Source: Paenibacillus sp. FSL M7-0420 (GTDB lineage Bacteria > Bacillota > Bacilli > Paenibacillales > Paenibacillaceae). From it: 64,000 bases of DNA. The position numbers and the translations under genes were made by a program. Positions 1 through 64,000 of the stretch are shown here, one piece after another (the first letter of the stretch is position 1; the number at the start of each line of letters is the position of its first letter). The notes beneath the pieces were generated by a model. It saw nothing but the letters and a program-made list of their open reading frames with translations. It searched no databases and was not told the DNA's origin. Location: the NCBI RefSeq assembly GCF_038002345.1, contig NZ_JBBOCJ010000001.1, positions 7,440,001 to 7,504,000 on the forward strand, given 5' to 3'.

Positions 1-1520
1 AAGTCGGCGATAGCCTGATATTGATCCTCCAGACTGCGGGATACCGAGATGAAGATGGGCAGCAGCTGTTTGTAGGCTTTGGCGTGGGCAGTAACCGGCT
101 CATGCCGGTGAGTGGAGCCAATCATGCTGAAGACAGCATCCAAGGAATCGATCCGGCGGATGGCGTATAATCCCAGTACGACTGCGCCGAGGCAAGAGCT
201 CTCGAAGCTCTCAGGGACGACTACCTCCTGATCGAAAATATCCGCCATCATCTGCCGCCATAGCTCCGAGCGGGCGAAGCCGCCGGTAGCCAGGATTCTA
301 ACGGGCTCGCCGATACATTCCTCCATGGCCAGCAATACGGTATACATATTGAAGATGACACCTTCCAGCACCGCACGGATCATATGCTCCTTACGGTGAT
401 TCATGCTTAACCCGAAGAAGGAGCCGCGGGCATCGGGATTCCACAGCGGTGCACGTTCTCCGGTCAGATACGGATGGAAGAGCAGTCCGTTACTGCCGGG
501 CGGCACCTGCTCGGCGATCCGGGTTAATACTTCGTAGGGATCAATGCCCAGGCGCTTCGCGGTCTCCACTTCAGATGCGGCGAACTCATCACGCACCCAG
601 CGGAAGAGCATCCCGCCATTATTCACGGGGCCGCCAATCACCCAATGCTTGTCTGTCAGGGCGTAGCAGAAGATCCGTCCTTTGGGATCGGTAAGCGGAT
701 GGTCAACTACAGTACGTATTGCACCGCTTGTGCCTATCGTTGCAGCGATTACCCCCGGCTCCATGGCCCCTACGCCCAGATTGGACAGAACGCCGTCACT
801 GGCACCCACTACAAACGGAGTGTCTGTGAGCAGACCGAGCTTTCCGGTAAGCTCCGGAAGCAGTCCCTGCAGGATATGGGTGGTGGGGACCAGACGGGAT
901 AGCCGCTCTGGAGTAACACCGGCAATCTGGAGCGCCTCCTCGTCCCAGTCGAGCTTCTCCAGATTGAACATGCCGGTGGCAGAGGCGATGGAATGGTCAA
1001 TCACATATTCTCCGAACAACCGGAAGAAGATATATTCTTTGATGGAGATGAATTTGTAGGTCTGCCGGAACAGCTCGGGCTGCTCTTCGCCCAGCCACAT
1101 CAGCTTGGTGATTGGAGACATAGGGTGTATAGGCGTTCCTGTCCGCAGATACAGCTCATGTCCATTCAATTCATCCTTCAACCGCCGGGCATAGCGGCTG
1201 CTCCGGTTATCAGCCCAGGTGATACAGGCGGTGAGCGGCTTACCCGCAGGGTCTACAGCGATGACGCTATGCATAGCGGAGCTGAAGGAGACCAGCAGAA
1301 TGGATTCAGGGGTTGCAAGGCTCTCCTGCATGACCGATGCTATGGTATGAATTACGGCTTCCAGAATCTGCTCCGGGTCCTGTTCTGCGACAGAGGGGGA
1401 GGGCTGATGCAGCGGATAGCCCTGATTGCTCTGAGCGACAATTGTTCCGTTCTCCTCAAAGAGGACAGCCTTCGTGCTGGTGGTTCCAATATCAACGCCA
1501 ATCATATAGGATGTACTCAA
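1..1520 (-). CDS. gntK: gluconokinase-type FGGY carbohydrate kinase (3' end cut by window)
   Basis: The minus-strand frame is open from 1520 to the window edge, about 506 codons, close to the usual 500-515 residues of the family, so only the last few residues are missing. The N-terminus reads MIGVDIGTTSTKAVLFEENG, the FGGY phosphate-1 motif; an ATIGTSGAIR segment matches the second phosphate motif, and TGERAPLWNPDARG is typical of gluconokinases and xylulokinases. The enzyme would phosphorylate a sugar acid or sugar with ATP in the cytosol. The start is either TTG at 1520, eight bases after an AGAAGGA ribosome site, or ATG at 1505; I prefer TTG. It diverges from the his operon. Gluconate as substrate is inferred from overall resemblance and not proven. 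Confidence 0.8.
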   Translation of the reverse strand, partial: MSTSYMIGVDIGTTSTKAVLFEENGTIVAQSNQGYPLHQPSPSVAEQDPEQILEAVIHTIASVMQESLATPESILLVSFSSAMHSVIAVDPAGKPLTACITWADNRSSRYARRLKDELNGHELYLRTGTPIHPMSPITKLMWLGEEQPELFRQTYKFISIKEYIFFRLFGEYVIDHSIASATGMFNLEKLDWDEEALQIAGVTPERLSRLVPTTHILQGLLPELTGKLGLLTDTPFVVGASDGVLSNLGVGAMEPGVIAATIGTSGAIRTVVDHPLTDPKGRIFCYALTDKHWVIGGPVNNGGMLFRWVRDEFAASEVETAKRLGIDPYEVLTRIAEQVPPGSNGLLFHPYLTGERAPLWNPDARGSFFGLSMNHRKEHMIRAVLEGVIFNMYTVLLAMEECIGEPVRILATGGFARSELWRQMMADIFDQEVVVPESFESSCLGAVVLGLYAIRRIDSLDAVFSMIGSTHRHEPVTAHAKAYKQLLPIFISVSRSLEDQYQAIAD

Positions 1521-1656
1521 GCCGTCAGTCCTTCTTTCTGCTTCTGAATTAGATACCGGGAATACTTAATGGAGGAAATAAAGTACAATCATATTAACTT
1601 ATTATATTCGCCGCTTATCCCGGTGGCAAAAGGAACTCTGTAATTCAAGCGAATTG

Positions 1657-1686
1657 TTGACGCAAAAGGATGGTCCGTGATACGAT
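1657..1686 (+). promoter_or_regulatory. candidate sigma-A promoter of the his operon
   Basis: TTGACG (1657-1662) and TACGAT (1681-1686) are separated by 18 bases and lie about 80 bases before hisZ. I see no T-box specifier or terminator in the short leader, so no obvious attenuation control. Confidence 0.55.
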
Positions 1687-1768
1687 ATTGCCACTACTTT
1701 ACTTTGCTACCACTTTACCATGATAAAGCATTTGATGATACCCTTTAACATATCCGATGAGGTGAACA

Positions 1769-2992
1769 ATGAAGATGGCCAAACCAAAGGGATTTGAAAA
1801 GCCTGCCGGCGTAAGAGATTATCTCCCGCGTGCGGTAACGAAGCTGCGCAAGATCGAGAAGGATGTACTTCACTGTATGAGCCGCTGGGGCTACCGGCAG
1901 ATGATTACGCCTACTCTTGAATATTACGATACGGTCGGTGTAGCCAGCTCTACATCGGATCAGAAGCTGTATAAATTGCTGAACAACCGTGGGCAGGCGC
2001 TGGTACTGCGTTCAGAAATGACGGCACCTGTAGCCCGTGTGGTCTCCTCTCTATTGAAGGATGAGCCGCTGCCGCTGCGATTGTCCTACCATGCCAACGT
2101 CTTCCGGGCCATTGAAGAAGAGGCCGGGCGGGAGGCAGAATTCTTTCAGACCGGTGTAGAGCTTGTCGGTGACGATTCGCCGGAGGCTGACGCGGAGGTA
2201 GTCGCGCTGGCAATTGCTTCACTGCAGGCGGCGGGCGTAAAGTCTTTTAAAATAGCAATTGGACATGTGGGCTTCCTCGACGGCCTCTTTCAGGAGGCGG
2301 TCTCCGGCCTGCCCCAGGCTCAGGAGGAGCTGAAGAGCCATCTGCTCAGCCGCGATTATGTAGCCTTCCGCGAGACGCTGCGGCGTCTTGAGCTGTCTGC
2401 TGCCCAGAAGCAGGAGCTGGACGGACTGCTGCGGCTGCGCGGCGGGAAGGAGATCTGCGGTCAGGCGCTGGAGCTGAGCAACCATCCGGTGGCGCGCGCA
2501 TCGATCGAGCATCTGTGCAAGGTATGGGAGGTGCTGGTTGCTTACGGTGTCTCGGAGCATGTGCTGATTGATCTGACGATGATCGGTGATTTCTCTTACT
2601 ATACAGGCATGACCTTCGAGGGATATGCTTCCGAGCTGGGCTTCCCGGTATGCAGCGGCGGCCGGTATGACAACCTGCTGCAGCAATTCGGGCGTCCGAT
2701 TCCCTCCACCGGCTTCTCCCTGAAGACCAACCGTATTCTGGATGGAGTCTCCGGGCTGCTGGAAGAGGAAGAGCTGCCGATTCTGGTCCAGTACGATGCA
2801 CTGCGGCGCCAAGAGGGTCTTGCCGAGGCTGCGAGGCTGCGCTCGGAAGGGCATGCTGTGGTTACACGGCTGGCAACCGGCCCGGAGGAGCTGAAGACCG
2901 TGAAGCGGCTGGATGCGGATACTATTCAGGCAGAGGGCGAGCTGTACGGAGAGATATACACGTTCGTATCGTTTGTCAGCGAGCACGGGTGA
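1769..2992 (+). CDS. hisZ: ATP phosphoribosyltransferase regulatory subunit HisZ
   Basis: HisZ is a class II histidyl-tRNA-synthetase-like protein without charging activity; it forms a complex with the short form of HisG and is needed for activity and histidine feedback. The 407 residues begin with KPAGVRDYLPRAV followed by class II synthetase-like blocks (VLRSEMTAPVAR near residue 85-95, and SGGRYDNLLQQFG near 300). Its presence fits the short HisG encoded next. The ATG at 1769 follows GATGAGGTG. It is the first gene of the his operon; the 83-base gap to hisG is the largest inside the operon. Confidence 0.95.
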   Translation: MKMAKPKGFEKPAGVRDYLPRAVTKLRKIEKDVLHCMSRWGYRQMITPTLEYYDTVGVASSTSDQKLYKLLNNRGQALVLRSEMTAPVARVVSSLLKDEPLPLRLSYHANVFRAIEEEAGREAEFFQTGVELVGDDSPEADAEVVALAIASLQAAGVKSFKIAIGHVGFLDGLFQEAVSGLPQAQEELKSHLLSRDYVAFRETLRRLELSAAQKQELDGLLRLRGGKEICGQALELSNHPVARASIEHLCKVWEVLVAYGVSEHVLIDLTMIGDFSYYTGMTFEGYASELGFPVCSGGRYDNLLQQFGRPIPSTGFSLKTNRILDGVSGLLEEEELPILVQYDALRRQEGLAEAARLRSEGHAVVTRLATGPEELKTVKRLDADTIQAEGELYGEIYTFVSFVSEHG

Positions 2993-3078
2993 GCGGAGCA
3001 AGATTAAGAAATGGAACCATGAAGTCATATAGATGCAGATGTTAAAGAAGCGGAAACACGAAACGGGGGCGGGTATTG

Positions 3079-3723
3079 ATGGCACAGATTCTTAAGGTAG
3101 CCATGCCGAAAGGCCGGATTTACAATAAAGCGGCAGAGCTGTTCCGTCAGGCGGGACTGCCGATTCCTCCCGATGGAGAAGAGTCGCGCAAGCTGGTGAT
3201 TTCCTTGCCGGAGGCCGGAATGGAGTTCATTCTGGCCAAGCCGGTGGATGTGCCCACTTATGTAGAGTATGGAGTGGCGGATATCGGCATTGTCGGCAAA
3301 GATGTATTGCTGGAGGAGAGCCGCGATGTGTACGAGCTGCTGGATCTCGGGATCGCCCGCTGCCGGATGTCGATTATCGGGCTTCCGAACTGGCAGCCGG
3401 GCATTCAGCAGCGGGTAGCTACCAAGTACCCGAACGTGGCTTCACGGTATTTCCGTGAGCAAGGCCAGCAGGTGGAGGTGGTGAAGCTGAACGGCTCCAT
3501 CGAGCTGGCACCGCTGATCGGGCTGGCTGACCGGATTGTGGATATGGTAGAAACCGGCCAGACGCTGAAGGATAACGGTCTGGTGGAGATGACGAGCATC
3601 TTCGAGATTACCAGCCGCCTGGTGGCGAACCGGGTAAGCTACCGGATGAAGAATGAGGAGATTCAGCAGCTGTGCGACCGGCTGCAGGCTGTTATTGCAG
3701 AACCGGGGTTGCAGGTAAAATAA
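3079..3723 (+). CDS. hisG: ATP phosphoribosyltransferase catalytic subunit, short form
   Basis: It catalyses the first step of histidine synthesis, joining ATP and PRPP. At 214 residues it is the short HisG lacking the C-terminal regulatory domain, which explains the adjacent his[29 protein letters not shown] and [20 protein letters not shown] with the [15 protein letters not shown]-binding segment are all family signatures. A TTG at 3076 directly precedes the ATG; I take the ATG at 3079. It lies between hisZ and hisD in the same orientation. Confidence 0.95.
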
Positions 3724-3759
3724 TATAAGCAAAACTATAAGCTCAAGGGGGAAGCGGCG

Positions 3760-5070
3760 GTGAAGATCCAGTCCAGTAAGGAATTTAAACTGCAGCGTGA
3801 GGTGGAATACGGCACGCCGGAGCAGAACAAGGCCGTACGTGAAATCGTGGCCGATATCAAGCGGGAAGGCGACGCGGCACTGCTCCGTTATACGGAGCGC
3901 TTCGACGGCGCTGTACTGACGCCAGCGCAGCTGCGCGTAACGCCGGAGGAGCTTGAGGCCGCCTACGGCCGGGTAGAGGAGTCCTTCGTGACGGCGATCC
4001 GCGCAGCAGCCGTGAACATCCGTGCGTTCCATGCGCGGCAGAAACGCAATTCCTGGATGGATCTGCAGCCGGACGGCACGATCCTCGGCCAGATCATCCG
4101 CCCGCTGAAGCGCGTGGGCGTCTATGTTCCCGGCGGCAAGGCGGCCTACCCGTCCTCGGTGCTGATGAACGTGATTCCGGCACAGATCGCCGGGGTGCCG
4201 GAGATCGTGATGGTGACGCCGCCTTCGACGGGCGGCTCTGAAGGTATTGATCCCTATATTCTCGTGGCCGCCGCTGAAGCGGGCGTACACGAGATCTACC
4301 GCGTAGGCGGCGCGCAGGCCATCGCCGCCCTCGCCTTCGGCACGGAATCAATCGTGCCGGTCGACAAGATCTGCGGGCCAGGGAACATCTACGTGGCCCT
4401 GGCCAAGCGCGAGGTCTACGGCGCTGTCGACATCGACAGCATCGCCGGACCGAGCGAGATCGTCGTGCTCGCCGACGATACCGCCGAGGCCGCCTACATC
4501 GCGGCCGACCTGCTCTCGCAGGCCGAGCACGACGAGATGGCGTCGGCGATCCTCGTGACGCCGTCGCAGCGTCTCGCGGAGGCGGTGGCTGCCGAGGTCG
4601 AGCGGCAGCTGCAGGCCTTGCCGCGCGAGCAAATCGCGCGGGCATCGGTAGAGAACTACGGCGCGATTATCGTCGTAGACTCGCTTGAGGAGGGCATCTC
4701 CGTGGTGAACCGGCTGGCGCCGGAGCATCTGGAGATTGTGGTGAACGACCCGATGGGGCTGACCGGCGCAATTGAGAACGCCGGAGCGATCTTCCTCGGG
4801 CCGTACAGCTCGGAGCCGGTCGGCGACTACTTCGCCGGACCGAACCATATTATACCGACGAATGGCACAGCGCGGTTCTCCTCGCCTGTAGATGTGGATG
4901 ACTTCATCAAGAAGTCCAGCCTGATCTATTACAGCAAGGAAGCGCTGATGCGGGACGGGGCGGCGATTATGGAGCTTGCCCGGCGCGAGGGGCTGGAAGG
5001 CCATGCACGCGCCATCGAAATCCGGCTAACGAACGAAGCGAAAGGTGGAGACACAAATGGAGAACAATAA
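3760..5070 (+). CDS. hisD: histidinol dehydrogenase
   Basis: HisD carries out the last two steps, oxidising L-histidinol to histidine with two NAD+ and a zinc ion. The 436 residues match the family length. Signatures include [33 protein letters not shown], the SQAEHDE zinc-ligand segment and NRLAPEHLE. The GTG start at 3760 lies behind AAGGGGGAAG. The central part (about 4000-4600) is markedly richer in G+C than its neighbours, with many GCC/GCG codons. The 3' end overlaps hisB by 14 bases, suggesting translational coupling. Confidence 0.96.
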
Positions 5071-5668
5071 CAACGAACTGGCGCTGCGTAAGGCCGGACT
5101 TAGCCGTACAACCAATGAAACGGACATCAAGCTAACCTTTGCCGTAGACGGCAGCGGGGTTTCGGAACTGGAGACCGATGTGCCTTTCTTGAATCATATG
5201 CTGGACTTGTTCACGAAGCATGGACAGTTTGACCTGAACGTGCAGGCACGGGGCGACATTGATATTGATGACCATCACACGGTAGAGGACATCGGCATCT
5301 GTCTGGGACAGGCTCTGCGCGAAGCGCTGGGCGACAAAAAAGGGATCAAGCGGTACGCCAGTGTCTTCGTCCCTATGGACGAAGCGCTGGCTCAGGTAGT
5401 GATTGATATCAGCAACCGTCCGCATTTTGAATACCGGGCGGAGTATCCTTCCCAGCAGGTGGGCAGCTTCTCCACGGAGCTCGTTCATGAATTCCTCTGG
5501 AAATTCGCGCTGGAAGCCAGAATTACGCTGCATGTCATCGTACATTACGGCTCCAACACCCACCATATGATAGAAGCAGTATTCAAGGCATTGGGACGGG
5601 CACTGGACGAAGCGACTATCGTAGATCCGCGTGTGAAGGGCGTACCTTCGACGAAGGGAGTGCTGTAG
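5057..5668 (+). CDS. hisB: imidazoleglycerol-phosphate dehydratase
   Basis: This is the monofunctional HisB, which dehydrates imidazoleglycerol phosphate using manganese. [39 protein letters not shown] and [10 protein letters not shown] are the classical metal-binding and core motifs. No phosphatase domain is fused, which fits the separate PHP phosphatase downstream. I choose the ATG at 5057, with AAAGGTGGAG seven bases upstream, over the in-frame GTG at 5045, giving 203 residues. It overlaps hisD by 14 bases and ends two bases before hisH. Confidence 0.95.
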
Positions 5669-5669
5669 C

Positions 5670-6290
5670 ATGGCTGTTGCAATCGTCGATTATGGCATGG
5701 GCAACCTGCACAGTGTCAGTAAGGCGGTAGAGCGGCTGGGGTATACGAGTCTTGTAACCTCGGATGCCGCCGAGATTCTGGCGGCAGACAGTGTCATTCT
5801 GCCGGGTGTCGGTGCCTTTGGCGATGCGATGGAACACCTCCGCGAGAGCGGAATGGATGTGGTAGTCCGGGCCGCAGCAGAAGCGGGACAGCCTGTGCTG
5901 GGCATCTGCCTCGGGATGCAGCTGCTGTTCAGCAGTAGCGAGGAGCATGGCGAGCATCAGGGGCTGGAGCTTCTGCCCGGCGCAGTGGTGCGCTTCGCCC
6001 CCCGGGACGGCTACAAGGTGCCACATATGGGCTGGAACAAGCTGAGCTTCCGCCAGCCAGAGAGTCCGCTGCTAACCGGTCTGACGGAGGGCCATGTGTA
6101 CTTCGTGCACTCTTATCATGCACTTGCGGCGGACAGCGAGCTGCTGGCCGTTACAGACTACGGACATCCGGTAACGGCTATTGTGGGCCGCGGCAATGTC
6201 TACGGTATGCAGTTCCACCCGGAGAAGAGCGGGGAGCTTGGCATCAAGCTGCTGGGTAATTTCCTGAGGCTCCAGGCACAGCAGGCCTAG
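5670..6290 (+). CDS. hisH: imidazole glycerol phosphate synthase, glutamine amidotransferase subunit
   Basis: HisH releases ammonia from glutamine and channels it to HisF. The 206-residue class I amidotransferase has the nucleophile segment GICLGMQLLF, with Cys in GICLG, and the C-terminal MQFHPEKSG that supplies His and Glu. MAVAIVDYGMGNLHSVSKA is the typical N-terminus. It starts directly after the hisB stop, so it is coupled, while its partner hisF comes two genes later. Confidence 0.96.
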   Translation: MAVAIVDYGMGNLHSVSKAVERLGYTSLVTSDAAEILAADSVILPGVGAFGDAMEHLRESGMDVVVRAAAEAGQPVLGICLGMQLLFSSSEEHGEHQGLELLPGAVVRFAPRDGYKVPHMGWNKLSFRQPESPLLTGLTEGHVYFVHSYHALAADSELLAVTDYGHPVTAIVGRGNVYGMQFHPEKSGELGIKLLGNFLRLQAQQA

Positions 6291-6332
6291 CCTGCCTGAA
6301 TCACTAATTTGCAATGAAAGCGGGGAGTATTC

Positions 6333-7082
6333 ATGTCTTCTTTTATCCTATATCCGGCGATTGATATCCGGGACGGCAAGTGTGTCCGGCTGCAGCAGGG
6401 TGATTATGCCCAAGAGACGATCTATAACGACAGTCCGGTAGAGGTAGCTAAGTCATGGGAAGAGCAGGGCGGGCAGTATATCCATCTGGTGGATCTGGAC
6501 GGAGCCAAAGCAGGCTGCCCCGTGAATGATGCCATCATTGGAGCCATTGCGAAGCATGCGAATGTTCCTGTACAGGTCGGCGGGGGTCTCCGTACTCTTG
6601 CCGATGTCGAGAAGCTGCTGGGCCTTGGCGTCAGCCGGGTGATTATCGGAACGGCGGCCATTAATGATCAGGCTTTTACAGAAGCAGTTCTTGCCAAATA
6701 CGGCGACAAAGTTGCCATCGGCATCGATGCCCGCAACGGCTATGTGGCTACGCACGGCTGGCTTAATACGTCTGAGGTCCGCGCGGAAGATCTGGCCAGA
6801 GAGCTGGCCGCCAAAGGTGCCGAGACCTTCATCTATACCGATATCTCCCGTGACGGGATGATGCAGGGGCCGAACGTGGAAGGCATTCTGTCTATGGCCA
6901 AGGCAAGCGGCCGCAGCGTAATCGCCTCCGGCGGAGTGACCAGCCTTAATGATCTGCAGCGCCTGAACGTACATAGCGGCAGCGGAATCGGCGGGGCGAT
7001 TGTGGGCAAGGCGCTGTATACCGGCAATATTGTTCTGGCTGAAGCGCTGCAGGCCCTGGGCCAGTCCTCCGGATTGCGGTAA
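6333..7082 (+). CDS. hisA: phosphoribosylformimino-5-aminoimidazole carboxamide ribotide isomerase
   Basis: HisA isomerises ProFAR to PRFAR on a TIM barrel. The 249 residues contain [19 protein letters not shown] with the N-terminal catalytic Asp, [10 protein letters not shown], and [14 protein letters not shown] with the second catalytic Asp, and a C-terminal [18 protein letters not shown] lies before the ATG. It is flanked by hisH and hisF as in many Firmicutes. Confidence 0.96.
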
Positions 7083-7107
7083 GTCTATACTAGGGAGGGG
7101 TCTTGGG

Positions 7108-7866
7108 ATGTTGGCGAAACGGATTATTCCCTGTCTGGATGTGAAGGACGGGCGTGTGGTAAAAGGCGTGAATTTTGTGAATCTGCGCGATGCCGGAGAT
7201 CCGGTGGAGCTTGCGGCGCTGTACGACCGCGAGGGCGCGGATGAGCTGGTATTCCTGGATATTTCCGCTTCTGTGGAAGGCAGGGCGACCATGATTGAAG
7301 TGGTGCGGCAGACGGCGGGTGAGATTGCCATTCCCTTCACGGTGGGCGGGGGCATCTCGACCCCGGAGGATATGAAGCGGATTCTGCGTGCCGGAGCGGA
7401 CAAGATCGGCATTAACACGGCCGCTGTCAATAATCCCCGGCTGATTCTGGAAGGGGCCCGTCACTTCGGCTCCCAGTGCATTGTAGTGGCGATGGATGCC
7501 AAATATAATGAGGCTTGGGGCGAATGGGAAGTGTATACGCACGGCGGACGTACGCCCACGGGCATCCGGGCCTTGAACTGGGCCAAGGAAGCTGAGCGGC
7601 TGGGGGCCGGCGAGATTCTGCTTACAAGTATGGATGCGGACGGGACCAAGGACGGCTTCGACCTGAAGCTGACGGCGGCAGTCAGTGATCTGCTGAGTAT
7701 TCCAGTGATTGCTTCCGGCGGGGCCGGGAGAATTGAACATTTCTATGATGTATTTACGGAAGGCCGGGCAGATGCCGGACTTGCGGCAACCATTTTTCAC
7801 TATAAAGAGATTGCTATTCATGATCTGAAGGCTGATCTGAAGCAAAGAGGAGTAGAGATCCGATGA
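7108..7866 (+). CDS. hisF: imidazole glycerol phosphate synthase, cyclase subunit
   Basis: HisF takes ammonia from HisH and converts PRFAR to imidazoleglycerol phosphate and [25 protein letters not shown] at the N-terminus, the VGGGIS phosphate-binding turn and [14 protein letters not shown] are diagnostic. The frame is open further upstream inside hisA, but the ATG at 7108 follows a GGGAGGGG ribosome site and matches the family N-terminus; this gives 252 residues. The stop overlaps the hisIE start by four bases. Confidence 0.96.
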
Positions 7867-8582
7867 GCGAGGATAAAAAGACTATTGCACAGAGCCAGCA
7901 AGAGGCAGTGTCCGGCATCCGCTGGAATGAATCAGGCCTGCTGCCTGCTGTCATTCAGGATGCGCGCACCCTGGAGGTATTAATGTTCGCCTATATGAAT
8001 CCTGAGTCGCTGCAGCGCTCCCTTGCGAGCGGCCAGACCTGGTTCTGGAGCCGTTCACGCAGCGAGCTGTGGCATAAGGGGGGGACGTCTGGCAATACGC
8101 AGGCGATCACCTCGATCCATTACGATTGTGACAGCGATACGCTGCTGGTGAAGGTAGTGCCGGAGGGACCGGCCTGCCATACCGGGGAGAACAGCTGCTT
8201 CTTCCGCGAGGTTCCGCTTGATTCACCGGCAAACGTAACTGACACTGCCGGGGCTGCCGTGAACGCTGCTGAAGCAGAGAGCGGCCGGTTTGCAGTACTC
8301 GGGGAGCTGGAGCGTGTTATTGCCGAGCGTGAGGTGAACCGTCCTGAGGGGGCGTATACGACCTATCTGTTCGACAAGGGCGTGGACAAGATCCTGAAGA
8401 AGGTCGGTGAGGAAGCCTCCGAGACGATCATTGCCGCCAAAAACAAGGATAATGCCGAGCTGCGCCTGGAGGTCAGCGATCTGATCTATCACCTGCTGGT
8501 GCTGCTGCAGGAGCGCAAGCTTCCGCTGGATGAGATTCTGGAAGAGCTGAGCGCCCGCCATGAACGGCCTCGCCGCGATTAG
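7863..8582 (+). CDS. hisI: bifunctional phosphoribosyl-AMP cyclohydrolase / phosphoribosyl-ATP pyrophosphatase
   Basis: This is the HisIE fusion covering steps two and three of the pathway. Residues about 20-125 form the cyclohydrolase domain ([32 protein letters not shown] and [12 protein letters not shown] with zinc and magnesium ligands). Residues about 145-235 form the pyrophosphatase domain ([17 protein letters not shown] and the ExxD helix [11 protein letters not shown]). A linker of about 20 residues rich in Ala separates them. The ATGA overlap with hisF suggests coupled translation. Confidence 0.95.
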
Positions 8583-8596
8583 GAGGAACTTTCAGC

Positions 8597-9424
8597 ATGC
8601 ACATCGATTATCATACCCATCATGAACGCTGCGGTCATGCGGTCGGGAAGCTGGAGGAGTATGTGCAGCGGGGCATCGCTCTGGGGCTTGAGCAGCTCGG
8701 GCTGTCGGATCATCTGCCGCTTATCCATGTCGACCCGGACCACTACTATCCCGAGATGGCTATGCCTCTTGCGGAGCTTCCGCGATATGTGGAGGAATGC
8801 CTTACGCTGAAGGAGCGCTACCGGGGCACGATTGAGCTGCGGGTCGGGCTGGAGGCGGATTATATTGAGGGATATGAGGAACAGATCCGCGAGCTTTTGG
8901 CACCGTATCCCTGGGATTATCTGATTGGTTCGGTGCATTTCCTGGGAGAATGGGATATTACCGACCACCGGCAGACCCATGGCTGGGAAGGCCAGGATAT
9001 AATGGCGGTATACCGCAGGTATTATGATGCTGTACAGAAGTCGGCGTTATCGGGATTATATGATATTATAGGACATATGGACGTCATCAAAAGGTTCGGT
9101 TACGGACCCCGGACGCCGGAGGACCTGGCGGAGGCCAGAGCGCTTGAGCTGGATACGCTGAAGATCATCGCCCGCAGCGGAACCGCCATGGAGCTGAATG
9201 CTTCCGGGCTGACCAAGCCGTGCGCCGAGATGTTTCCGGCAGAGCATGTGCTGGTCCAGGCGCTGGCGCTAGGCATTCCGCTCACGGTTGGCTCTGATGC
9301 GCATGATCCCATGAAGCTGGGAGACGGCTTAACAGAGGCCCGGGACATGCTCTGGCGCACCGGCTTCCGCGAACTGGCCGTCTTTGAAGGACGCCGCCGT
9401 ACATCCGTTCCGTTCAATATATAA
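8597..9424 (+). CDS. hisJ: histidinol-phosphatase, PHP family
   Basis: It removes phosphate from histidinol phosphate, the step missing from the monofunctional HisB. The 275 residues open with the PHP metal motif DYHTHHERCGHA, followed by LSDHLPL, GLEADYI, the IGSVHFLG block, YDIIGHMDVIK and the late GSDAHDP motif. It begins 14 bases after hisIE with AGGAGG and completes the pathway within this single operon. The name hisJ follows the usage for the B. subtilis-type enzyme. Confidence 0.9.
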   Translation: MHIDYHTHHERCGHAVGKLEEYVQRGIALGLEQLGLSDHLPLIHVDPDHYYPEMAMPLAELPRYVEECLTLKERYRGTIELRVGLEADYIEGYEEQIRELLAPYPWDYLIGSVHFLGEWDITDHRQTHGWEGQDIMAVYRRYYDAVQKSALSGLYDIIGHMDVIKRFGYGPRTPEDLAEARALELDTLKIIARSGTAMELNASGLTKPCAEMFPAEHVLVQALALGIPLTVGSDAHDPMKLGDGLTEARDMLWRTGFRELAVFEGRRRTSVPFNI

Positions 9425-9447
9425 ATTTATAATCCCAGGAGGGTACT

Positions 9448-10395
9448 ATGCATCATCAATTACGGATTTTTTCCGGTTCGTCGAATCCGAAGCTTGCCGC
9501 TGATATTGCGGAGCGCCTTGGTGCGCCGCTTGGCCAGATCAAGTTGACCCGTTTCAAAAGCGGCGAGATTTATGTGCATTATGAAGAGAGCATCCGGAAC
9601 TGCGACGTATTTTTGGTGCAATCCCTGGCTCATCCGATTAACGAGCTGTTTGTAGAGCTGCTGGTCATGATTGATGCCGCCAAGCGCGCATCGGCCAGAA
9701 CGGTGAACATTATCGTTCCCTATTACGGGTACGCCCGGCAGGAGCGTAAGTCCGCACCACGTGAGCCGATCTCGGCCAAAATGGTCGCCGATGTGCTGAC
9801 CACCGCCGGCGCAACGCGCGTCATTACGATTGATCTGCATGCTGCAGCCATACAGGGATTCTTCAATATTCCGGTGGATCATCTGACTGCGCTTGATCTG
9901 ATCAGCGGTTATCTGAAGGTGAAGGGGCTTACCGATCTGGTCGTGGTCTCCCCGGATGCGGGACGCGCGTCTATGGCGGAGAAGCTGGCCAGCCGGCTGG
10001 ATTCGCCGTTCGCCATCATGATCAAGAAGCGTCCGGCGCATAATGAATCGGTGATTACGCATGTCATTGGTGATGTGGAAGGCAGGACGCCGATCATTAT
10101 CGAGGATCTTATTGATACCGGAACGACTATCGTCAATGTGGTGGAGGGCCTGAAGGAGCGGGGCGCCCGGAACAGTATCGTCTGTGCTACGCACGGACTG
10201 TTCTCCGGGGATGCGCTTGAGCGGATGGATCATCCCAATATCGACGAGATTGTCATTACCGATTCGATTGCCCTGCCGGACGAGCATTCCAGCAGATTCG
10301 CAGTGCTCTCGGTAGCTCCCATGCTGGCTGAGGCCACTCGTATTATCATCGAGGGCGGTTCCATAGATAAGCTGTTCAGAGACGCGGGGATTTAA
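9448..10395 (+). CDS. prs: ribose-phosphate pyrophosphokinase paralogue
   Basis: The protein resembles PRPP synthetase, which joins ATP and ribose 5-phosphate. The 315 residues show YYGYARQERK with the flexible catalytic loop, DLHAAAIQGFF, and a PRPP-loop-like EDLIDTGTT. Several sites are diverged from housekeeping enzymes as I know them: RFKSGE in place of RF(S/A)DGE, SPDAGR in place of SPDHGG or SPDAGG, and EDLIDTG in place of DD(L/I/M)IDTxG. I therefore call it a second, specialised Prs. It is the last gene of the his operon, 23 bases after hisJ, and would supply PRPP to HisG. The housekeeping copy is expected elsewhere in the genome. Confidence 0.8.
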   Translation: MHHQLRIFSGSSNPKLAADIAERLGAPLGQIKLTRFKSGEIYVHYEESIRNCDVFLVQSLAHPINELFVELLVMIDAAKRASARTVNIIVPYYGYARQERKSAPREPISAKMVADVLTTAGATRVITIDLHAAAIQGFFNIPVDHLTALDLISGYLKVKGLTDLVVVSPDAGRASMAEKLASRLDSPFAIMIKKRPAHNESVITHVIGDVEGRTPIIIEDLIDTGTTIVNVVEGLKERGARNSIVCATHGLFSGDALERMDHPNIDEIVITDSIALPDEHSSRFAVLSVAPMLAEATRIIIEGGSIDKLFRDAGI

Positions 10396-10411
10396 CTCCC
10401 GCGTCTTTTTT
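10381..10411 (+). terminator. terminator of the his operon
   Basis: GACGCGGG pairs with CCCGCGTC around a short loop and is followed by a run of six T. The 5' arm overlaps the last codons and stop of the prs paralogue. Confidence 0.9.
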
Positions 10412-10455
10412 ATTGTGAATGAGGCACAAGATAACCTATCCTTCTATTTCTCGCT

Positions 10456-10495
10456 GAAACGGGTGCCGTCCCTGAAAGGACGGCAAAGCCGTTTC
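10456..10495 (+). other. two-stage perfect hairpin of unknown role
   Basis: GAAACGG (10456-10462) pairs with CCGTTTC (10489-10495) and, inside it, GCCGTCC (10465-10471) pairs with GGACGGC (10478-10484) around CTGAAA. No T-run follows, so it is not a terminator. It lies between the his terminator and the TPR gene promoter. The GGCAAAGCC stretch recalls one half of a GEMM-I c-di-GMP aptamer, but I do not find the other conserved half. Confidence 0.5.
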
Positions 10496-10535
10496 CACTT
10501 GAGCTTTTCCCTCCCGTCAGCTCTCTCCCTGAGAC

Positions 10536-10566
10536 TTGAGAATCTCGTTGCCACATGTGGTATACT
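10536..10566 (+). promoter_or_regulatory. candidate promoter of the TPR gene
   Basis: TTGAGA (10536-10541) and TATACT (10561-10566) are separated by 19 bases, which is longer than ideal; the -10 box is good. Confidence 0.4.
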
Positions 10567-10649
10567 GTGTGAAGAAGACAGCCGAGACCATAAATGGAAA
10601 CGAACAGGTAAGGCTAGGGAAGCTGAAACAAGGGAGGTGCCTTGCTTCC

Positions 10650-12098
10650 ATGATAGAGAGAACTTCAGAGAATGTCGCGGAGCACAGTAATGTCATTCCG
10701 GTCACTCTGGATGCCAATTTTTTCTTTGAAAGAGCCGTTCGGTCGCTGGACCGCTTTCAATATGATAAGGCATTAAGAAATTTTCGCAAAGCTGTTGAAT
10801 ATGAGCCGGATAATCCGGTGAATCATTGCAATATGGCGGGTATATTATCTGAGATGGGCAATTATACCGCATCTAACGAGATTCTTATCCATGTTCTGGA
10901 GAAAATCGACCCCGCTATGACGGAATGCCATTTCTACATGGCTAATAACTTCGCCAATATGGAAAGCTTTGAAGAGGCGGAGCGTTCGCTGGTCACTTAT
11001 TTGGAAGAGGATGCTAACGGCGAGTTCATGACCGAATCCGAAGAACTGATGGAGCTGCTGCAATATGAGCTGAACCGGCCTGCTCCGCTGGTGCGTATCC
11101 GCAGCCGTGAGGGAGTCGTAGAGCATGATCGGGCGCGGAGTCTGCTGGAGGAGGGTAAGTTCCCTCAGGCTGTAGAACTGCTGGAGGAGATCACTGCGGG
11201 CACCCCGGATTTTTTGGCTGCGCATAATAATCTGGCACTGGCTCATTTCTATATGGGCCGGTTCGCCAAGGCGAAGGAATGTCTGAATGAGGTGCTGAAG
11301 CAAGACCCCGGCAATCTGCACGCTCTGTGCAATATGGCCATCTTCCTGCAGTATGCAGGAGATAAGGAACAGCTTGCGACGCTGCTGGGTATGCTTGAAG
11401 CAACGGTGCCGTTCCATCAGGAGCATGTATTCAAAATGGCTACAACCATGGGTATCCTGGGCCGGCACGCTGCCGCTTACAGCCATTTCCGCCGTCTGCT
11501 GAAGGACGAGGAGGTCGCCGGAGACGCCGGGCTGTATCATTACTGTGCCGCGGCGGCAAGCAATAGCGGAAGACATGATGAGGCACTGCGCTGCTGGAGA
11601 CAGGCAGCCAAGCTGGACCCTGCTTCCGCTGTCCCGGCGTTCTTCCTGTCCCAGCTCCAGCAGGCCCGGGCAGAAGGACAGCCTATGCCTGCAGTCAGCT
11701 ATAACTATCAGCTTCCCTTCCAGGAGCAGCTGAAGCAGTGGAAGGGCAATACGGGCAGATTCACTGAAGAAGTGCGGAATAATCCGCTGCTGCGCGCCTC
11801 GTTCTTCTGGGCGCTGCGCTACGGCGATTCCGCTACGAAGCTTCAGGTGACCGAGGCTCTCCGCTGGATTGAGGACGAGGAGATGTCCGAGGTACTGCGC
11901 GGAGTTCTGGAGCAGGAGCCGCTGAAGGAGGACCGCCTGCAGGAGGCGGCATTGTTCAGCCTTCAGCGGCTGATCGGGGAGAACCTGAATGAAGCCGGCG
12001 GCTCGCCCGGCGAAGAGCAGGAGCCTGCGGCTGCTCCCGGACCCAAGGGGATGCTGCCCGGAACCGGCGGCTTATCGCCGTCCACTACCCGTATTTGA
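10650..12098 (+). CDS. tetratricopeptide-repeat protein
   Basis: The 482 residues contain repeated TPR-like helix pairs: [69 protein letters not shown] and [20 protein letters not shown]. No signal peptide or membrane segment is visible, so it is a cytosolic scaffold or adaptor. The C-terminal 40 residues are Gly/Pro/Glu-rich and probably disordered. The frame is open upstream, but the ATG at 10650 has AGGGAGGTG ten bases before it. It precedes trxB, a placement seen in Bacillus relatives; its precise function is unknown to me. Confidence 0.8.
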
Positions 12099-12144
12099 AG
12101 CAATTGCTGTTGTAAGAACACCTACTTGTAAGGAGGCCAATGTA

Positions 12145-13098
12145 ATGTACAAAACGATTGTAATCGGAACAGGCCCGGCCGGGCTGACTGCCGCGATTTA
12201 TCTGGCGCGTGCGAACCTGAGCCCGCTGGTCATTGAAGGCTTGCAGCCGGGTGGACAACTGACAACGACGACAGAAGTGGAGAACTTTCCAGGCTTCCCT
12301 GAAGGGATTCTGGGTCCGGACCTGATGGACAATATGCGCAAGCAGGCGGAACGCTTCGGCGCTGAATTCAAGAACGGCTGGGTGGAGTCGGTGGACTTCT
12401 CACAGCGCCCGTTCAAGGTGACCGTGGACGGGATGGGTGTACTGGAAGCAGAATCAGTTATTATTTCAACCGGGGCCTCTGCAAGATATCTGGGCATCCC
12501 GGGCGAGCAGGAGAATGTGGGACGCGGGGTCAGCACCTGTGCGACCTGTGACGGCTTCTTTTTCCGTAATAAAAAGATTGTCGTCGTCGGCGGCGGAGAC
12601 TCCGCCATGGAGGAAGCCAGCTTCCTGACCCGCTTTGCGTCCAGCGTAACGCTGGTTCACCGCCGTCCCGAGCTGCGGGCCTCGAAGATCATGCAGGACC
12701 GGGCGCGTGACAACAGTAAGGTAACCTGGGCCTTGAACCGCACACCGGTTGAAGTAACGGTAGGAGAGACCGGAGTGAAGGGCCTTACGGTGCTTAATAA
12801 TGAGACAGGTCTGACAGAGCTGGTAGAAGCAGACGGCGTGTTCGTAGCGATTGGACACACACCGAACACAGCCTTCTTGGGCGGGCAAATCAACACGGAT
12901 GCTAATGGCTATATCGTGGTGAACCCGGGTACCACCGAGACCAACATCCCAGGCGTATTCGCCTGCGGCGATGTGCAGGATACGCGTTACCGTCAAGCGA
13001 TATCGGCAGCAGGGACCGGCTGTATGGCCGCCATGGATGCCGAGAAGTTCCTGGAAGGCACGATGGTGCACGACTGGAGCGAATCGCTGGACAAATAA
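12145..13098 (+). CDS. trxB: thioredoxin reductase
   Basis: TrxB reduces thioredoxin with NADPH through FAD and a redox disulfide. The 317 residues contain the FAD motif [17 protein letters not shown] at the N-terminus, the active-site pair in STCATCDG (Cys132 and Cys135), the NADPH motif [16 protein letters not shown], and the terminal FAD motif [15 protein letters not shown]. The open frame extends upstream into the TPR gene, but the ATG at 12145 follows AAGGAGG and gives the family N-terminus. It probably shares a transcript with the TPR gene, 46 bases upstream. Confidence 0.95.
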
Positions 13099-13102
13099 CG
13101 GG

Positions 13103-13131
13103 TTTACAACAATTACCCAAACTGGTAAAAT
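13103..13131 (+). promoter_or_regulatory. candidate sigma-A promoter of thiC
   Basis: TTTACA (13103-13108) and TAAAAT (13126-13131) are separated by 17 bases and sit just before the TPP aptamer. Confidence 0.6.
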
Positions 13132-13149
13132 GCATTTAATTAGATAAGA

Positions 13150-13247
13150 TACCCACTAGGGGAGCCTGAATAGGCTGAGACGGGAAAATTGAATTTCCGG
13201 ACCCTTGAACCTGATCTGGATCATACCAGCGTAGGAAAGTGGAGTCG
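13150..13247 (+). promoter_or_regulatory. TPP riboswitch (thi box)
   Basis: The conserved thi-box parts appear in order: ACTAGGGGAGCC, GGCTGAGA, then GACCCTTGAACCTGATCTGG and ATACCAGCGTAGGAAAGTGG. It binds thiamine pyrophosphate and lies about 160 bases before thiC, with a terminator hairpin between them that is the likely expression platform. Confidence 0.95.
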
Positions 13248-13290
13248 GACCTTTTTTGAATACAGTCTTATTTGGCTGTTCCTTTAATAA

Positions 13291-13316
13291 AGCCGCTCCA
13301 GGTGGAGCGGCTTTTT
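13291..13316 (+). terminator. riboswitch-controlled terminator before thiC
   Basis: AGCCGCTCC and GGAGCGGCT form a nine-pair stem followed by TTTT. Its position between the TPP aptamer and thiC suggests that TPP binding leads to premature termination. Confidence 0.85.
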
Positions 13317-13318
13317 GA

Positions 13319-15100
<1,782 letters not shown>

Positions 15101-15137
15101 TTTAGCTGCTAATATAGCGGAATCGCAACATTCTTAG

Positions 15138-15178
15138 GCTATCCCCCAAGCTGAAAGGCTTGCGGGGATAGTCTTTTT
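15138..15178 (+). terminator. terminator of thiC
   Basis: CTATCCCCC-AAGC and GCTTG-CGGGGATAG form a long stem followed by TCTTTTTA. Confidence 0.85.
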
Positions 15179-15184
15179 ATAGTT

Positions 15185-15200
15185 AGTGATTACAATCACA
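15185..15200 (+). promoter_or_regulatory. FNR/CRP-like palindrome before the DUF1858-DUF438 genes
   Basis: AGTGA-N6-TCACA (15185-15200) matches the TGTGA-N6-TCACA consensus of Fnr/Crp-family activators in nine of ten arm positions. A TATGCT -10-like box at 15217-15222 puts the palindrome near the activating position of such promoters. This suggests induction under low oxygen, but the regulator itself is not in the window. Confidence 0.5.
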
Positions 15201-15268
15201 ATTCACCTCTGTGACCTATGCTAAGCTGTTGCTTGAGAAGAGTTCTCATTAGTGAGGTGTGCAAAAGG

Positions 15269-15496
15269 ATGAGCAAAGCGTTGAAGCTGGATGAATCGGT
15301 CTTTGAGCTGGTAACCAGGCACCCGGAAGTGGTGGAGATCATGGTGGAGCTGGGATTCCGTGATATTGCGAAGCCTGGAATGCTGCAGACCGCAGGACGG
15401 TTCATGACCCTGTCTAAAGGAATGAAGTTAAAGAAAATAGAGCTGGAAACCGTTCGGCTGGCCTTTTGGCAGCATGGTTTCGAGATTATAGAATAG
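15269..15496 (+). CDS. DUF1858 domain protein
   Basis: The small 75-residue protein has the DUF1858 pattern (LDESVFELVTRHPEVVEIMVELGF followed by KPGMLQTAGRFMTLSKG), a helical fold also found at the start of ScdA/RIC iron-sulfur repair proteins and fused to hybrid-cluster proteins. The frame is open further upstream; ATG at 15269 gives the domain boundary and has GTGAGGTG upstream. It ends 14 bases before the DUF438 gene, so the two are probably one operon. A role in nitrosative or anaerobic stress is inferred from the domain pairing only. Confidence 0.8.
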   Translation: MSKALKLDESVFELVTRHPEVVEIMVELGFRDIAKPGMLQTAGRFMTLSKGMKLKKIELETVRLAFWQHGFEIIE

Positions 15497-15510
15497 AAGG
15501 AGAGATTGCG

Positions 15511-16773
15511 ATGAGCGAACTGATTAATAACCGCGAGGTCGATGTGCCGGAACAGACACGCCGCCAGGCTATGCTGAGAGAGATCATCAAGGAGCTGCAT
15601 GCGGGCAAAAGCGTGGAGGAGGTTAAGGCGCGATTTGAAGAGGCGGTAGGCGATGTTACGGTGGAGGAAATCTCCGCCATGGAGCACTCCCTGATGACCG
15701 AGGAAGGCATTCCGGTAGAGGAAGTACAGCGCCTCTGCTCTGTGCATACGGCGATTTTCAAAGGCTCGATTGAACAGATTCACCGTTCTTCTAAGCCCGA
15801 GGAGCAGCCCGGTCATCCCGTGCATACGTTCAAGCTGGAGAACCGCGAGATCGAGCGTCTGGTCAACTTCCGGCTGGAGCTGCATGCAGATAAGTTCAAG
15901 AAGAACGCCAGCGAGGAGATTATTTTCAAGCTGCTGGAGGACCTTAGTCTGCTGCTGGATCTCGACAAGCACTACAGCCGTAAGGAGAATCTGCTGTTCC
16001 CTTACCTGGAGAAGTACGGCATATACGGTCCTACGAAGGTAATGTGGGGAGTGGATGACGGAATCCGCAATATGATCAAGGAAGCCAAGAAGGCGCTTAG
16101 CGCCTATAACGGGGACAGCGGGCAGATTACAGCCGCACTGGAGGAGATCATTAAGGAAGTCAATGAGATGATCTTCAAGGAAGAGAATATTCTGCTCCCG
16201 ATGGCGCTGGATAAGCTGACTGAGGATGAGTGGGTCCGGATCGCCCGCGAAAGCGATGAAATCGGCTTCTGCCTGACTGCGCCCGACCAGGAATGGATAC
16301 CGGAACGTGCAGCGGAGCCTGAGGGTGCTGATGTTCCAGCGGAAGAAGGGGAAGGCCTGTCCCCGCAGGGCTTCATCCGGTTCGAGACCGGACTGCTGTC
16401 GCTCCACCAGCTCGAGACGCTGATGAATCATCTGCCGGTGGACCTCACCTTTATCGATGAGAACGATGTTGTCCGCTACTTCTCGCATGGCAAGGAAAGG
16501 ATCTTCGCCCGGACGAAGGCCGTTATCGGCCGCACCGTACAGAACTGCCATCCGCCGCAAAGCGTGCATGTTGTCGAGAAGCTGCTCGCTGATTTTAAGG
16601 CGGGAGTGAAGGATGCCGAGGATTTCTGGATTAACATCAAGGATAAATTCATCTATATCCGTTATTTCGCTGTACGGGATGCAGACGGCCGTTATATGGG
16701 GACGCTGGAATTCACCCAGAATATTGCACCGATCCGTGCCCTGGAGGGCCAGAAGCGAATTTTGTCCGAATAG
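15511..16773 (+). CDS. DUF438 / hemerythrin-like / PAS domain protein
   Basis: The 420 residues divide into an N-terminal DUF438 helical domain (about 15-85), a hemerythrin-like HHE domain (about 95-255, with LELHADKF, DKHYSRKENLLFPYLEKYG and KEVNEMIFKEENILLPMAL giving His and Glu residues suited to a di-iron site) and a C-terminal PAS domain (about 290-415, FIDENDVVRYFSHGKERIF). It is cytosolic and has no output domain, so it is a sensor or iron-site repair/NO-binding factor more than a kinase. The ATG at 15511 follows AAGGAGAG. Its pairing with DUF1858 and the FNR-like box suggests an anaerobic or nitric-oxide role, as an inference. Confidence 0.88.
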   Translation: MSELINNREVDVPEQTRRQAMLREIIKELHAGKSVEEVKARFEEAVGDVTVEEISAMEHSLMTEEGIPVEEVQRLCSVHTAIFKGSIEQIHRSSKPEEQPGHPVHTFKLENREIERLVNFRLELHADKFKKNASEEIIFKLLEDLSLLLDLDKHYSRKENLLFPYLEKYGIYGPTKVMWGVDDGIRNMIKEAKKALSAYNGDSGQITAALEEIIKEVNEMIFKEENILLPMALDKLTEDEWVRIARESDEIGFCLTAPDQEWIPERAAEPEGADVPAEEGEGLSPQGFIRFETGLLSLHQLETLMNHLPVDLTFIDENDVVRYFSHGKERIFARTKAVIGRTVQNCHPPQSVHVVEKLLADFKAGVKDAEDFWINIKDKFIYIRYFAVRDADGRYMGTLEFTQNIAPIRALEGQKRILSE

Positions 16774-16814
16774 CATTAAGGCATCTGGCACCCTACAATA
16801 GAAGAGAATGAACG

Positions 16815-16848
16815 GACTTTCTTGCCTGCCTGGTGAGAAAGTCTTTTT
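16815..16848 (+). terminator. terminator of the DUF438 operon
   Basis: GACTTTCT and AGAAAGTC pair around a 13-base loop and are followed by five T. Confidence 0.75.
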
Positions 16849-16896
16849 GTTAACAATAAGAACTGAAGCCCATTGCCCCGGGTGTATCGCCTTTCC

Positions 16897-16925
16897 TTGA
16901 CCGCAGGGGAGGCTTCTATTATAGT
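16897..16925 (+). promoter_or_regulatory. candidate sigma-A promoter of the glcK-rapZ-yvcK-whiA group
   Basis: TTGACC (16897-16902) and TATAGT (16920-16925) are separated by 17 bases and lie 48 bases before glcK. Confidence 0.65.
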
Positions 16926-16973
16926 GGGTACGTAGGATTAACTATTTTAGCATAGAAAAAGGTGGCTTGTAAC

Positions 16974-17924
16974 ATGTCTGAACATATCTACGTTGGCGTG
17001 GATTTAGGTGGTACCACGATTAAGGTTGGAATCTGTAATGCCGAGGGAAGCCTGCTGCACACTTACGAAGGTCCGACAGGGACTGCGGATGGCGTCGATG
17101 CTGTCATCGATAATATCGAGAAGTATGTACGCCAGATTGTGGAGGACTCTCCGTACTCCTGGGACCAGCTGGCTGGTGTGGGTGCGGGACTGGCCGGATT
17201 TACGAATATTCGTGAAGGTATCATCATCCTTGCGCCCAACATAGGATTTAGAGATGTGCCGATCCGCTCCATTCTGGAGGGTCGTCTGAACAAGCCAGTC
17301 AAAATAGACAATGATGCCAACGTGGCTGCACTGGGCGAAGCCTGGAGCGGTGCAGGGCGCGGCATAGAGAATTGTGTCTGCTATACGCTCGGTACGGGTG
17401 TCGGCGGCGGTATTATTATTAATGGTAAGGTGTATCAGGGCTTTGCCGGTCTGGCCGGCGAGCTTGGACATATCTCCGTGGTCCCCGATCTGGAAGCGAT
17501 CCAGTGCGGCTGCGGGAACATGGGCTGTTTGGAAACCGTTTCCTCAGCGACAGGCATTATCCGCATGGCGAACGATGCTGTAGCACGCGGGGACCGGACC
17601 TCCTTGTCCACCGTTGAAAAAATCGCTGCGAAGGAAGTATTCGATGCCGCCAAGGCAGGCGATGAGGCTGCGCTGCGGATTGTGAACCGGGCGGCCTTCT
17701 ACCTGGGTAAATCGATGGCCTCCGTTGCAGCGGTTCTGAACCCTGAAGTATTCATCGTCGGCGGCGGAGTCTCCAAGGCAGGCGATATTCTGTTCGATGA
17801 AGTCCGCCGGGTATTCGCCAAGCTGGCGCCTGCCCCTCTGCAGACCGGTGTTACGATTGTACCTGCAGCGCTTGGCAATGACGCCGGTATTATTGGTGCG
17901 GCAGGTCTGCTGCTGCGTTCTTAA
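16974..17924 (+). CDS. glcK: ROK-family glucokinase
   Basis: It phosphorylates glucose with ATP in the cytosol. The 316 residues have the phosphate motif VGVDLGGTTIKVGI, the DNDANVAALGEAW segment with the catalytic Asp, ELGHISV, and the ROK zinc motif CGCGNMGCLETVSS. The ATG at 16974 has AAAGGTGG seven bases upstream and is preferred over the GTG at 16962. It begins a run of same-strand genes with rapZ, yvcK, whiA and HPr, which links carbon-supply sensing genes. Confidence 0.93.
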   Translation: MSEHIYVGVDLGGTTIKVGICNAEGSLLHTYEGPTGTADGVDAVIDNIEKYVRQIVEDSPYSWDQLAGVGAGLAGFTNIREGIIILAPNIGFRDVPIRSILEGRLNKPVKIDNDANVAALGEAWSGAGRGIENCVCYTLGTGVGGGIIINGKVYQGFAGLAGELGHISVVPDLEAIQCGCGNMGCLETVSSATGIIRMANDAVARGDRTSLSTVEKIAAKEVFDAAKAGDEAALRIVNRAAFYLGKSMASVAAVLNPEVFIVGGGVSKAGDILFDEVRRVFAKLAPAPLQTGVTIVPAALGNDAGIIGAAGLLLRS

Positions 17925-17969
17925 AAGACCGGAATTATTCATATACTAATCATAGGGAGGGATGCTGTA

Positions 17970-18869
17970 ATGACCGACCTCGAGCAAACCCTGCCCGCCC
18001 ATGCCACCCTGATTATCATTACAGGCATGTCGGGTGCGGGCAAGACGATTGCCGTGCAGAGCCTGGAGGATCTGGGGTTCTTCTGCGTGGATAATCTTCC
18101 GCCTGTGCTAATCCCGAAATTCGCTGAGCTGATTGAGCAGTCCAAGGGTAAAATCGCCAAGGTGGCGCTGGTCATCGACCTCAGGGGGCGGGAATTCTTC
18201 ACCGCCCTGTCGGAGTCTCTGGCCTACATCAAGGACGAGTCAACGATCGGGTGTGAGATCCTTTTCCTGGACGCCACAGATTCAGTGCTTGTACAGCGTT
18301 ACAAGGAGAGCCGGAGGCATCATCCGCTTGCTCCGAAGGGCATGCCGCTGGACGGCATCCGCATGGAGCGCCAGATGCTGGAGGAGCTGAAGAATTCAGC
18401 TACCCTGTGTCTGGATACCAGCAGCATGAAGCCGGTTCAGCTCAAAGAAAAAATAGTGTCACGCTTCTCCCACCTCGGGAAAAGCACCCTCTCGGTTAAC
18501 ATTACTTCGTTCGGATTCAAGTATGGGATTCCGATTGATGCTGACCTGGTGTTCGACGTCCGCTTCCTGCCTAATCCGCATTATGTGGATCAGCTGCGGC
18601 CCAAGACAGGCCAAGACAACGAGGTGTACGACTACGTAATGAAATGGCCTGAAACGCAAGAATTCCTGACCAAGCTGCTAGATATGCTTCAATTCCTTAT
18701 TCCGCAATACCGCAAGGAAGGCAAATCCCAGATTATTATCGGCATCGGCTGTACGGGCGGCAAACACCGTTCGGTAGCCATCGCCGAATACCTGGGCAAA
18801 ATGCTGGGGGTTAGCGAGACGGAAGCGGTAGCAGTCAGCCATCGGGACTCCGAACGCGACCGGCATTGA
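17970..18869 (+). CDS. rapZ: RapZ/YvcJ-family RNase adapter, nucleotide-binding
   Basis: Members bind GTP or ATP; E. coli RapZ guides RNase E to a small RNA, and B. subtilis YvcJ affects competence. The 299 residues open with a Walker A motif GMSGAGKT (residues 19-26), then the [12 protein letters not shown] block, and end with [19 protein letters not shown], the signature of the C-terminal domain. A GGGAGG ribosome site precedes the ATG. It lies before yvcK as is usual in Firmicutes. Confidence 0.94.
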
Positions 18870-18887
18870 TGAGAGAAGGGATGAATA

Positions 18888-19868
18888 GTGGCTGAAGAAC
18901 AAGGACAGCGTCCGAAGATCGTCGTGATGGGTGGCGGGACCGGGCTCTCGGTGATGCTCCGGGGGCTGAAGGAGAAGCCGCTGGATATCACGGCGATCGT
19001 AACTGTCGCAGATGACGGGGGAAGCTCCGGGATTCTGCGCAGTGAGCTGCAGATGCCGCCGCCCGGGGATATCCGCAACGTACTTACGGCTATGGCTGAC
19101 GTTGAGCCTCTGATGGCACAGATTATGAAGTACCGCTTCAGCAGCGGAGAAGGCTTAGCCGGGCATAGCCTGGGCAATCTGATTCTGGCTGCACTGACTG
19201 ACATCTCCGGGGACTTCGTTACAGCAGTCCGGGAGCTTAGCCGGCTGTTCGCCGTTCGCGGCCGGGTGCTGCCTGCGGCCGGAGAGGCGGTAATCCTGCA
19301 TGCCGAGATGGCGGATGGAACCCTGATTACCGGTGAATCCAAAATCCCGGAGGCGGGCGGCGTCATCAAGCGCGTATTTCTGGAGCCGGTGGATGTTGAG
19401 CCGCTGCCGGAGGCGCTGGAGGCTATCCGCAACGCAGATGCTATTCTGCTCGGTCCGGGCAGTCTGTATACCAGCATTCTGCCGAATCTGCTGGTGCCGA
19501 AGCTGGCAGAAGCCGTGGTAGCTTCCGAGGCTATTAAGATTTTTGTATGCAATGTAATGACCCAGCCGGGTGAGACGGATAATTACACGGTTAATGACCA
19601 TCTACAGGCCGTATATGACCATATCGGGCTGCATCTGTTCGATTATGTGATCGTCAATGACGGGGAGATCCCGGAGCAGGTGCAGATCAAATACGCCGAG
19701 AAGGGTGCCCGTCCGGTACAGCTTGACCGCGAGGCCGTGGATGGCAACGGGTATAAGGTGATTGCTGACAAGCTGGTATTATTCAAAACCTATTTGCGGC
19801 ATGATACAGATAAGCTCAGTCACCATATTTTCCAGCTGGTGAAGGATTGGATTGACAGAAAGAGTTAA
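18888..19868 (+). CDS. yvcK: YvcK-family gluconeogenesis/cell-shape factor
   Basis: YvcK resembles the CofD fold and binds UDP-sugars; it is needed for growth on gluconeogenic carbon and for normal peptidoglycan placement in B. subtilis. The 326 residues show VVMGGGTGLSVMLRGLKE, TVADDGGSSG, PPGDIRNVL and GPGSLYTSILPNLLVP. GTG at 18888 follows GAGAGAAGGG. It starts 18 bases after rapZ and ends directly before whiA. Confidence 0.94.
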   Translation: MAEEQGQRPKIVVMGGGTGLSVMLRGLKEKPLDITAIVTVADDGGSSGILRSELQMPPPGDIRNVLTAMADVEPLMAQIMKYRFSSGEGLAGHSLGNLILAALTDISGDFVTAVRELSRLFAVRGRVLPAAGEAVILHAEMADGTLITGESKIPEAGGVIKRVFLEPVDVEPLPEALEAIRNADAILLGPGSLYTSILPNLLVPKLAEAVVASEAIKIFVCNVMTQPGETDNYTVNDHLQAVYDHIGLHLFDYVIVNDGEIPEQVQIKYAEKGARPVQLDREAVDGNGYKVIADKLVLFKTYLRHDTDKLSHHIFQLVKDWIDRKS

Positions 19869-19886
19869 ATGAAAGAGGTGAGCCCC

Positions 19887-20816
19887 TTGTCTTTTGCGGC
19901 CCTTACCAAAAAAGAGCTGACGATGGTCGAGAGCCAGCCCTGCTGCGAGAAAGCGGAAATGTCAGCGCTGATCCGAATGAATGGTTCGGTGCAGCTTTCG
20001 AGCAAAAAGGTGGTTCTCGACATTTCGACGGAGAACGCCGCGATTGCAAGGCGGGTATATTCTTTGCTTAAGAAATATTACCAGGTCCATATCGAGCTGC
20101 TCGTGCGTAAAAAAATGCGTTTGAAGAAGAATAACGTCTATATTGTAAGAATCCCGAACCAGGTCCAGGAGATCCTGAAGGATCTGCGGATTGTCTCTGA
20201 GGGCTTTATTTTCACGGATGGGATTGATGAAGAGATTGTCGGCAAGAACTGCTGCAAGCGTGCCTATCTGCGGGGTGCCTTCATGGCTGGCGGTTCGGTC
20301 AATAACCCGGAGGGCTCTTCGTACCACTTGGAAATCGCTTCCATGTATGAGGAGCACTGCAAGGCGCTCGTGGAGCTGGCTGGTGAATTTCACCTGAATG
20401 CCCGCTGCATAGAACGCAAAAAAGGCTTCATCCTATACATCAAGGAAGGCGAGAAGATCATTGAGTTCCTCAGTCTGATCGGCGCCCATCAGGCGCTGTT
20501 CAAATTCGAGGATGTGCGGATCATGCGCGATATGCGCAACTCGGTCAACCGGATTGTGAACTGCGAAACGGCCAATCTGAACAAGACGATCAGTGCGGCG
20601 GTACGCCAGATTGAGAACATCAAGCTGCTGCAGCGCGAGGTGGGTCTGGAAAGCTTGCCGGATAAGCTGCGGGAGGTTGCCGAGATCAGACTGGCACACC
20701 CGGATATTAACCTCAAGGAAGTCGGGGATATGCTGGGCGGGACAGTCAGTAAATCGGGTGTGAACCACCGTTTGCGCAAAATTGATGAGCTGGCGGACAA
20801 GGTCCGCGGCGGCTGA
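19887..20816 (+). CDS. whiA: WhiA DNA-binding protein
   Basis: WhiA combines a LAGLIDADG-like N-terminal domain, without nuclease function, with a C-terminal helix-turn-helix; it is a developmental regulator in Streptomyces and influences division and chromosome segregation in Bacillus. [19 protein letters not shown] is the LAGLIDADG-like block, and [20 protein letters not shown] the HTH. I choose TTG at 19887, with AAAGAGGTG seven bases upstream and the conserved MSFAxxTKKELT N-terminus, over the ATG at 19869; this gives 309 residues. Confidence 0.93.
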
Positions 20817-20843
20817 TTATTTTTTTTCTAGTGCGGTATGCGT

Positions 20844-20849
20844 TATAAT
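20844..20849 (+). promoter_or_regulatory. -10 box before the HPr gene
   Basis: A TATAAT sits in a strongly AT-rich gap between whiA and the HPr gene, with a second TATAAT a few bases on. No good -35 box is seen. Confidence 0.35.
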
Positions 20850-20913
20850 GATATAATATTATAAAATTAATGTGAAATTTTTGGGCAGATCTCAAATAGG
20901 GGGTAAGCGTTTC

Positions 20914-21183
20914 ATGACAAAGCACCCGGTAGTTGTTCGGTTGAAGACGGGGCTCCATGCTCGGCCGGCAGCATTGTTTGTGCAAGAAGCTAATAAGTTT
21001 TCGTCGGAGATTTTCGTGGAAAAAGACGATAAAAAAGTGAACGCCAAGAGTATCATGGGCATTATGAGCCTCGCGATCAGTTCCGGTACGGAGATCCACA
21101 TCAGCGCAGACGGTGCAGACGCGGAACAGGCTGTAACCGCTTTGACCAGTCTGGTAAGCAAGGAAGAGCTTGAGAATCAATAA
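20914..21183 (+). CDS. HPr-family phosphocarrier in the crh position
   Basis: The 89-residue protein has GLHARPAA with His15, the residue phosphorylated by PTS enzyme I, and AKSIMGIMSLA with Ser46, the HprK site. In B. subtilis the gene at this place next to whiA is crh, whose product lacks His15 and acts only in catabolite regulation. Here both sites are present, so the protein could serve in phosphotransfer as well as CcpA co-activation. The ATG at 20914 is behind GGGGGTAAG. It is followed by a terminator that ends the cluster. Whether another ptsH exists cannot be seen here. Confidence 0.92.
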   Translation: MTKHPVVVRLKTGLHARPAALFVQEANKFSSEIFVEKDDKKVNAKSIMGIMSLAISSGTEIHISADGADAEQAVTALTSLVSKEELENQ

Positions 21184-21202
21184 ATGCTACATGGTCTAAC
21201 CA

Positions 21203-21226
21203 AAAGCCCTTAGGGGCTTTTTTTCA
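21203..21226 (+). terminator. terminator after the HPr gene
   Basis: AAAGCCC-TTA-GGGGCTTT is followed by a run of T. Confidence 0.8.
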
Positions 21227-21369
21227 TATCGGAAATGTCATCCGCCTGTTCTGGACCGGGACGGGGAACAAATAAAAAATAAATATCGTACATTGCTCAT
21301 GCAACTTTTACCATGCTGTCCCGTCTAGAGGGTAATAACACTTAAACGAATCGAAAGGGGATGGCAAGC

Positions 21370-22125
21370 ATGAGAAAATGGGGTAAATCGATTGGATCAG
21401 TTCTGCTGGCAGCTAGCTTGATGATTGGAGGAATGGGGTTGAGCGGAGTGCTGAAGGGTCCTGAAAAGGCTTACGCCGACGAAGTACAGAAGAATATTGT
21501 GAACGTGGTGGGCAAAGGCGAGCTATCGATCAAACCGGATATTGCGTATCTCTCCATCGGGGTAACGACAACTGCCGAAACTGCGCAGGAAGCACAGAAA
21601 GGCACTGCCGCGAAGGTCTCCAAGCTGACCGCTTTGTTCAAGACCACCTGGGGTATTGCGGACAAAGACATTCAGAGCACACAGTTCTACGTACAGCCTA
21701 ACTACACTTACAGCGAGAAGGACGGCCAGAAGGTAAAAGGCTATAACGCCCAGCACACGCTGGAGGTCTCTTACCGCGATCTGACAAAGGTTGGACAATT
21801 GCTGGACGCTGCTTCTGCGGCCGGAGCGAACAACATCGGTAACGTGCGGTTTGCGATTGAAGATCCGTCCGCCTTTGAAGCACAGGCTATCGAGAAGGCT
21901 ATGCAGAATGCAGATGTCAAAGCTGCGGCCATTGCCAAAGCAGCGAAACGCGGATTGGGCATGGTAGTCACTGTCGTTCAGAGCGATGACGGGAATCATC
22001 CGATAATCTTCGCTCAAGCAGAAGCGATGCAGAAATCCGCAATGGATAACGCTGCCGGAAGCTCCGTTGAACCCGGGCAGGTTAAGGTCACTACCCAATT
22101 GAGTGTAACGTATGAACTGAAATAA
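21370..22125 (+). CDS. exported SIMPL-domain protein
   Basis: The 251 residues start with a signal peptide (charged MRKWGKSIG, a hydrophobic stretch, then AYA-DE as likely cleavage near residue 37). The rest is a SIMPL/DUF541 domain: IVNVVGKGELSIKPDIAYLSIGV at its start and VTTQLSVTYELK at its end. Such proteins sit in the periplasm, outer membrane or cell wall space; function is mostly unknown. ATG at 21370 is nine bases after AAAGGGG; the ATG at 21361 would abut the ribosome site. A terminator follows, so it is monocistronic. Confidence 0.88.
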   Translation: MRKWGKSIGSVLLAASLMIGGMGLSGVLKGPEKAYADEVQKNIVNVVGKGELSIKPDIAYLSIGVTTTAETAQEAQKGTAAKVSKLTALFKTTWGIADKDIQSTQFYVQPNYTYSEKDGQKVKGYNAQHTLEVSYRDLTKVGQLLDAASAAGANNIGNVRFAIEDPSAFEAQAIEKAMQNADVKAAAIAKAAKRGLGMVVTVVQSDDGNHPIIFAQAEAMQKSAMDNAAGSSVEPGQVKVTTQLSVTYELK

Positions 22126-22139
22126 ACGTTTCGCAAGAG

Positions 22140-22178
22140 GCGCTTGCTCTGCTGTTATAAGCAGGGCAGGCGCTTTTT
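22140..22178 (+). terminator. terminator of the SIMPL gene
   Basis: GCGCTTGCTCTGCT pairs with AGCAGGGCAGGCGC (one mismatch) around GTTATA, followed by five T. Confidence 0.9.
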
Positions 22179-22398
22179 ATAATCATATAAATGAATGTAT
22201 ATGCACATATGCGCTTTTGAAATCTCTCAGTTTGTTTAAATTAAGGTAACAGGATCTTTAGATAATCATGGCAAACCTTAAGAAACTGTAAAGCGGATTG
22301 TAACATCCCCCGCTAGTTCTTTTACTATAATAGGAACAGTGATACGGAAGAACACACATCATGACTAATCATACCACCAGGTGGAAGGGGAAATAACA

Positions 22399-23502
22399 AT
22401 GAATTCGAACTCTAAGAAATACATCCGCAGATGGGGTGCGGGAATGCTCGCAGCAGGAATTCTGCTGGGCGGAACAGGAATCCTTCAGGCAGACATTACG
22501 GAGGCCGCTCCGGCAGCCGCTTCGGCCAAAGTCAAATCCTCATCTGTAGTGCTGAAGGTTAACGGTAAAAATGCAGCCCAGGCGGGCCTGCTCCAGGAAG
22601 GAAAGGTATGGGTGCCGGTAACCTTCCTGCGCGATGCGCTGGGGATGCCGCTCTCTTATGATAAAGCGGAGAAGACTTATTCTATAGGAACAGGTACTGC
22701 GCAATTGAAGCTGGCAATTATGGATTACGGCATTATGATCCGAGTGAACAACTATTATATTGGTGAATATGAGGGCAAACAACTGAACAACCGGCTGTAC
22801 GTCCCGTTCCAGCTGATTAACGATTACATGGGCTATAAAGGGGACTGGAACGCTGCTGCAGGACAGCTGAATCTGACGAAAAGGACGCAGAATGCCGTAA
22901 CAATCAAGACAGCGAGCTATACGAAGGACTATAAGGATGCGCCAATCAAGCTGGATTATCCGCAGGTCAGCGGTCTGGCGAACGCCGGGGCAGAGAAGGC
23001 GATCAATGATCTGATCAAGCAGACCGTTCTGAACTATGCGAAGGATGCTGAAGATCAAATCTCCAAGCGGTCGAAGGATGACCGGCCGTATGAATTCGAA
23101 GGCGGTTATGTGGTCACGTACAACCAGGATGGTGTGCTCAGCCTAATCACTAATCAATACGGGTATACCGGCGGTGCCCATGGGATGACTTACCGCAATG
23201 CGTTCACCTTCTCGCTCAAAGACGGGAAACGTCTGTTGCTGGGCGACCTGTTCGGTGCCAATCCTAATTACAAGAAACAGCTCAATGCCAAGCTGGCCAC
23301 CGAGATCAAAGCTAACGGGGGTTATCTGGGCGGGTTCAACGGTCTGGATACAGAGAAGTATTTCTATTTAAAAGATGGCAAAGCGGTGCTCTTCTTCCAG
23401 TTATACGAATACACCGCATATGCCGAGGGTTTCCCGGAATTCAACTTCAGCTTCAAGGAACTCCTGCCGGACGGAAGCAGTCCGTTCGCAGCGCTGAAAT
23501 AA
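22399..23502 (+). CDS. exported stalk-domain protein with DUF4163 and DUF3298 (RsiV-like)
   Basis: The 367 residues begin with a signal peptide ending near AAPAAASA. Residues about 45-140 look like a copper amine oxidase N-terminal (stalk) domain, with VWVPVTFLRDALGMPLSYD and LYVPFQLINDYMGYKGDW. Residues about 150-260 are DUF4163-like and 265-360 DUF3298-like (YTGGAHGMTYRNAFTFSLKDGK), the pair found in the extracellular part of anti-sigma factor RsiV. No transmembrane anchor or cytosolic anti-sigma domain is present, so it is a secreted wall-space protein; binding of cell-wall or muropeptide ligands is only a guess. ATG at 22399 has GGAAGGGG upstream. Confidence 0.82.
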   Translation: MNSNSKKYIRRWGAGMLAAGILLGGTGILQADITEAAPAAASAKVKSSSVVLKVNGKNAAQAGLLQEGKVWVPVTFLRDALGMPLSYDKAEKTYSIGTGTAQLKLAIMDYGIMIRVNNYYIGEYEGKQLNNRLYVPFQLINDYMGYKGDWNAAAGQLNLTKRTQNAVTIKTASYTKDYKDAPIKLDYPQVSGLANAGAEKAINDLIKQTVLNYAKDAEDQISKRSKDDRPYEFEGGYVVTYNQDGVLSLITNQYGYTGGAHGMTYRNAFTFSLKDGKRLLLGDLFGANPNYKKQLNAKLATEIKANGGYLGGFNGLDTEKYFYLKDGKAVLFFQLYEYTAYAEGFPEFNFSFKELLPDGSSPFAALK

Positions 23503-23518
23503 TACAGCCTAATACTGA

Positions 23519-23552
23519 CCCTTGTGCTCTATGACGAGCACAAGGGTTGTTT
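23519..23552 (+). terminator. terminator of the stalk-domain gene
   Basis: CCCTTGTGCTC pairs perfectly with GAGCACAAGGG and is followed by TTGTTTG. Confidence 0.8.
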
Positions 23553-23652
23553 GCGTTTTAATGGACTAATCGGGCGGCCCTGCCGTTACCACTTCACCCG
23601 GCCTTTCATAAATTAAAGAAGGCAAGCAGCTTATAACGGGGAGGGAAAGAGT

Positions 23653-24291
23653 ATGGTCTATCAGTATACGGCCATTGGGGATTCACTCACAACCGGCTTC
23701 GGGGCGCTTCCCGGGAACGGCTTCGTCCCCGTCTACCGGCGGATGGCGGAAGGGAGACTCGGCACGCCGGTGGTGCCGGCGAATCTTGGCGTCAACGGTC
23801 TGACCACCGGGGGGCTGAAGCAACGGCTGAGGAGCTCGAACGTCTACCGGGCGGCGGTGAAGGATGCGCAGATCATTACGCTGTCCATTGGCGGCAATGA
23901 CTTGATTAAGGCAGCCCGGGCAGCCGGGCCCCGGCCCGGTGAATTCCAGGGCTTGCTGAAGCAGGCGCTTAGGGACTGCAAGCGTAACTACAGCGACATC
24001 ATGGGTAGCCTGACACAGCTCAAAGCGGGCTCCCGCAGCCCCTACATCCTCCGGATGGTAGGGCTCTATAACCCATATCCCCAGGTGGATGAAGCAACAG
24101 AGTGGGTGCGCGAGTTCAACCGCTATGCATCAGGCTACAGCAGCAGTAACGTAGGGTTTGCTTCGATCTACCATGAGTTTGCCGGTAATGAGCGGGGGCT
24201 GCTGTTCCTGGACCATATTCACCCGAACAGCAGAGGCTACCGCGTAATTGCAGGCAAGCTGGACGCTTTGGGTTACGGGGGCTTAAGGTAG
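23653..24291 (+). CDS. SGNH/GDSL-family hydrolase
   Basis: The 212 residues have the four SGNH blocks: IGDSLTTGFGA with the nucleophile Ser near residue 11, the NLGVNGLT block with Gly, SIGGNDL with Asn, and FLDHIHPNSRGY with the Asp-His pair. No signal peptide is visible, so it acts in the cytosol on an ester that I cannot name; lysophospholipase L1-like enzymes are the nearest group. AGGGAAAG precedes the ATG. It converges on clpP. Confidence 0.88.
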   Translation: MVYQYTAIGDSLTTGFGALPGNGFVPVYRRMAEGRLGTPVVPANLGVNGLTTGGLKQRLRSSNVYRAAVKDAQIITLSIGGNDLIKAARAAGPRPGEFQGLLKQALRDCKRNYSDIMGSLTQLKAGSRSPYILRMVGLYNPYPQVDEATEWVREFNRYASGYSSSNVGFASIYHEFAGNERGLLFLDHIHPNSRGYRVIAGKLDALGYGGLR

Positions 24292-24317
24292 GGTGTGGAA
24301 CGGTGCAGGAACAATCA

Positions 24318-24357
24318 AAGAGGCTGCTACGGACCAGATGGTCTGTAACAGCCTCTT
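24318..24357 (-). terminator. hairpin between the converging SGNH gene and clpP
   Basis: AAGAGGCTG and CAGCCTCTT form a stem, extended by partly pairing GGACC/GGTC. The T-run is short on both strands, so its strength is uncertain; it lies just after the clpP stop. Confidence 0.55.
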
Positions 24358-24380
24358 AGTAAATTCATGAAATTAAGTAC

Positions 24381-24977
<597 letters not shown>

Positions 24978-25043
24978 GTGGAAAACCTCCTTGAAATTGG
25001 TGCTTCGAATGTGTTCATTTTTTACTGTTACCGTATTAACCAC

Positions 25044-25083
25044 ATGATAAACAAATTCAAACAAAAAGTCAAAGAAAGTCAAA
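25044..25083 (-). promoter_or_regulatory. clpP promoter with CtsR operator
   Basis: On the plus strand 25067-25083 reads AGTCAAA-GAA-AGTCAAA, a full match to the CtsR heptad repeat consensus. On the minus strand TTGACT (25072-25067) and TATCAT (25049-25044) make a promoter with 17-base spacing, so the operator covers the -35 box. This implies heat and protein-stress control of clpP. Confidence 0.88.
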
Positions 25084-25092
25084 CTTACTTTC

Positions 25093-25121
25093 AAAAAAAA
25101 GAGCCCTCAAGCGGCTCTTTG
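25093..25121 (-). terminator. terminator of the tRNA-Arg gene
   Basis: On the minus strand AAAGAGCC and GGCTCTTT pair around a short loop and are followed by eight T in total, separating the tRNA from clpP. Confidence 0.85.
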
Positions 25122-25170
25122 GTTAAATATAATATAATCGTCACTAAATTATGTACAAGCTTGAAAATAA

Positions 25171-25245
25171 TGGCGCGCCCGCCAAGAATCGAACTTGGAT
25201 CTCAGGCTTCGGAGGCCTACGTCATATCCATTGGACCACGGGCGC
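25171..25245 (-). tRNA. tRNA-Arg (anticodon CCG)
   Basis: The 75-nt minus-strand RNA folds as a cloverleaf: acceptor GCGCCCG pairs with CGGGCGC, discriminator G and encoded CCA; the anticodon stem UAGGC/GCCUG closes the loop CUCCGAA with anticodon CCG; the T arm contains GUUCGAUUC. It reads CGG codons. Confidence 0.95.
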
Positions 25246-25422
25246 AACAGAAATTATTATAATATACTTCTCGGATAAAAGCAATGCGTATTAGGCATCC
25301 TGCGCAAAAATAGTTTTCTCTGCCTCCATTAATAGAGCCGGAGATGCGTCTCCTGCCTGCGGCCTGCCGGACAAGCCCATGTATAAGATGAAAGCGGGCT
25401 GAGAATTATAGTCTCGGAACAC

Positions 25423-25451
25423 TTGCACTCGGCGTCAGTTTTGGGTAGAAT
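25423..25451 (+). promoter_or_regulatory. sigma-A promoter of the cggR-gapA operon
   Basis: TTGCAC (25423-25428) and TAGAAT (25446-25451) are separated by 17 bases. Transcription would start a few bases before the GGGAC repeats of the CggR operator. Confidence 0.75.
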
Positions 25452-25456
25452 ATGGG

Positions 25457-25496
25457 TGGGACTTAAAAAGTTAACCCGGGACATTTTGAGACCACG
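25457..25496 (+). promoter_or_regulatory. CggR operator (tandem GGGAC repeats)
   Basis: GGGAC at 25458 and at 25478 are exactly 20 bases apart, the repeat spacing of the B. subtilis CggR operator (CGGGAC-N6-TGTC-N4, twice). The second half carries the full CGGGAC. Placement just after the promoter fits repression relieved by fructose 1,6-bisphosphate. Confidence 0.75.
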
Positions 25497-25537
25497 AACA
25501 AGGGATAAGAGAAAGACGAAGTTGCAGGAGTGAAAGC

Positions 25538-26590
25538 ATGCGTAATCTATTGGAAATCCAAAAGCAGCTTCTGCCTGATCTCATGGAAACCCTTAAGAGA
25601 CGGTATACGATTCTACATCAGATCATGCTGTCCGATATTATTGGGCGCAGGACGCTAGCCGCATCGCTTGATATGACCGAGCGGGTGCTGCGTGCCGAGA
25701 CGGATCTTCTGAAATCGCAGGGGCTCATTGAGATCGAGAGCGTCGGTATGCGCATTAGCGATGCCGGTCGCAGACTGCTTGACCTGCTGGAGCCGGTCGC
25801 CAAGAGCCTATTCGGCCTGGATGATCTGGAAGAGAAAATTCGTACTACGTACGGTCTCACCAAAGTAATTGTGGTTCCTGGCGATTGTGAGACATCGCCG
25901 TTCACCAAGCGTGAACTGGGGCGCGCAGGCTCCAAGGCACTGCTCAGTGTACTGCGAAGTGACGATACGATTGCCGTCACAGGCGGATCAACCCTGGCCG
26001 AAATGGCCGATCAGCTGACCCCGCCGCTATCCCTTTCCTATAAGAACGCCTGGGTTGTTCCGGCGCGCGGAGGACTGGGAGAGAGCATGGAGATACAGGC
26101 CAACACTATTGCTTCAACCATGGCCAAACGGATTGGCGCCAATTACCGTCTGCTGCATGTGCCCGATCTGCTTAGCGGAGACGCTTATCAGTCGCTTGCA
26201 CAGGACTCCAATATTGGAGAGATTGTACAAATTATCCGCAGATCGCGTATTATTGTACATGGAATAGGTGATGCCATTGAAATGACCCACCGCCGCAAGC
26301 TGGACTCCGGGACGATCTCAGAGATTCAAGGCGAGGGTGCTGTAGCCGAATCCTTCGGATACTATTTCAATGAGGACGGCGAAGTGGTTCACACTATGCT
26401 GACCATGGGGCTGCGCCTGGAAGACATTATCCGTACAGAAGTCGTTATCGGTATTGCCGGAGGCAAACGCAAGGCGAAGGCCATTCATGCGATGCTGCGG
26501 TTCGGACAAGAGGATATTCTCGTCATCGACGAGGCGGCGGCTGCCGAAATCGGCAAGGAAATCGACACACAGCTACAAAAGGTCCTATAG
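25538..26590 (+). CDS. cggR: central glycolytic genes regulator CggR (SorC family)
   Basis: CggR represses its own operon when fructose 1,6-bisphosphate is low. The 350 residues have an N-terminal HTH region (RRTLAASLDMTERVLRAETDLLKSQ, about 36-62) and a C-terminal SorC sugar-phosphate domain (VTGGSTLAEMA, VPARGGLGESMEIQANTI). It is the first gene of the operon, 116 bases before gapA, and has the tandem operator upstream. Confidence 0.95.
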   Translation: MRNLLEIQKQLLPDLMETLKRRYTILHQIMLSDIIGRRTLAASLDMTERVLRAETDLLKSQGLIEIESVGMRISDAGRRLLDLLEPVAKSLFGLDDLEEKIRTTYGLTKVIVVPGDCETSPFTKRELGRAGSKALLSVLRSDDTIAVTGGSTLAEMADQLTPPLSLSYKNAWVVPARGGLGESMEIQANTIASTMAKRIGANYRLLHVPDLLSGDAYQSLAQDSNIGEIVQIIRRSRIIVHGIGDAIEMTHRRKLDSGTISEIQGEGAVAESFGYYFNEDGEVVHTMLTMGLRLEDIIRTEVVIGIAGGKRKAKAIHAMLRFGQEDILVIDEAAAAEIGKEIDTQLQKVL

Positions 26591-26706
26591 ATTCCATTAA
26601 ATGGGACGCGCGCAAAGGGTTTATGCATTATACTTAACATTGTTGTCTTGACGAGCCTCACGGCCTGTCTTGAATAAATAAAACGAACTCTAGGAGGAAC
26701 TATTCA

Positions 26707-27717
26707 ATGAGTGTAAAAGTTGGTATTAACGGTTTTGGACGTATTGGACGCCTTGCATTCCGCCGTATTCAAAATGTAGAAGGTATCGAAGTGGTAGCAA
26801 TCAATGACTTGACTGACGCTAAGATGCTTGCTCATTTGCTTAAATATGATACAACTCAAGGTAAATTCCAAGGCGATGTTGAAGTGCATGACGGCTTCTT
26901 CAAAGTGAACGGTAAAGATGTTAAGGTTTTGGCTAACCGCAACCCTGAAGAGCTTCCTTGGGGAGAGCTTGGCGTTGATATCGTTCTGGAATGTACTGGT
27001 TTCTTCACAACTAAAGAAGCCGCTGAGAAGCACCTGAAAGGCGGAGCTAAGAAAGTAGTTATTTCCGCTCCAGCTACAGGCGACATGAAAACTGTTGTGT
27101 ACAACGTTAACGATGACATCCTTGACGGTTCCGAAACAGTAATCTCCGGTGCATCTTGCACAACGAACTGCCTGGCTCCTATGGCCAAAGTTCTGAACGA
27201 CAAGTTCGGTATCATCGAAGGCCTGATGACTACAATCCACGCTTACACAGGTGACCAGAATACGCTTGATGCTCCACACGCAAAAGGCGACTTCAGACGC
27301 GCCCGCGCTGCTGCTGAGAACATCATCCCTAACACTACCGGTGCTGCTAAAGCCATCGGCCTGGTTATTCCAGAACTGAAGGGCAAGCTTGACGGTGCAG
27401 CACAACGTGTGCCTGTAGCTACAGGTTCCCTGACTGAGCTGGTTACTGTTCTGGATAAGAGCGTAACCGTTGAAGAAATCAATGCAGCCATGAAGGAAGC
27501 TTCTGACCCAGAAACTTACGGCTACACTGAAGACGAAATCGTATCTTCCGACATCAAGGGTATGACTTTCGGTTCCCTGTTCGATGCAACTCAGACTAAA
27601 GTACTGACTGTTGGCGACAAACAGCTGGTTAAAACTGTTGCTTGGTATGACAACGAAATGTCCTACACTGCACAGCTGGTTCGTACTTTGGAGAAATTCG
27701 CTAAGCTTGCTAAATAA
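26707..27717 (+). CDS. gapA: glyceraldehyde-3-phosphate dehydrogenase
   Basis: It oxidises glyceraldehyde 3-phosphate with NAD+ in glycolysis. The 336 residues show [15 protein letters not shown], an Asp after the second strand (AINDLTD) that favours NAD+, the active-site Cys in [12 protein letters not shown], and [12 protein letters not shown]. Codon choice is strongly biased toward a few codons (GCT, GTT, AAA), as expected for a very highly expressed gene and clearly different from cggR. TAGGAGGAA precedes the ATG. A weak TTGACG-N17-TGAATA promoter candidate (26648-26676) lies in the cggR-gapA gap. Confidence 0.97.
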
Positions 27718-27743
27718 GACCGATTTCATATAAGCAGTACAAT

Positions 27744-27780
27744 AGAGCGGAAACAAGGAAAGTCTGTTTCCGCTCTTTCT
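27744..27780 (+). terminator. intercistronic hairpin between gapA and pgk
   Basis: AGAGCGGAAACA and TGTTTCCGCTCT pair perfectly over 12 bases; the following TTCT tract is weak. It may attenuate read-through so that gapA is made in excess over pgk-eno, or stabilise the gapA mRNA 3' end. Confidence 0.65.
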
Positions 27781-27850
27781 AAATGCAATGGCTACGTGAT
27801 GAAATGGCTTCGTGAAGGAACCAATTTTGGGTGTGGAGGAAATGTTAATC

Positions 27851-29032
27851 ATGAACAAAAAAAGTGTCCGTGATGTAGAAGTAAAAGGCAAACGCGTATT
27901 CGTGCGTGTAGATTTCAATGTGCCAGTGGAAGACGGCAAGATCACTGATGATACCCGTATCCGCGAAACCCTTCCAACAATTAAATACCTGATTGAGAAC
28001 GGTGCAAAGGTCATTCTGGCCAGCCATATGGGCCGTCCTAAAGGCGAATTCGTCGATTCCATGCGGTTGACTTCCGCTGCAGTCCGTCTGTCTGAATTGC
28101 TCGGCAAACCGGTAGCCAAGGCTGATGAGGCCATTGGTGAAGCGGTGAAAGCGAAAATCGCTGAACTGAACGATGGCGATGTGCTTGTGCTTGAGAATGT
28201 CCGTTTCTACAAAGGTGAAGAGAAGAATGATCCTGAACTGGCTAAGCAGTTCGCTGAACTGGCTGACCTGTTCGTCAATGACGCATTCGGCGCAGCTCAC
28301 CGTGCCCATGCTTCGACAGAAGGAATCGCTCACTTCCTGCCGGCAGTATCCGGTCTTCTGATGGAGAAGGAATTGTCCGTTCTCGGCAAGGCGCTCTCTA
28401 ACCCGGAACGTCCTTTCACGGCCATCATCGGCGGTTCCAAGGTTAAAGACAAGATTGATGTTATCGACAACCTGCTGAATCTGGCTGACAATGTACTGAT
28501 TGGCGGCGGCCTCTCTTACACGTTCACCAAGGCTCAAGGCTACGAAATCGGTAAATCCCTGGTAGACAACGACAAGATTGATGCAGCGCTTGGATTCATC
28601 GAGAAGGCCAAGAAGCTGGGCAAGAACTTCGTGCTTCCGGTTGACGTTGTAGTCGCTGACAAGTTCGGTGCAGATGCCAACACCAAGATTGTAGATGCAA
28701 CAGAGATTCCTGCAGACTGGGAAGGTCTGGACATCGGTCCTAAGACTCGTGAAATCTATGCCGATATTATCAAAAACTCCAAGCTGGTTGTATGGAATGG
28801 ACCGATGGGCGTATTTGAAATCGACATCTTCGCTGAAGGTACAAAGGCTGTGGCTCAGGCTTGCGCTACTACCGAAGGCTACACTGTTATTGGCGGCGGC
28901 GATTCCGCTGCGGCTGCTGAGAAATTCCACCTCGCAGACCAGATGGACCACATCTCCACTGGCGGCGGCGCATCGCTCGAGTTCATGGAAGGTAAAGCTC
29001 TTCCAGGTGTAGAAGCACTGAACGACAAGTAA
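27851..29032 (+). CDS. pgk: phosphoglycerate kinase
   Basis: It transfers phosphate from 1,3-bisphosphoglycerate to [33 protein letters not shown] and the terminal [12 protein letters not shown] / [11 protein letters not shown] nucleotide segments are diagnostic. I take the ATG at 27851, giving [14 protein letters not shown] and 393 residues; the ATG at 27842 is too close to the GGAGGA site and the frame opens even earlier. Second glycolytic gene of the operon. Confidence 0.96.
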
Positions 29033-29815
<783 letters not shown>

Positions 29816-29817
29816 GA

Positions 29818-31362
29818 ATGTCAGCTCCAAGACCTGTAGCACTGATTATCATGGACGGCTTCGGACTGCGGAACACGGATGAAGGCAACGCTGTTGCCCA
29901 AGCCAACAAGCCGAACTACGACCGTTACCTGAAGCAATATCCGAATACTACGCTTACCGCTTGCGGCGAAGCTGTAGGTCTGCCGGAAGGTCAAATGGGT
30001 AACTCTGAAGTAGGGCACCTTAACATTGGTGCCGGCCGGATTGTATATCAAGACCTGACCCGTATCGACAAGTCGATCCGTGATGGAGAATTCTTCGATA
30101 ACGAGACGCTGGTGGCTGCCGTAAGAAGCGCTAAGTCAACCGGCAAAAAGCTTCACCTCTATGCACTGGTATCCGATGGCGGCGTACACAGCCACATCAA
30201 TCATCTGTTCGCCATGCTCGATCTGGCCAAAAAAGAAGATCTGCATGAAGTCTATATTCATGCCTTCATGGATGGCCGTGACGTACCACCCGACAGTGGA
30301 CAGAAGTTCATTCAGGATCTGGTCGCCAAGATTGAAGAGGTTGGCGTAGGTACGATTGCTACGGTATCCGGACGCTACTTCGCGATGGACCGTGACAAGC
30401 GCTGGGAACGTGTAGAGAAGGCTTACCGTGCAATGGTATATGGCGAAGGCCCTAAATATACCGATGCTCTTCAGGCCATCACTGCATCCTACCAGAATTC
30501 TGTGTTCGATGAATTCGTGGAGCCAAGTGTAATTGTGGACAGCCAGAACAACCCGGTAGCGACAGTGGAGAGCGGCGATTCGGTCATTTTCCTTAACTTC
30601 CGTCCTGACCGTGCCATTCAGCTGTCACAAGTGTTCACGAACTCGGATTTCCGCGGCTTCGACCGTGGTCCTAAGTTCCCGCAAGGCCTGCACTTCGTAT
30701 GCCTGACTACCTTCAGTGAGACAGTTCAAGGCTTCGTGGCTTACTCCCCGAAGAACCTGGACAATACGCTCGGTGAGGTGCTGGTTCAGCAGAACAAGAA
30801 GCAGCTGCGTATTGCAGAGACCGAGAAGTATCCGCATGTGACCTTCTTCTTCAGCGGCGGACGCGATGAGGAGCTTCCGGGCGAGACCCGTATCCTGATC
30901 AACTCGCCGAAGGTGGCAACCTATGATATGAAGCCAGAGATGAGCGCTTACGAAGTGGCGGCGGCCTGCGTAGCGGAGATCGAGGCGGACAGACAGGATG
31001 CCATTATCCTGAACTTTGCCAACCCTGATATGGTAGGACACTCCGGCATGCTGGAGCCTACAATCAAGGCAGTTGAAGTAACGGACGAATGCGTAGGCAA
31101 GGTTGTGGATGCTGTAGTTGCCAAGGGCGGCGTTGCGATTATCATTGCCGACCACGGAAATGCGGATATGGTATTCGATGAGAACGGACGTCCGTTCACA
31201 GCCCATACCACCAACCCGGTACCGTTCATCGTTACCACTGAAGATGTAGTTCTGCGCGAAGCTGGTATTCTCGCAGATGTGGCACCGACGATCCTTGATC
31301 TGATGGGACTTCCGCAGCCTGCGGAAATGACCGGACAATCCATGATTGCCAGCCGCAAATAA
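29818..31362 (+). CDS. gpmI: 2,3-bisphosphoglycerate-independent phosphoglycerate mutase
   Basis: This manganese enzyme interconverts 3- and 2-phosphoglycerate. The 514 residues show [10 protein letters not shown] with a metal Asp, [15 protein letters not shown] with the phosphorylated Ser, and [11 protein letters not shown] near the C-terminus. It is almost joined to tpiA. The metal dependence makes it pH-sensitive in spore formers, as known for the Bacillus enzyme. Confidence 0.96.
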
Positions 31363-31413
31363 GCAAGACACCTGTTTGTGTAAACCCAAAACCATTGTAT
31401 AAAAGGAGATTAA

Positions 31414-32706
<1,293 letters not shown>

Positions 32707-32726
32707 TTGCTTTTGAACCTATATTG

Positions 32727-32758
32727 AAGACCTGCCGCACTTTGGCAGGTCTTTTTTT
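32727..32758 (+). terminator. terminator of the glycolytic operon
   Basis: AAGACCTGCC and GGCAGGTCTT pair and are followed by seven T. Confidence 0.92.
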
Positions 32759-32842
32759 GCTCTTATTGTGTCTCCTGGCCGCCTGTAGGAGATAAATATG
32801 CGATTTTAATAGGAAGATCGGGGTCGATCGCGGTGTGGATGG

Positions 32843-32871
32843 TTGTTTTCATTCTGTGGCTATGATAAAAT
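32843..32871 (+). promoter_or_regulatory. candidate promoter of secG
   Basis: TTGTTT (32843-32848) and TAAAAT (32866-32871) are separated by 17 bases; the -35 box is weak. Confidence 0.4.
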
Positions 32872-32945
32872 AAGAATGCTGTTTATGAAACGGAAATTCT
32901 AATTTAGCATAGATAGTGATGCTTGGACGTAGGAGGTGGAAGTGA

Positions 32946-33179
32946 ATGGATATCTTTTTGAAAGTGGTGCTTCTGATTTTTGCCGTAGGTCTGATTGCGG
33001 TCGTTCTTCTGCAAAAAGGGAAAAGTGCAGGTCTTTCCGGTGCCATCTCCGGCGGTGCTGAGCATCTCTTCGGTAAAACAAAAGCACGCGGTATGGAGCT
33101 TGTGCTACAGCGTGTAACAGTTGGCCTGGCGGCCGGATTCTTCATCATGTCAATTGTTGTTGCCATTGTTGTTGAATAG
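32946..33179 (+). CDS. secG: preprotein translocase subunit SecG
   Basis: SecG is the small third subunit of the SecYEG channel. The 77 residues show two membrane helices (about 3-20 and 54-75) joined by the conserved loop [35 protein letters not shown] lies before the ATG. The position between eno and rnr is the usual one in Firmicutes. Confidence 0.94.
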
Positions 33180-33191
33180 TATGCCTACAGT

Positions 33192-33236
33192 AAACCTTCG
33201 CTCTGTTCTGAAATGGAATAGGCGGAGGTTTTTTTG
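33192..33236 (+). terminator. terminator of secG
   Basis: AAACCTTCGC and GCGGAGGTTT pair (one G-T pair) across a 20-base loop, followed by a T-run. Confidence 0.65.
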
Positions 33237-33419
33237 TATGCAGATTTAATATTGTGAACATCATAACAGGGATGCCCGGGATTAAATTCGTGTATACTAG
33301 GGTATGAAGTATAGAAAGGTAAATTTTACTTGAAATGATTAGCTGTTCAATAGGACAAGGCATACATATATGCCAGCGGCATAGGAATGCTGCGGAGCGG
33401 AGAAGAGAAGGTGACGAAC

Positions 33420-36401
33420 ATGATAACACAGGAAATTTTACTTGATTTCATGCGGGAGACCGCTTATAAACCACTAACTTATGAAGAACTGGTGAGCCAT
33501 TTCGCAATTGAGGATAGTGCTGAATTCAAGGCCTTTGAGGTCTTGCTGATTGACCTGGAAAAGGACGGCCGGATCATATTGACCCGGGGTAGCCGTTATG
33601 GTGTGCCTGAGCGGATGGATCTGCTGCGCGGACGGCTGCAGGTTCATGCCAAGGGCTTTGCTTTTCTGATTCCCGATAACCGGGAGCACCCGGATGTGTA
33701 TATCCACGCGAACGATCTGAAGGGTGCTATGAACGGCGATATCGTCTTGATCCGTATTACCTCGAAGAGCCCGTCCGGCGGGCGAATGGAAGGCGAAGTG
33801 GAACGGATTCTGATCAGAGGCGTGTCGCAGACGGTGGGGGTCTTCCAGAGCCTGGAGACCTATGGCTTCGTGCTGCCTGATGATAAGCGGATTAACCGGG
33901 ATATTTTCATTCCCAGGGAGTCTTTCAAGGGTGCGGTTGACGGGGAAAAGGTGGTTGTCCGCATTGTGAACTATCCGGAGGGCCGTGCTGCGGCTGAGGG
34001 TGAGATCATTGAGATCCTTGGCCATAAGGATGATCCGGGCGTGGATATTCTGTCGGTCATCCGTAAGCATCAGCTTCCGGAGGCTTTTCCGGCTGAGGTG
34101 ATGACGGAAGCGGAGCAGGCGCCGGATTCCATCACGGATGAAGAGATTATCGAGCAGGGGCGGCGTGATCTGCGCGGGCTCAATATCGTAACCATTGACG
34201 GCGCAGATGCCAAGGATCTGGATGATGCGGTCAACGTAGAGCGTCTGGAGAATGGCCATTATAAGCTGGGCGTTCATATTGCTGACGTAGGCTATTATGT
34301 GCGTGAAGGCTCTGAGCTGGACAAGGAAGCCTATGACCGCGGATGCAGTGTATACCTGGTGGACCGTGTCATTCCAATGCTTCCGCACCGGCTGTCGAAC
34401 GGGATCTGCAGCTTGAACCCGCAGGTTGACCGTCTGACGATGTCCTGTGAAATGGAATTCGACGAGCAGATGAAGGTCGTGAACCACGATGTCTTCACCA
34501 GTGTCATCCGTACGAAGGAGAGAATGACCTACTCTGATGTACGGAAGATTGTCGAGGATGAAGATCCTGAGCTGCTGGAGCGGTATGCTCCGCTGATCGG
34601 GGATTTCCGGCTGATGAAGGAGCTGGCGATGAAGCTGCGCGGTGCACGGATGCGGCGCGGTGCGGTGGATTTCGATTTTGAAGAGAGCAAGATTATTGTA
34701 GATGAGGCCGGTAAGGCTATCGATATTGTAAAACGTGAACGCTCTGTGGCGGAGCAGATTATTGAAGAGTTCATGCTGGTCGCCAATGAGACGGTGGCGG
34801 AGCACTTCCACTGGCTGAAGGTTCCGTTCCTGTACCGGATTCATGAGGACCCGGACCCGGAGAAGCTGCAGAACTTCATGGCTTTTGCGGCTAACTTCGG
34901 CTACCACGTGAAGGGCCGGGGGAATTCGGTTCACCCGCGCGCGCTCCAGGATCTGCTGGAGCAGATTCAGGGAACGAAGGAGCAGACCGTCATCAGTACG
35001 ATGATGCTGCGCTCCATGAAGCAGGCGAAGTACGATGCCGAGAGCACCGGGCACTTCGGGCTGGCCGCAGAGTTCTATTCCCACTTCACCTCACCGATCC
35101 GCCGTTATCCCGATCTGGTGATTCACCGCGTCATGCGCGAGGTGCTTGAGAATGGCGGAGCGCTGACCGAGAAGCGCCACGAATATCTGGCCTCCCGGAT
35201 GCCGGATATTGCCCAGCAGTCCTCGGAGCGTGAGCGTGTGGCTGTTGAAGCCGAGCGCGATACCGAGCAACTGAAGAAAGCAGAGTTCATGCAGGACAAG
35301 GTTGGCGAGGAATTCGACGCCATGATCAGCAGCGTGACCAGCTTCGGGATGTTCATCGAGCTGGATAATACGGTCGAGGGTCTTATTCGCCTTAGTGCGC
35401 TGACGGATGATTACTACCACTTCGATGAAGCTCATATGGCGCTGATCGGCGAGCGTACCTCCAAGGTCTTCCGCATCGGCGATGAAGTGAAGATCCGCGT
35501 AGCCAAGGTCAACATGGACGACCACACCATCGACTTCGAGCTGGTCGATATGAAGCCGCGCGCAGCCGGAGACCACCGGAGCTACGGCGGACGCGGCGGC
35601 AAAGGCGGCCGTCCGGGCGCAGGAGGCTTCAGCAAGCCGTTCGCCGGTAAGGCCGGAGGCGGCAAAGGACGCGGTGGGAAGGGCAAGCCCGGCAGCGCTG
35701 CTGCCGGAGGCAAGAGTGGTGTTGCCAAGGGCAAGAACGGCGCCATCTTCGGGGCTGGCGGTAAGGGGAAGAACGGCGGCGCAGGTGCCGCTGGTAAGAG
35801 CAAGAACGCTTCTGCCGCGGGCGGCGGGGAAGCGGCTGGTGGCTTCGGCGGCGCTGAGTCTGGCGCCGGGAACGGGCCGCGCGAGGGCGGAGCGGCGGCG
35901 TGGGACATCGCCGGCGCAGCAGGCAGCGGCCGCAAGCGCGGGCGCGGGCCGGAAGCGGCAGCGCGGCGCGGTCTTGCCGCCGCAGGCGCAGCGGGCGGCG
36001 GCAAGGCGGACCGCCGGGGCGAAGCCGGCGGGTCTGGCGCTCCGCGCGAGGGCGGCAGAGGCCGCGGCGCGGAGGCCGGTGGCGGTGCCGGGGGACGCGG
36101 CATCGCCTTCGGCTTCGGCTCGGGCAAGGGCGGCTACGGCGCGCCGGGCGGTGGCGGGTCTGAGCAGGCGGGCGATGAGCTGCGCGGCGTAGACGCGGGC
36201 ACACGGTTCCGCAGCCGCGAGGACCTGGGAGCCGAAGGGCGCGGCGCAGCGCCGGAGGGCAAGGGCCGCCGCAAGAAGAAGGGCGGCGTGTTCATTAGCC
36301 CCTCCGTGACGCCAGGCAACGGGGATTCTGCAGGCCAGGCCGGTGCTGACACTGGCGAGAAGAGCGGGCGTCGTAAGCGTAAGAAGAAACCTAAGGCGTA
36401 G
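33420..36401 (+). CDS. rnr: ribonuclease R with very long Gly/Ala/Arg/Lys-rich C-terminal tail
   Basis: RNase R is a processive 3'-5' exoribonuclease that acts with SmpB-tmRNA on non-stop mRNA. The order is an N-terminal winged-helix (about 1-70), cold-shock domains, the RNB catalytic domain ([17 protein letters not shown] with the catalytic Asp residues, about 250-580) and an S1 domain (about 625-705). From about residue 715 to 993 the protein is a low-complexity tail rich in Gly, Ala, Arg and Lys, ending [13 protein letters not shown]. Usual RNase R has 770-815 residues, so the tail adds nearly 200. Its DNA (35560-36380) is far more GC-rich than the rest of the gene. ATG at 33420 follows AAGGTG. 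Confidence 0.95.
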
Positions 36402-36415
36402 GCTGAATGATATGA

Positions 36416-36448
36416 GGCACTGTTCCTTTAGGGGGACAGTGCCCTTTT
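36416..36448 (+). terminator. terminator of rnr
   Basis: GGCACTGTTCC pairs with GGACAGTGCC (one bulge) and is followed by CTTTTAA. Confidence 0.7.
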
Positions 36449-36579
36449 AATGAGGAATTGGCATCATAAGACCAGAGTATAGGGCGATCCTTCCTTGCGC
36501 TGACAGCTCCGCTTTTGATACAATATAGACCTGGTGTCCGTGAAGGATTGCCGGGAATTCGATTCAAGGAGTGACGCTC

Positions 36580-37059
36580 ATGGGTAAAAAAGCAGACGGG
36601 AAAGTGCTCGCCCAGAACAAAAAAGCTTCCCATGACTATTTTATTGAGGACACCTACGAAGCGGGTTTGGTTCTTACAGGAACAGAGATCAAATCGCTGC
36701 GTAATGGCCGCGCTAACATTGGGGATGCGTTCGCAACGATCCGTAATGGCGAGATTCATATCCACAACATGCATATCAGTCCTTTTGAACAGGGAAACCG
36801 TGCCAATCCTACCGACCCTACGCGCACGCGTAAGCTGCTGATGCATAAGGAGCAGATACACAAGCTGCTGGGCTCTTCCAAACGGGATGGCTTCACCATT
36901 GTGCCGCTTAAGATTTATGTGCGTAATGGCTACGCCAAGCTGCTGATTGGTCTGGGTAAGGGGAAGAAGGAATACGACAAACGGGATTCCGCCGCGAAGC
37001 GTGACGCCCAGCGTGATATCCAGCGTGTGCTGCGCGACAAACAGAAGGTAGCCAGATAG
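36580..37059 (+). CDS. smpB: SsrA-binding protein SmpB
   Basis: SmpB binds tmRNA and brings it to stalled ribosomes. The 159 residues contain [33 protein letters not shown], and a basic C-terminal tail ([16 protein letters not shown]) that enters the mRNA channel. The ATG at 36580 has AAGGAG ten bases upstream. It lies just before ssrA, its RNA partner, and after rnr, which degrades the released mRNA. Confidence 0.96.
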
Positions 37060-37141
37060 ACTGACTTCTGCACCCGGCGACAGGTAGTTCCAGATTCAAC
37101 CTTCAATTCCTTTAACCTGCGTGTTAAAGTGTTGATAAATG

Positions 37142-37150
37142 TGCTATACT
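37142..37150 (+). promoter_or_regulatory. extended -10 promoter of ssrA
   Basis: TGC-TATACT is an extended -10 element (TG at 37142-37143, box 37145-37150). The mature tmRNA starts about 110 bases later, implying a processed 5' leader. Confidence 0.5.
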
Positions 37151-37262
37151 GGGTAAGTAGATTTTTTGCTTCTGAACAGCCATCTTAAGTCAGATCGCTG
37201 TGTACCGGATCAGCATTTGTGCTTGTCATTGATCCGTTAATCCGAAGCGCCCTTTCTAATGA

Positions 37263-37624
37263 GGGGCCGTTCTTGGATTCGACGGGGATAGTTCGAGCAT
37301 GAGTAGCGAGTAGTGGGGACGCGTCCGCTTCATCAACGCTAAAGCCTATTAAACGGCAAACAACAAAACAACTACGCTTTCGCAGCCTAAGAAACTGTGT
37401 GCGTGCTTCTACTCTGCATCGTCCATGTGACAGGGCTAGGGGCTAACAAATAGTGGAATACGCTGTCTCATCTCCGCCTGGGGTGAGCTGAAGAAGATAA
37501 TCAGGCTGACCCGAAGGGGACCCGGTTACGGGGGGCTTCTAGGGTGACATCAAAACTGTAACTACACTCGTAGAAGCTTATGTGCCGTTATCTTCGGACA
37601 GGGGTTCGACTCCCCTCGGCTCCA
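37263..37624 (+). ncRNA. ssrA: transfer-messenger RNA (tmRNA)
   Basis: The 5' end GGGGCCGUUCUUGGAUUCGA and the 3' end with GGUUCGACUCCCCUCGGCUCCA form the alanyl-tRNA-like part; GGGGCCG pairs with CGGCUCC, including one G-U pair. CCA is not encoded. The tag frame runs GGC AAA CAA CAA AAC AAC TAC GCT TTC GCA GCC TAA, so the degradation tag would be (A)GKQQNNYAFAA. The RNA is about 362 nt. Its 3' end is the insertion site of the island that follows. Confidence 0.96.
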
Positions 37625-37625
37625 T
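37604..37625 (+). repeat. left attachment core inside the tmRNA 3' end (attL)
   Basis: The 22 bases covering the T-loop and acceptor strand of tmRNA are repeated exactly at 43263-43284, and 18 of them (GACTCCCCTCGGCTCCAT) again at 46200-46217. tmRNA 3' ends are known targets of tyrosine recombinases. The DNA between the copies is AT-rich and accessory. Confidence 0.85.
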
Positions 37626-37627
37626 CC

Positions 37628-37656
37628 AAAAAACCCGCTGAAATCGCGGGTTTTTT
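37628..37656 (+). terminator. terminator of ssrA
   Basis: AAAAAACCCGC and GCGGGTTTTTT pair around TGAAATC. Because it lies beyond the att core it may have been supplied by the island. Confidence 0.92.
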
Positions 37657-37674
37657 GCTGTCTTTAGGTTGAGT

Positions 37675-37691
37675 TGTAGACCAATGTAGAC
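37675..37691 (+). repeat. paired TGTAGAC direct repeats, left end of island
   Basis: TGTAGAC occurs at 37675-37681 and 37685-37691, one helical turn apart, 50 bases inside the left att core. The same pair occurs at 43108-43125 near the right core. They resemble recombinase or excisionase arm sites; that role is inferred. Confidence 0.5.
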
Positions 37692-37725
37692 ATGGGAATA
37701 TTGAGGAGCTATTTGTTCCCTTAAT

Positions 37726-37744
37726 TGTAGACATGCTGTCTACA
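37726..37744. repeat. perfect TGTAGACA palindrome
   Basis: TGTAGACA-TGC-TGTCTACA is a perfect inverted repeat and is the third TGTAGAC copy near attL. It could be a recombinase-accessory site or an operator. Confidence 0.55.
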
Positions 37745-37772
37745 TCTTAAATAAGATCATTCGTTCTGTTAA

Positions 37773-37798
37773 AATTACTCCACGTGTGTGGAGTAATT
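37773..37798. repeat. 11-bp perfect inverted repeat in the island leader
   Basis: AATTACTCCAC and GTGGAGTAATT flank GTGT. There is no T-run, so it is not a terminator. It lies 68 bases before the promoter of the DUF262 gene. The stretch 37657-37956 holds only this repeat, the TGTAGAC sites and the promoter; I see no gene or integrase remnant. Confidence 0.55.
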
Positions 37799-37862
37799 AC
37801 TGTTGCTAGTAAAGAAATACTCATTTTTAATCCATATTTATCCTAAGGATTATTGATCATAG

Positions 37863-37871
37863 TGGTATAAT
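37863..37871 (+). promoter_or_regulatory. extended -10 promoter of the DUF262-HEPN pair
   Basis: TGG-TATAAT forms an extended -10 element (TG at 37863-37864, box 37866-37871) 85 bases before the GTG start. Confidence 0.5.
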
Positions 37872-37956
37872 CTGTATAGATTAAACTTCTTTGATGTTTA
37901 AGAATACAAGCAATAACCAAAGCTAAATAAGACAATTTATAAGGAGGACTACTTCT

Positions 37957-39060
37957 GTGAACACACTGAAAAAAAACTTAGTTGAATTGCAACAACTGGC
38001 TAAAGAGCGGACTGTTAAAACGCAAAGCATTGAATATGATTTAGAGACTTTGGTGAAAAAAGTTAATAGGAAGACAATTAAGCTTGACCCAGAGTACCAA
38101 AGGAATCATAGATGGAATGCAGAAACATCTTCAAAGTTAATTGAAAGCTTAATTCTAAATATTCCAGTCCCATTGGTATATTTATCTCAAGATGTGGATG
38201 TTGATGATGAGGCAGATGACCTGGCTAGATACTCAGTAATTGATGGTCAACAACGGTTAACAGCTATTTTTAACTTCATGACAAACGAGTTAGTTTTAGA
38301 AGGGATGGAAGTATTAAAACCACTAAACGGGTCAAGGTATAAGGATTTACCACCGTTTCTAATAAGAAGATTAGAGGAGAGAACAATTAAGTGTTTAAGA
38401 ATCGATTCAACTCTCGACCCACAAGTGAAATACGATATATTCGAGAGATTGAACTCCGGGTCTGTTAAGCTTGAAGCACAAGAATTAAGAAATGCGATTT
38501 ATAGAGGGCCGTTTAATAAGCTAATAAAGGATCTTGCTAAGCATGAAGATTTCAGAGTTTTGAACCAAATCAACATGGATAATCCAGATGAAAGTAAGAA
38601 GGTTCAAAAAATGGAAGATGTAGAACTGGTTCTTCGTTTTTTCGCTTTACAGAATAACAACTATAAAAATTTAAAAAAGGGATTTAAATTGTTTCTTTCT
38701 GAATCGATGGAGGAATTTAATAAGTTATCAGAAGATGAAATACAAGGACTTAGAGATAAATTTCTAAAAACAATGAAAGTAATAAGAGAAAACTTTGGGG
38801 ATCAGGCATTTGCAAAGTATAGATTCGAAAATGAAGAATTTATCAAGATGTCTAAATTTAATGCTGCAGTATTTGATGCATTAGCAATAGCTATCGTAGA
38901 TAGTCTTGACTTAGATTCTCCTGTCTTTTCAAAACTAAATAAGGTTAGTTTTCAAGAGTTATTCAAAAAAGAGAAATTTTTTGATACAGTATCAGGAAGT
39001 GTAAATGATAGAGAAAAGGTTTCTACACGAATTGATACTGTCAAGGAGCTGCTCAAATGA
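37957..39060 (+). CDS. DUF262 (GmrSD N-terminal / ParB-like) domain protein
   Basis: The 367 residues have the DUF262 core: the PEYQRNHRWN segment (45-54), the hallmark DGQQRLT (96-102) and FERLNSGSVKL with the following polar helix. In GmrSD and SspE-type proteins this domain is a ParB-like NTP-dependent nuclease or sensor module; here the DUF1524 HNH-type nuclease domain usual in GmrSD is absent. GTG at 37957 follows AAGGAGG. It overlaps the next gene by four bases (ATGA), so the two are coupled. AT-rich codon use sets it apart from the backbone. A defence or toxin-control role is inferred from family and context. Confidence 0.85.
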   Translation: MNTLKKNLVELQQLAKERTVKTQSIEYDLETLVKKVNRKTIKLDPEYQRNHRWNAETSSKLIESLILNIPVPLVYLSQDVDVDDEADDLARYSVIDGQQRLTAIFNFMTNELVLEGMEVLKPLNGSRYKDLPPFLIRRLEERTIKCLRIDSTLDPQVKYDIFERLNSGSVKLEAQELRNAIYRGPFNKLIKDLAKHEDFRVLNQINMDNPDESKKVQKMEDVELVLRFFALQNNNYKNLKKGFKLFLSESMEEFNKLSEDEIQGLRDKFLKTMKVIRENFGDQAFAKYRFENEEFIKMSKFNAAVFDALAIAIVDSLDLDSPVFSKLNKVSFQELFKKEKFFDTVSGSVNDREKVSTRIDTVKELLK

Positions 39061-39917
39061 GTTCTTCACACAATCCTTTCAACACTGATATTACGGAATT
39101 CAGCACTTTTGCTTCTCTTTTTATTGAAGAGTTAGAGGAGCGATGGACTGAGATAGAGATACTTATAGAGCAAATAAAAATACAAAGTAACGATGAGGTG
39201 AAAAATGTACTTTGTAGATCTGCTGTAGTCCTATTGGTGGCTCATCTGGAAGGATTCATGAAAGAAGCTGCTTCCACCTTTATTAAGGACTTAAACCACC
39301 ATTGTGAGTTTATAGAATTGCCAAAACGTATTCAAAAAACTTATTGCACATTATTTTTATCAACTGTAAATGATAGCGGAGGTATTGATAATAGAATACA
39401 AGGTAGATTACTAGAAAAATTTGGGGAGTTAAATGCTCGACTTACGGTAGAACCATTTTTATATGATCGCAACAAAAATCCTTCTCCTACAGTAATTGAA
39501 ACTATTCTTAATAACTTTGGAGTAAAGGATTTCTTTAAACTGTTACATATGTCTTCACTAGATATTGTATTTGAAAATAATAGCTCAGAGACATTGATAT
39601 TTCTAGAAGAGTTAAGAGAATATACAATACAAGCAGTTGAAAAATTTCCATATAACATAAATTTAGAAAATTATGCGATTTCGATTAAAGATGGAAGATT
39701 AGCAAGGGAAAATTCTTTATGGATATTATTTATAGACGAATTGTTAAGGAAAAGGCACTCTATTGCGCATGGTTCGAATTTTCGAAATGAGATATCTATA
39801 AATGAACTTGAGGATGCAAAAATAAAGGTCCAGATACTACAATATTCAATTGCACTGGTATTATTTAGTTCAGGTATTACAATTCCATCTCCAATGCTAA
39901 ACGATTCTTTGCTTTAA
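39057..39917 (+). CDS. HEPN-like (MAE_28990/MAE_18760-type) putative RNase
   Basis: The 286-residue helical protein has a C-terminal RHSIAHG (Arg233 to His238), the R-x4-H motif of catalytically active HEPN ribonucleases. The N-terminal helix AVVLLVAHLEGFMKEAA resembles MAE_28990/MAE_18760-like HEPN proteins that are often encoded next to DUF262 proteins. The four-base overlap with the DUF262 gene and the strong terminator that follows define a two-gene unit. Likely reading: HEPN is an RNA-cleaving effector and DUF262 its sensor or partner; this is inference and not known for this exact pair. Confidence 0.78.
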   Translation: MSSSHNPFNTDITEFSTFASLFIEELEERWTEIEILIEQIKIQSNDEVKNVLCRSAVVLLVAHLEGFMKEAASTFIKDLNHHCEFIELPKRIQKTYCTLFLSTVNDSGGIDNRIQGRLLEKFGELNARLTVEPFLYDRNKNPSPTVIETILNNFGVKDFFKLLHMSSLDIVFENNSSETLIFLEELREYTIQAVEKFPYNINLENYAISIKDGRLARENSLWILFIDELLRKRHSIAHGSNFRNEISINELEDAKIKVQILQYSIALVLFSSGITIPSPMLNDSLL

Positions 39918-39999
39918 AGTAACACTGATATTCTAAGAGTAATCTTGAAAGAAATAGATATATATTATAATAATGATACCTAGTCGATAGGTAGTCCTA

Positions 40000-40038
40000 A
40001 ATGAAGGCCATACACATTTACGTGTATGGCCTTCATTT
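40000..40038 (+). terminator. strong terminator after the DUF262-HEPN pair
   Basis: ATGAAGGCCATACAC and GTGTATGGCCTTCAT pair perfectly around a short loop and are followed by T. Confidence 0.92.
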
Positions 40039-40119
40039 TTCTCTTGCAATAAGCGGACTAGAGCAAGATTAGTGGGATGCAATCGATGATCTAAAACTAA
40101 GATAACGGAGGTTTCATTA

Positions 40120-40734
40120 ATGCTAACACAACGAAATATTGAGCTGAAGTCACTACTAACTAATTCTTTGCGTGAAAAACAAGGAAGTTATTTAATTGAA
40201 GAATTAATGAATTCGTTTCCCTTCCATCACAGACCTTATAGAGGTTACTGAGCAGGAGCTAATCTCAATTAGTGGTATAGGGCCACACAAGGCCCGACAG
40301 ATTGAAACAATACTAAAGTTGGCAAGGACACTTATCGTGCCGGATATAGATTTTCCGGCTATTCGCAAACCTGAGGATGCATATCATTTACTTGAGCCGG
40401 AGCATCGATATAACACCAAAAAACATTTTATATGCCTGTATCTCAATACAAAGAATCGTGTAATACACAAGGAAACGATCTCTATAGGCTCTCTTAACGC
40501 TTCTATCGTCCATCCGCGAAGTGTCAAAGTTGAAATCAAAGCTCCTGTGCCTCAATCATTTGTTCTCATTCACATCCGAGTGGCGATCCTACTCCTTCGA
40601 ATGAAGATCTGATTATTACCCATCGTCTTATTGAAGCCGGAGAAATTATTGGTATCGATGTATTGGATCATCTGATTATTGCCGGACAAAGATATGTGAG
40701 TTTAAAGGAACAAGGATTAATGGCTCGTGCTTAG
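40120..40734 (+). pseudogene. decayed RadC/JAB-domain gene
   Basis: Three frames together encode a RadC-like (DUF2466, JAB/MPN) protein. ATG at 40120 gives MLTQRNIELKSLLTNSLREK, then a frame change near 40230 leads to TEQELISISGIGPHKARQIE (the HhH part) and a long stretch with ICLYLNTKNRVIHKETISIG. A second shift near 40570 restores [12 protein letters not shown], the metal-binding end of the motif, up to the TAG at 40734. Two indels make it non-functional as written. Such radC-like genes are typical cargo of integrative elements. Confidence 0.82.
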
Positions 40735-40968
40735 GCATCTTTTAAGATATGAAACGCACTGATCATTACTTTATATACTAATAAGAGACTTGGCTAGATA
40801 GGTAGATAAACCAGCAAAATTAACAGATAAGTAAAGATGCGCTAATAATGTAGAAAGAGATAAACTACCAGCAGGTGAAAAGGAGTTTTCTGGCGAATAT
40901 TGTAATAACTGAATCTAAGTTAATTGTATTGTTCGAATCATGAAATAGTAACTAAAGGGGAAATTAAC

Positions 40969-43009
40969 TTGAGCATACTAAGTGAAAAGGCAATCTTAAA
41001 TACCGAAGATGTTTTAATGAAAATCGAAGAATACTCCTCTCAAGAAGCAGTATCTCCGTTTGCTAAATTAAATTTAAAGCTACTAAAGAATAGTATTCAA
41101 AATAAACACGGACTTAACATGGAAACAAAACATGACTTAGTCTTTATTGGAAAGACGAGAGTCGGGAAAAGCACAAACTTGTGCAGTATATTTAATTTTT
41201 ATTATTACGAGGGTAATAAGAAACTACAGATGCTACCTGCCGATACCGGAGGTACAACTACGCCTTGTACTGTTGAGATTGATAATTTTGAGGGAGCAAC
41301 TTACATTGAAGTAACTAATATAGATAATCAAATGCTTCAAAAATATCTTAAAGTGTTTATTCAAAAAAAAATTGATAAGGATAGTGTAGAATCATTGCCT
41401 GAAGAAATTCAAGCTATAATTAAAAGGAAGATAGGGAAAGAAACGATAAGTCAGATTGAAAGTATTGAGAATCCTGTTCAAGCTGTTGATTATATTTTTG
41501 AAAATACGAAGATAGAATATACTAATGAATTAGTTTGTTTATCCCCTGAGGATGAATGTGGAGATATTAATTCTACATTCAAATGGGTTAAAGAAACGTT
41601 AGATAACATAAGGCATGGAAAGGTTGAAGATGTATTCATACCGTTAAAAATAGTTATTCATATATCCAAGAAGGTTAGGCAACTTCCAGAATGGGCAAAT
41701 AAAATAGTTGACACTCGAGGAATTATTGGGGCAGATCTCAGCGAAGATAATAATGGAAGTAATTCAATTATGAATAGGGATGACTTAAAAGAATATATTA
41801 ATAATAAAAACAGCTATGTAGTTTTTATTACGGAATTTGCGGATATGGATAATAGTATTAAAGAATACTATAAAGAACTTCTAACTTCTACAGATTCGGA
41901 TATTTCAAGCACTTCGCGACATATGATTTTGATCAGCACGAAACCTGATATGGTAGATTCTAAGATAAGTGACGAGTATGAAAATGAAAGTGAGAAGGAA
42001 GGACTAAGAAGGATTGTGATAGCGGAGAAGGTAGAATCATTTGAGGGATCTGTCCTTGATTTTGTCAGCAAGCTTAAGGATAGTAATCTGGAAAGGGATA
42101 TAAAATCTCTCGAGATCTACACAAACTTAGTTGAAAAAGTTGATAGCTTTCAAGAAACAAAAATTAAATTGGTGAATCTTGTTTTGTTTGAGGCCAAAAA
42201 GTATTATCAGGAGGGTGAACTTGAAGAGGAACACTCTCGACAAATTCAAGGGGTTATATCCGATAAAATAAAAGTTATCCATAGTATTTTGGACAATGAA
42301 ATTAGAGATGCTTGCGAATTAGCAGTCTCAATTATTAAATCTAAAACAGGAAAGGACAGACCCAGTACAAGGCTTGAAAATGAATTAGAGACTTTTAAAA
42401 AATAGTATTATAAGTGAAACTGAAAAATCTATAGAAGTTTATATTGAGAAATATACATCAAGTTTTATTAACAATTCCTCTCTCTTTTCGGGGATGACTT
42501 GGAGAGCTTACACATACAGCTCAGGTTTTGTAATTTCAAGAGATGGCGATATAGTAGGAGATACTGCAGTAATAAGGAATGAAATTATTGAAGATCTATC
42601 CAGAGAAATAACACTTATCTTAAAGAAATCAACACAAGTTTTAGAATCAGACATGAAAGAATTAGTGTCGGATGAAGAACTTGTAATTTTTCTGGAATCT
42701 CTTAAAATTGATTTAATTGGTAGAGCAAAAGTAAACTTAATGAATGAACTTAAAATGCAGTTCGAAATAGAATTGAAGAAGCGTATTTTAAATCATGATT
42801 CTTTATGGGATCAAGTTCATCAAAAGCGTGAGAAATACGGTGATAAATATAGCGATATTGGAAAAAAATTGATTCGGGAATATTTAGATAGAGCTTTTGA
42901 AAGCAAGGAAATTAGTTATGATAGATATTATACTGACAACCTTGAGAAAGCTAAAAATGAAATTAGTGATAAACTGTTAGGTTCCCTGAATGGTAACGTT
43001 ATAGCATAA
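40969..43009 (+). pseudogene. dynamin-like GTPase split by a frameshift
   Basis: The N-terminal part (TTG at 40969, with AAAGGGG upstream, to a TAG at 42405; 478 residues) has a P-loop GKTRVGKS (61-68), a switch-I-like GGTTTPC, DTRG (248-251) as G3 and TKPD (324-327) as G4. The frame breaks in a run of six A at 42397-42402; one A fewer would continue directly into the frame that ends at 43009, adding about 205 mostly helical residues. The whole would be near 684 residues, with the plan of large dynamin-like GTPases, some of which act in phage defence. Sequencing error, phase variation or true decay cannot be told apart here. Confidence 0.75.
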
Positions 43010-43107
43010 CATGTATTTTTCTATAAAAATTGGAGTGCTTTCAGGTGGAGATGCTATAACACCAATTAATATATAGTAGTATTGCCTTGCAACTCCTGTC
43101 CGATTAT

Positions 43108-43125
43108 TGTAGACCCGATGTAGAC
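43108..43125 (+). repeat. paired TGTAGAC direct repeats, right end of island
   Basis: TGTAGAC at 43108-43114 and 43119-43125 repeat the pair found near attL. They lie about 140 bases before the 22-bp core. The rest of 43010-43262 shows no gene. Confidence 0.5.
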
Positions 43126-43262
43126 GTAAGCTATAAATCAAGCTAAGTAATTATAATTAGAAATACACAGATTAATAAGTAAATCTCAGTGAAGCCTTAC
43201 CTGATAAGGCTTTGTGGGATTGATTAAGTCGTTATGGGGCTAGTTAAAATTGAAAGACAGCA

Positions 43263-43284
43263 GTTCGACTCCCCTCGGCTCCAT
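43263..43284 (+). repeat. right attachment core, exact copy of the tmRNA 3' end
   Basis: All 22 bases match 37604-37625. It marks the right end of the first island (37625-43284) and is followed by its own terminator hairpin. Confidence 0.85.
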
Positions 43285-43291
43285 ATGACGT

Positions 43292-43331
43292 AGCGAAACG
43301 ACAGCAAAAGACGCTGTCGTTTCGCTTTTTT
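43292..43331 (+). terminator. terminator next to the second att core
   Basis: AGCGAAACGACAGC and GCTGTCGTTTCGCT pair perfectly over 14 bases and end in six T. It stands where an ssrA terminator would stand and may be the original one. Confidence 0.92.
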
Positions 43332-43333
43332 GT

Positions 43334-43435
43334 GTAAATGGCGGTTTTGCTGTTACCCAAGGTCCCCTCGTAATCGGCTTCGCGCTGGGTCAGTTAATTG
43401 TTTTTTTCTTTGCCTTTTACGGAGAACGTCGCTAA
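43334..43435 (+). pseudogene. hydrophobic C-terminal fragment of an unidentified membrane protein
   Basis: One frame, open only after 43289 and without a plausible start, reads GGFAVTQGPLVIGFALGQLI and ends with a charged YGERR before TAA. It looks like the last membrane helix of a transporter-like protein, left behind by deletion. I cannot name the family. The rest of 43436-43562 shows a TATAAT at about 43496 and nothing else I can support. Confidence 0.3.
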
Positions 43436-43562
43436 ATTATCCTAAAGGATTATACAGGGTGAAGCCATCGCTCAAAAATTCTTGGGTTCCATTCTGTATA
43501 ATTTATTGTATGGACAACAATTTTAGCTTTCGTTTAATACAACGAGTGCTGTACAGTGTATA

Positions 43563-43793
43563 ATGGAGATGGAGGTAATATATGTATTTCAAAAATTGGC
43601 AAGCGTGGATTTAGAATTAGTTCTGGAGATTCAAAATGTGCTGCGGGAGCAGTTTGGTGAGCGGGCGTCGGATATGCTGGTGAAGTCAGACTTTTTGAAT
43701 ATGTTGAAGAAGAACAGGGAGTACGTGTATCACTGCGATACTTTGTGCTGGGCCGAGGCCATTTCGGATAATTACAATATCAAACATTCGTGA
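43563..43793 (+). CDS. small hypothetical protein
   Basis: The 76-residue acidic, helical product (MEMEVIYVFQKLASVDLELV) ends with an aromatic and Cys-containing segment YVYHCDTLCWAEAISDNY. No family is recognised. The ATG at 43563 lacks a good ribosome site; the GGAGG at 43570-43575 would suit a start slightly downstream, but no clear codon is there. Base use is closer to the chromosome than to the flanking AT-rich genes. It may be a real small gene or a fragment. Confidence 0.45.
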   Translation: MEMEVIYVFQKLASVDLELVLEIQNVLREQFGERASDMLVKSDFLNMLKKNREYVYHCDTLCWAEAISDNYNIKHS

Positions 43794-43951
43794 TAATAGC
43801 CAGCCTGCTTATGAGGTCGGCTTCTGTTATTTCAGGTGGGCTCGCAAGAAATCTTTTTTAACGGAAGATCATCATCGATGGTTTCAACCTTAACACATAG
43901 ATATGGTAGAATAATCATAGTTATCATTGAATGATACTTAAGGAGGGGAAA

Positions 43952-44566
43952 ATGGTTTTATCAGAAATTAATCATTTGAATTTACCTGAAAAATATTTTG
44001 AAAATTGTATTACATATAATATTTTGAATTACTTTAACAACAAATTAGGATTTAAACTCTTCCCTTTTTCAATATCACAAAATATGGAACACAAATATGG
44101 ATTTGATTTTGGTTACAAATATATAGATGACTTTTTCGCGATACAGTACAAAAAACCTATATACGTAAATAATATAGCAAAATGGGCTATTAACATCGAT
44201 CAATTAAAGACAATCTTATCTATGGGGCTAGGTAAGAAAGTATATTATTGCTTTCCTGATTTTAATCGTGTGGATCTTTGGTATTTAGGTTTAGACTATT
44301 CTTTTTTCACAAGGGCTGACAGACTTTATACTTACTTAAACAATACTAGAAAAAAAAGTGTCAAAAAAGATGATCCCATTGTTCAAAATTGGAGTGAAAC
44401 TGTTAATGACGGTTTGCTAGGGCTAAAAAAGGAACATCAAACTATACTATCGATGCTAGATGAACTTAAAGATAATAATTTATACAATATTTTAAGCCAA
44501 ATTGCAGGGGCGAAGGAAGAACTAATTATTTTTTCAGTGTTGGAGGAACGGGATGAAAGAAAATGA
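43952..44566 (+). CDS. PD-(D/E)XK-like putative nuclease of an unassigned two-gene system
   Basis: The 204 residues contain Glu46, Asp52 in YGFDFGYKY, and Gln65-Tyr-Lys67 in FFAIQYKKP, an arrangement like the E...D...(E/Q)xK core of PD-(D/E)XK nucleases. The C-terminal half is helical. The ATG at 43952 follows AAGGAGGGGAA. It overlaps the next gene by 14 bases, which indicates coupled expression. It is strongly AT-rich. I do not recognise a named family; nuclease activity is a hypothesis from the motif spacing. Confidence 0.6.
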   Translation: MVLSEINHLNLPEKYFENCITYNILNYFNNKLGFKLFPFSISQNMEHKYGFDFGYKYIDDFFAIQYKKPIYVNNIAKWAINIDQLKTILSMGLGKKVYYCFPDFNRVDLWYLGLDYSFFTRADRLYTYLNNTRKKSVKKDDPIVQNWSETVNDGLLGLKKEHQTILSMLDELKDNNLYNILSQIAGAKEELIIFSVLEERDERK

Positions 44567-45947
44567 AATATTGGGTTATTTCTCCGCCAGAGACGACATA
44601 AACCTGAATTTAAGTAGTAATATGTATTATAATTTAGGGCTTCCCACCCTCATTCATGAGGCAAGTCATAAATTATTATGCTCAATAACTACATTAGGTT
44701 TTGTTGAATTCATCTTGTCAAAAGAATACGAGGTGTCTAAGGATGATTGTCACAAAAATCACTTGATTGAAATACTAAACCTGATATCGAAGTACTCAAA
44801 TTCAGTACATGAAATTTTTGCGAACAATCTAGAATTACTGCATATGCAATCAATATTAAATGATGATGAAGCACCACAGAAGTTATATCAGCTAAAACCA
44901 TCCCACTATAAAGAATATGTTGATAAGATGTCATTAATTACAAGTGATACGGGATTAACAATAGATGAAAAGAAACAAGTTATATTAAAAATGTGTGCTG
45001 GAGCGTTAAATATTGATATTTGTTGTGATGAATTTTTTGATGGGCTTCATGATGTCGAAAAGCTAAAACAATATTTAGATAGCAACGATCCGTTAGCTGT
45101 ACTTAATGATAATATTATTAATTATGCACAAAAAAGTAAATATACAAGTACAATTAGATCAATTGAAGAGTCCCTCCTTTTTTTAGATAAATCAACTGAA
45201 AAAGGTATTATTCATAGTGCTATAGATTTTGTGAATTTCATAAAAAATATTGATTTTGATGAACTTATTAATCACTTTGAGAAACTTGATTTTGAATTTA
45301 TGCATATTTCCAATACTAAAGTATATAGTTTTTCCAATTTTCAACCTTTAAGAGTACCTTCGAGCAGATTTAAAAAAGAGTCTTATGACCTTGTTTTTTT
45401 AGTAAAGAATTTTAAGATAAAAGGATATAAAAATATAGATGGTGATTACTATTTAGTTGCTCAGAACAAGCAACATAAGTATATATCAACTATTGTAAGT
45501 GAGAAATACATTAATAGGTTAATTAAAGAAAGTAAAATATATGGCTTATTGATTGATGGCAATGAGTTTTTGTTTGAAGATCATCAGCATATTACTTTTG
45601 AAGTGCCCGAAAACAAGCCAACATTCGTTATATTAGAAAATTATTTCATGGCGGAATATGCTCTCTCTCAAATGCTTAAGAAAAATAAAATCCTTTTAAC
45701 CACGATTAATGATGATAGGATTGGCTCGATATTTAGTTTTATTGCGTTTAGATTAGAAGATAATCCAAATATAATATTTTTATTCCCTACAATAAAAAAA
45801 ATCGCAGATAAACTAATCTTCAAAGAAGACCCTAATCTAAAAGTTTTGGGGGCAAAAAATGATGAATACTTACAAGTAATACCTTGGATTCTCGAGTTTG
45901 GAATGACATTAGTTTTTTTGTTTTTATCCAGAAATAAGTGGAATTAG
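44553..45947 (+). CDS. HExxH metallopeptidase-like protein of an unassigned two-gene system
   Basis: The 464 residues have LIHEASHKLL, an HExxH zinc motif at 35-39, and SVHEIFANN with Glu87 placed about 50 residues on, as expected for the third ligand of gluzincins. The middle (about 150-260) is helical and the last 200 residues form an alpha/beta region with a hydrophobic end (LVFLFLS). There is no signal peptide. The start codon lies inside the 3' end of the PD-(D/E)XK-like gene. The pair nuclease-like plus peptidase-like is reminiscent of protease-activated effectors, but no known system fits. Confidence 0.6.
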   Translation: MKENEILGYFSARDDINLNLSSNMYYNLGLPTLIHEASHKLLCSITTLGFVEFILSKEYEVSKDDCHKNHLIEILNLISKYSNSVHEIFANNLELLHMQSILNDDEAPQKLYQLKPSHYKEYVDKMSLITSDTGLTIDEKKQVILKMCAGALNIDICCDEFFDGLHDVEKLKQYLDSNDPLAVLNDNIINYAQKSKYTSTIRSIEESLLFLDKSTEKGIIHSAIDFVNFIKNIDFDELINHFEKLDFEFMHISNTKVYSFSNFQPLRVPSSRFKKESYDLVFLVKNFKIKGYKNIDGDYYLVAQNKQHKYISTIVSEKYINRLIKESKIYGLLIDGNEFLFEDHQHITFEVPENKPTFVILENYFMAEYALSQMLKKNKILLTTINDDRIGSIFSFIAFRLEDNPNIIFLFPTIKKIADKLIFKEDPNLKVLGAKNDEYLQVIPWILEFGMTLVFLFLSRNKWN

Positions 45948-45989
45948 AAATGAAAGATTAACAACCAACTCTGGCCACCTAATAACGGT

Positions 45990-46217
45990 TACCAGACTCT
46001 TACTCTCTATTGCCCCTGTAATGGGATAAGGGCTCAACTTTAGTAAGATACGTTGTCTGGTCTCCGCCTGGGGTCAGCAAAAGAATATAATCAGGCTGAC
46101 CCGAAGGGGACCCGGTTACGGGGGAGCTTCTAGGGTGACATCAAAACTGTAACTACACTCGTAGATGCTTATGTGCCGTTATCTTCGGACAGGGGGGCGG
46201 ACTCCCCTCGGCTCCAT
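45990..46217 (+). pseudogene. decayed 3' part of a second tmRNA (outer att remnant)
   Basis: From about 46060 to 46217 the sequence follows ssrA 37470-37625 closely, including CAGGCTGACCCGAAGGGGAC and the TAACTACACTCGTAGA stretch. Upstream, to about 45990, the match is weaker but still visible. The T-loop is damaged (GGGGTTCGAC has become GGGGGGCGGAC) and no 5' half is present, so it cannot be a working tmRNA. The length is far greater than a usual att core. It marks the outer right boundary of the accessory region. Confidence 0.85.
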
Positions 46218-46232
46218 ATGGAGTACAAGTAG

Positions 46233-46257
46233 AAGACACCTCATCAGGTGTCTTTTT
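46233..46257. terminator. terminator after the tmRNA remnant
   Basis: AAGACACCT and AGGTGTCTT pair and are followed by T on the plus strand; on the minus strand it lies just after the stop of the 46277-48118 gene and can serve that gene too. Confidence 0.8.
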
Positions 46258-46276
46258 CATTCCTGAGGATATTTAA

Positions 46277-48118
46277 TTAATTCCCTAGTACATAACAAGC
46301 CACTTCCCTTGGATGGCTAAGCGGAAAATGATGACCATACGGAACAACATCAACCTTACCAAGCTGCACTGGAGCAGAATAGCGCCGATCTTGATCTCCC
46401 CAAATAATATGAAGATTAGACCCCGGTACTTTGGTGGAATCCCTCTGATAGTTTCTCGACAGGAAACGGTTGAGCTGAAGAGTTGTATTTAAAATTCTAG
46501 GCGAAGTGAAGCTGCTGCGTACTTTGGCAATATAATGTTTCGGAATGCTCTCTGTATTTTCAAACAGACCGTTACCAATTAAATAACGTTCTAATGAACT
46601 AGCCGTTGCTAACTTTAATGCCCATTTGTTCAACATTTGAGGAGCAGTGAACGATTTGGAATTTTTTTTCGCAACAGGTGGCTGAAGTAAAGTAATCTTA
46701 TTATTAGTATCCAGGTACTCTCGTGCTAACGCTTCCAGCAGAATAACCGCTCCAAAGGAATGGCCAATCCAGTGTGCGCCATGAACAGCTCGTCCTGATA
46801 ACTCCTTCACTACATTCAAATAGAGATCCAGCAGATTCTTCTCCCGCTTAAAAGGGGACCGCCCTAAACCCGGAAGATCCGGAATCCATACCGGTTGACC
46901 CGTTTGTTCATGAAGCTCTAGTCCTAAAGGAAATAAATCGGCTCCATCACTGAGCAAACCGTGGAATAAAATAAAGGGCCTGCCCTCTCCCTGTATTTGA
47001 TACATCACAGTGTCTCCGATTAAGGTTCGTTCAAATGCATGATGATGCTGGTTATTGGGATACATCAAGCGATAATCCAAGTCTGCGACTACGGCCGGGA
47101 AAAAATTCATAACACTCGTCTTAGTAAACCAATCGGCTCCCATGATTTTTTTCGGTAAATCATTTGAAAAGGTTCTATTTGTAATAAAGTTCAGTCCATC
47201 CGATGGAATTTGTGTGATTTTACTGATTCCACTGTTCATAAGTGCCTTCATGAGGCGAAGCGGCACAGAGATTGTAGGTGCGGCCATATTCATACTCTCT
47301 GACATAATGCCTAATAATTCAGATATATCCGGGTCCAGCGGTTGGTCTGGAACAAGTGTATAGGTTTGAATAGACGATGGCTCCTGCTTAACAACCTGAA
47401 CGATAAACTTCGCCAGCGCATCGTTTGCAATTAGCGGTAATTTATACCCTTTGCCTCCCGGAATAACTGGCATCAGCCCTCTGCGCATACTCTCCACAAG
47501 CAAGCCTAAGCCTGCAACCTGCTCCGTACTCCCTGTTGTACTGCTGCCGATTACAGTTGGGGGATTAATCACAGACAGCGGATAGCCTATTGCCGATGCC
47601 TGCTGGCGAATATACAGATCTGCTAGAAATTTTGTTCTTTCGTAAGGGTTTTTTATTTTCAAATAGTCGTGCCCTTCTTGGAACACATCAATCGCAACCT
47701 TGCTATTAGTATCATCAAAGGGGGACATATATCCAACTACATGAATAAATTGCTGCAAACCTTTCAATTGGTGGATACGTTTAGCGAATTCACTGATATG
47801 CTTGGCACCGTTTAAAAATACAGAGGTTGCTTCTTGCGTTGTCGCTTGAATATCCATTTGTCCGCCGGCGTGAATAATAACATCTGTGCGTAGTACCCTC
47901 TCCTTATCTTCATCACTTAAACCTAAATCTGGTTTCGTCAAATCACCTTCAATAAAGTGCATCGCTGCCTCGTTAAAAATACCTTTTTCCTGAAAAGCAC
48001 GTGTTGCTTTACTTTTCGACCTCACTAAAAGAAAAATCATAACCTCCTCTGTAAGAAGCTCCTCAACGAGTTGCCTCCCGATAAAACCTGTTCCACCTGT
48101 TAATAATATTGTTCTCAC
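46277..48118 (-). CDS. thioester-reductase-like SDR fused to an alpha/beta hydrolase
   Basis: The 613 residues are a fusion. Residues 1 to about 330 form an extended short-chain dehydrogenase with LTGGTGFIGRQL as NAD(P)-binding motif and the catalytic pair Tyr159/Lys163 in NPYERTK, similar to male-sterility/thioester reductase domains. Residues about 370-610 are an alpha/beta hydrolase: FHGLLSDG, the nucleophile Ser454 in GHSFG, an Asp in WGDQD and His597. Lipid or aldehyde chemistry in the cytosol is likely, but the substrate is unknown. AAAGGAGAG precedes the ATG. It lies downstream of a TetR gene on the same strand, and a candidate operator sits 18 bases before its start. Confidence 0.85.
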   Translation of the reverse strand: MRTILLTGGTGFIGRQLVEELLTEEVMIFLLVRSKSKATRAFQEKGIFNEAAMHFIEGDLTKPDLGLSDEDKERVLRTDVIIHAGGQMDIQATTQEATSVFLNGAKHISEFAKRIHQLKGLQQFIHVVGYMSPFDDTNSKVAIDVFQEGHDYLKIKNPYERTKFLADLYIRQQASAIGYPLSVINPPTVIGSSTTGSTEQVAGLGLLVESMRRGLMPVIPGGKGYKLPLIANDALAKFIVQVVKQEPSSIQTYTLVPDQPLDPDISELLGIMSESMNMAAPTISVPLRLMKALMNSGISKITQIPSDGLNFITNRTFSNDLPKKIMGADWFTKTSVMNFFPAVVADLDYRLMYPNNQHHHAFERTLIGDTVMYQIQGEGRPFILFHGLLSDGADLFPLGLELHEQTGQPVWIPDLPGLGRSPFKREKNLLDLYLNVVKELSGRAVHGAHWIGHSFGAVILLEALAREYLDTNNKITLLQPPVAKKNSKSFTAPQMLNKWALKLATASSLERYLIGNGLFENTESIPKHYIAKVRSSFTSPRILNTTLQLNRFLSRNYQRDSTKVPGSNLHIIWGDQDRRYSAPVQLGKVDVVPYGHHFPLSHPREVACYVLGN

Positions 48119-48135
48119 TTCATCTGCTCTCCTTT

Positions 48136-48155
48136 TTAGTGCTGAATGGTACTAA
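48136..48155 (-). promoter_or_regulatory. candidate TetR operator before the SDR-hydrolase gene
   Basis: TTAGT-N10-ACTAA forms a 20-base inverted repeat. It agrees at 13 of 20 positions with 48766-48785 before the TetR gene, including the shared GTACTAA arm. Confidence 0.5.
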
Positions 48156-48178
48156 TTATGTGTAAAAAAAATGCTTCT

Positions 48179-48745
48179 CTATCGAAGCAAGTTGAAAAAG
48201 TGGATAGCTGTTCTCGTGATCACCGTTGCATCCTTCAATGTCTCTGCAAGAAACAGCGCTCCTTCAAGATTCGTGATAAAAAGTGCCGCTACCTCATCAA
48301 TATGAATCGTATCTCTAAACTCGCCTTTTTCTGCTCCTTGCTTAAGTAATAGAGAGATTTTCATTTGTAATCCTGTGAAAAAGAGACCTATTTTTTCTTT
48401 GATGTGCGTAGCTTGTGCCGGAGTTTGAATATAGAGCGTAATAAACGGACAGCTCCCCTTATACTCTCTGGACTGAACTCCCTGCGATAAATGCTCTAAA
48501 AACATCTGGACACGCTCTTCAACGGATAATTGGTTCCGGGAAAGGATTTCATCCATTGCCCGCTCATACGTTTCAATCCAATAATCCACGACCCCTGCTA
48601 ACAACTCTTCCTTATCAGCGAAGTGATAATAGACATTAGATTTGGACACTTTGCTTACACGTACTAATTCATCCATGCTGGTATAAGCAAATCCCTTTTC
48701 TAAAAATAAGGCTGCCGCGACTTCAAGCACACGTTTTTGATTCAT
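48179..48745 (-). CDS. TetR/AcrR-family regulator
   Basis: The 188 residues have an N-terminal HTH (TSMDELVRVSKVSKSNVYYH, about 22-42) and a helical ligand domain with the pattern of TetR_C_33/YcdC-type regulators. ATG at 48745 with AAAGGT upstream is preferred over the ATG at 48763. It is transcribed toward the SDR-hydrolase gene, 60 bases away, which it probably represses together with itself. Lipid-like inducers are plausible from the target but unproven. Confidence 0.88.
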   Translation of the reverse strand: MNQKRVLEVAAALFLEKGFAYTSMDELVRVSKVSKSNVYYHFADKEELLAGVVDYWIETYERAMDEILSRNQLSVEERVQMFLEHLSQGVQSREYKGSCPFITLYIQTPAQATHIKEKIGLFFTGLQMKISLLLKQGAEKGEFRDTIHIDEVAALFITNLEGALFLAETLKDATVITRTAIHFFNLLR

Positions 48746-48765
48746 TACTTTTACCTTTGTCATGA

Positions 48766-48799
48766 CTAGAACTATACAGTACTAAATTGAGCGTTGCAA
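48766..48799 (-). promoter_or_regulatory. TetR gene promoter with overlapping candidate operator
   Basis: On the minus strand TTGCAA (48799-48794) and TATAGT (48776-48771) are 17 bases apart. The 20-base candidate operator 48766-48785 covers the -10 box, as expected for autorepression. Confidence 0.65.
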
Positions 48800-48871
48800 G
48801 TATTTTTATTTTTGCATAACCCCTAATTATCCTCTATAATTGTAGGCTACTATGCACCCAGTCAGGAGGAA

Positions 48872-50131
48872 ATGATGAATTTTATACAAGAGCACCTAGC
48901 AGGATATGGAATGAGCGAGCAGATGGTTGTGTATCTCTCGAACATCATTATGGTTTTATGTATTGCTTTACTCTCTATAGTGGCTAATCTTGTAGCCAAA
49001 AAAATTGTGCTGAGGATCATCATCCATTTTATTAATAACAACCGGTATACGTGGGATAATATCTTTTTGGAGAAAAAAGTATTTCACAAGCTGTCGCATC
49101 TCGCTCCGGCCTTTATCATTTATTACGCCGCGCCTATTTTTCCGCTGTATCAGTCTTTCATTGTAAAGTTCGCCTTAGCTTATATGATTATTGTAACGAT
49201 CACGGTGTTTAATGCCCTGCTTGATGCTATCGATGCTATTTATCGTACGTATGAAGTGTCCAAGATGAGACCGATCAGAGGCTACATTCAGGTTGCGAAG
49301 ATTATACTGTATATTATTGGTGCGATTGTGGTGATTTCTAACCTCATGGGTCAGAATCCGCTGATTCTGCTTAGTGGACTGGGCGCGTTATCCGCTGTTC
49401 TGATGCTAGTCTTCAAAGATTCGATATTGGGCCTCGTGGCAGGTATTCAATTATCTTCTAATGATATGGTTCGTGTAGGCGACTGGATTGAAATGCCTAA
49501 ATATAATGCCGACGGCAATGTAATTGATATTACGCTAAATACGGTAAAGGTGATGAATTTCGATAAAACCATTACCATGATTCCGAGCTATGCCCTGATC
49601 TCAGACTCTTTTAAAAATTGGCGGGGGATGGAAGCCGCCGGGGGCAGAAGGATTAAACGAAGTGTCTGTATTGATACAAGCAGCATATGTTTCTGTACCA
49701 AAGAAATGATTGAGGAGTTCCAAAAGGTTCACTATCTTAGCGATTATGTCCTGACCAGAGTAGATGAAATTAACGCCTATAATATGGAACATCATATCAA
49801 TAGGGAGAGCAAAGTGAATGGGCGACAGCTAACGAATATCGGGGTGTTCCGGGAATATGTCCAAGAATATCTGCGCAATCATCCCAAAATTCATAAGGAT
49901 ATGACGCTCATTGTCAGGCAGTTAGCACCAGGAGACAGCGGACTGCCTTTAGAAATTTATGCGTTCAGCAATGAGACTACCTGGGGTGTGTATGAGTCCG
50001 TCCAGTCAGATATCTTTGATCACATTTTTGCGATTATCCCTCTGTTTGGACTTCGCGTTTTCCAGAACCCGACGGGCCAGGATATTGTTAATTTAAAAGA
50101 AAGGGTAATTACTTCGCATTATTTGGCATGA
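48872..50131 (+). CDS. MscS-family mechanosensitive channel (YbdG-like)
   Basis: The 419 residues show several membrane helices in the first 190 residues and the MscS pore-lining helix with small residues (LLSGLGALSAVLMLVFKDSI), then the beta domain (VRVGDWIEMP and TMIPSYALISDSFKNW). The C-terminal soluble part with an insertion of about 70 residues and the long N-terminus match the larger YbdG group. It would release solutes on osmotic downshock in the cytoplasmic membrane. AGGAGG lies before two adjacent ATG codons. Confidence 0.92.
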   Translation: MMNFIQEHLAGYGMSEQMVVYLSNIIMVLCIALLSIVANLVAKKIVLRIIIHFINNNRYTWDNIFLEKKVFHKLSHLAPAFIIYYAAPIFPLYQSFIVKFALAYMIIVTITVFNALLDAIDAIYRTYEVSKMRPIRGYIQVAKIILYIIGAIVVISNLMGQNPLILLSGLGALSAVLMLVFKDSILGLVAGIQLSSNDMVRVGDWIEMPKYNADGNVIDITLNTVKVMNFDKTITMIPSYALISDSFKNWRGMEAAGGRRIKRSVCIDTSSICFCTKEMIEEFQKVHYLSDYVLTRVDEINAYNMEHHINRESKVNGRQLTNIGVFREYVQEYLRNHPKIHKDMTLIVRQLAPGDSGLPLEIYAFSNETTWGVYESVQSDIFDHIFAIIPLFGLRVFQNPTGQDIVNLKERVITSHYLA

Positions 50132-50160
50132 TATAATATGGGGGAATGGAGTTGATGCTG

Positions 50161-50999
50161 ATGCAGGATTTACTTGACCCTCGCGTTGATTTGATCTTCA
50201 AACGTATCTTTGGAAGTGAACATAACAAGGATGTATTGTTGGCATTTCTAAATAGTACATTCCGGGAAGCCGGAGAGCCGGCACTGACTGAGATTGTGCT
50301 GTTGAATCCTTACACAGAGGCTGACAGTCCTGATGATAAGCAGTCCATTATGGATATTAAAGCGAAGACCGCAGACGGCCAACTCATTAATATTGAAATG
50401 CAATTGTTTAACCCTTACCATATGGAGAAGCGGACGTTGTTCTATTGGAGTGAGATGTATTACCATCAGATTCCTAAGGCAGCAACTATAATACACTGAA
50501 GAAATGTGTAACCATCAATATTCTGAACTACTCTTGCCTCAAAAATGATCGCTACCATAGCGTTTTTCACCTACGGGAAGATCATACCGGAATTTCTTTG
50601 TTGGACGATATTGAGATACATGTCATTGAGTTGACGAAACTAGATGAACATTCGGTGTCGCTTGAGGAAGGCGGGCTGGTCAATTGGCTGCTGTTCCTAA
50701 AAGGTGTGGACAAATCAAACTGGGAGGTGTTGGCGATGAATGAACCAATGTTAAAGAAAGCAATGGATACGTTGGAATTCTTGAGTCAAGATACCTTAGC
50801 CAGAATGGAGTATCAAGCTCGTATGAAAGCCCTGAGCGATGAGAAGACGCGTATTGAGGGGGCTAGAGCGGAGGGGGAGCGTAAGAAAGCTGAGGAAATT
50901 GCCGGGAAATTACTGGCGATGGGGTTAGAGGTTGAAACTATTGCAAAAGCAGCGGGTCTCTCAGTACAGGAAGTAAAGGCATTAAGTCCACTGCAATAG
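50161..50999 (+). pseudogene. Rpn/PD-(D/E)XK transposase-like nuclease broken by one frameshift
   Basis: The first part (MQDLLDPRVDLIFKRIFGSE, SIMDIKAKTADGQLINIEMQ) is the N-terminal nuclease core of the Rpn family, recombination-promoting nucleases related to YhgA transposases. A stop at 50497 follows a shift near 50477; the next frame continues NYNTLKKCVTINILNY and LREDHTGISLLDDIEIHVIE to the TAG at 50999, with a C-terminal helical region rich in Glu and Lys. One missing base explains the break. Function lost as written, unless the base is a sequencing error. Confidence 0.85.
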
Positions 51000-51019
51000 T
51001 ACAGTTTTCAGATAAGAGT

Positions 51020-51051
51020 AAAGCCAGCCTGATTGTGTGGGCTGGCTTTTT
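51020..51051 (+). terminator. terminator after the Rpn gene
   Basis: AAGCCAGCC and GGCTGGCTT pair and are followed by a run of T. Confidence 0.85.
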
Positions 51052-51061
51052 CTCTCCTATC

Positions 51062-51218
51062 CTACAACTCCGCCCCCCGATACCCCACCTTCCGGTAACC
51101 CTGCACCCGTTTCTTGAACATCCCCATCAGCATGGGGACCTGGAGGTCGATATAATCGTATATTCTAACTTCTTCTTTGTTGGCATGGCTCCGGTGCAGG
51201 CGGCCGCATATTGCTGTA
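51062..51218 (-). pseudogene. 3' end of a DEAD/DEAH-type helicase gene
   Basis: The minus-strand frame ending with TAG at 51062 reads CGRLHRSHANKEEVRIYDYI followed by VPMLMGMFKKR. This is the motif VI region (Q..GRLHR.H) and the following YDY(V/I)D segment of large superfamily II helicases found in restriction and defence contexts. Only about 50 residues remain and no start exists. It abuts a fragment of the SDR gene, so two broken genes are joined here. Confidence 0.6.
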
Positions 51219-51296
51219 GGGTTGAATAGACGATGTCTCCCGCTTAACTACCTGAACAATAAACTTCGCCAGCGCATCGTTTGCAATAAGCGGTAA
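51219..51296 (-). pseudogene. 78-bp fragment of the SDR-hydrolase gene
   Basis: The sequence repeats 47363-47440, inside the SDR domain, with a handful of substitutions, and encodes LIANDALAKFIVQVVK on the minus strand in the same way. It indicates an ancestral duplicate or a recombination scar. A TATAAT-like box at about 51328 then serves the next gene. Confidence 0.8.
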
Positions 51297-51393
51297 AATA
51301 AAGAATAAAGCAGTCTCCCTGTAGTGTATAATAAAGCAAATTAAAGCCCCTATCCCTGGATCGGAACGGACAGGAAGCTGAGGAGGAATCGTT

Positions 51394-52311
51394 GTGGCCA
51401 GCATCAGACAGAGAATTGTCCCGCATCTATGGTATGACAAGGAGGCGGCAGAAGCCGCCCGCTTTTATGCTTCTGTGTTCCCGGAGTCCAAGGTAACGAG
51501 TGTGACCACCCTTCAGGATACGCCGTCCGGCGATGCGGATCAGGTCTCTTTTGAGGTCTGGGGGCAGCCATTCATGGCGATTAGCGGGGGTCCGTATTTC
51601 AAGCTGAATCCGGCTGTATCTTTCTTTGTGAATTTTGATCCTTCACGCGAACAGGATGCAACAGGCAGACTGGATGAGGTATGGGACAAGCTGTCCGAAG
51701 ATGGTACCGCCTTGATGCCGCTCGGCAAGTATCCATTCAGTGAGCGGTACGGCTGGATTCAGGATAAGTTCGGAGTGTCCTGGCAGCTGATTCTCACGAA
51801 CCCGGCAGGGGAGGAGCGGCCTGCAATTATTCCATCCCTGCTGTTCGTCGGGGATCAATGCGGGAGGGCGGAGGAGGCGATGTCCTTCTATCTGTCTGTA
51901 TTCAAGGATTCACGGCAAGGTCTTCTTACCCGCTACCCTGCGGGCTCTGCGCCGGATCAGGAAGGGACGGTAATGTTCGCGGACTTCATGCTGGAGAATC
52001 TGTGGTTCACGGTCATGGACAGTGCACATAATCATCAGTTCAGCTTCAATGAAGCTGTCTCCTTCATGGTGTCATGCGATTCTCAGGAAGAGATTGACTA
52101 CTACTGGGACAAGCTGTCCGCAGTTCCTGAAGCCGAGCAATGCGGCTGGCTGAAGGATGCCTTCGGCATCTCCTGGCAGATTGTTCCCGCAGAGATGAAC
52201 GAGATGATGGAGAAGGGCACACCGGAGCAGCTGGCGCGTGTGACGAAGGCTTTTCTGCAGATGAAGAAGTTCGAGCTTGCGGAGCTGCGTAAGGCCTATA
52301 AGGGAGAATAA
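51394..52311 (+). CDS. two-domain VOC/PhnB-type protein
   Basis: The 305 residues are two tandem VOC (glyoxalase-fold) units of the PhnB/3-demethylubiquinone methyltransferase-like type: IVPHLWYDKEAAEAARFYAS (near 8-27) with DKFGVSWQL, and IPSLLFVGDQCGRAEEAMSF (about 147-166) with DAFGISWQI. Enzymatic role unknown. GTG at 51394 follows GAGGAGGAA. A bidirectional terminator follows. Confidence 0.9.
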   Translation: MASIRQRIVPHLWYDKEAAEAARFYASVFPESKVTSVTTLQDTPSGDADQVSFEVWGQPFMAISGGPYFKLNPAVSFFVNFDPSREQDATGRLDEVWDKLSEDGTALMPLGKYPFSERYGWIQDKFGVSWQLILTNPAGEERPAIIPSLLFVGDQCGRAEEAMSFYLSVFKDSRQGLLTRYPAGSAPDQEGTVMFADFMLENLWFTVMDSAHNHQFSFNEAVSFMVSCDSQEEIDYYWDKLSAVPEAEQCGWLKDAFGISWQIVPAEMNEMMEKGTPEQLARVTKAFLQMKKFELAELRKAYKGE

Positions 52312-52339
52312 GAGCGGCAACTTGCTGGAATACCAACAC

Positions 52340-52373
52340 AAGCGATAAGGAACACATCCTTATCGCTTCTTTG
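52340..52373. terminator. bidirectional terminator between converging genes
   Basis: AAGCGATAAGGA and TCCTTATCGCTT pair perfectly around ACACA, followed by TCTTTG on the plus strand. Confidence 0.75.
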
Positions 52374-52408
52374 CGCGCAAATATAAGAATGTATAGGTTT
52401 CACTTGCC

Positions 52409-54739
52409 CTACACCTTTCCCCCGCCCTCCCCCGCCCGGTACTTCTTCCGGTACTGGGCCGGTGTCATGCCGTACACCTTCTTGAAGCTGGAATAGAAGG
52501 TGTTCAGGGACGAGAAGCCGAAATGCTGGACGATGGGCTCGATCGGGGAGTCGGAGGCAATGAGCTCCTGGCAGATGAAGGTCAGCCGCTTCTCCGATAT
52601 TTTGTCGGTGATGGACTGGTTGGTCTCTGCTTTATATAGGCTGCGGAAATAATTGACCGACAAGCCCAGGTGATCAGCCAGCATGGTGGCAGACAGATTC
52701 GGATCGGTGAGATGACTCTCCATGAACTGGTCCACCTGTGAGATCAGGGCGATATTCTTGGATTGGCTGCGGGCGGTTGCAATGTCTTCGAGCGTCTTGG
52801 TAATTAAGGCCTCCATCCAAGGCGTTACGTTATCTATTGTCTCCTGCTGGATGATCTGCTTCTCGATGGACGTTAGCCCCCACGAGCTGGGCAGCGGCTG
52901 AGCCGAATGCTCCTGGATGAGCCGGCGGATGTTCATGAACAAGGTGATGAGGGACATTTTGCATTCAAAATATGGCAGTTCCCGCAGCTTCACTACCGCG
53001 GAGCGCAGGACCTCCAGAATGACGGGGGCCTCCCCCTTGAGAATGGCCTGGGCGATCTGCCGCTCCTGGCTCACAGGCAAATGATACAATTCCCCGGGTG
53101 CATCCGGCAGCCATGCCTTGACGATAAGCGAGCGGTGTCCGAAGCGGAACCGTTCTTGCGTCAGCTCATATGTCTCCAGATATACCTCGTGCATGTCGGT
53201 TAAGCCCGGCAAGGTCCGGCCCCAGGCAATGGTGGTGCCCACGGACAAATATTGCTGGATTAATTGCTGGGAGCCTTGCAGCTCCTTCACGAATTCCTCG
53301 GATAAGGGAGCCGATAAGATGACAGCCACGTGGTCGTCTCCCATATCCACCGTTTGCAGCTTGTGCCTGGACGCTTGCAGCGACTCTTGAATGATATTGG
53401 ACATGGCGAACCGCAGCAGACGCCGGTCCTTCTCCGGGTATACTCCCGAGAATTCTGCGAAGTGGTCGATCCGGAAGATCGCTACGGATAGCTGATCTGT
53501 CGGCAGATCAATCCCCCATTCCAGGAATTGAGCGCTGATCTCCTCTGCCGAGTGATAAGTCTCCCCCAGAAAATCCCTTAGGAACCGCTCTCGGCCCAGA
53601 AATTTATTATGCCGCCATTGCTCGGTAAGCTCGTGAATCTGATTATGCTGCGAGGTAAAGACACTCGATAAGTATTCCAGTTCATTGGCATTCGCGCCAA
53701 GGCCCGGCTTCTCCGCCTGATGCTGCCGCATGACCCGGCTGATCAGCTCCTGAATGGGCGAGTATACCCGTTTGGAGATTAGAATAATCACCGCCAGGGA
53801 GGCCGCGAACAAGACGAGGAACAGGATCAGGCTGGTATTTCGCAGGACTGTGATTTTGCCCAGGATGGCGGACTTCGGTATCATCTCAATGAAGGTCCAA
53901 TCCTGGATGCCCTTGATCGAGGAGTCGGCATACACCACCAGCTTCTCCCCCTGGCCATAGGGCTGGAACAGCTTCCAGCCGCTGGCGCCCTTCATTCCGT
54001 GGCTCCGGAGCTCTGCAATCTGCTGCGGACTCATGTCCGTACTGCTGAAGATCGTCTCGTCGCGGTCATTCAGCACGGTGATGGATCTGCTGGCGAAGTT
54101 TGAATTGTTCTGAAGCAGGGTCATGAGATTATCCGTATCCACATTCATGACGAACGCAGAGATGGAACTGCCTTTTTCATAAAATCTGACAATGGTCAGC
54201 ACGTCCTTGGGTGTATTCCCGGTAAGAGGGAGGGATAAGGTTCGCGGAATGAGCACGCTATGGTTCACTATATCCGGGTCACGTAAGCGCTTAAGTATAT
54301 CCTGATCGTAAAAAGCGGCGGTATCATTTAACCCAAGCCTGGAGTCAACAACCGTATTCGTATAATCGTTAATGAGGTAGACAGAATCAATGGAGGGGTT
54401 GGCGTTCTTAATGTCCATCAGCTGGCTCCATACCTCATAGGTTTCGAAATCGCCGTAATGATCTGAAAGCGCATACACCTTAAGTGCACTGTCATTACTG
54501 GAGGAGAAGCTGAAATCAAGCGCCCATTCCATCAGCCGTGACGTATTTCGGGCTCCGTTTACCAAGAGGGATTCCGAATGATCTCCGATCTCGTGCAGCA
54601 GGGTCTTGGAGGATTGCCCATAGAGCAGTACGAAGGATACCCCCAGTACCAGAACGTTCGCACTGACAAAATAAAAAATAAGCTTCATATAAGTAGGGTG
54701 CCGCTTCAGCGATGCGAAGAGTGGTTGTCTGAATTTCAT
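52409..54739 (-). CDS. membrane Cache sensor with AraC-type DNA-binding domain
   Basis: The 776 residues start with a membrane helix (about 18-40), then an extracellular Cache-like domain (about 45-295), a second helix (about 303-326, SLILFLVLFAASLAVIILIS), a middle region, and a C-terminal pair of AraC HTH motifs (about 675-765: LSATMLADHLGLSVNYFRSL and VQHFGFSSLNTFYSSFKKVY). This one-component architecture is common in Paenibacillus next to LplB/YtcP transporters. It would sense an outside oligosaccharide, or its binding protein, and activate the divergent transporter and lyase genes. ACGGAGG precedes the ATG. Confidence 0.93.
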   Translation of the reverse strand: MKFRQPLFASLKRHPTYMKLIFYFVSANVLVLGVSFVLLYGQSSKTLLHEIGDHSESLLVNGARNTSRLMEWALDFSFSSSNDSALKVYALSDHYGDFETYEVWSQLMDIKNANPSIDSVYLINDYTNTVVDSRLGLNDTAAFYDQDILKRLRDPDIVNHSVLIPRTLSLPLTGNTPKDVLTIVRFYEKGSSISAFVMNVDTDNLMTLLQNNSNFASRSITVLNDRDETIFSSTDMSPQQIAELRSHGMKGASGWKLFQPYGQGEKLVVYADSSIKGIQDWTFIEMIPKSAILGKITVLRNTSLILFLVLFAASLAVIILISKRVYSPIQELISRVMRQHQAEKPGLGANANELEYLSSVFTSQHNQIHELTEQWRHNKFLGRERFLRDFLGETYHSAEEISAQFLEWGIDLPTDQLSVAIFRIDHFAEFSGVYPEKDRRLLRFAMSNIIQESLQASRHKLQTVDMGDDHVAVILSAPLSEEFVKELQGSQQLIQQYLSVGTTIAWGRTLPGLTDMHEVYLETYELTQERFRFGHRSLIVKAWLPDAPGELYHLPVSQERQIAQAILKGEAPVILEVLRSAVVKLRELPYFECKMSLITLFMNIRRLIQEHSAQPLPSSWGLTSIEKQIIQQETIDNVTPWMEALITKTLEDIATARSQSKNIALISQVDQFMESHLTDPNLSATMLADHLGLSVNYFRSLYKAETNQSITDKISEKRLTFICQELIASDSPIEPIVQHFGFSSLNTFYSSFKKVYGMTPAQYRKKYRAGEGGGKV

Positions 54740-54995
54740 GGCGCTGGAACCTCCGTAATCATAACTGCCCGGCTCGTAATAAGTAGGTTTATTATAGCAT
54801 AACGTGCATTTTCGTCTGCCAAATCGTTTGTTTTCGGAAGAGTGTTGTTTTTGGGAAGGCGGTAAATCTGCGCTTGCGGGAAGGATTGGAGCTTCTCGGA
54901 ATTGCTCTGGCCGTAAGGGCTTGATAAGGTGACGGCATAGATAACGGGACCCTCTTGGGGCGGTTACCGGTCTTGAGGAAAGGGGGGATGTAAAG
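54740..54995. promoter_or_regulatory. divergent control region
   Basis: A minus-strand TATAAT (54796-54791) lies about 50 bases before the AraC gene. I cannot name a plus-strand promoter or AraC boxes with confidence; the AraC target sites should be sought here. Confidence 0.4.
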
Positions 54996-55934
54996 ATGAA
55001 CTACCAGCTTAACGCAGGTAGACGTTCAAAATGGAGGCATATCGTGCAGAATCCATTTCTGTATGTAATGGCTGTACCGGGGCTGTTGTTCTTTCTCGTG
55101 TTCAGTTATTTGCCCATATACGGGATTATGATTGCCTTCAAAGACTATGATTTTGCCAAGGGGATCACGGGGAGTGACTGGGTAGGTTTTAGAAATTTTG
55201 ATTACTTTTTTACATCAGATGACTTCTGGATTATTCTGCGGAACACACTGATGCTCAACGTGCTGTTTATTGTGTTTACGACAGCGGCTGCCGTTCTGAT
55301 TGCACTCATGTTCAATGAGATCCGCAATAAGTATTTCAAACGGATCTCGCAGTCGCTTATTTTCCTTCCTTATTTCATGTCCTGGATTGTGATCGGAATG
55401 ATTGTGCAATCCTTATTCGGCGGGGAAGAGCCCATGATTAATGTCTGGTTGCACAATATCGGCATGGAACCGGTCAACTGGATGTTTGAGTCGAAGCTTT
55501 GGCCGTATATACTGACTGTGATCCGTGTATGGCAAGGCGCCGGTTATCTTTCGATCATTTTCCTGGCTTCCATTACGGGAATACCGGAGGATCTGTACGA
55601 GGCTGCCCGGATTGACGGAGCATCCAAGCTGCAGATTGTAACCCGCATTACATTGCCGCTGCTGGTGCCGACGATTATGATCATGACGCTGCTGGCCGTA
55701 GGCAAAATTTTCAATGGTGACTTTGCGATGATCTATGCGATCATTGGAGACAACTCCATGCTGTATCCGACTACGGACGTTATTGATACCTTTGTCTTCC
55801 GCTCGATGAGACAGCTGCACGATTTCGGCATGTCTTCGGCTGTAGGCCTGTTCCAGTCCATTATGGGGCTGATCTTCGTCATTGCCGCCAACTGGGTAAC
55901 CCGGAGGGTATCCAAAGAATCTGCTTTATTCTAG
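54996..55934 (+). CDS. sugar ABC transporter permease, LplB type
   Basis: The 312 residues have six predicted membrane helices and the EAA loop EAARIDGASKLQIVTRITLP that docks on the ATPase. The family is that of LplB, one of the two permeases of carbohydrate (CUT1) transporters for complex saccharides. No ATPase is encoded in this locus; these transporters share an MsmX-like ATPase encoded elsewhere. It starts the operon with the YtcP-type permease and binding protein. Confidence 0.94.
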   Translation: MNYQLNAGRRSKWRHIVQNPFLYVMAVPGLLFFLVFSYLPIYGIMIAFKDYDFAKGITGSDWVGFRNFDYFFTSDDFWIILRNTLMLNVLFIVFTTAAAVLIALMFNEIRNKYFKRISQSLIFLPYFMSWIVIGMIVQSLFGGEEPMINVWLHNIGMEPVNWMFESKLWPYILTVIRVWQGAGYLSIIFLASITGIPEDLYEAARIDGASKLQIVTRITLPLLVPTIMIMTLLAVGKIFNGDFAMIYAIIGDNSMLYPTTDVIDTFVFRSMRQLHDFGMSSAVGLFQSIMGLIFVIAANWVTRRVSKESALF

Positions 55935-55944
55935 GAGAGTAACT

Positions 55945-56829
55945 ATGAGACAGAAACATAGCGCTGCGGATCGCACCTTTACGGCATTCGCCCATACGTT
56001 CATTTTGCTGTTCACTCTATTTTGTCTGTTTCCTTTTCTGCTGATGATTGCCGGCTCGTTTACGGATGAGGAGGAGCTGATTGCGCACGGCTACACCTTA
56101 TTTCCGCAAAAATTATCGCTGGCCGCTTATAAGGCGGTTCTGCAATCCGATGTATTGTTCAACGGCTATGGCGTCACCGTGTTCATTACGGTTGTCGGGG
56201 CCTTAAGCGCCCTGTGCATTTCGGCCATGCTCGGCTATTCACTGGCGAATAAACGGAATGTTCTGCAAACGCCTTTTCTGTTATTCTGCTACTTGCCTAT
56301 GCTCTTCTCGGGAGGCATCATTCCGTTCTATATTGTGGTTAGCCAGTGGCTGCATTTGCAGAATACGATCTGGGTACTGATTCTAACCATGTTGTGCCAG
56401 CCATTCCTCGTCTTCCTGCTGGTCAGCTTCTTCCGCACCATTCCTGAGGAGCTGGAGGAAGCCGCCAGAATAGACGGAGCGAATGAGATGAGAGTGTTCT
56501 TCCAGATTATGATTCCGATCTCGAAGCCGATTCTGGCTTCTGTCGGCCTCTTCTATGCGCTGAGCTTCTGGAATGACTGGTTCATGGGACTGATGTTCAT
56601 CGATAATGAGAAATTATTCCCGCTGCAATTAATTCTGCGCCGGATGGTCTCCAATATGGAGGCGGCCAAGAATCTGATTCCTTCCGGTGCGGCGATTGCA
56701 GTGACACCACCGACTTACGGGGTGCGGATGGCGACAACAGTGCTGACCATCGGCCCGATTGTGCTGCTGTATCCGATGCTTCAGAAATATTTTGTCAAAG
56801 GTCTAACGGTAGGAGCGGTAAAAGGGTAA
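55945..56829 (+). CDS. sugar ABC transporter permease, YtcP/AraQ type
   Basis: The 294 residues contain six membrane helices and the EAA loop EEAARIDGANEMRVFFQIMI. It is the partner of the upstream permease, 10 bases away. Its helices and WNDWFMGLMFI segment are typical of the YtcP group. Confidence 0.94.
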   Translation: MRQKHSAADRTFTAFAHTFILLFTLFCLFPFLLMIAGSFTDEEELIAHGYTLFPQKLSLAAYKAVLQSDVLFNGYGVTVFITVVGALSALCISAMLGYSLANKRNVLQTPFLLFCYLPMLFSGGIIPFYIVVSQWLHLQNTIWVLILTMLCQPFLVFLLVSFFRTIPEELEEAARIDGANEMRVFFQIMIPISKPILASVGLFYALSFWNDWFMGLMFIDNEKLFPLQLILRRMVSNMEAAKNLIPSGAAIAVTPPTYGVRMATTVLTIGPIVLLYPMLQKYFVKGLTVGAVKG

Positions 56830-56869
56830 GCCATTCAGATTGTGTCCATAGATATGGGAGGGTTATGAG

Positions 56870-58402
56870 ATGAGGTTAAAAAGATGGTTTGGCACGGCAA
56901 CAACAGCGGTATTGGTATCGTCACTGGTGCTCGCGGGCTGCGGGGGAAATACGAAAAATGAAGGCAATGCCGCGAATCCTCCGTCCAGTACAGACAGTGC
57001 AGCTCCTGCTGCCAAAGACATTGTGACGCTAAAGGCTTATTTCCCGGGAGATAAACCTGCGGGGTTCGATACTGTGCTGCAGGCGGTTAACGACAAGCTG
57101 AAAGCGGATAATATCGGAGCCGCCCTGAATGTCAATTTCATGCCATGGTCCGATTACGGGAATGCGGTATCCGTGAAGATGTCTGCCGGGGAAGAGTTCG
57201 ATATGTATCTGGATGCTCCTTGGATATCCATGAACCAGATGATTGAGAGTAAATCTTTGATGGAGCTGGATGCGGCAGTGGCTGCACGGCCCGAGCTGAA
57301 GGCGTCCATTCCAGAGGAAATGTGGGAGTACAACAAGTTCGGCGGCAAAATTATGGGGGTTCCGCTCGGCACCACCCAAGGCCAGCTCTATGGCCTGCTG
57401 ATCCGCAAGGACTTACGCGAGAAATACGGGCTTCCCGAGCTGAAAACGCTGGGTGACCTGGAGAAATTCCTGTATGCGGTCAAGGAAAATGAGAAAGACG
57501 TCAAGCCTTTTGTCATTAACGGAATTAAGGCGGATAAGCTGCCATTCATTCTGAGTGACTCTGCGAATCTGGCAAAGGATGAAGTGCTGGAGATTGGGGT
57601 CAACATGTTCTCGTATTCGATCAAGGATAAGAAGGTCATTGGCCAATGGGTGAGTCCGACGATTGCCGATGCCTATGAACGTGTCACCAAATATTATAAG
57701 GATGGAATTATCTCCAAGAATATTGCCCAGGAGCAAAATGCGGAGACGCTGTTCAAGCAAGGTAAATATGCGGCGACCTACTATGCAGCCGATGGTGTGG
57801 AAGGATTGAAATATTCGGAAATGCTGAAGGATGGCAGCGACAAGCTGGAGATCTTCATTCCGAACGGGGAGCAGGCCAAGCCTTATACAGCTTATCAGCA
57901 ATGGAACTTCCTCTGTATACCGACGACTTCCAAGCATTCGGATACAGTTATGGATGTAATGAACTGGCTGTCGATTAAGGAGAACCATGATCTGATGGAA
58001 TACGGCATTCAAGGGAAAGACTGGGAGCCTGTCGGCGATTCGAGCTATAAGGTACTGTCCGCGTATACCTTCCCTGGTTATGTGCTGACCTGGCGGCCGA
58101 CGCTGAACCGTACACCTGACAACATGATGCCGGATGACAAGAAGTGGTTCGATTTCTCGACCAAGACATCCAACTTCACGCTGAGTCCAATTGCAGGCTT
58201 CAACTTCAACGCCGAGAAGGTAAAGACGGAATATGCCAAAATCACGCCGCTTCATGATTCGATCTTCCTGCCGCTCAGCCAAGGCCTGATCCCTGCGGAG
58301 GAAGGAAAGAAAACGATGGAGGATAAAATGGCCAGTCTCGGCGGGCAAAAAGTGATCGATGAAATCCAGGCTCAGATTGATGCCGTTACTTCCGGGAAAT
58401 AA
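56870..58402 (+). CDS. extracellular solute-binding lipoprotein (LipO-like)
   Basis: The 510 residues start with a lipoprotein signal, VSSLVLAGCGG, with the lipobox Cys at about residue 24. A Ser/Pro/Ala-rich linker leads to a type 1 solute-binding fold with a DUF3502-like C-terminal end, as in LipO. It delivers oligosaccharides to the two permeases at the outer face of the membrane. The ligand cannot be told from sequence. Confidence 0.93.
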   Translation: MRLKRWFGTATTAVLVSSLVLAGCGGNTKNEGNAANPPSSTDSAAPAAKDIVTLKAYFPGDKPAGFDTVLQAVNDKLKADNIGAALNVNFMPWSDYGNAVSVKMSAGEEFDMYLDAPWISMNQMIESKSLMELDAAVAARPELKASIPEEMWEYNKFGGKIMGVPLGTTQGQLYGLLIRKDLREKYGLPELKTLGDLEKFLYAVKENEKDVKPFVINGIKADKLPFILSDSANLAKDEVLEIGVNMFSYSIKDKKVIGQWVSPTIADAYERVTKYYKDGIISKNIAQEQNAETLFKQGKYAATYYAADGVEGLKYSEMLKDGSDKLEIFIPNGEQAKPYTAYQQWNFLCIPTTSKHSDTVMDVMNWLSIKENHDLMEYGIQGKDWEPVGDSSYKVLSAYTFPGYVLTWRPTLNRTPDNMMPDDKKWFDFSTKTSNFTLSPIAGFNFNAEKVKTEYAKITPLHDSIFLPLSQGLIPAEEGKKTMEDKMASLGGQKVIDEIQAQIDAVTSGK

Positions 58403-58434
58403 CCGTACTTCACACACAGAAAGAGGTCACTCCA

Positions 58435-59481
58435 ATGAAAATAACACGCAGCGCGCATAATCCGCTGATTGAAGCCGGGGATGTTGTCCCCTCCCGTCCC
58501 GATTTCCGGGTGCTGGGTGCCTTCAATGCAGGCGTGGCGCAGCTACAGGATGAGACGATCCTCTTGCTGCGCGTTGCCGAAGCGCCGATATCGGACCAGG
58601 CGGACGAGGTGCTCGTTCCCCGGCTGAATGAGTCAGGGACGGAGGTGCAGGTGGAGCGTTACGACAAGAGCGATCCGGGCTATGATTTCTCCGACTCGCG
58701 CTTCGTAGCCAAGGACGGACAGACGGTCATGCTCACCTCCTTATCCCATCTGCGGGTAGCACGAAGCCGGGATGGCATTCATTTCGAGGTGGAGCCGCAG
58801 CCGGCCCTGTTCCCGGAGCATCCTCTGGAAGCCTGGGGGATCGAAGATCCGCGGGTGACCCGGATCGGGGACACCTATTACATTACTTACAGCGCGGCCT
58901 CCGCGCGCGGTGTCGGTGTCGGGCTGGCGGAGACCCGCGACTTTCAGACGTTCAAGCGGCGCGGGATGATGCTGCCTCCCGAGAATAAGGATGTCATGAT
59001 TTTCCCCGAGAAAATTGGCGGCAAATACTACGCCCTGCATCGTCCGGTGCCGAAGTCATTCGGCGCTCCCGAGATGTGGATCGCGGAATCGCCCGATCTG
59101 GATCATTGGGGGAACCACCGCTTCCTGATGGGACTCGGCGAGCAGGGCTGGGACTCGGCCCGTATGGGCGGCGGGGCGGTTCCGATTCGAACTGAACGCG
59201 GCTGGCTTGCACTGTATCATGGCGCGGACAGCAGCCACCGTTATTGTATGGGAGCGGTGCTGCTGGATCTGGAGGACCCGTCCCGGGTCATTGCGAGATC
59301 GCGTGTCCCGGTGCTGGAGCCGGAAGCTTCCTATGAGGTGAACGGATTCTTCGGCAAGGTCGTGTTCTCATGCGGAGCCCTGCTGCTGGACCAGACGGTC
59401 CGTATGTATTACGGAGCTGCGGACGAAGTGATGGCAGTGGCGGACATTCCCCTGGAGGATATATTAAGTACGCTGTGGTAA
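58435..59481 (+). CDS. GH130-family glycoside hydrolase/phosphorylase
   Basis: The 348-residue five-bladed propeller protein shows NAGVAQLQDETILLLRV, GIEDPR with catalytic Asp138, and the NKDVMIFPEKIGGKYYALHRP block. GH130 members phosphorolyse or hydrolyse beta-mannosides; the subgroup cannot be assigned safely, though the lack of strongly basic phosphate-binding residues would need checking. No signal peptide, so it acts on imported oligosaccharides. It shares the operon with the transporter, 32 bases after the binding protein gene. Confidence 0.88.
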   Translation: MKITRSAHNPLIEAGDVVPSRPDFRVLGAFNAGVAQLQDETILLLRVAEAPISDQADEVLVPRLNESGTEVQVERYDKSDPGYDFSDSRFVAKDGQTVMLTSLSHLRVARSRDGIHFEVEPQPALFPEHPLEAWGIEDPRVTRIGDTYYITYSAASARGVGVGLAETRDFQTFKRRGMMLPPENKDVMIFPEKIGGKYYALHRPVPKSFGAPEMWIAESPDLDHWGNHRFLMGLGEQGWDSARMGGGAVPIRTERGWLALYHGADSSHRYCMGAVLLDLEDPSRVIARSRVPVLEPEASYEVNGFFGKVVFSCGALLLDQTVRMYYGAADEVMAVADIPLEDILSTLW

Positions 59482-59524
59482 AAAGCTGGAGGCAGTGCAA
59501 GCTGCCTTCTTTCATCCGCTAAAA

Positions 59525-59538
59525 GGAAAGCGCTGTCA
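59525..59538 (+). promoter_or_regulatory. cre-like catabolite-repression site
   Basis: GGAAAGCGCTGTCA agrees with TGAAAGCGCTTTCA at 12 of 14 positions. It lies 33 bases before the lyase start and would allow CcpA repression in the presence of preferred sugars. A weak hairpin (59489-59513) just before it may end the GH130 transcript. Confidence 0.55.
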
Positions 59539-59571
59539 AAATAATGGCCCAGATAGCAAAGGAGCGTGTAC

Positions 59572-62500
59572 ATGACTGGTAACATGCAAAGTAGGATCAA
59601 GAGATGGATATGTCTCGTTATGGTTGGTTTGATGATCTCGACCCTCGGGTTCCACTACCCTGTATCGGCAGATGGATCGTCGCAAGAGCTGGCTGAAATG
59701 AAGCTGATGAAGCAGCGGGTGGTAGACTTCTATATCTCCAAAGATATCATCAATGACGGCACGAATGGGCGGGTCGAATGGACTTTTAAATCACAGGCCG
59801 GAACCTACTTATCTAGTCAAAAGGCGAATGGAAGCTGGGGCGATGTAGATTATACCAGTACGGCTTCCAGTGCCAACGGCAGAGCTTGGTCGCCTTACCT
59901 TGCGCTGGACCGGATGCAGTCGATGGCTCAGGCTTTTGCAGACCCGAAGGGGCCTTACTATCACGATGAAGCCCTGTTAGCCGGTATTCAGAAAGCACTG
60001 GATCACTGGTTCACGGTCAAGCCGACCTCCACTAATTGGTGGGAGACCGGGATCGGCAAACAATTACGGCTCAGCAAAGTTGCACTGCTATGCGAGGGCT
60101 ATCTGACTGCGGAGCAGGCTGCCAATATTATCGACACGTTAGACAGTAAACCGAATACGATCGATGGGGCCAATTCGTCCTGGTACAATCAGAATTATAT
60201 GATCCGCGGCTTACTGCTGGAGGATACCCAGAATGTCCGTAGCGCTGTAGAGGCGTTTAACGTGCTCTCGGCGGTGACGGAGACGCTAACGGGAATCCAG
60301 TCTGACATGTCCTTTTTCATGCATGGGAAGACGAATTATACCACGGGCTACGGAAGAAGCTTCGCCAGAGATATGTCCTTCTGGGCTTATGTCGTCTCGG
60401 GCACAAGCTTCGCTTACAGCCAGGCGGCCATTGACTCGTTGTCCTCTTATGTGCTGGATGGAACCAGATATCTGGTCAGAGGCGATGTTGCCGATCTCGG
60501 CATGGGAATGAACGGACCGGAGTGGCCGGATTATGAGAGCTCTGCGCTGACCTTCTATGAAGATCCGCTGGAGTGGATGCAGGCGGCTAACCCGAAGCGG
60601 GCGGATGAGTTCGCTGTTTTCCTGAATAACATCCGGGGTATTGGCACGGTCTCGGGCAATGGACTGGATGCGAACAATATGACGCAATGGCAGACCCTGG
60701 TCTCCTCTCATATGCGCAAGGATTACGGAATTACAGTCAAGATGTCCTCCAGCACGGTCAAGGGCGGTGAATGGAGAACCATTAATCCAAGCGGATATAA
60801 CCTGCTCTATTGGACTTCGCAAGGCGCCACGGCCATTCAGAGAACCGGGGATGAGTACAGAACGGTGTACCCGCTGATGGACTGGAATCATGTTCCGGGA
60901 ACAACAGCTCCCTACGTTTTCACGAAGGAGAATAACTTCAACAACCCGAAGACCTTTGTAGGCGGCGTAACCAATGAGCGCTACGGAGCCACGGCGTTTG
61001 ATTTCAATAAGCTGAGTACCAGCGGGAAAAAGGGCTACTTTTTCTTCGATGATGAAATGGTAGCGCTGGGCGCAGGCATCACTTCAACGAATGCTGCACC
61101 GGTCCATACCACGCTGAACCAGAGTCTGGCAGTAGGCGATGTGCTCGTTGACGGCAAAGCTGTTGCAGACGCAACGTCGAAGGTGAACGGACGCTGGGCC
61201 TATAACGATCATACCGGTTATGTGTTCCCGGATAAGACGGACTTCCAGGTGAAGCAGGAGACGAAGACCGGGAAATGGAGCGATGTGGTTACTGGCAGTG
61301 CACCAGAACCGATCACGAAGCCGGTGTTCTCGATGTGGCTGGATCACGGCGTGAAGCCGGTCAATGCCTCCTATCAATACATCGTATTGCCGGGTAAAAC
61401 CGCCGGGGAGGTTGGCAGCTACGCGGAAGCAAACCCGATTAGTATTCTCGCGAATACCCCGTCCGTGCAAGCGGTCCGGCACCGTTCGCTTGGCATTGCG
61501 GAGTTGCTGTTCTATCAGCCGGGTACGGTGACGCTAAGAGAAGGACTGACTGTCACCGTAGATAAACCGTCGATGGTGATCGTTGATGAATCCGCGGACC
61601 CTGTCCGCATCTCGGTGGCGAATCCCGAAACGCCGGGGATTACCGTTAATGTAACGCTGAACCGGAACGGGGACCAGACTACAACCACGTACAGACTCGG
61701 TAAAGATACGTTCACCGGGCGGAGTGAGACGATAAGCGAGGGAGCTTCCATCGACGACAGCGGGTATGATCTCGCTTACAGTAAAGGAGCGGCTGCTTCC
61801 TCCAGCGTAGGCAAGCAATTTGCTTCCAATGCTAACGATCTCTACAGAACCTCCAGCTGGAGTTCTAACGCTTCGGACGATGAATGGATTTATGTGGATC
61901 TGCAGGATCAATATATGATCAATAAGGTTAGACTGCATTGGGAGAAGGCTTACGGCAAAAGCTATAAAATCCAAGTATCCGATGATGCGGCTACCTGGAA
62001 GGATGTTTATGCGACCTCGATGGGAGATGGGGGAACCGATGACATTACGTTCGGTAAAACCAGTGCCAGATTCGTCCGCATGCAGGGCGTTCAGCAGGGA
62101 ACCGGAGAGGGCTACTCGCTTGCTGAATTTAACGTGTATGAAGCGGTTGCCCTGAACCTTGCGGAAGGCAAAACCGTGATTGCAAGCTCATCCAAAGCCG
62201 CCGATGTGGCAGTGGGGAATGCGGTAGACGGCTCATTGACGACCCGCTGGGGGTCCAACTATGCCGATCCGCAGTGGATTTATGTCGATCTTGGCGCAAG
62301 TCAGCCTATTGCTAAGGTCATGCTGCACTGGGAAAGCTCGTATGGAAAGGAATACCGCATCGATGTCTCCGATACGCTGGACGACTGGAAGACAGTATAT
62401 AGTACATCCAGCGGAGACGGAGATATCGACGAGATCTCTATCGATTCGGTGAATGCCAGATATGTCCGGATGTACGGAACTCAGAGAGCATCCAAGTACG

Positions 62501-64000
62501 GATACTCGCTCTGGGAATTCAAAGTGTTCGGACCAGAGAACGCAGAGAGGGTTCCGGCCCGGGTTGAGCTGGCGGCAGCGCCATCTTCGGTGGTGCCTGG
62601 AGGCAAAGTATCCGTTACGGGGGCCGTTTATGGGGACAACGATCTTCCGGTTCCGGGTGTAGACGTTGAACTCATAGCAGCCGATGGTAGCCTTGAACCT
62701 GCTAAAGTAACTACAGATGTGTACGGCAAGTTCAGTACGATCTATACTGCAGCATCGGTTCCCGGTAAGGTATCCATCTCGGCCGTACTGCCGGCAAGTC
62801 CATTCGTGACAGGGGCGGTTACCGTATCCGTTGAAGAAGAGGCTGTGCCTGTATCCGCCCGGATTGAACTGCAGGCCACACCGTCCTCCGTATCCGCTGG
62901 AGGCAAAGTGTCCGTTACGGGAACCGTCTATGACGGTGAAGATCTTCCGTTAGCCGGTGCTGCGGTCAGTCTCATGGCAGCCTCGGGTAGTTTCGAGCCT
63001 GCACTTGCCGTAACGGATGAGAACGGAAGGTTCAGTACGGTGTTTACGGCACCATCCGCAGCCGGGGATATCGCAATTACGGCTGTACTGACCGGCAATC
63101 CTTCCGTGACGAATACGGTTACCGTTTCGGTTAGCAAGGCGATACCGGTACCTGCTCTTATTGAACTACAGGCAGCACCGTCTACTGTGAATACCGGAGA
63201 TGAAGTATCCATCACAGGGATCGTCTCGGGTAGTGACAATCTTCCGGTCTCCGGCGTAGAGGTTGCACTCGCGGCTTCCTCGGGCAGCCTTGAGCCTGCT
63301 CATGCCGTCACAGACGCGAACGGCCGGTTCAGCGCGGTCCTTACGGCACCGTCCACATCTGGAGAAGTGACGGTTACGGCGGTCTTGAGTGCGTATCCGT
63401 CCATTACGGGGAAAATCAACGTTTCGGTTAACGAGCGTTCGGGCGGCGGAAACGGCGGCGATCCGGGAGGTGAAGGGCCAGTGACTCCGACAGTACCAGT
63501 GCCGCCGGTTATTGTTGGAACGCCTAGTAAGCCGGACGAGAGTCCGCAAACCCCGGCTACTCCTCCGGTGGCTGGTCCATCCCTCACCGATATTGCGGGC
63601 CATTGGGCCGAAGCCAGTATCAGTGAAGCTGTTCGGTTGGGCATCATTACAGGGTATCCGAACGGCTCGTTCCAGCCTAACCGTAACGTCACCCGTGCTG
63701 AATTCACGGTGATGCTGGCGAAGGCGTTGAAGCTTCAGAACACAGAAGCAGCGTTGTCCTTCAAGGACAATGACCGGATCGGTTCGTGGGCCCGGACCGC
63801 CATCTCGCAGGCGGTAGCCATGGGAATCATCCAAGGGGATAACCAGAGCAACTTCCGCCCGGATGCGCCTGTAACCAGAGCGGAAATGGCCGTCATGCTG
63901 GCGAGAGCTTTACATCTGGCTCCTGTTGCCCGCTCCGCAGGATTCACGGATGACCGCGACATCCCGGCCTGGGCAGTTGGAGCAGCAGCCGAGATGAAGA
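59572..64000 (+). CDS. secreted PL8 polysaccharide lyase with F5/8C, Ig-like and SLH domains (3' end cut by window)
   Basis: At least 1476 residues. A signal peptide (about 1-34) is followed by a PL8 alpha/alpha toroid and beta domains (about 40-720): NWWETGIG (155-162), GANSSW with Asn201, and FFMHGKTNYTTGYG with His251 and Tyr260. Their spacing (50 and 9) equals that of the Asn-His-Tyr catalytic triad of pneumococcal hyaluronate lyase. Two F5/8C (CBM32-like) domains follow (about 733-859, 860-987), three Ig-like/invasin-type repeats (about 992-1288), a Gly/Pro linker, and SLH motifs from 1334 (TDIAGHWAEASISEAVRLGI, GYPNGSF). It is therefore anchored to the cell wall polymer. Likely substrate: an acidic polysaccharide such as xanthan, hyaluronan or chondroitin. 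ATG at 59572 follows AAAGGAG. Confidence 0.93.
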   Translation, partial: MTGNMQSRIKRWICLVMVGLMISTLGFHYPVSADGSSQELAEMKLMKQRVVDFYISKDIINDGTNGRVEWTFKSQAGTYLSSQKANGSWGDVDYTSTASSANGRAWSPYLALDRMQSMAQAFADPKGPYYHDEALLAGIQKALDHWFTVKPTSTNWWETGIGKQLRLSKVALLCEGYLTAEQAANIIDTLDSKPNTIDGANSSWYNQNYMIRGLLLEDTQNVRSAVEAFNVLSAVTETLTGIQSDMSFFMHGKTNYTTGYGRSFARDMSFWAYVVSGTSFAYSQAAIDSLSSYVLDGTRYLVRGDVADLGMGMNGPEWPDYESSALTFYEDPLEWMQAANPKRADEFAVFLNNIRGIGTVSGNGLDANNMTQWQTLVSSHMRKDYGITVKMSSSTVKGGEWRTINPSGYNLLYWTSQGATAIQRTGDEYRTVYPLMDWNHVPGTTAPYVFTKENNFNNPKTFVGGVTNERYGATAFDFNKLSTSGKKGYFFFDDEMVALGAGITSTNAAPVHTTLNQSLAVGDVLVDGKAVADATSKVNGRWAYNDHTGYVFPDKTDFQVKQETKTGKWSDVVTGSAPEPITKPVFSMWLDHGVKPVNASYQYIVLPGKTAGEVGSYAEANPISILANTPSVQAVRHRSLGIAELLFYQPGTVTLREGLTVTVDKPSMVIVDESADPVRISVANPETPGITVNVTLNRNGDQTTTTYRLGKDTFTGRSETISEGASIDDSGYDLAYSKGAAASSSVGKQFASNANDLYRTSSWSSNASDDEWIYVDLQDQYMINKVRLHWEKAYGKSYKIQVSDDAATWKDVYATSMGDGGTDDITFGKTSARFVRMQGVQQGTGEGYSLAEFNVYEAVALNLAEGKTVIASSSKAADVAVGNAVDGSLTTRWGSNYADPQWIYVDLGASQPIAKVMLHWESSYGKEYRIDVSDTLDDWKTVYSTSSGDGDIDEISIDSVNARYVRMYGTQRASKYGYSLWEFKVFGPENAERVPARVELAAAPSSVVPGGKVSVTGAVYGDNDLPVPGVDVELIAADGSLEPAKVTTDVYGKFSTIYTAASVPGKVSISAVLPASPFVTGAVTVSVEEEAVPVSARIELQATPSSVSAGGKVSVTGTVYDGEDLPLAGAAVSLMAASGSFEPALAVTDENGRFSTVFTAPSAAGDIAITAVLTGNPSVTNTVTVSVSKAIPVPALIELQAAPSTVNTGDEVSITGIVSGSDNLPVSGVEVALAASSGSLEPAHAVTDANGRFSAVLTAPSTSGEVTVTAVLSAYPSITGKINVSVNERSGGGNGGDPGGEGPVTPTVPVPPVIVGTPSKPDESPQTPATPPVAGPSLTDIAGHWAEASISEAVRLGIITGYPNGSFQPNRNVTRAEFTVMLAKALKLQNTEAALSFKDNDRIGSWARTAISQAVAMGIIQGDNQSNFRPDAPVTRAEMAVMLARALHLAPVARSAGFTDDRDIPAWAVGAAAEMK

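Follow-up and report, generated by a model that had tools for sequence, protein, structure and literature searches.

An acquired, overlapping gene pair of no recognized family in an ssrA cassette of Paenibacillus, with a plausible metallopeptidase and a candidate nuclease

Downstream of the tmRNA gene (ssrA) of Paenibacillus sp. FSL M7-0420 lies a pair of overlapping genes that are real, acquired, and of no recognized family. The second gene plausibly codes for a peptidase, judging by its sequence, and the product of the first is a candidate nuclease. The reading favored here, possible though still doubtful, is that the cassette holding the pair is ssrA cargo and that the pair is a defense system whose small effector, possibly a DNase of the PD-(D/E)XK type, is under the control of a sensing zincin. 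At present the pair, an orphan with a single good motif, is of value as a candidate in a favorable location and not as a demonstrated system. All positions below refer to the window, that is, the whole stretch of 64,000 nucleotides that was analyzed, and ssrA, its partial copies, the two modules, and the features of module B are on its forward strand.

The gene pair and its two-module island

Two open reading frames (ORFs), at 43,931–44,566 and 44,553–45,947, share 14 bases, and the overlap suggests that the two genes are translationally coupled. Each has a ribosome-binding site. In gene 2, GGAGG stands 6 bases 5' of the ATG. In gene 1, the site AAGGAGGGG falls among the opening codons of the longer ORF, immediately 5' of an ATG at 43,952, so the start is more likely there than at 43,931. 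The initial annotation had used the longer ORF, which is present as described, but gene 1 probably runs from 43,952 to 44,566 and codes for a protein of 204 aa instead of 211 aa (protein 1, P0001). Gene 2 (44,553–45,947) codes for 464 aa (protein 2, P0002). The earlier description of an overlapping, strongly AT-rich pair held up in full, with both ORFs intact. The GC content is 28.6% over 43,952–45,947 and 26% to 33% in the 500-base windows wholly covering the pair, and it varies with codon position in a coding-type pattern (GC1 0.37, GC2 0.23–0.24, GC3 0.25). These values are far from those of the flanking gene at 46,277–48,118 (0.52, 0.38, and 0.39). ORFs of such length at such a GC content are, by our estimate, not due to chance; both are real genes, acquired and foreign in composition.

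The integration target is ssrA at 37,263–37,624, recognized by ARAGORN and by Rfam (RF00023, 178.9 bits). The gene is intact, and fragments of its 3' end are displaced to two places downstream. One is a 29-bp copy of the 3' end at 43,256–43,284 (93% identical to ssrA), and the other is a 217-bp partial copy at 46,001–46,217 that corresponds to ssrA positions 148–363 (86% identical). Since the 3' end recurs at both places, the island consists of two tandem modules, A and B, which the 29-bp copy separates. The sequence 3' of the 217-bp copy is also found behind ssrA in several other genomes. The Islander paper (PMC4383910) gives displaced fragments as a known mark of islands in tmRNA genes, and the present island resembles those described there in that a restored target gene and a displaced fragment delimit its ends. 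It differs from them in having two tandem modules, neither with a PF00589 integrase. A profile search found 14 PF00589 matches in the host genome and none inside the window, and thus both modules are without such an integrase of their own; one of the host's 14 could serve the island in trans. The pair had been placed inside an island at ssrA, and this stands, with ssrA upstream and ssrA 3' repeats on both sides, but it occupies its own module within a two-module island.

That module, module B, spans 2.9 kb (43,285–46,217), with copies of the ssrA 3' end at both ends and the 217-bp copy forming the right one. Directly after the boundary repeat comes a terminator-like hairpin (43,292–43,326), a weak feature when taken alone, with 2 in the region versus 1.2 expected in shuffles. 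A 76-aa ORF follows at 43,563–43,793, and its GC3 is 0.58 versus 0.25 in the pair; relatives of it are absent from the other 99 genus genomes searched. Outside the ssrA copy, the DNA of module B matched none of the 80 other ssrA loci (E up to 1e-10), and the DNA at 43,285–45,950 found no match in the phage and plasmid records searched.

Module A (37,626–43,284) carries GmrSD_N, HEPN, broken RadC-like, and GTPase-like genes and ends in the ssrA 3' repeat. The GmrSD_N protein matches its Pfam profile at 2.1e-27 and the PADLOC profiles NsnA (3.1e-83) and PD-T4-2_A (3.4e-45), and the HEPN protein, of the RiboL-PSP/MAE_28990 kind, has a match at 1.4e-22. Another genome of the genus (G029; locus L081, 467–17,980) has an ssrA element of 17.5 kb whose left end aligns with window positions 37,629–40,748 at 99% identity over 3,125 bases. 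This element carries a tyrosine integrase, a probable primase-helicase with the domains D5_N and DUF5906, and a gene for a mutator-family transposase. On this comparison, module A is an integrase-less and much shorter relative of the G029 element. The RadC/JAB-like gene, named by eye, is broken in the window (40,000–40,800), and its counterpart in L081 is an ORF of 205 aa. The GTPase-like genes have no firm family in Pfam or PADLOC. One of them, at 40,924–42,405, has the P-loop-like stretch GKTRVGKST; this gene and the next ORF (42,494–43,009) may possibly be dynamin-like. All six exact copies of TGTAGAC in 37,001–46,500 lie close to the ends of module A (37,675–37,744 and 43,108–43,125). The paired form of this motif, with up to two mismatches, has four matches in the window versus 0.14 expected, of which two are a single place read on both strands and one is at 39,213. 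The copies are possibly arm sites of an integrase.

Motifs and the search for relatives

Close to its N-terminus, protein 2 has the sequence HEASH (residues 35–39; 44,655–44,669), proposed as a zinc-binding HExxH motif. It is followed 47 residues later by HEIFA and then N (residues 86–90; 44,808–44,822), in which Glu87 would be the third zinc ligand in an ExxAN context. In 100,000 shuffles of protein 2, HExxH by itself turned up in 2.7%, whereas HExxH with ExxA[DN] 20–70 residues downstream, a pattern that was picked post hoc, turned up in 0.04%. For a comparison with natural proteins, ORFs were taken from 81 ssrA loci of the genus, namely the window and 80 of the 99 other genomes searched (L052–L131, covering as much as 20 kb from ssrA in each). 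Of these ORFs, 521 have 300 aa or more; HExxH is found in 14 of them, and the full pattern, again as picked post hoc, in 2, P0002 included. The other is a protein of locus L068 with HELGHIILH...ENEANQFAAAFLLP, which by eye looks like an ImmA-type peptidase. P0002 is also the sole match to a pattern of the type LPxLxHExx[HT] in the ORFs of these loci.

Profiles tell a different story from the motif statistics. Residues 1–193 of protein 2 have no Pfam match at E up to 10. When P0002 and 1,000 of its shuffles were searched with an M78 profile built from 29 sequences from 30 loci, 646 sequences were reported, and P0002 ranked 153rd among them. In the same design with an M48 profile, built from the five best sequences among 30 fetched loci, it ranked 207th of 673. 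When the shuffles kept both motifs, the ranks were 226 of 721 (M78) and 321 of 722 (M48). The initial annotation had compared protein 2 to a gluzincin; the motif statistics speak for this, and the M78 and M48 profiles speak against it. The motif is non-random, with decent support from the counts above, and a peptidase is a plausible reading of the protein. An AlphaFold2 model made from the single sequence without an alignment has a pLDDT of 35.1 and is not interpretable. The outline it gives, with a helix-rich first half and strand-like stretches in the C-terminal part, is merely indicative because the pLDDT is 35.

In protein 1, the GFD...QYK stretch covers residues 57–74 in the numbering of the 211-aa form (44,099–44,152; GFD at 44,099–44,107 and QYK at 44,144–44,152), and a lysine-rich stretch lies further on. 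The pattern GxD-x(10–18)-[EQ]xK is found in 4.2% of 50,000 shuffles of protein 1 and in 17 of the 465 ORFs of 150–300 aa at the 81 ssrA loci, both of which are chance level. P0001 is the sole match in the ORFs of these loci to a pattern of the GxD...Q[YF]K type. Cap4-type PD-(D/E)XK nucleases (PF14130) have the order D...[EQ]xK in common with protein 1; profile similarity is absent: when P0001 and 500 of its shuffles were searched with a Cap4 profile of seven genus proteins, 497 sequences were reported, and P0001 came 112th. Protein 1 has no match to PDB sequences at E up to 10 and none to helix-turn-helix families in Pfam and NCBIfam, and its AlphaFold2 model (single sequence, no alignment) has a pLDDT of 33.3 and is not interpretable. 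The resemblance to PD-(D/E)XK nucleases that had been seen in protein 1 was thus not borne out, with the motif at chance level and the Cap4 profile negative. Both the zincin and the PD-(D/E)XK superfamilies include members without recognizable sequence similarity, so a lack of profile similarity does not count out either fold.

The pair had also been described as matching no defense or toxin family that can be named, and this proved right: the searches of Pfam, NCBIfam, PADLOC, and PHROGs gave nothing above noise. The weak library matches taken as noise were to DUF6272 in Pfam (0.045), in NCBIfam (0.056 and 0.41), and in PHROGs (0.017, 0.021, and 0.056), and a PDB match to a pentatricopeptide protein (0.012) was treated in the same way. 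Relatives were sought more widely in genomes. P0002 found itself alone in 100 genus genomes. It matched 59 of 394 family genomes at E up to 1 and 15 of 398 phylum genomes at E up to 0.1, its own included in both, with no credible relative; the best match to another family genome (0.004) is a response-regulator-like ORF. P0001 matched 23 of 295 family genomes at E up to 0.1, its own included and with no credible relative, and found itself alone in 398 phylum genomes. Nine loci with weak matches (L003 and eight others) were inspected by eye and hold enzymes, transport proteins, a regulator, and a transposase. The 80 other ssrA loci of the genus have no relative of the pair (best non-self E values 0.27 and 0.1), nor did the scans of genome contigs and viral contigs find one. 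With tblastn at E up to 10, plasmids and phages gave weak partial matches only. A motif scan of viral contigs returned three stretches, with no relative among them. In one viral contig, an ORF (L161, 3,008–5,035) has LPVLLHEASH, then an acidic region, and finally a VWA-like end; it is a putative metallopeptidase and by eye is unrelated to P0002. Families with LPxLxHEATH and Q[FY]K...VYYxxP were considered for the pair, and the searches recovered none of them. Since searches of this kind require shared words or fairly high similarity, a distant family could escape detection.

Possible roles of the pair

In the proposed mechanism, the module B cassette would have been acquired at ssrA, and the pair most likely would defend its host against phages or mobile elements, a role suggested by the neighboring genes. 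Protein 2 would most likely be an intracellular zinc metallopeptidase of the gluzincin type, with His35, His39, and Glu87 as the proposed ligands, and its long C-terminal part would sense infection or keep the enzyme inactive. Protein 1 would be the small effector, possibly a DNase of the PD-(D/E)XK type. When an infection is sensed, the peptidase would release or activate protein 1, and the cell would stop or die. This defense reading is favored because the genes overlap, have ribosome-binding sites, and differ in composition from their flanks; because the ssrA-bounded module adjoins GmrSD_N and HEPN genes; because the gluzincin-like motif is rare; and because PMC12799240 offers a precedent with the same gene order and a protease-activated nuclease. 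Counting against it, neither protein matches a peptidase or nuclease profile, the motif read as a nuclease's does not exceed chance, conservation of the motif residues or of the pairing is not shown by any relative, and both models have a pLDDT below 36.

This precedent, from 2025, is the closest published idea and is worth setting out. According to PMC12799240, nuclease-protease pairs occur in Hachiman, AVAST, Lamassu, and DRT systems, with caspase-nuclease pairs in canu loci. The gene for a pro-nuclease of the MBL fold is typically upstream of that for a trypsin-like protease, and in Hachiman and AVAST the protease cleaves and thereby activates the pro-nuclease. The pair described here is like these in having adjacent genes, with that of a putative nuclease upstream and that of a putative protease, with further sequence, downstream. 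It is unlike them in its enzymes: where they have trypsin-like or caspase proteases and MBL-fold nucleases, it has a putative zincin and a PD-(D/E)XK motif that is weak, and neither of its proteins has a Pfam or PADLOC match to any of those three kinds. In other conflict systems, zincins appear as rare MPTase effectors and peptide-processing enzymes (PMC7159879) and as inactive effector domains (PMC8195603). A pair of a metallopeptidase and a PD-(D/E)XK nuclease is absent from the titles and abstract openings of the literature searched, which is no proof of its absence in print. One could consider a bolder form of the defense reading, in which the pair is a so far unrecognized two-gene immune system, carried as a compact cassette of an ssrA array. 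A zinc metallopeptidase of the cytoplasm, equipped with a sensor region, would here switch on a nuclease of the PD-(D/E)XK type, and the system would be convergent with the trypsin- and caspase-activated nucleases. This is quite unlikely. The gating of nucleases by proteases has been described as an immune principle only recently, and the metallopeptidase version, if true, would mean that it had arisen anew from different enzymes and would offer a compact two-gene system for study.

Other explanations assign the roles differently. Protein 2 could itself be the effector, a zincin like the T4 exclusion protein Lit of E. coli that cuts a host protein upon infection, leaving protein 1 as a sensor, trigger, or inhibitor and no nuclease. 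It would fit that the peptidase motif is the sole motif with statistical support. Lit is described in PMC3506569 as a zincin-like metallopeptidase that acts by cleaving EF-Tu in T4-infected cells, and the present pair shares with it a proposed zincin-type motif, a location in a mobile element, and possible abortive infection. The likeness to Lit is one of description, and the present pair differs in having an overlapping second gene. Protein 2 has no sequence link to peptidase families, and this explanation is judged decidedly unlikely. The pair could also be a toxin-antitoxin or effector-immunity pair, or contain an RNase or another effector, with HEASH being structural or coincidental. A short gene overlapping a longer one amid defense-type neighbors would be in keeping with this, as would the frequency of HExxH alone in shuffles and ORFs. 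On the other hand, HExxH together with ExxA[DN] is far rarer than HExxH alone, and proteins 1 and 2 are both longer than those of typical type II toxin-antitoxin pairs; such a pair is unlikely.

The two remaining explanations start from the element and not from defense. In one of them, protein 2 is a regulatory protease of the mobile element, comparable to ImmA/ImmR and PprI/DdrO, which would cleave a repressor after DNA damage and thus control excision or the expression of cargo. The pair does sit in an integrated element, and its gluzincin-like motif ends in ExxAN, as does that of the L068 protein likened by eye to ImmA. The similarity to the ImmA/IrrE (M78) regulatory peptidases goes as far as this motif and the mobile setting, but there is no similarity to the M78 profile, and the motifs are 47 residues apart instead of the 21 in the L068 protein. 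The island has no PF00589 integrase to regulate and protein 1 has no helix-turn-helix family match, and a regulatory role is very unlikely. The other explanation makes the pair orphan cargo of an island that is immobile and decaying, where it drifts with no function currently under selection. Module A as a shortened relative of an integrase-bearing element, its broken RadC-like gene, the lack of a PF00589 integrase in the island, and the lack of relatives of the pair in the collections searched all point this way. Yet 204 and 464 codons stay open at the low GC content of the pair and the ribosome-binding sites are kept, and drift of this kind is highly improbable.

ssrA as a site for cassettes

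An ssrA match is present in all 100 genus genomes searched, although in two of them (G022 and G089) it is weak only. At least one further copy of the ssrA 3' end is found in 59 of the 81 loci. Of the 99 intervals between successive copies, 38 are shorter than 1.5 kb; with ORFs called mechanically and a minimum length of 80 aa, 25 of the 38 contain a single ORF. Displaced fragments are expected of islands in this gene; so many short intervals are less so, and they resemble a gene-cassette array a little. A literature search on ssrA arrays of this kind returned nothing among the matches listed. In this genus, ssrA is a recurrent hotspot for cassettes, and its locus looks rich in unnamed cargo, whatever the function of the pair may be. 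As a minor observation on the other side of ssrA, an ORF of 1,004 aa at 33,387–36,401, RNase R-like by eye, has a very long tail rich in glycine, alanine, and arginine.
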